From positions 1 through 21,143 of the IMG/VR virus record IMGVR_UViG_3300006119_000075: a DNA stretch of 21,143 bases. The stretch is one strand, 5' to 3'. The notes under the pieces were generated by a model. That model ran no database searches. It was not told the origin of the DNA and saw only the letters and a program-made list of their open reading frames with translations. Source of the stretch: a virus. Shown here piece after piece: positions 1-21,143 of the stretch. Position 1 is the first letter of the stretch. Each line of letters begins with the position of its first letter. Position numbers and translations under genes: made by a program.

Positions 1-24
1 AGAGCATCAATGAAAGGTCAGTGA
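1..24 (+). CDS. 3' end of an upstream gene (partial, unidentified)
   Basis: Frame 1 reads seven sense codons and then TGA at 22-24, and the A of this stop is the first base of the Rz ATG at 24. The same tight stop/start overlap recurs at many junctions in this window, so a gene ending here is plausible. In lysis cassettes the gene before Rz is often a holin or endolysin, but seven residues cannot show that. The frame used by Rz is also open back to the window edge, so this call is tentative. Confidence 0.3.
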   Translation, partial: RASMKGQ

Positions 25-500
25 TGTTTAACCCTTATGTGTTAGTGGCAAGTTTATTTGCAATCATAGGAGCGTATTTTTATGGACACCATCAAGGCTA
101 TCAAGAGTGCTATTCAGAAGCTGTGGCAAAAGTTGCAAAAGCCAACGAGCAAGCCAGAGCCAGAGAACAAGAGCTGAACGAGAAAGTCAATCAGACCGCA
201 TCTGCGCTAAAGAAGGCTAACAATGAAGCTCAAGTTAAGATTACTAAGCTCACTGCTGATGTGCAGTCTGGGGCTGTGCGCTTGTCAATCCCCGTCACCT
301 CCAATAGTGTATGTTCCGCCAACACCGCCGGAACTGCCGGAGGAGATCAATCTACAGCTAGAGCCGAACTTGACGGACAGGCTTCTGCAAATCTTATCGC
401 CATCACAGCAGACGGGGACAAAGCCATCCGAGCCCTCCAAGCCTGCGTCGCCAGTTACAACCAAGTGAGAGAATCCCTCAAGGAGAAAATAGATGATTAA
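24..500 (+). CDS. Rz: Rz-like inner-membrane spanin (i-spanin)
   Basis: This is the inner-membrane subunit of the spanin complex, which disrupts the outer membrane in the last step of lysis of Gram-negative hosts. The 158-residue product has one N-terminal membrane segment (about residues 4-19). A long charged helical region rich in Ala, Lys, Glu and Gln follows (about 30-80), as expected for the periplasmic coiled coil. The C-terminal part has the pattern common in Rz proteins: RLSIPV, then RAEL, then DGDKAIRALQAC..YNQVR. The ATG at 24 overlaps an upstream TGA and follows AAAGG at 13-17; a GTG at 21 in the same frame is the alternative start. An Rz1 frame lies inside the gene, which is the classical nested arrangement. 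The 3' end overlaps the next gene by 8 bases. Confidence 0.9.
   Translation: MFNPYVLVASLFAIIGAYFYGHHQGYQECYSEAVAKVAKANEQARAREQELNEKVNQTASALKKANNEAQVKITKLTADVQSGAVRLSIPVTSNSVCSANTAGTAGGDQSTARAELDGQASANLIAITADGDKAIRALQACVASYNQVRESLKEKIDD
223..468 (+). CDS. Rz1: Rz1-like outer-membrane lipoprotein spanin (o-spanin), nested in Rz
   Basis: This 81-residue frame lies wholly inside Rz in another reading frame. It starts with two lysines and a hydrophobic signal peptide and has a lipobox-like LCAC with the acylated cysteine at residue 21. A proline-rich stretch follows (PSPPIVYVPPTPPELP), which is the hallmark of Rz1 proteins. AAGG at 213-216 sits six bases before the ATG. The mature lipoprotein should be anchored in the outer membrane and meet the periplasmic end of Rz. 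The nested layout, signal, lipobox and proline content together make the call secure. At about 60 residues after processing it is similar to or a little longer than lambda Rz1, with a Ser/Pro/Lys-rich tail. Confidence 0.88.
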   Translation: MKLKLRLLSSLLMCSLGLCACQSPSPPIVYVPPTPPELPEEINLQLEPNLTDRLLQILSPSQQTGTKPSEPSKPASPVTTK

Positions 501-1212
501 ACTCGCAATACCCCTCGCAGTCTTAGCTCTTGCTGGTTGCGCTACAAACGACTATCAGAAATATTCTGAGACTCAAGTCACGATCGCCAGATACAAAGCA
601 GAGGCTGAAAAGGCTCGCTATCAAGTATTGGCTGAAGTGGTGAAGAAGGGCGACCCTGCCGCTTCCGTGGCCGCCGTGATGTCCATGCAGATGGGCATGG
701 GCGGAGTGCCACAAGAACAAAGAATTGAAGCTCCTAAGAATGCAGGGGATGATGTTTTCAAGTGGGCATCTTTGATTCTGCCCACCGCAGTACAAGGATT
801 TGGCATTTATGAAAACGCTAAAGTGGCTACCACACAGTCTAACAATGCTACAACGACTGCTCTCAGCACTAATAGTACGTTTGCTTCTATTGCTAATACT
901 GGCTCAAACAATCAAGCTTCTATGGCAGCTAATGCCAATTCAGGGATTGTGAGCGTAGCAGGTAGCGCTACAACCGCATTGACTAGCATTGCAAATAGCT
1001 CAAACACAGCATTGACCAACATGAGCAATGCGTCTAACACAGCATTGACAAGCATGGCAGCAACTAACAATACAAATGTTACTAATGCTTTGACAGCACA
1101 GAGCTCAGCTTATAACGGTGTTTTGAGCACTGATTTGAATGCTTTAAATAGCGCAGTCAGCAAACTAACAACAGCTCCAGTCGTGATCACCAATGGTGTA
1201 ATTCAACACTAA
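493..1212 (+). CDS. Putative lipoprotein with an 11-residue tandem repeat
   Basis: I do not recognise this 239-residue protein as a named family. It begins with a lipoprotein signal whose lipobox is LAGC, with the acylated cysteine at residue 16. A charged helical segment (about 20-50) and a Met-rich stretch near 60-72 follow, then a short hydrophobic run (about 90-104). Residues 114-201 are eight consecutive 11-residue units rich in Asn, Ser, Thr and Ala, and the last about 35 residues are non-repetitive. AGGAG at 481-485 precedes the ATG by seven bases and the gene overlaps Rz by eight bases, so it belongs to the lysis operon. It may be a membrane-anchored stalk on the periplasmic side. Roles in lysis timing or superinfection exclusion are speculation; a misread virion protein is the alternative. 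Confidence 0.8.
   Translation: MIKLAIPLAVLALAGCATNDYQKYSETQVTIARYKAEAEKARYQVLAEVVKKGDPAASVAAVMSMQMGMGGVPQEQRIEAPKNAGDDVFKWASLILPTAVQGFGIYENAKVATTQSNNATTTALSTNSTFASIANTGSNNQASMAANANSGIVSVAGSATTALTSIANSSNTALTNMSNASNTALTSMAATNNTNVTNALTAQSSAYNGVLSTDLNALNSAVSKLTTAPVVITNGVIQH
832..1095 (+). repeat. Eight tandem 33-base units encoding an 11-residue repeat
   Basis: Residues 114-201 of the lipoprotein divide without gaps into eight units. Examples are STNSTFASIAN, NANSGIVSVAG, SATTALTSIAN, SSNTALTNMSN and ASNTALTSMAA. Positions 6 and 9 are usually hydrophobic and the rest are mostly Asn, Ser, Thr or Ala. The first and last units are the most degenerate. The 11-residue period fits a hendecad, right-handed coiled-coil stalk; a beta-solenoid is the other possibility. 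Confidence 0.75.
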
Positions 1213-1213
1213 T

Positions 1214-1288
1214 ATGAATGATAGATTTCTATTCATTCTGTTGTGCGCCGTGGTCTTGGTGCTTACTTTGATTTTGGTGCAAGTATGA
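1214..1288 (+). CDS. Tiny single-span membrane peptide, coupled to the endolysin
   Basis: This 24-codon frame begins one base after the lipoprotein stop (TAA, T, ATG) and ends with TGA at 1286-1288, which overlaps the endolysin ATG at 1285 as ATGA. The peptide begins MNDRFL, and about residues 6-22 are an unbroken run of Leu, Val, Ile, Ala and one Cys with no charge. That is a single transmembrane helix with a short charged N-terminus. No strong ribosome binding site is visible, so coupling to the lipoprotein gene is the likely route of translation. The position just before an endolysin suits a very small holin-like or lysis-regulating peptide, but it is shorter than known holins. It may instead be a leader frame that only helps start the endolysin. 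Confidence 0.5.
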   Translation: MNDRFLFILLCAVVLVLTLILVQV

Positions 1289-1878
1289 TTTCTGCTGAAA
1301 AACTTCATGCGTTGGGCATTGGACCAGAATGGTCTGAGCCTTTGACCACAACTTTTGCAACGTTTGGGATCAACGATGTTAACTGCCAAGCTGCGTTTAT
1401 TGGACAGTGTTCACACGAGTGCAACCATTTCAAAACACTGGAAGAAAACCTCAACTATCGCCCCGAAACCCTTCACGCCTTGTTTGGTCATAAGTTCAAG
1501 CCAGAAGAAATCCCACTTTACGCTCACCACGCCGAGAAGATTGCCAATCGGATTTACGCCAATCGAATGGGTAACCGAGATGAGGCGTCGGGAGATGGAT
1601 GGCGCTTCCACGGTCGTGGATGTATACAGTTGACTGGGCATGACAACTACTTCCATTTTGGTCAGGCTATTGGCCAAGACATGGTGACGCACTGCGATCA
1701 AGTGGCCACACCCATGTATGCAGCACTGAGCGCAGGGTGGTTCTGGAACACACATGGATGTAATGACTTGGCAGAGGCACAGAATTGGGAAGGCTTAACT
1801 AAACGCATCAACGGTGGTACGTTTGGCCTAGAGGAAAGAGTTCATTTAATACAACAGGCACTTCAAGTATTGTCATAA
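1285..1878 (+). CDS. GH19 chitinase-like endolysin
   Basis: This is a peptidoglycan-degrading lysis enzyme of the glycoside hydrolase 19 fold. The 197-residue product has SHEC (residues 43-46) with the likely catalytic Glu45, then EENLNYRPETL (53-63) with a second conserved acidic site. Next is the family signature YANRMGNRDEASGDGW followed by GRGCIQLTGHDNY (about 91-122). The C-terminal region has the GWFW and KRINGG elements usual in this family. No signal peptide is seen, so export would need a holin. The open frame extends upstream to a GTG at 1243, but the ATG at 1285 is preferred because it overlaps the stop of the small membrane peptide and begins MISAEKL, a normal start for such enzymes. 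The ribosome binding site is weak. Confidence 0.92.
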   Translation: MISAEKLHALGIGPEWSEPLTTTFATFGINDVNCQAAFIGQCSHECNHFKTLEENLNYRPETLHALFGHKFKPEEIPLYAHHAEKIANRIYANRMGNRDEASGDGWRFHGRGCIQLTGHDNYFHFGQAIGQDMVTHCDQVATPMYAALSAGWFWNTHGCNDLAEAQNWEGLTKRINGGTFGLEERVHLIQQALQVLS

Positions 1879-1928
1879 TTGTGCCTTAACCTTGATTTAC
1901 GATTCATGCAAATTTAGTCAGGCAATGC

Positions 1929-2348
1929 ATGAAAATCAAGCATATAGACACTTCTGTTCAAGCAAATATTGATGTTCTAAAAAAACTTCAAAAGGAGTGT
2001 CTTCCCTATGATAAACCGTACAACCTTTCTGATGGAGCTTGGTGGATTGCTTATCAAGAAGGGAAGCCAATTGGTTTTTCAGGGCTTGTGCGCTCTGCTA
2101 GGTGGACTGATACTGGCTATCTATGTCGTGCTGGCGTCATTCCCAGCGCTCGTGGGCGAGGCGTCCAGAAAAGACTTATTCGAGTCCGTCAGCTATACGC
2201 TAAAAAAATGGGTTGGGCGTGGTTAATTACAAACACTTACGAAAACCCAGCATCAGCAAATTCTCTCATTTCTTGTGGTTATAAACTTTACGATCCTTCC
2301 ATCCCTTGGGGTGCTAAGGGAACACTCTATTGGAGGAAGAAATTATGA
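1929..2348 (+). CDS. GNAT-family N-acetyltransferase
   Basis: This 139-residue protein is a compact single GNAT domain expected to transfer an acetyl group from acetyl-CoA. The acetyl-CoA binding region is RAGVIPSARGRGVQKRLI (about 67-84), which holds the RGRG loop of motif A. A helix and the motif-B-like segment TYENPASANSLISCGYKLY (103-121) follow, where the Asn/Ser alternation and CGYKLY are typical. The substrate cannot be read from sequence. An AGG at 1920-1922 lies six bases before the ATG. The 3' end overlaps the phosphoesterase by four bases (ATGA). Its place between endolysin and virion genes marks it as an accessory cargo gene; modification of a host or phage protein is only a guess. 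Confidence 0.82.
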   Translation: MKIKHIDTSVQANIDVLKKLQKECLPYDKPYNLSDGAWWIAYQEGKPIGFSGLVRSARWTDTGYLCRAGVIPSARGRGVQKRLIRVRQLYAKKMGWAWLITNTYENPASANSLISCGYKLYDPSIPWGAKGTLYWRKKL

Positions 2349-3295
2349 AGTATTATTCTGACGAAGAATTCATCATGTTGTTTCAGATGTACAAAAGTCC
2401 GAGCATCATGGCTGCCGAACTTGGTATGTCTGAACGATCCATATATGCCCGTAGAAACGCTTTAGAGGGCCGATATGAGATCCAACTGGAAACCGTAGAG
2501 GTCAAGAACAGGGTCGATCCAAAGCCTCCTCAGATTGATCTAGGCATACTCAACGGCACAGTCATTGTTTTTTCTGATGCACACTTTTGGCCTGGTATCC
2601 GCACCACAGCTTACGATGGTTTGATTTGGGCCATCAAGAATTTAGAAAACGTCAAGGCGGTGATCAATAACGGTGACGCTTTTGACGGTGCTTCCATCAG
2701 TCGCTTCCCCAGAATCGGATGGGATAAAACACCCAGTCTCATTGATGAAGTCAGGGCGTGTGAAATTGCTTTAGGTGAGATAGAAGACGAAGCTAAAAAA
2801 GTTAACAAAAATGTTAAGTTGATGTGGCCTCTAGGAAACCATGATGCTCGCTTTGAGAACCGTTTGGCTGCTAATGCACCCCAATATGAGCACATTAAAG
2901 GGTTTAGCCTCAAGGATCATTTCCCTGCATGGCATCCCTGTTGGTCAGTATGGCTGAATAATAGTGTTGTTGTTAAGCACCGTTGGAAGGGTGGTATCCA
3001 CGCTACCCACGCCAATACTCTGAATGCTGGTGTTTCTATGGTTACGGGCCACTTACACAGCCTAAAAGTCACGCCTTATGATGACTATAACGGTACAAGA
3101 TACGGGGTAGACACAGGTACCCTTGCGGAACCTTCTGGACCCCAGTTTGAGAATTATTTAGAGCACGCACCAACAAATTGGAGATCAGGATTTGTGGTTT
3201 TGACGTTTCACAAGGGCGTATTGTTGTGGCCAGAAGTGGTGAAAGTCTATGATAAGGATCACATTGAGTTCAGAGGACAAGTGATCAGGGTGTAA
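2345..3295 (+). CDS. Calcineurin-like metallophosphoesterase with an N-terminal HTH-like segment
   Basis: This 316-residue protein carries the complete metal-binding set of the calcineurin-like phosphoesterase fold. The set is SDAH (77-80), NGDAFDG (109-115), GNHD (164-167), a lone His212 in VVKHRW, and GHLH (235-238). Such enzymes hydrolyse phosphomonoesters or phosphodiesters using two metal ions; the substrate here is unknown. Residues about 17-41 (SPSIMAAELGMSERSIYARR and onward) look like a helix-turn-helix, so nucleic-acid targeting is possible. The longer frame begins at a TTG at 2330, but the ATG at 2345 is chosen because GGAGGAAG at 2332-2339 precedes it and it overlaps the acetyltransferase stop. 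The minus-strand terminator hairpin starts two bases after the stop codon. Confidence 0.9.
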   Translation: MKYYSDEEFIMLFQMYKSPSIMAAELGMSERSIYARRNALEGRYEIQLETVEVKNRVDPKPPQIDLGILNGTVIVFSDAHFWPGIRTTAYDGLIWAIKNLENVKAVINNGDAFDGASISRFPRIGWDKTPSLIDEVRACEIALGEIEDEAKKVNKNVKLMWPLGNHDARFENRLAANAPQYEHIKGFSLKDHFPAWHPCWSVWLNNSVVVKHRWKGGIHATHANTLNAGVSMVTGHLHSLKVTPYDDYNGTRYGVDTGTLAEPSGPQFENYLEHAPTNWRSGFVVLTFHKGVLLWPEVVKVYDKDHIEFRGQVIRV

Positions 3296-3297
3296 AA

Positions 3298-3315
3298 AAG
3301 GGGCCGAAGCCCCTT
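3298..3315 (-). terminator. Rho-independent terminator with UUCG-type loop
   Basis: AAGGGGC and GCCCCTT form a 7-bp stem around CGAA. Read on the minus strand, the loop is TTCG and the stem runs into a T tract (the A run at 3294-3299). It lies two bases past the stop of the minus-strand acidic gene, so it ends that transcript. It may also weakly stop plus-strand transcription from the lysis operon, but no good T tract follows on that side. Confidence 0.85.
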
Positions 3316-3317
3316 GA

Positions 3318-3587
3318 TCAAACGCGATGAATGGTGATGGTCGTCCTAGTATCAGGATTGTCATCTATAACAATCGTGTTGTCGTCTTCTTCAAGAACAT
3401 CGTCTTCTTGATCTTCGTCTTCGTTGTCTTCATCTTCTTCGAACAAATTATCTAAATCAACATCTTTGTGATCTTCGATAGCTTGTGCGATGGCCATTTG
3501 AATCTCAGAAATCAAGTCAAAATCGGTTGATTTAATTTCGATTTCTACGTCAGCGGTAAAGTCTTCAATTTTCACTTCGTATTGCAT
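3318..3587 (-). CDS. Highly acidic small protein of unknown function
   Basis: This 89-residue protein has 33 Asp or Glu and only five Lys or Arg, a net charge near -28. The acidic residues concentrate at about 42-79, including EEDEDNEDEDQEDD. The N-terminal half alternates charged and hydrophobic residues and could form strands and a helix. AGGAG lies seven bases upstream of the ATG (minus strand) and a strong terminator follows the stop, so this is a real stand-alone gene inserted between plus-strand operons. Small acidic phage proteins sometimes mimic DNA or bind host nucleic-acid enzymes, but nothing in the sequence identifies a target. An abundant low-complexity structural or chaperone-like protein is an alternative. 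Confidence 0.8.
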   Translation of the reverse strand: MQYEVKIEDFTADVEIEIKSTDFDLISEIQMAIAQAIEDHKDVDLDNLFEEDEDNEDEDQEDDVLEEDDNTIVIDDNPDTRTTITIHRV

Positions 3588-3632
3588 GGTGGAGCTCCTT
3601 GGGTTAAAACTTCATTGTGTCTACTGATTGTG

Positions 3633-3651
3633 ACATTTTTTTAAAAAATGT
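3633..3651. promoter_or_regulatory. AT-rich perfect inverted repeat in the divergent region
   Basis: ACATTTTTTTAAAAAATGT has 9-bp arms with one central base. It lies 46 bases upstream of the minus-strand acidic gene and 77 bases before the plus-strand virion operon, so it may be an operator, a curved-DNA element or part of a promoter. The 140-base stretch from 3588 to 3727 holds no gene that I can support. Confidence 0.4.
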
Positions 3652-3687
3652 GTGGTTTTAGACTTTTATTTGGGCAGTTGCGAGTCC

Positions 3688-3715
3688 TTGCAATGAGTGG
3701 GAAAATAGGTTAAAT
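3688..3715 (+). promoter_or_regulatory. Possible promoter of the virion operon
   Basis: TTGCAA (3688-3693) and TTAAAT (3710-3715) are spaced by 16 bases and each matches four of six bases of the sigma-70 consensus. They lie just before the adaptor gene, leaving only a very short leader before GGGGA at 3719-3723 and the ATG at 3728. The match is weak; a phage-specific or read-through promoter is equally possible. Confidence 0.2.
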
Positions 3716-3727
3716 AATGGGGAAAAC

Positions 3728-4393
3728 ATGACCACAACCCTTGTAACAACACCTGCTAATCCAAATTCGTGGGTACTGACCTACGATAATCTAATTGCGA
3801 TTGTTCCACAATACTTGGAACGATCTGATACTGCGACCATCAACGCAATACCCACGTTCATCACTCTTGCAGAGTTTGAAATTGCGCAAGAGATCAAAAC
3901 GTTGGGCCAGTTGCAAATTGTGGAGGCGCAGATGACCGCTGGCAACCCAGTCATTCAAAAGCCTGCTAGATGGCGCAAGACGGTGTCCATGAACTACACC
4001 GATAGCAGTGGCAACCGCAATCCTATTTTGTTGCGCAAGTATGAGTACCTGACTAACTATTGGCCAGTCAATACACAGACAGCTCCTCCTTTGTTTTACT
4101 CAGACACAAGTTGGGACTTTTGGTATGTCGCACCAACACCTGATCAGTCATACAATTTTGAAGTGTTGTACTATGAGCGCATTCAGCCTTTGAGCTCGAC
4201 CAACCAAACAAACTGGCTGACTCAGAATGCACCAAATGCAATGTTGTTTGGCACGTTGTTACAAGCCATGCCTTTTTTAAAAAATGACCAACGTCAGATC
4301 TTCCAACAGAAGTATCAAGAAGCCTTACAAGCCTTGAAAGCTGAGGATGTATCTAGAGTTGGAGATCGTCAATCTGTTGCCGTGGATAGCTAA
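3728..4393 (+). CDS. Head-tail adaptor protein (gp4/SU10-adaptor-like)
   Basis: This 221-residue protein resembles podovirus adaptors that dock under the portal and join it to the tail. It has the pattern seen in that group: TYDNLIAIVPQYLERSD near the N-terminus, then IPTFITLAEFEIAQEIKTLG (about 41-60). A middle beta region with aromatic residues follows (YEYLTNYW, SDTSWDFWYVAP), and a C-terminal helix begins near residue 160. No signal or membrane segment is present. It opens the plus-strand virion block after the divergent region, and its ATG follows GGGGA by four bases. It is followed two bases later by the fibre-like gene. Family assignment is from remembered sequence pattern, not a search. 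Confidence 0.68.
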   Translation: MTTTLVTTPANPNSWVLTYDNLIAIVPQYLERSDTATINAIPTFITLAEFEIAQEIKTLGQLQIVEAQMTAGNPVIQKPARWRKTVSMNYTDSSGNRNPILLRKYEYLTNYWPVNTQTAPPLFYSDTSWDFWYVAPTPDQSYNFEVLYYERIQPLSSTNQTNWLTQNAPNAMLFGTLLQAMPFLKNDQRQIFQQKYQEALQALKAEDVSRVGDRQSVAVDS

Positions 4394-4395
4394 AC

Positions 4396-5625
4396 ATGAC
4401 TTACTACGTAAATCCCTACACAGGCTCAACGATCAGCCCTTCTCAGGTTGGTTATGAAAGCCTATCAATCAGCACCAACACCACGCTACAGTGGCCTGTA
4501 AATGGCGCGACTTCAAGCGTTGTTGCCAACATCATTGAGGTGACAGCCACAACAGGTGGACTAAAGTTGATATTGCCTGCAGCGACTCAAGTCTCTACTG
4601 GTCAATCCTTTTTGATCAAGAATGTTGGAAATACAAACCCATTCACGGTTGTCAAGAATGATGGATCTACAACGATTGTTTCAATTGCATCTGGCCTTGC
4701 TTACTATGTCTATCTAACTGACAACACAACCACAAACGGCACTTGGGCCTTTGTTCAGTTTGGTGCAAGCACTTCTGTAGCGAATGCGTCTTCTTTGGTT
4801 GGATATGGCTTAGAAGCCATAGGAACAACACTCAATACAATAACTCCCATTGTGACCTACTACAGTGGGTTCACAATGATGGCCACTGCACAATCGCAGA
4901 TTTCAGTCTGGGGCGGTGGTGCAGGCACAATCACATTGCCATCATCCTCAGCCGTAGGCTCTGGTTGGTACACAATTGTCAAGAACAATGGAACTGGCGT
5001 ATTGACTATTGCCACTCAAGGTACTGACACGATTGATGGAAATAGCACATTTCAATTGCAAATTGGCGAGTCTTTTTACTTAGTCTCTGAAGGAACTGGT
5101 GGATTTGCTTCTTGGGGTTATGGACAAAGTGCTGTATTTGCATTTACCCAAGAGCAAATTTCGGTAACAGGTGCAGGCGCAACCATCACTCTGACTGCAA
5201 CACAAGCTTCTTATGTGCTTCAAAACTTTACTGGAACAATAAGTCAAAACACAAATGTGATTGTTCCTCAAACGGTTCAGTTTTATGTAATCACAAACTC
5301 AACCACTGGCACATACACACTTACATTTAAAACATCGGTTAGCGGTGGCGCAACGGTAAACATTCCAAGTGGTGCGACGTATGCTCTAGTTTGCGACGGC
5401 ACAAATGTGGTTGCTGTTTCTAGTAGCGCAAACAGTAGTTCATCCATCACTTTGTCGCCAGGTTCAGCGTCCAACCCTTCATTAAACTTCCAATCTAACC
5501 TAAGCACTGGCATGTACTTGCCAAGTTCAGCACAGATTGGATTTACAGTGTCTGGTTCACAAGCCATGGTCATTAGTTCTTCAGGCTTGTATGTGGTCAA
5601 CGGTCTTAGTGGAGGCACGTTTTGA
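4396..5625 (+). CDS. Beta-rich tail fibre or receptor-binding-like protein
   Basis: This 409-residue protein is almost entirely Ser, Thr, Gly, Ala and Val with alternating hydrophobic residues, as in beta-structured tail proteins. Three diverged modules of about 75-90 residues can be seen (about 46-123, 168-243 and 254-341). Each runs from an xxxTGxxxLxLP-like opening through FxIKNxG or YTIVKNNG to a final strand ending before a Gly. Residues 359-397 match the pattern often found in phage fibres, NPSLNF...STGMY...IGFTVSG..AMVIS..G. It probably sits on the virion and contacts the host surface, but it has no enzyme domain and no recognisable C-terminal chaperone. Its stop overlaps the TTG start of the next gene. 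Confidence 0.65.
   Translation: MTYYVNPYTGSTISPSQVGYESLSISTNTTLQWPVNGATSSVVANIIEVTATTGGLKLILPAATQVSTGQSFLIKNVGNTNPFTVVKNDGSTTIVSIASGLAYYVYLTDNTTTNGTWAFVQFGASTSVANASSLVGYGLEAIGTTLNTITPIVTYYSGFTMMATAQSQISVWGGGAGTITLPSSSAVGSGWYTIVKNNGTGVLTIATQGTDTIDGNSTFQLQIGESFYLVSEGTGGFASWGYGQSAVFAFTQEQISVTGAGATITLTATQASYVLQNFTGTISQNTNVIVPQTVQFYVITNSTTGTYTLTFKTSVSGGATVNIPSGATYALVCDGTNVVAVSSSANSSSSITLSPGSASNPSLNFQSNLSTGMYLPSSAQIGFTVSGSQAMVISSSGLYVVNGLSGGTF
5470..5586 (+). other. Fibre-type motif near the C-terminus of the beta-rich protein
   Basis: Residues 359-397 carry PSLNF, then STGMYLPSSAQIGFTVSG, then MVISSSG. A motif of this shape (Ser/Pro-rich, TG-x-Y, x-G-F/S-x-x-x-G, M/V-x-I, G) recurs in many tail fibres and tailspikes, often just before a C-terminal chaperone. 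Here only about 12 residues follow, so any chaperone is absent or encoded elsewhere. Confidence 0.5.
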
Positions 5626-7613
5626 CCGCTAAAGTCCTATCACTTACAGTACCCGCAGGGATTCAGCGCGATGGTACGCAGTTCGCTGCAGCTTCCTACG
5701 TGGACGGCCAGTGGGTGCGTTTTCAGCGTGGTTTGCCTAGAAAGATAGGCGGTTACTCAGGCGCTTTTTTAAACGCTTCTGGAGCTTCTAGAGGGCTTAT
5801 CATGAGCGCCACAAATGGCTTGAACTATATCATCTCAGGATACAGTGCAGGTCTTCAGCAATGGGTGACCAATAACGTAACAGCGATTGGAACTGGTCCA
5901 ACTCCATTCTCAATTAGTTCTTCTTATTTCACACCCAACGCAACCAATCTTTGGCAGTTTGACATCGGATATGACTCCACGGGTGGTGGAACATTACAGT
6001 TGATTGCTCACCCTGGTCAGAATCTTCAGTACATCACAAGTACCACCAACGTGCGTCCTTTATATGGCCAATTCACAGGAACATCATTGGCACCAGTCGG
6101 CGTTTTCACCGCAGTAGGAACTACTACTACTAGTTCAACTAGTGTTACATTTGCGACTACTAATGTAGCCATGGGGCCAGGTGTTTCAGTTACTGGAACT
6201 GGTATTCAATCAGGTAGCACTATTGTTTCCTCATCTTTGGTTGCAGGCGTATGGACCGTTGTTTTAAATAAACCCGCCACAGCATCAGGCTCAGCCACAT
6301 TGACGTTTGACAACAACATCTCGGTAAGCGGCGGAGTTGTAATGTTGTACCCTTACTTGTTTGTTTATGGCAACAATGGGTTGATTCAGAACTGCGCTGC
6401 AGGCGACTTCAACAACTGGACTAGCGCTGACGCAAACGCCAATAACGTGGCCTCTACAAAGATCGTGAAGGGCTTACCACTGCGTGGTGGTACTACCTCC
6501 CCTGCTGGGCTGTTTTGGTCGCTTGATAGCGTGATACGCGTGTCCTACACACCAACTACGGTGACCACAGGAACTACTTCATCTACGTTCTATTGGCGTT
6601 ATGACTTGATCACTCAACAGAGTTCAATCATGTCCTCTAGCTCTGTAATTGAGTACGATGGAATTTATTATTGGGCAGGTATTGATCGTTTCTTGATGTA
6701 CAACGGTGTTGTACAAGAAATACCCAACACCATGAACCAAAACTATTTCTTTGACAACGTCAACCTTTCTCAGCGCCAAAAGGTTTGGGCCAGTAAAGTG
6801 CCTCGTTTTGGCGAGATATGGTGGTTTTATCCTAGAGGTGACGCCACTGAGTGTACCGATGCCATCATCTATAACGTGCGTGAGAAGGTGTGGTATGACG
6901 CAGGTTCCGCACCAGGGGCGCAAAGATCAGCAGGGTGGTTTACTGAAGTGTTTCCCAAACCCATATGGGGTGACTACAATCCCAACACAATTGTTGAATT
7001 TCAAGGGTCAGTTTCAGGTACTACGTTGACAGTATCCTCAATGGTATTCGGATCATTGGCTGTAGGACAAATTATCCAAGGCGCAAGTGTTCCTGACCAA
7101 ATGGTGATTACAGCGCTTGGAAGCGGTTCTGGAGGCGCAGGAACGTATACTGTTTACAATCCAACAAGTACAACAGTTGCAGGCGAGCTAATGACTGTAA
7201 ACGGTTATACGATTTGGCAGCATGAGACTGGAATGAATCAAACATACTTGACCCATGTTGATGCAATTTATTCAGCATTTGAAACGCCTGTTTTGGGATC
7301 AAGTGCAGGGCTAGTTGGTTCAGTACAAGGACCAGGTGAAAACATGTGGACGCGATGCGAGCGTGTTGAGCCTGACTTTATCCAAACTGGACAGATGGAT
7401 GTGATTGTGACTGGTAAGGGTTATGCGGATGACATAGACCGCCCATCAGACCCTTATACATTTGATCCAACAACTCTTAAAATTGATATGCGTGAACAGC
7501 GCCGTGAGATGCGCTTGAGGTTTGAGAGCAATACTTTTAATGGTGACTACCAAATGGGTAAGATTGTCCTCAGTGTCGAGACTGGAGACGTTCGCGGAAC
7601 AGGCAACCCATGA
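5622..7613 (+). CDS. Tail hub / packaged-DNA stabilisation-like protein (P22 gp10-type)
   Basis: This 663-residue virion protein follows the adaptor and fibre-like genes, the position of tail hub or stabilisation proteins in P22-like podoviruses. Its N-terminus (VPAGIQRDGTQ, then DGQWVRFQRGLPRKIGGY at 28-45) resembles that group. The body has repeated beta blades with aromatic residues, such as IEYDGIYYWAGIDRFLMY (343-360) and FGEIWWFYPRGDATECTDAIIYN (about 396-418), suggesting a propeller. Two Gly/Thr-rich segments (about 160-230 and 458-527) look inserted. The start is TTG at 5622, chosen because GGAGG at 5611-5615 is six bases upstream and TTGA overlaps the preceding stop. The 3' end overlaps the next gene by four bases. 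It is longer than P22 gp10 (472 residues), partly because of the inserts. Confidence 0.6.
   Translation: MTAKVLSLTVPAGIQRDGTQFAAASYVDGQWVRFQRGLPRKIGGYSGAFLNASGASRGLIMSATNGLNYIISGYSAGLQQWVTNNVTAIGTGPTPFSISSSYFTPNATNLWQFDIGYDSTGGGTLQLIAHPGQNLQYITSTTNVRPLYGQFTGTSLAPVGVFTAVGTTTTSSTSVTFATTNVAMGPGVSVTGTGIQSGSTIVSSSLVAGVWTVVLNKPATASGSATLTFDNNISVSGGVVMLYPYLFVYGNNGLIQNCAAGDFNNWTSADANANNVASTKIVKGLPLRGGTTSPAGLFWSLDSVIRVSYTPTTVTTGTTSSTFYWRYDLITQQSSIMSSSSVIEYDGIYYWAGIDRFLMYNGVVQEIPNTMNQNYFFDNVNLSQRQKVWASKVPRFGEIWWFYPRGDATECTDAIIYNVREKVWYDAGSAPGAQRSAGWFTEVFPKPIWGDYNPNTIVEFQGSVSGTTLTVSSMVFGSLAVGQIIQGASVPDQMVITALGSGSGGAGTYTVYNPTSTTVAGELMTVNGYTIWQHETGMNQTYLTHVDAIYSAFETPVLGSSAGLVGSVQGPGENMWTRCERVEPDFIQTGQMDVIVTGKGYADDIDRPSDPYTFDPTTLKIDMREQRREMRLRFESNTFNGDYQMGKIVLSVETGDVRGTGNP
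6099..6311 (+). repeat. Inserted Gly/Thr-rich beta domain, copy 1 (in the hub protein)
   Basis: Residues about 160-230 of the hub protein form a Ser/Thr/Gly-rich segment containing SVTGTGIQSGSTIVSSS and ending in SGSATLTF. It resembles small beta domains that recur in phage tail proteins and interrupts the more aromatic propeller-like sequence. It shares the order strand, G.G(I/V), T.I, G.(W/Y)TV with copy 2 at 6993-7202 but is strongly diverged. Confidence 0.45.
6697..6715. repeat. Perfect 19-base inverted repeat inside the hub gene
   Basis: TGTACAAC and GTTGTACA are perfect 8-bp arms around GGT. The 7-base core TTGTACA/TGTACAA is the same as that of the inverted pair in the divergent control region at 17661-17709. 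It is inside coding sequence, so it may be coincidental. Confidence 0.4.
6993..7202 (+). repeat. Inserted Gly/Thr-rich beta domain, copy 2 (in the hub protein)
   Basis: Residues about 458-527 follow a pattern common in phage virion proteins: GSVSGTTLTVSS, then VGQIIQGASV, then ITALGSGSGGAGTYTV, then a closing strand. The flanking sequence reads smoothly from PKPIWGDY to NGYTIWQHETGMNQ, which suggests an insertion into the hub fold. Confidence 0.55.
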
Positions 7614-7843
7614 TAACGTATGACCCTAGAGGGATGACTTGGGACGAGTATTGCAAGCTGATGGAGGAGTTGTTTGCTCCGAATCAGTTGGGGCATCTGC
7701 CTGAAGAAGAGTGGAGAACTTGGGTAGACGGTATGAATGGTATTGGATATTTTGTGCAATCAGGAATACCCGATCACCGCTTGTATTCAAAGTGGAACGA
7801 GTGGGCTGAGGCCATGTGTGGAATTATGACTTTAGGAAATTAA
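7610..7843 (+). CDS. Small virion-block protein of unknown function
   Basis: I do not recognise this 77-residue protein. It is rich in Trp, Glu, Met and Gly (MTWDEYCKLMEELFAP, EEEWRTWVDGMN, SKWNEWAEAMCG) and looks like a compact helical domain without signal peptide or membrane segment. Its ATG overlaps the stop of the hub gene by four bases (ATGA), and the next gene starts one base after its stop. It is therefore tightly coupled to the virion operon and likely a minor tail or assembly protein. Trp-containing short helices might pack against the hub, but that is a guess. Confidence 0.7.
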   Translation: MITYDPRGMTWDEYCKLMEELFAPNQLGHLPEEEWRTWVDGMNGIGYFVQSGIPDHRLYSKWNEWAEAMCGIMTLGN

Positions 7844-7844
7844 C

Positions 7845-9560
7845 ATGACGACAACAACATCAGTAGATCCAGCATTTCAAGGTCTTGTGAATAACTATTT
7901 CACAAGCAATCCTAATGTTACACAATCACAACTTGCAAACACAATTAGTACGCAGGGCGGAATGACGCCTGAAATTGCGCAAGCTTTGGCAAATCATTAT
8001 GGAACTGATGTTGCAACAGTTAACTCTACTTACAACAATTTAATTGGCAATACTGGCGCACAAACAGCAAATACGAGCGCATCCAATTCACCATTAACTG
8101 CAAATGCTGCCAATACTTCTAGTGCGACAACACAAACATCTCCTTTGACTCAATTACAAGGCGTACAAAATACCATTCAAGGATTGTCTTCCACTCCACC
8201 ACAATATTCTGATCAGCAAATTGTGGACTACATTTCACAAAACAATTTAAGTGGGCAAGGTTTAACTGATGCCGAAAAACAATTTGGCGTTAATCAAGAT
8301 CGCGTAACACAAGCATATCAAAATATAGCCAAACAACCTGGTTACTCATTGGATCCAACCATGATGGCTTTAGCAGGTCAAGGCAATACTTTTGCCCAAG
8401 CCATGTTAAATGAGGCTACCTACAATCCACCACAGTCTCTTTTTGATAGTAAGTTTTTTAATCAAGATTATCAACAAGCCAAAGATAATTTAGGCATAAA
8501 CAGTCAGACTTTCAGAAACATTGCAAATGAAGTGCCTCTACAAACAACAATTGATAATTGGATCACTGCGCATCCAAATGCAACTGCTGCTGACATACAA
8601 AAAGCTGTAGGCACATCACAATACAAGGCATCTGACATACAAAATGCTTTAAGTAATATGGCTGCTTATGATCCCAATTCATATGAAGCAACAATGAGAT
8701 CATTCAATACTGCTGAAAACCTGAATCCATTAAAAGCATTTACTGATTATTTACAAAAAAATAGCACTCAAAATCAAGTAGGTTCTTATGACATGCCAAG
8801 TCAAGGCCAATTGGCAAAAGAAATAAATGCGTTGGGACTTGATCCTAGCACATTGTCTAGTTTGCCAAATAACATAAATGGGGTCTATTTTGGTGATCAA
8901 AGTACTTTACCAAGTTTGGCAAAAAATTTGAATATAGCGAATAGCTTAGCTCAAACAGGAACTGATGTTTACAATTTGTTAAATGGTATTGGTGATCCAA
9001 GCACTTTAAAAAAATATTCTGCGTTAGCTCAAGTAGTTAATGCTCCTACAAATAGCTCAGACTATCAAAACTTTACAAAATTAGCAAACTCTGGAGTTGA
9101 TGCCGCAACTTACGCTAAAGCTACTGGATCAAATTTGACCAATACTATAGCAAGCTACAACTTCCAACTTGATCCACAAGCAAGAGCTGATTCTACCCTT
9201 CAGTATTTAAATTTACCTAAAGGAACTCAATATCAGTATGGAACGAATTCTTCAGGAATTCCAACTTATGTATTTACTGATCCAACCACAAAACAACAAA
9301 TGGCATACACTGCTGTACCTGGTGGTCAGTATCAAAAAATACCATTAGCGCAAGCCCAAGCAGGCAACTTAGTACCTAAAAACACAAGTTCTTACGCGAC
9401 ATACAACTTTGGTCAAAGTGCATATGTAAATCCTTTTAACTCAAAAGGACAGATTGACACAACAAATGCTGCGGCTTTAGATTCTGCTTATAAAAATAAC
9501 TTAATTTCAATGACAGATTACTTGAATGCCAAGCAAGCCTTGACTAAAAAGACCACATAA
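7845..9560 (+). CDS. Large internal virion/ejection-like protein with helical repeats
   Basis: This 571-residue protein is rich in Asn, Gln, Thr, Ala and Ser and contains one cryptic helical module at least three times. The copies are at residues 14-67 (NYFTSNPNVTQSQLANTI), 125-161 (QIVDYISQNNLSGQGLTDAE) and 234-272 (TIDNWITAHPNATAADIQKA). Each copy has an amphipathic helix, an N-rich turn, a second helix and a third beginning near V, T or D-I-Q. Thr/Ser-rich linkers at 70-105 carry two SPL tripeptides. Residues about 455-530 are Tyr-rich and may be beta. AGGAAA lies upstream and the gene starts one base after the previous stop. An ejected or internal virion protein is inferred from place and composition. 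It looks AT-richer than the early genes. Confidence 0.6.
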   Translation: MTTTTSVDPAFQGLVNNYFTSNPNVTQSQLANTISTQGGMTPEIAQALANHYGTDVATVNSTYNNLIGNTGAQTANTSASNSPLTANAANTSSATTQTSPLTQLQGVQNTIQGLSSTPPQYSDQQIVDYISQNNLSGQGLTDAEKQFGVNQDRVTQAYQNIAKQPGYSLDPTMMALAGQGNTFAQAMLNEATYNPPQSLFDSKFFNQDYQQAKDNLGINSQTFRNIANEVPLQTTIDNWITAHPNATAADIQKAVGTSQYKASDIQNALSNMAAYDPNSYEATMRSFNTAENLNPLKAFTDYLQKNSTQNQVGSYDMPSQGQLAKEINALGLDPSTLSSLPNNINGVYFGDQSTLPSLAKNLNIANSLAQTGTDVYNLLNGIGDPSTLKKYSALAQVVNAPTNSSDYQNFTKLANSGVDAATYAKATGSNLTNTIASYNFQLDPQARADSTLQYLNLPKGTQYQYGTNSSGIPTYVFTDPTTKQQMAYTAVPGGQYQKIPLAQAQAGNLVPKNTSSYATYNFGQSAYVNPFNSKGQIDTTNAAALDSAYKNNLISMTDYLNAKQALTKKTT

Positions 9561-11873
9561 ATGAGCACAACAGCCAACGCATCATCGTCACCATTAGCGC
9601 AAGACATTTGGTCTACGGCTAGTCAGACTTTTGATGATACCTACAACACCATTCAAACAGGTCAAGCCAAGATCGGAACGATTACTGGTGGAGTTGATGA
9701 CAATGGCAACCCAATTACGTCAACAGGCTTAATTGATGGACAAGGCAATTTCATCAATGGCAATATCCAACAAGTAGCGCCAAACGTATACGCAATTATG
9801 TCTGGTTCTACTGGTGGAACCATGAACACATTTGTTCGTGTTGATCCCAATACGGGAGCAGTGCAACCCGTTACCGATCCAAGCACGCAAGTCACTTACA
9901 CAGGTGGATCTAAGGGCGGTTTTATTGGAAACATCGCTAGGGATTTAGGTCCAATCCCTATGATTGCGGCTTCAATCATCGACCCAACCTTACTGCCTTA
10001 TGTCTCTGCAGCCGATACTTATGCGCAGACAGGAGACTTAACAAAAGCAGCTACATCTGGAGCGCTTTCGTATTTGGCTTCCACTGCAGGCAATGCGGCA
10101 GGTCAAACTGTAGGTAAGGCCATAGGATCAACTTTAGGCGAAGACCCTAGTTTGTTGGGAGAAGCACTTCAAGGCGCAGGTTCTGGGGCTGCTAGATCTT
10201 TGACTGCAGCAGAAATTTCATCTCAAGGTAAAGCAGATCCTTTAATTGCATTGATGGCAGGCGGAATAAGTGGTGGCGTATCTGCAATCACTGATCAAAT
10301 ACCAGGCATTCAGAATTTAAGTCCTTCAGGACAAATCGCTGTTTCCAAAATCATAGGCGGCGTTTTAGCTGGTCAGCCAGCCACTCAAACGGCAATTAAC
10401 TTGGCCATAGCCGCAGGGCGTGAAGAGTATAAAAATCAAGTCTCACAGGGTAATGTATCTACACCTACAGATCAAACTTCTACCACTACTTCGCCTTTAG
10501 CCACAGATACAAGTCAAACTGTTGCTACTAGCGCAAGCTCAGATAGCCCACTTAGCAATGTTCAAATCACTGGATCAAGCACTGACCCAACGGATTACAC
10601 AGTAAGCTCTACAAATACAAGTGATGCAAACAGTCCTCTTGGAAAAGTTACTATTACGGCCAAGAAAAATGCAACAACTCCTGATGACACGGTTATAGCT
10701 GATCCTAATGCGACACAATTACAACCAGTTACTGTTGTTGGTTCTAGTGGAATTGACAACACAGTTAGTGACAATACTGTTGTTGAAGACCCTAATGCTG
10801 TTAAATTGAATCCAGTTACTGTTGTTGCAAAAAAAGATACAACTGACAATGTGGTAACCCCTGCAGTTGTTACTGACACAACAAAAACTCCAACAACCAC
10901 AAAAACAACAACACCTGCCGCCAAGACATCAACTTCAACCACTTCAACGGCGTCAAGTTCACCCCTGTCAGGTGGAACTACTAGTTCAACTGGGTTGCCT
11001 ATGGTTGCGACCATGTTGGCAGGCGCTCCTGTGTATGGAAATCCTGCTCATTTACAGGCACTTAAACAAATTTTTGATCAACTTGATCCTGAGTTGGCAA
11101 AGATCATGTCTCAGCCATCACCAAAACAAGAACAGCCCACACAAGTATCCCAAGCTGACTTGGCAGAACTTAATAAAGAAATTAAGATGGAGCAACCTGA
11201 AGTGGCGGAAAGTTTTTTAACCATGGCTGATGGTGGCAGCTCATTTAGTGATCTTGTGAAAAACACTCAATACAAGAACATTGCGCCTGAAGCGCCAACG
11301 ATGCTTAAAGCCGCTCCCGAAATTCAACATGAGTCTAGATTTAGCCCCTTGCATCAGCTAAGGCAAGGCATCAGAAGGGACTCTCAGGCGACTTCTTTGC
11401 TTGCCCATGGGGGTCTACCTCATAAGTACCGTGAAGCGGCTCCAGAGGGCCATAAACCCGAATTTATCACAGGCTTGACTGGATACTATGCCAACGGCAA
11501 AGGAACTGGCCAAAGCGACGATATACCAGCCATGCTCCACGATGGAGACTATGTGATGGATGCTGACACGGTAGCCTCTTTTGGTGACGGATCAAGCAAA
11601 GCAGGCGCACAAGTTTTGAGTAAGTTTCATCACGAAATACCTCACAAAATGGCAGTTGGTGGGAATCCTGTCCCCGCCAAGATTGCTGATGGAGAGTATG
11701 TGTTTCCAGCTAGTTTTGTGACTGCCATAGGTGGCGGAGACAACAAGCTAGGATCGAAATTATTGGATAAAATGCGTGAAGAGCTACGCGCCCACAAGAG
11801 AAGTGCTCCTGACACAAAAATACCACCGAAAGCAAAATCACCTCTTGACTATCTCAAGATGGCGAAAGGATAA
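9561..11873 (+). CDS. Large virion protein with repeat array and duplicated C-terminal domain
   Basis: This 770-residue protein starts immediately after the preceding stop. An N-terminal domain (about 1-115) resembles beta structure, with VDDNGNPITSTGLIDGQG. Residues about 120-285 are an Ala/Gly-rich helical, membrane-prone stretch (PIPMIAASIIDPTLL; GNAAGQTVGKAIG). A Thr/Ser-rich linker with four repeat units runs from about 310 to 470. The C-terminus has two related segments: IPAMLHDGDYVMDADTVASF (655-674) and VPAKIADGEYVFPASFVTAI (704-723), each followed by G-G/D and a helix with LLDKM-like residues. SPL occurs seven times. This C-terminal pattern is common in internal virion proteins of environmental podoviruses. 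A DNA-ejection role is inferred; the catalytic function, if any, is unknown. Confidence 0.6.
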   Translation: MSTTANASSSPLAQDIWSTASQTFDDTYNTIQTGQAKIGTITGGVDDNGNPITSTGLIDGQGNFINGNIQQVAPNVYAIMSGSTGGTMNTFVRVDPNTGAVQPVTDPSTQVTYTGGSKGGFIGNIARDLGPIPMIAASIIDPTLLPYVSAADTYAQTGDLTKAATSGALSYLASTAGNAAGQTVGKAIGSTLGEDPSLLGEALQGAGSGAARSLTAAEISSQGKADPLIALMAGGISGGVSAITDQIPGIQNLSPSGQIAVSKIIGGVLAGQPATQTAINLAIAAGREEYKNQVSQGNVSTPTDQTSTTTSPLATDTSQTVATSASSDSPLSNVQITGSSTDPTDYTVSSTNTSDANSPLGKVTITAKKNATTPDDTVIADPNATQLQPVTVVGSSGIDNTVSDNTVVEDPNAVKLNPVTVVAKKDTTDNVVTPAVVTDTTKTPTTTKTTTPAAKTSTSTTSTASSSPLSGGTTSSTGLPMVATMLAGAPVYGNPAHLQALKQIFDQLDPELAKIMSQPSPKQEQPTQVSQADLAELNKEIKMEQPEVAESFLTMADGGSSFSDLVKNTQYKNIAPEAPTMLKAAPEIQHESRFSPLHQLRQGIRRDSQATSLLAHGGLPHKYREAAPEGHKPEFITGLTGYYANGKGTGQSDDIPAMLHDGDYVMDADTVASFGDGSSKAGAQVLSKFHHEIPHKMAVGGNPVPAKIADGEYVFPASFVTAIGGGDNKLGSKLLDKMREELRAHKRSAPDTKIPPKAKSPLDYLKMAKG
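10551..10836 (+). repeat. Four tandem units of about 28 residues in the 770-residue virion protein
   Basis: Units begin with LSNVQITGSS (331), LGKVTITAKK (360), LQPVTVVGSS (387) and LNPVTVVAKK (416), spaced 29, 27 and 29 residues. The consensus is L-x-x-V-(QT)-(IV)-(TV)-(GA)-(SK)-(SK) followed by a D/T/S/N-rich spacer that often holds DPNA. GSS and AKK endings alternate, so the array may have grown by doubling of a pair. Confidence 0.7.
11523..11774 (+). repeat. Duplicated about 35-residue C-terminal segment
   Basis: Residues 655-689 and 704-738 of the 770-residue protein align as (I/V)PA-x-x-x-DG-(D/E)-YV-x-x-A-x-x-V-x-(S/A)-(F/I)-G-x-G and then an amphipathic helix. The two copies are about 49 residues apart, with a short linker containing MAVGG. 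Confidence 0.65.
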
Positions 11874-11875
11874 AA

Positions 11876-12991
11876 ATGTCTAACCTATTACAGTCATCAC
11901 AAACGCAAGCGACGACCGCACCATCGTATTACACGGACTACCTGAGTAATATTGCTTCTCAGGGCGCAAACGCAGCTCAAAATGCACAATACGTTGGTGC
12001 TCAGCCTTTACAACAACAGGCATTTGAGAACGTAGGAACTGCAGCAAGTGCCTATCAGCCAACATTACAGCAAGCAGGTCAAACGTTGACTAGCGCAGGT
12101 GGTGTGACATCACCCTTGGCTGCTGGAGCAAATTACTTGGCTGCAGCAGGTCAGAGCCCTGCACAACAGGCTCAGGGCTACATGAGCCCCTATATCAATT
12201 CAGTAATCAACAACATGTCTGATATTGCACAACGCAATATTCAGCAGAATCTAGCTCCACAAGCCACTTCTAGCGCTGTGGGCTCAGGTCAATTTGGTTC
12301 ACAGCGTGGCGCTCAGGTCCTTGGTCAAGTGATCAATAGCGCTAACCAAGACTTAAACAACCAAATTGGTCAATTGCTTAATAGTGGATATAACACAGCG
12401 CTCACAACTGCTGAACAACAAAATGCATTACAAGGCCAATTGGGACAAATTGCTGGAAACCAAGCTTCTGCAAATCAACAAAACCTAACTAACCTTGGCG
12501 CACAACAATCTACCTTGGCAGGTCAGAACCAAGCACTTGGATTGGCTGACATCAATGCCTTGTCTACCTTGGGTGGCCAACAGCAGACAATTGCACAGAA
12601 TCAACAGTTGTTCCCATTGACAAACTTGTCTACATTGTCAGGATTGTTGCGTGGATACAATGTACCAACAACCACTACAACGACTGCACAGGGTTCTCCA
12701 TTGTCTGGTGCAGCTACTTTGGGCGCGGGTCTTGCAGGTTTGTTGCAAGGTACTGGAACAAGTGGAACTGGACCCAATTTATTGAGTCAATTAACTGGAC
12801 AAAGCTCAATTGGTGGTTTGTTCAATAATATTTTTGGAACTGGGTCAACATCTTCAGGCGGAACTGCCGTAAATGGAAATCCAAATGGTTCAGCCAATAT
12901 TGATACATCTGGTTGGAAAAGCAATGGAGATGGAACTTACACAACCACAACAGGCCAAATTGTTGATGCTTATGGCAATCCACAAGATTAA
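11876..12991 (+). CDS. Gln/Asn/Ala-rich virion protein (probable internal or ejection protein)
   Basis: This 371-residue protein is dominated by Gln, Asn, Ala, Ser and Gly and has long predicted helices (about 20-75 and 105-245). Residues about 103-175 contain MSPYINSVINNMSDIAQRNI and GSGQFGSQRGAQVL, then a Gln/Asn-rich helix ending SGYNTAL. This resembles a recurrent segment of phage virion and ejection proteins (NPY-x-x-x-V, then GxFGSxR). The C-terminus changes to Gly/Thr-rich sequence ending in a strand-rich tail (GWKSNGDGTYTTTTG). SPL occurs at 79-81 and 274-276. AAAGGA precedes the ATG and the stop of the upstream gene lies two bases before it. There is no enzyme motif. Confidence 0.62.
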   Translation: MSNLLQSSQTQATTAPSYYTDYLSNIASQGANAAQNAQYVGAQPLQQQAFENVGTAASAYQPTLQQAGQTLTSAGGVTSPLAAGANYLAAAGQSPAQQAQGYMSPYINSVINNMSDIAQRNIQQNLAPQATSSAVGSGQFGSQRGAQVLGQVINSANQDLNNQIGQLLNSGYNTALTTAEQQNALQGQLGQIAGNQASANQQNLTNLGAQQSTLAGQNQALGLADINALSTLGGQQQTIAQNQQLFPLTNLSTLSGLLRGYNVPTTTTTTAQGSPLSGAATLGAGLAGLLQGTGTSGTGPNLLSQLTGQSSIGGLFNNIFGTGSTSSGGTAVNGNPNGSANIDTSGWKSNGDGTYTTTTGQIVDAYGNPQD

Positions 12992-13001
12992 GGAATAAAT
13001 C

Positions 13002-14429
13002 ATGACGACCACGACTTCTCCTTTAATGTTTGATGTGAAAAGCACAGACCAGTCAAAAGTAAACCCCGCTGGTTTTGAAGACCCACGGATTGCCAAATCA
13101 TATGAAGATGTTTCTGCAACCAAAGAAGAGCTTATCAAAAGATTGGAAGAGCGCTATGCTCAACCCAATTGGTTTAAAGTAGCCGCAGGATTTGCTAAGC
13201 CACAACTTGGTGGATTCATGGCATCTTTAGGTTCAGCTACAGATGAATTAGGAAATTGGCAAGAACAACAGCGTGCAATTCAACCCACAATTGCAAACAT
13301 GCGCGCTGAGCTTGCTCAACAAAATTTAGTCTTGACCCAGAAAAAAGTAGCGGATGAAATACTTCAGAAAGAAGGTATTACGCCTGAGTCTGCTAAAAAG
13401 ATTGTTCGTCTTGCACCTGATTCTCCGCAGTCTCAAGCTATTCTCAAAGGCACTGAAGTTGCGTCTACACAAGCAGGTACAAAATCAACTGAGTTGGGTA
13501 CAAGTTTAACTGCACAAAAAGCCAAAGTAGAAAACCCAGTTTTTGAAGTTAAAGAATACACACCAAAAGATTGGGAATCTATGGTTGGTAAGAGTGCTGA
13601 AAACTTGAAAAAACAATTGATTGATAGCGGTAAATTCACTCCAGAAGGATTGAGTGGTTTTAGTTATGATCAATTACTTGATGCAAATAAAGCACTGCAA
13701 TCTGAATATGCTGGGCAAAAAATCAAAGATGCACGTACTGCTGGTGAGGTTGTTGCTCAAAATTCCGAAAATCTTAACAAGCTCACTGAAGCTCGTTACT
13801 TAGCATCATCAAAGGGCATGGAAAAGTTACTTGGGCTTGAATCAGGTCAAAGTGCTGTTTCAGCATTGTTTGGATATTTAGCTAACCCATCTGATCAATC
13901 ACAGATGTCAGCTATGAGTAAAGCTGCACGTCAATTGATGTCTACTGATCCAGAGGCATACAACAATTTTGTTGTTTTACAAAAGGTATTGCAACAAAAC
14001 TTGGCTGATGCACGTCAAGCAATTACTAATCCCTCCGTTGGGGCTCAGAACTTGTTGGCAACAACGTATCCTAGCTATACACAACCAAGGGATGCAATCG
14101 TTAAGATTCTTGATTTGATTGCTCATGAGAAGTCAACACAAATGCGTGAGGGATTGATTAGACAAGATTACCGTGGTGATCCAACTCAGTTCTATTCAAA
14201 ATCCAACACACCATATGTCAATTTACAAAAAGCAATTACACAAGAAAGATTAGACATTTTGAATGGCAATACATCTAAATCAAGATTGCCCTCTTTCTAT
14301 TCTCCCTACAATGTTCTTGAAACAAATCCTACTGAACCACCAAAAGGTAGAGAGACAAAGTTGCCAGTTGGTTACCATGAAGAAATTATCAATGGTAAGC
14401 GTCACATTCGTGCAGATAAGGTAAATTGA
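13002..14429 (+). CDS. Helix-rich virion protein of unknown function
   Basis: I do not recognise this 475-residue protein as a family. It is mostly helical and charged. Examples are SATKEELIKRLEERYAQPNW (38-57) and IQPTIANMRAELAQQNLVL followed by QKKVADEILQKEG (about 93-124). A more globular region follows with aromatic residues around 375-440 (YPSYTQPRDAI; GDPTQFY). The first eight residues, MTTTTSPL, contain the SPL tripeptide shared with its neighbours. AAGGAAT precedes the ATG. It lies between the Gln-rich virion protein and the lysozyme-domain protein, an order like that of podovirus ejection proteins, so it may form part of the same trans-envelope complex. That role is inferred from position only. 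Confidence 0.6.
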   Translation: MTTTTSPLMFDVKSTDQSKVNPAGFEDPRIAKSYEDVSATKEELIKRLEERYAQPNWFKVAAGFAKPQLGGFMASLGSATDELGNWQEQQRAIQPTIANMRAELAQQNLVLTQKKVADEILQKEGITPESAKKIVRLAPDSPQSQAILKGTEVASTQAGTKSTELGTSLTAQKAKVENPVFEVKEYTPKDWESMVGKSAENLKKQLIDSGKFTPEGLSGFSYDQLLDANKALQSEYAGQKIKDARTAGEVVAQNSENLNKLTEARYLASSKGMEKLLGLESGQSAVSALFGYLANPSDQSQMSAMSKAARQLMSTDPEAYNNFVVLQKVLQQNLADARQAITNPSVGAQNLLATTYPSYTQPRDAIVKILDLIAHEKSTQMREGLIRQDYRGDPTQFYSKSNTPYVNLQKAITQERLDILNGNTSKSRLPSFYSPYNVLETNPTEPPKGRETKLPVGYHEEIINGKRHIRADKVN

Positions 14430-14430
14430 T

Positions 14431-15858
14431 ATGTCAATTGCTGAAGACTATAACAACCCAGGCAATCTTCGACCACCCAAAGGCGTCACTTATGAAGGCC
14501 AAGTTGGTGTGGGCGATAGAGGCTTTGCTATTTTTGAAACAGCAGAGCAAGGTCGTAAGGCTTTAGTTCAAGACATTCAACAAAAAATTAAGAACGGTCT
14601 AAATACACCCGATTCTTTTATAGACAGATATGCGCCTGAAGGGGACAACCCAGACGAGGTTCGAGACAACTATAAAATCCATTTGATGAAAAATCTTGGA
14701 TTAGAGAGTAGCGCAGACCCTTTTCCCAAAGATGCACATGAAAAGATTGCTGATGCAATAACACAATTTGAAACTGGCCACAGAGACTTGCCTCCCCCAC
14801 CAGAACCAGGTGGCCCAATTGCAGGCAACGTTACAAATCAAGCAATTGAATCTACACAAAAAAATCCTCTTGATGAAGTTCCTTTGCCTTTACAAAGTCT
14901 AGCGACAGGCATCGCAGGGGGTGTGGCGGGAACTACTGCTGGAATGGCCAAGTACCCCGCTGTTTATGCTTATCACAAGATCATGGATGATGTTAAACAG
15001 CATCAGCCACCAGCAACTGAAGAAGTTCAAGCCTCAACGTGGCCAAGCGCTAAAACCCCAGTTAGCGGTCAGACTAGATCAGAGCGTCAAACTCAAGGTG
15101 CAGTTGATGAACAAGGCTTGACTGGAAGAGAAAGACAGACTGGATATACAGAGGCAACGGCGCAGAAGGCGGCAAGGAAAGACTTGCAATACGGCGCAGC
15201 CAAAGAAGTTGGCCTGAATCCAAATAGAGCCTTTGCAGAGCATCCTGATGTTGCATCTACGTCAGGCGGTTTGTTGGCATCAAAACAAACCATTGACACT
15301 CTTGCAAGAGAAAAAGAACTTGCTAAAAATAAACTCATTGAGCGCAATGTAAATCTAGCAAAGAGTGTTGGTGGTGATTGGCAAAAAATGGCGCAACAAG
15401 CGGCCAATCTAGCTAAAAATGGCACGCCAGAACAAAGAAATATTGCATTCAGGTTTTTAGACAAAATGTTTACTGGCTTAGGCAAGATGGCGACATCATT
15501 TCCTGGTCGAGTGGGTCAATATGGGTTTGGATTCGGAGCTGCTGTTCCTGCAGCATGGGAACAATATAAGCAAGAAAATCCTAAGACAGCAGGCGCAATA
15601 TTGGCTGGTGGAACTGCTCTAGGAGGGCTTACAGGATACTTTCCAAAGACCATGGGAGCGTTGGGTGCCGCAGCTTCTACTGCCTATGCATTAACTCATC
15701 CAGAAGAGACTGCAGCTAGTATGAGAATGTCTGACGTAAATCCAACTGCTTTTATGGGTATGCCTGAAGAAATGACATCACCCTTTGTTGAACAAAAAAA
15801 TGCTGGTGCAGGCAGAGGGTTTGTAAATCCCCCTACCTCACCATTGGCTAATCCTTAA
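14431..15858 (+). CDS. Virion-associated protein with lysozyme-like N-terminal domain
   Basis: Residues 1-120 match a domain seen in phage virion proteins that I associate with cell-wall digestion. It has NNPGNLRPP (8-16), GFAIFETAEQG (31-41), GLNTPDSFIDRYAPEGDNPDEV (about 56-77), then an LGL and IADAITQFETGH segment. Two glycine-zipper-like hydrophobic regions follow (about 156-181 and 365-420, with GGTALGGLTGYF), suited to membrane insertion, with a charged helical stretch between (about 230-350). The last residues are TSPLANP. Such a protein would travel in the virion and open peptidoglycan during DNA entry. No unambiguous catalytic triad can be named by eye. The ATG lies one base after the preceding TGA, and this is the last gene of the block. 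Confidence 0.62.
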   Translation: MSIAEDYNNPGNLRPPKGVTYEGQVGVGDRGFAIFETAEQGRKALVQDIQQKIKNGLNTPDSFIDRYAPEGDNPDEVRDNYKIHLMKNLGLESSADPFPKDAHEKIADAITQFETGHRDLPPPPEPGGPIAGNVTNQAIESTQKNPLDEVPLPLQSLATGIAGGVAGTTAGMAKYPAVYAYHKIMDDVKQHQPPATEEVQASTWPSAKTPVSGQTRSERQTQGAVDEQGLTGRERQTGYTEATAQKAARKDLQYGAAKEVGLNPNRAFAEHPDVASTSGGLLASKQTIDTLAREKELAKNKLIERNVNLAKSVGGDWQKMAQQAANLAKNGTPEQRNIAFRFLDKMFTGLGKMATSFPGRVGQYGFGFGAAVPAAWEQYKQENPKTAGAILAGGTALGGLTGYFPKTMGALGAAASTAYALTHPEETAASMRMSDVNPTAFMGMPEEMTSPFVEQKNAGAGRGFVNPPTSPLANP

Positions 15859-15871
15859 AGATAACCAAATA

Positions 15872-15889
15872 GGCTCATAAAAAAGAGCC
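15872..15889. terminator. Hairpin between convergent virion and recombination genes
   Basis: GGCTC and GAGCC form a 5-bp stem around ATAAAAAA in the 71-base gap between the convergent ends of the virion operon and the minus-strand operon. There is no clear T tract after the stem on either strand, so it is a weak or factor-dependent terminator if it is one. Confidence 0.4.
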
Positions 15890-15929
15890 ACACCATAATT
15901 ACAACTGAAAAGATAAAGTGCATATACTT

Positions 15930-16157
15930 TTAACTTTTAGTGTTGCTTCTGACTTCAAATAGTTTTTCCCCAACATTTCTGTTGAGGTTAGTTGCTATTT
16001 CAACACACTTGTTCAGTTCGTCAGTCCTAATCAAAGGCTCTGCAAACTTTACAAAAGCATTGGCCATGAGAACCAAATCGTCCTCAAGGAAGTTGTGGTT
16101 TTCTTCCAACATGACTGTGCGGAAAGCTTCTCCGACTTGTTTTGCATTTAACTCCAT
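15930..16157 (-). CDS. Small protein of unknown function, last gene of the recombination operon
   Basis: This 75-residue protein is mainly helical and mildly acidic (VGEAFRTVMLEENHNFLEDD, then LVLMANAFVKFAEPLIRTDELNKC) with a basic tail. No known domain is visible. The open frame reaches a TTG at 16169, but the ATG at 16157 is preferred because GGAGG lies five bases upstream and the preceding nuclease gene ends one base before it (TGA, T, ATG). Co-transcription with the nuclease and SSB-like genes suggests a helper role in replication or recombination. That is inference from position. Confidence 0.7.
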   Translation of the reverse strand: MELNAKQVGEAFRTVMLEENHNFLEDDLVLMANAFVKFAEPLIRTDELNKCVEIATNLNRNVGEKLFEVRSNTKS

Positions 16158-16158
16158 A

Positions 16159-16953
16159 TCATCCTCCAAAATTATTTTTGATTTTCCAATAACCCAATAG
16201 GTGTTGGAACATTTCCCAACCCCTTCTGAGATCCTCCTCAGACCACTCCACGACTTTTATGAGGCCTGGGTGCGACACCGACGCAAAGACGTTCGCACAA
16301 CGCGCGTGTGGGATGCCTAAACCGTGTCTGTAGGCCGACAACTGCATCATGTGCTCGTCATACCCTTCGACCTTATCATCTGGGCCAAATTCTTTTGTTT
16401 TGGCGTCAATAACAATCCCAAGGGGCGCAGTCTCATCAGGCAAGCAATAAAGGTCAACCTTACCGCCATAGCCCAAGTTTGACGCAAAAGCCGTCTCAGT
16501 CTTCCATTCTTGGAAGGGATGGGTCCCAAAGTGGTCAAACACTTTCTTCTCAAAAGCCTCAGCAATGTCACGGTGCTCGATGTCCATGCGAGCGCCTTCG
16601 TACCACGCCTCAATCGACTCATGAACACGAGTTCCACGCTCGGCAGCTTTCTTAGCCGTCTCTTTTGAGTCAGCTACAATGCGAGCAATGAATTCCTGTT
16701 CGCTCTCGTGAGGCTTCTTGGGAAGGGTTAATGCTGCGAGCAACATTTGTTCATTCTTCCAAACCTCAAGACCGGGCTTAGAGGCGACTTTTAGAACCGT
16801 GGTGACCGAGGGTACCAAGTTCATGGTTCGTGCGTCCCTGAGCGTTGTAGGGCGGTCTGAGCCGTCCTTTGCCTTGACGGTGTACTGAGGGGCTCCATCC
16901 TCTGCTCGATACCAATGAACGGATTCTGCTGATCTAGCTATGATTGTTGTCAT
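16159..16953 (-). CDS. PD-(D/E)XK nuclease, RecB/Cas4-like
   Basis: This 264-residue protein looks like a single-domain PD-(D/E)XK nuclease of the RecB or Cas4-like group. Residues 105-120 hold ERGTRVHESIEAWYEG with the first conserved His111. GYGGKVDLYC (161-170) supplies Asp167, IDAKTK (182-187) gives the D-x-K pair with Asp183 and Lys185, and MMQLSAY (202-208) is the following QxxxY-type helix. These enzymes cut or resect DNA with Mg2+ in recombination and repair. GAGG is six bases before the ATG, and the upstream SSB-like gene ends eight bases before it. No four-cysteine iron-sulphur cluster pattern of true Cas4 is seen. A role with the SSB-like protein in phage recombination is likely. 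Confidence 0.85.
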   Translation of the reverse strand: MTTIIARSAESVHWYRAEDGAPQYTVKAKDGSDRPTTLRDARTMNLVPSVTTVLKVASKPGLEVWKNEQMLLAALTLPKKPHESEQEFIARIVADSKETAKKAAERGTRVHESIEAWYEGARMDIEHRDIAEAFEKKVFDHFGTHPFQEWKTETAFASNLGYGGKVDLYCLPDETAPLGIVIDAKTKEFGPDDKVEGYDEHMMQLSAYRHGLGIPHARCANVFASVSHPGLIKVVEWSEEDLRRGWEMFQHLLGYWKIKNNFGG

Positions 16954-16961
16954 GTTTTACC

Positions 16962-17603
16962 TCAAAATGGGATGTCGTCATCCATGTCGGATGAAGTGTC
17001 TACGTAAGTCTCTGTGGTTGGCTTGGTCTTGGCCTGTTTTTGCCACTCAGGAGACGCCATGATCTTTGTCTTCAAGTAATCACTCAATGACTCAAAGATG
17101 GTCATGTCAGGGTCGCTGAGGTTGAAAATCTCTAGCTTATTGACGCCTTGAGGCAAGCCATTCTGTTTGATCATTTGTGGAACTGGAGTCACGCCATCCA
17201 CGTTTGTGTAGGTCTTACCATTCTGACCAGCACGCTCAATCACGTTCAACATGCACCATGCGCCCAAGATGTTCTTGAGATCAAATTTGCGCATCTCTTC
17301 TTGTGTGAATGGCTTACCACGCCATGACTGTAGGTCTAATCTCAAGTTAGCCTTTTCTGACCAACTCAATGTGTAGTTCTTAAAAATACCAAATGGGCGA
17401 CCGTCCTTCATGGTCAGAGGACTGCCTGATTCGTCCATGCCATGCAACTCCCAACCCAACATGATCTTGTGCAAGAACTTGACTTGACCCATGTACTCTG
17501 ACTTTTGTGTGCCCATGTCAATGATGCGATAGCACCTTGCCAAGTGCATTCCTGATGGGCAACGCTCAAATGAACCGCCTGTATCTTCAACAATAAAACT
17601 CAT
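16962..17603 (-). CDS. SSB-like phage protein with DDDIPF tail
   Basis: This 213-residue protein ends SDMDDDIPF, the acidic tail by which bacterial and phage single-stranded-DNA-binding proteins recruit partners. The body has FERCPSGMHLARCYRIIDMGTQ (12-33), DGRPFGIFKNYTLS (67-80), a Leu-rich segment LRLDLQSWRGKPFT (87-100) and C-terminal charged helices. I do not see a canonical OB-fold signature, so it may be a diverged or family-specific SSB. Two ATGs are available. The inner one at 17603 is chosen because AAAGG is about six bases away, while the outer ATG at 17609 sits right against it. It is the first gene of the minus-strand operon, next to the divergent control region. Confidence 0.72.
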   Translation of the reverse strand: MSFIVEDTGGSFERCPSGMHLARCYRIIDMGTQKSEYMGQVKFLHKIMLGWELHGMDESGSPLTMKDGRPFGIFKNYTLSWSEKANLRLDLQSWRGKPFTQEEMRKFDLKNILGAWCMLNVIERAGQNGKTYTNVDGVTPVPQMIKQNGLPQGVNKLEIFNLSDPDMTIFESLSDYLKTKIMASPEWQKQAKTKPTTETYVDTSSDMDDDIPF

Positions 17604-17659
17604 ATACATCCTTTAAAAACGTCGTATCCGACAAACCCGATCAACATGACCGTGAAATT

Positions 17660-17688
17660 ATTGTACACGAATTCAAACTTTGTGTTAG
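17660..17688 (-). promoter_or_regulatory. Possible promoter for the minus-strand recombination operon
   Basis: On the minus strand, CTAACA (17688-17683) and TACAAT (17665-17660) are 17 bases apart. They match four of six and five of six bases of the -35 and -10 consensus. This places the start site about 50 bases before the SSB-like gene. It overlaps the TTGTACA arm that could regulate it. Confidence 0.4.
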
Positions 17689-17709
17689 ACTTTGTGATGA
17701 AATGTACAA
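17661..17709. promoter_or_regulatory. Probable operator region between divergent early genes
   Basis: TTGTACA (17661-17667) and its exact reverse complement TGTACAA (17703-17709) flank two direct copies of ACTTTGTG (17677-17684 and 17689-17696) that are 12 bases apart. The whole lies between the SSB-like gene and the Cro-like regulator, 11 bases before the latter's ATG. The left arm overlaps the predicted minus-strand -10 element. TTGTAC could also serve as a plus-strand -35 with an extended -10 (TGTTAGACT). The layout suggests binding by the adjacent regulator to control both directions. Confidence 0.5.
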
Positions 17710-17719
17710 AAGGAGCAAC

Positions 17720-17920
17720 ATGAACTTAAAGGAATATTTCAAAGACGAGCCGTACGGCGCAAAGAAAGAGATGGCTGAGTATTTGGGAATCACTTTGACG
17801 TGGTTGGGGATTTTGATGCGTAAAGCAAAAAGACCCTCACCTGAATTGGCCAAGAAGATTGAGAAAGCAACCCAAGGGCTAGTGACTGCAAAGGAACTTA
17901 GACCCGATTTATTTGAGTAA
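17720..17920 (+). CDS. Cro/YdaS-like DNA-binding regulator
   Basis: This 66-residue protein resembles the small Cro/YdaS-type helix-turn-helix regulators of prophages. It starts MNLKEYF, has GAKKEMAEYLGITLTWLGIL (13-32) as the recognition fold, then RPSPELAKKIEKATQGLVTAKELRPDLF, an ending characteristic of that group. It probably binds the inverted TTGTACA sites just upstream and represses or switches the divergent operons. The start at 17720 has AGGAG at 17711-17715 four bases upstream. An in-frame ATG at 17702 would add six residues, but it overlaps the proposed operator and lacks a binding site. It is the first gene of the early plus-strand operon. YdaS relatives can also be toxin-system partners, but no partner gene is seen here. 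Confidence 0.82.
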   Translation: MNLKEYFKDEPYGAKKEMAEYLGITLTWLGILMRKAKRPSPELAKKIEKATQGLVTAKELRPDLFE

Positions 17921-17930
17921 AGAGGAAACA

Positions 17931-18731
17931 ATGCAAAAAAAACAAATAAACATTGACGAAATCAGAATTGATGGCGGTACGCAAATGCGTACGGTTGTTG
18001 ATCAAGACTGGGTGTATCACATTGTCGAGCGCATGAAACTTGACAACGTCTTTCCCCCAGTTGAACTAGTATTTGATGGGGTTTCATATTGGCTCACAGA
18101 CGGCTTTCACCGCTATCACGCCTACAAGATTCTTGGCATCAAAAAGATTGACGTGTTGTGGGAGTCAGGCGCGCTTCAGTATGCACGCGAGAAAGCCTTG
18201 ATTGCGAATGAAACCCACGGCAAGCCACTGTCCATTCGAGACAGACGCCATAAGGTTGAGACGTGTTTGACTTGGGAGGAATGGTACAAGAAGTCCAACT
18301 ATGAAATTGCCAAACGATGCCACGTGTCTGAGTCTTTTGTGGCTGCCGTCCGTGACCCTGAAATAGCTGAAAGACAGAAAGAAAACCGCGAGAGGCACTA
18401 TCAGAACAAACTCAGGCAACGCATGGAAGATACTAGTTCAACTAGCAATGAGGTCAAACTAGTAAGCGTCGAGCCACAAGATGGTTCAGCGCCTGACGAA
18501 GAAGAACTCAAGATTGCTGAGTTGACCATGCAAGCTAATCAAGAGGCGATGTTCAAGTTGTTGGATTCTGACGACGCCTTAAAGACTGCCCACGCTGAGA
18601 TTGAGCGCTTGAACCACATGATTGCACAAATGGAGATGCGGTTCGTGGGGCTGATGAATGAGAAGAATGAGGCCATCAAGATGGTCAAGTCACTTCAGAA
18701 ACAACTTGATAAATTAAAAGGTAAAAAATGA
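17931..18731 (+). CDS. ParB/Srx-like nuclease-domain protein with coiled-coil tail
   Basis: This 266-residue protein begins with a ParB-type N-terminal domain (about 6-100). It contains IRIDGGTQMR and the signature LTDGFHRYHAYK (55-66), with the GxxR-like GFHR core. A helix-turn-helix-like segment follows (SNYEIAKRCHVSESFVAAV, 122-140). A charged linker and a long coiled coil come next (about 215-266, AEIERLNHMIAQMEMRF and onward). ParB-like phage proteins may bind and cut or move along DNA using a nucleotide; here the function is unproven. The ATG at 17931 is used because AGAGGA lies four bases upstream; a TTG at 17913 is a longer alternative. It overlaps the helicase gene by four bases (ATGA). 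Confidence 0.8.
   Translation: MQKKQINIDEIRIDGGTQMRTVVDQDWVYHIVERMKLDNVFPPVELVFDGVSYWLTDGFHRYHAYKILGIKKIDVLWESGALQYAREKALIANETHGKPLSIRDRRHKVETCLTWEEWYKKSNYEIAKRCHVSESFVAAVRDPEIAERQKENRERHYQNKLRQRMEDTSSTSNEVKLVSVEPQDGSAPDEEELKIAELTMQANQEAMFKLLDSDDALKTAHAEIERLNHMIAQMEMRFVGLMNEKNEAIKMVKSLQKQLDKLKGKK
18432..18463. repeat. CTAG-rich palindrome with an ACTAGTTCAACTAG core
   Basis: ACTAGTTCAACTAG (18432-18445) contains a 13-base palindrome CTAGTTCAACTAG. A further AACTAGT lies at 18457-18463. The same 14-base core occurs at 6129-6142, and a 12-base part of it at 10980-10991. All three sites are inside genes and encode Thr-Ser-Ser-Thr residues, so codon reuse may explain them. Confidence 0.3.
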
Positions 18732-20248
18732 ACAACGTCCTAGCGCAAAGCGAGCGTGATAATGGATTCCCACCCCCTCGTCAATTTCAGATTGATGCCC
18801 ACAACGCCTTACGCGAGGGGTTTAGGCAAGGGCACAAGAATCAGATCATCATGGCGCCTACGGGCGCTGGAAAGACTTACCTTGGGTTGCGTATTTGCAA
18901 CGAAGCCATTCAACGAGGTAAGCGTGCAGTATTCCTGTGCGACAGGACTACTTTGATCAACCAAACGTCTGCGGTGGCCGACCGCTACGGCATGACCAAC
19001 CACGGCATCATCCAAGCCAATCACTGGAGGAGAAGACCAGATGAACTATTTCAAATTGCTAGTATTCAGACCATCGCCAAGCGACAGTTTTGGCCACAGG
19101 TCGACGTCTTGGTGGTCGATGAGGCTCACACGACTTACAAGAGTTGGACAAATTTTGCCCAGACAACCAAGTCTAGTGTCATTGGTCTATCTGCCACACC
19201 ATTTACTACAGGCTTGGGAAAGATATTCACCAACATCGTAAACGCCACCACAATGCACGATCTCACTCAGCATGGGGTGTTGGTACCTATGCGGATTTTT
19301 TCGTGCCAAAAGCCCGATATGACAGGCGCAGAGACATCAGGGGGTGAGTGGACTGACCGAGCTGCCGAGGAGCGTGAACTCAAGATTGTGGGCGACGTGG
19401 TCAAGGACTGGCAACGCTTTGGCGAGAACCGCAAGACGATTGTCTTTGGCGCCACGATCAGGCACTGCGAGGAGCTCTGCCGTCAGTTCATTGAGGCTGG
19501 CGTGTTGGCTGCAGTCTTCACCAGTGACACCAACGCCAAAGATCGTGAAATGTTGCTAAAACACTACAGAGAGCCAAATAGTGAATTAAAAGTTTTGATT
19601 AGCGTAGAAGCCTTGGCAAAGGGCTTTGACGTGCCTGACGTTGGGTGTATCTGTGACGCAAGGCCTTTAAGGAAGTCTTTGTCCACAGCCATCCAAATGT
19701 GGGGGCGTGGGCTTAGATCGTCTCCTGAGACTGGCAAGAAGGATTGTTTCCTCTTGGACTTTAGCGGAAACATTGTGAGGTTCTTTGAGGACTTTAACGA
19801 CATTTACTTCAATGGCTTAGAGAAGCTAGACGACGGTGAGAAGCTCGACAAGAAGATTCGCGTCAAAGAGGAGTTTGAGCTATTTGGTTGCCCACGCTGT
19901 GGTTACAAGCCCTTCCACAAGCGCTGTATGTCGTGTGGATTTGAGAGGGTGAGCAAACAGATGACTGAAGCGGTGCCAGGTCATATGCAAGAAATCTTTA
20001 TTGGCGAGGGACGCAATAAAAAGAAACTTGCAAATAGCGCTCAAGACTTATGGAATCAAGTTTGCACGTACGCAAGGCACCATAGCAAGCCTGAGACACA
20101 GTCAGGGCGTGCCTGGCACTTATTCAAACAAATCACGGGGCGTGAGTCAGAGTGGAAGTTCACCACCGCGCCTAGCGTAGAAATCAACAGAAATGTGTAC
20201 AACAAAATTCAACAAATGAACATTGCGTGGAAGAAGGGAAGATCATGA
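18728..20248 (+). CDS. Superfamily 2 DEAD/DEAH-type helicase with a zinc ribbon
   Basis: This 506-residue protein has the full superfamily 2 helicase core. Walker A is APTGAGKT (43-50), Walker B is VVDEAH (129-134), motif III is SATPF (155-159), motif V is EALAKGFDVPDV (294-305) and motif VI is QMWGRGLRSS (323-332). Such proteins hydrolyse ATP to unwind or remodel DNA or RNA. A zinc-ribbon-like element CPRC...CMSC (Cys388, 391, 400, 403) follows, then a C-terminal domain rich in basic and aromatic residues. The layout resembles phage and bacterial SSL2/RadD-like helicases. The ATG overlaps the ParB-like gene and the stop overlaps the next gene, both as ATGA, so the four early genes are one coupled unit. 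Confidence 0.92.
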   Translation: MNNVLAQSERDNGFPPPRQFQIDAHNALREGFRQGHKNQIIMAPTGAGKTYLGLRICNEAIQRGKRAVFLCDRTTLINQTSAVADRYGMTNHGIIQANHWRRRPDELFQIASIQTIAKRQFWPQVDVLVVDEAHTTYKSWTNFAQTTKSSVIGLSATPFTTGLGKIFTNIVNATTMHDLTQHGVLVPMRIFSCQKPDMTGAETSGGEWTDRAAEERELKIVGDVVKDWQRFGENRKTIVFGATIRHCEELCRQFIEAGVLAAVFTSDTNAKDREMLLKHYREPNSELKVLISVEALAKGFDVPDVGCICDARPLRKSLSTAIQMWGRGLRSSPETGKKDCFLLDFSGNIVRFFEDFNDIYFNGLEKLDDGEKLDKKIRVKEEFELFGCPRCGYKPFHKRCMSCGFERVSKQMTEAVPGHMQEIFIGEGRNKKKLANSAQDLWNQVCTYARHHSKPETQSGRAWHLFKQITGRESEWKFTTAPSVEINRNVYNKIQQMNIAWKKGRS

Positions 20249-20721
20249 GAAAGCGTTCTAAGTACCGTCCCAAGCCAGTCATCTTGGACACGATCAACTA
20301 TGTGATCAGTGGCATGAAGCCGATGACTGACCTCAAGAGTATTTTGACGACACTACAACTAAAAAATCATTTGGCGCTAGAAGCATTACGAACTGGCAAA
20401 GCAGTCAAAGACGACATAGACACTTTAATTTCAGTTTTAAACATGTGTGAAGCTTTATCGAAACTCAAGATTGGAGAAACTTATGCAGATGAAATCAAGT
20501 TAGCACAGGATGCTATATACGAGTGCGCTAGACGTGGCGCTCATAACTACCATTTCATAGCCAAGGGACCTGAACTCAAGGCCATCAACTTTGCAATGGA
20601 ACTACATGACGCGCAACTTGAGGCGTCAACTGTAAAAGATGTCGAGCTCGCCTCAGACATCGTCATGAAAGCAATCATCAACAGAACCGCTAGACCAATT
20701 GTAGAAAGAGAGAAAGTATGA
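20245..20721 (+). CDS. Helical early protein of unknown function
   Basis: I do not recognise this 158-residue protein. It has a very basic N-terminus (MRKRSKYRPKP), then mostly helical sequence (LKSILTTLQLKNHLALEALRTG; IDTLISVLNMCEALSKL). A Cys residue and the segment ECARRGAHNYHF follow, with a final helix (ELHDAQLEASTVKDVELASDI). The longer frame begins at GTG 20227, but ATG 20245 is preferred because AAGGGAAG lies just upstream and it overlaps the helicase stop (ATGA). It overlaps the next gene in the same way. Its place in the early operon suggests a replication-associated or host-takeover role, which is inference. Confidence 0.72.
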   Translation: MRKRSKYRPKPVILDTINYVISGMKPMTDLKSILTTLQLKNHLALEALRTGKAVKDDIDTLISVLNMCEALSKLKIGETYADEIKLAQDAIYECARRGAHNYHFIAKGPELKAINFAMELHDAQLEASTVKDVELASDIVMKAIINRTARPIVEREKV

Positions 20722-21143
20722 AGATTGAATTTGAACACATCAAAGACAATGAAGATGGATCAGCAACCGTAGTTATCAACTCGGATAAAGAGGGTTATGA
20801 CTATGTTTTTAAGTATGGCATTGTGGCCATGCTAAGAGATGGAATCAAGAAAGCCAAAAAGAAATATTCTGATGAAGAGTATTCTAAGAAAGACTATTAC
20901 AAAGACGAGCTGAAGTCTTTGGGTGAATTGTTGGCCATCTATGATGAGCAACTCAAGGCTGCCAACGAACTCATCGTCAGGCTACAGAGAGAACCACTAT
21001 CTGAGGAGCGCTTGGTTGCTCTATACAGACGCTCTATGGACTGGAGACAGTTTGCTCGTGATGTCGAGAAAGAACACGGCGTAGGCGAGGTGGCTCACAC
21101 AATTGAAGAGATTATCGAAGAACCCATCACTGAGGAAGAAGTC
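20718..21143 (+). CDS. Early-operon protein of unknown function (cut by window end)
   Basis: The frame opens at an ATG that overlaps the previous stop as ATGA, with AGAGAGAAAG upstream, and stays open for 142 codons to the window edge, so the 3' end is missing. The product starts MKIEFEHIKDNEDGSATVVI. It then has a lysine-rich helical region (about 40-63, KKAKKKYSDEEYSKKDYYKD), a long amphipathic helix (about 65-95) and an acidic stretch near the cut end (EEIIEEPITEEEV). The opening resembles small phage proteins with a beta-hairpin followed by helices. No function can be assigned. Confidence 0.75.
   Translation, partial: MKIEFEHIKDNEDGSATVVINSDKEGYDYVFKYGIVAMLRDGIKKAKKKYSDEEYSKKDYYKDELKSLGELLAIYDEQLKAANELIVRLQREPLSEERLVALYRRSMDWRQFARDVEKEHGVGEVAHTIEEIIEEPITEEEV

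Follow-up and report, generated by a model that had tools for sequence, protein, structure and literature searches.

Ser-Pro-Leu motifs conserved at the protein level in the probable DNA-ejection proteins of a freshwater phage

The window, by which we mean the whole 21,143 nt stretch of viral DNA analysed here (IMG/VR record IMGVR_UViG_3300006119_000075), encodes an adaptor, a fibre-like protein, a hub, p571 and p770, p371, p475a and p475b, in an order that is also kept in relatives. A near relative (L002) has extra 169-residue genes at 5832-6341 and 2112-2621 that flank the fibre-hub pair, and the window has neither. The adaptor is SU10-type (PF24175), the hub protein matches phrog_3287 and has a relative in MW202545 annotated as 'phage stabilization protein', and for p475b the match is to phrog_873 (head and packaging, 'endolysin'). 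The five genes from p571 to p475b, all on the plus strand, lie after the portal/adaptor/hub genes, where DNA-ejection (E) proteins are expected to be encoded. Gene p770 (9561..11873) encodes a probable ejection protein whose tape-measure-like C-terminal domain matches several tape-measure PHROGs, the match being local and restricted to that domain; its good structural matches among viral proteins are uncharacterized, and a known fold was rejected because the best PDB comparison (Z 3.0) is not meaningful. The product of p371 (11876..12991) is Gln-rich and long-helical, and five of its 53 homologues match phrog_4287 (DNA ejection protein; best E-value 1.7e-9), with the window's own p371 falling below threshold. 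Searches of Pfam with p571, p770, p475a and p475b gave no match, and no profile similarity to known ejection proteins was found for p571 or p475a. From gene position and these profile matches, the proteins of the block are probable DNA-ejection proteins.

The product of p571 (7845..9560) aligns with residues 6-432 of a fused homologue in the related locus L067 (E-value 2e-23). In L060, L063 and L067 the counterparts of p571 and p770 form a single protein of 1133-1495 residues, and since p571 matches the N-terminal extension of this fused homologue, it is the split-off N-terminal part of a p770-type protein, so that the five proteins of the window correspond to four. Compared with those three loci, the segment 7845-11873 thus carries a gene split or fusion.

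The first-pass annotation had reported 13 copies of the tripeptide Ser-Pro-Leu (SPL) in these five proteins, and translation of the genes confirms this number and its distribution over the proteins, with copies at residues 82 and 99 of p571, 10, 311, 329, 358, 467, 595 and 760 of p770, 79 and 274 of p371, 6 of p475a and 470 of p475b. It had estimated that about one would be expected, and composition indeed gives 0.94; in the shuffled-composition test that it proposed, 20,000 whole-protein shuffles had a mean of 0.95 and a maximum of 6. SPL ranks first among the over-represented tripeptides of the five proteins by ratio of count to expectation, and conditioning on dipeptides raises the expectation to 2.8, a value that SPL itself inflates. 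As the annotation had observed, SPL is absent from the window's adaptor, fibre-like and hub proteins. The SPL codons vary from copy to copy, and the copies in the linkers of p571 and p770 also mostly fail to align with those of relatives, so recent DNA duplication was rejected as their source, again in agreement with the earlier reading.

About 170 related loci were gathered, together with MW202545 and Caulobacter phage RW, and SPL was counted against expectation after removal of near-duplicates. Across this family there are 155 copies in p770 (29.4 expected) and 103 in p371 (10.1 expected), compared with 18 in p475a (14.8 expected) and 19 in the p475b slot (9.0 expected), while counts in the adaptor (3 vs 2.9), fibre (0 vs 7.4) and hub (1 vs 7.9) proteins match or fall below the chance level. 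In G002, a relative of 55.7 kb, the block has 12 SPL and the 38 flanking ORFs have none. The SPL near the C-terminus of p770 is kept in all seven loci from metagenome-assembled genomes (MAGs), whose bins are assigned to Betaproteobacteria or Burkholderiales, one of them to Limnohabitans. No SPL occurs in the matching protein of MW202462 (L011), a match that is doubtful and of low complexity. The enrichment belongs to p571 plus p770, which are one protein in relatives, and to p371. The earlier claim of a motif shared by five proteins does not hold; the idea of an even spread fails for p475b and largely for p475a.

Taken alone, the single copies of p475a and p475b amount to 2 against 0.28 expected, which is weakly significant (p about 0.03). 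The p475a copy (13017..13025, plus strand) is N-terminal, and within the first 30 residues SPL occurs 8 times in 77 homologues (0.78 expected), with some relatives beginning MxxxxxSPL as in the window; elsewhere in these homologues it is at chance. This is a weak N-terminal enrichment, carried by some of the p475a homologues. The p475b copy (15838..15846, plus strand) is unconserved, and SPL there is near chance family-wide. We note that the p475b slot of L093, L094, L104 and L173 has a shared ESPL[LI]L element that is not found in the window.

Most copies in p571 and p770 lie in linkers, at DNA positions 8088 and 8139 for the two of p571, at 9588..9596 for residue 10 of p770 (a linker or N-terminal copy that does not align with SPL in L060, L063 or L067) and within 10491..10967 for residues 311, 329, 358 and 467, all on the plus strand. 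With the conserved C-terminal domain removed, the window linkers have 7 SPL against 0.51 expected from shuffles within 40-residue blocks, and those of L060, L063 and L067 have 15 against 1.83. In the linkers of this clade neither TPL (1 vs 3.0 expected) nor SPI (0 vs 1.3 expected) is raised, and the five other permutations of S, P and L show no comparable excess. Linkers of the wider family are enriched both for SPL (66 vs 22.6 expected) and for APL (71 vs 31.6 expected), with TPL not enriched (23 vs 25.8 expected), so the motif in linkers family-wide is [SA]PL; proteins upstream of the hub have no excess of SPL or of APL. When the linkers of the window, L060, L063 and L067 are aligned, most SPL copies fall at non-coinciding positions, a pattern suggestive of a degenerate motif whose copies come and go at a maintained number or, less probably, of drift in biased sequence.

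The p770 linkers also contain TonB-box-like peptides. In the window these span residues 329-430 (about 10545-10850), with four units near residues 329, 358, 390 and 418, two of them preceded by SPL; similar linkers occur in L095, L135, L136, L142, L108, L025, L027, L097, L010 and L050, and examples are GEIVVTADRP (three times in L095), PEVVVTAPRDPYTG, and PVTVVAKKD and KVTITAKKN in the window. Eighteen such units occur, spread over 12 of the 80 homologues, whereas local shuffles give 1.33. The pattern also matches beta-strand proteins such as the hub, and these peptides are thus a lead only.

A few sites behave quite differently from the linkers. SPL 760 of p770 (11838..11846, plus strand) lies in a conserved C-terminal tail with the consensus KIPPKAK[SDT]P[LI][DE]Y[LIM]K; SPL is found there in 72 of 80 homologues, and both the Pro and the Tyr are present in 60 of 60 aligned homologues. 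At SPL 274 of p371 (12695..12703, plus strand), which is followed by a Gly/Ala/Leu-rich segment, Ser is found in 53, Pro in 52 and Leu in 48 of 53 homologues, and the Ser is invariant even as the preceding sequence shifts from TTTAQG to GAYQA types. Codons are free to vary at both of these sites among divergent homologues, so it is the protein sequence that is kept, and the suggestion of protein-level selection on SPL is supported. SPL 79 of p371 (12110..12118, plus strand) is present in about half of the family, and SPL 595 of p770 (11343..11351, plus strand) lies in a conserved element with a fixed Leu, where SP is often replaced by GA. The annotation had stated that absence of the motif from homologues at the corresponding sites would refute its reading; the motif is indeed missing at most linker sites, and in L002 from both p475a and p475b, but the conserved sites keep it. 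A longer common motif, SPLxx followed by a hydrophobic sixth residue, was rejected since it holds at the conserved sites and is absent from most linker copies. A separate peculiarity is that the p371 C-terminus and p770 linker are strongly Cys-rich in L010 (20526-21761 and 18603-20519), L127, L116 and L050, with runs such as CCSCCCSCCCCCACC in place of the Ser/Thr/Gln-rich sequence of the window; in these relatives the p371 79 site is preserved as SPLC.

AlphaFold2 models of moderate confidence were obtained for p371 (long-helical; mean pLDDT 65.5, pTM 0.32) and for a C-terminal fragment of p770 (mean pLDDT 70.9). In the former a helix (residues 80-91) begins directly after S79, and in the latter the terminal helix (761-769) begins directly after S760; both arrangements are those of a helix N-cap, in which Ser, Thr or Asp immediately precedes a helix. 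The same is not seen at S274 of p371, where residues 260-300 are disordered and of low confidence in the model, or in the linkers. On these models a helix-start role at p371 S79 and p770 S760 is likely, with or without partner binding.

SPL is nearly unchanged at a few places across very different relatives and so is probably no accident but a functional element, for docking or for starting a helix. As a helix is modelled to start exactly at the Ser in two of the conserved sites, a purely structural cap (a Ser N-cap with Pro at N1, following flexible sequence and binding nothing, the linker copies drifting or serving some other end) is a serious rival to docking, and indeed the main one, although we consider it unlikely on balance. 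It may explain the best-conserved p770 site, where the tail tolerates S, D or T at the first position and has D or E two places past the Pro in the manner of a capping box, and the alternation of SP with GA ahead of a fixed Leu at residue 595 is in keeping with it. However, the window-clade linkers exclude Thr and specifically favour Leu, the acceptance of Ala in linkers family-wide is unlike capping, and the Ser of p371 274 is invariant in a region modelled as disordered. Alternatively, the linker copies might have arisen incidentally in Ser/Thr/Pro linkers that are biased and evolve fast, perhaps together with ancient exchange of segments, so that only the few conserved sites matter. Their positions do turn over, the linkers of relatives hold strong low-complexity repeats such as TPV/VTP, and some sites may be homologous (window 467, L063 876 and L067 808); yet block shuffles that preserve local composition yield only 0.5 and 1.8 copies against the 7 and 15 found, permutations of S, P and L are not raised and the codons differ, and we think this explanation improbable.

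The first-pass annotation had offered docking, sorting or cleavage as possible roles. Of these, docking or sorting is the most plausible, with a putative partner, and cleavage is without support. Several copies do lie near termini (p770 10 and 760, p475a 6 and p475b 470), and the database record of P22 gp7 notes that a host protease removes the first 20 residues of the protein, but the conserved p770 copy precedes an equally conserved tail whose removal is unlikely given its invariant Tyr, and a non-exhaustive survey of ten head-region proteins of G002 revealed no separate protease, the head-protease matches being to the major head protein; it is thus very improbable that SPL marks sites where a protease of phage or host cuts as the head matures or during ejection. 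In favour of docking are the excess of SPL, its restriction to one gene block, its conservation at fixed sites and its turnover in linkers. SPL is short, lies in flexible or terminal regions, and is either conserved above its surroundings or recurrent with turnover, as short linear motifs are. Against docking, SPL is not enriched in p475b and hardly so in p475a. What can be said firmly is that the SPL enrichment of these probable ejection proteins is real and that the motif is conserved at the level of protein sequence; our best guess, at a little under even chances, is that SPL or [SA]PL serves as a short docking motif for proteins that are packaged, or ejected, together.

If docking is correct, [SA]PL would be a short linear motif displayed by phage DNA-ejection proteins, with fixed copies in the p770 C-terminal tail and at p371 residue 274, and further copies dispersed in the flexible p571/p770 linkers and sometimes at the p475a N-terminus. 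Through it these proteins would bind a single virion component common to them all, with the scaffold, portal and hub as candidates, and would thereby be packaged or stacked jointly and exit together, and the linker copies would add binding strength; both the binding by SPL and the common partner are what we infer. A bolder proposal, which we put forward as speculation and think somewhat improbable, is that [SA]PL could be a common address, read by a single virion protein, that gathers the ejection proteins of a large, mostly freshwater phage group, with linkers tuning multivalency and the TonB-box-like peptides within them acting on the host envelope after ejection. Among the open-access papers searched, we found none that describes SPL, another short linear motif or disorder for ejection proteins or internal virion proteins. 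The way in which ejection proteins are chosen for packaging and kept as a group is poorly understood except in P22 and T7, and a three-residue motif with an invariant serine, common to two adjacent proteins in dozens of divergent phages, is a concrete and mutable handle on the question.

A close parallel in organization is with phage P22, whose ejection proteins gp7, gp16 and gp20 are encoded, like the window block, directly after tail-completion genes, and are likewise several proteins that are packaged and ejected together, a likeness that for the window is one of analogy. These proteins enter the P22 procapsid via the scaffold and are released upon its departure (PMC8402733), so there is precedent for a shared docking site, and by analogy a motif common to several ejection proteins suggests such a site here. 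Unlike the window proteins, P22 gp7, gp16 and gp20 have no SPL, and no sequence match between them and p571, p770 or p371 was found; T7 gp14-16 also have none, so that precedent works without an SPL motif, which counts against docking. The cultured relative Caulobacter phage RW has the same gene order (gp066, gp065, gp064 and gp063) and homologues of p770, p371 and the hub, but unlike the window has SPL nowhere in its block; this too counts against docking, and the motif thus characterizes only some members of the wider group. Tape measure proteins offer another comparison, although the virion type here suggests no long tail and no SPL tail has been described for them. A 38-residue stretch of the tape measure protein of mycobacteriophage Douge (gp16) matches the p770 C-terminal domain (E-value 1e-5), and the C-terminal end of the Douge protein plugs into the baseplate hub (PMC13033339). 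The matched stretch (residues 966-1003) is far from this docked tail (residues 1658-1699); by analogy with Douge, nevertheless, the hub is a second possible partner of the p770 tail.
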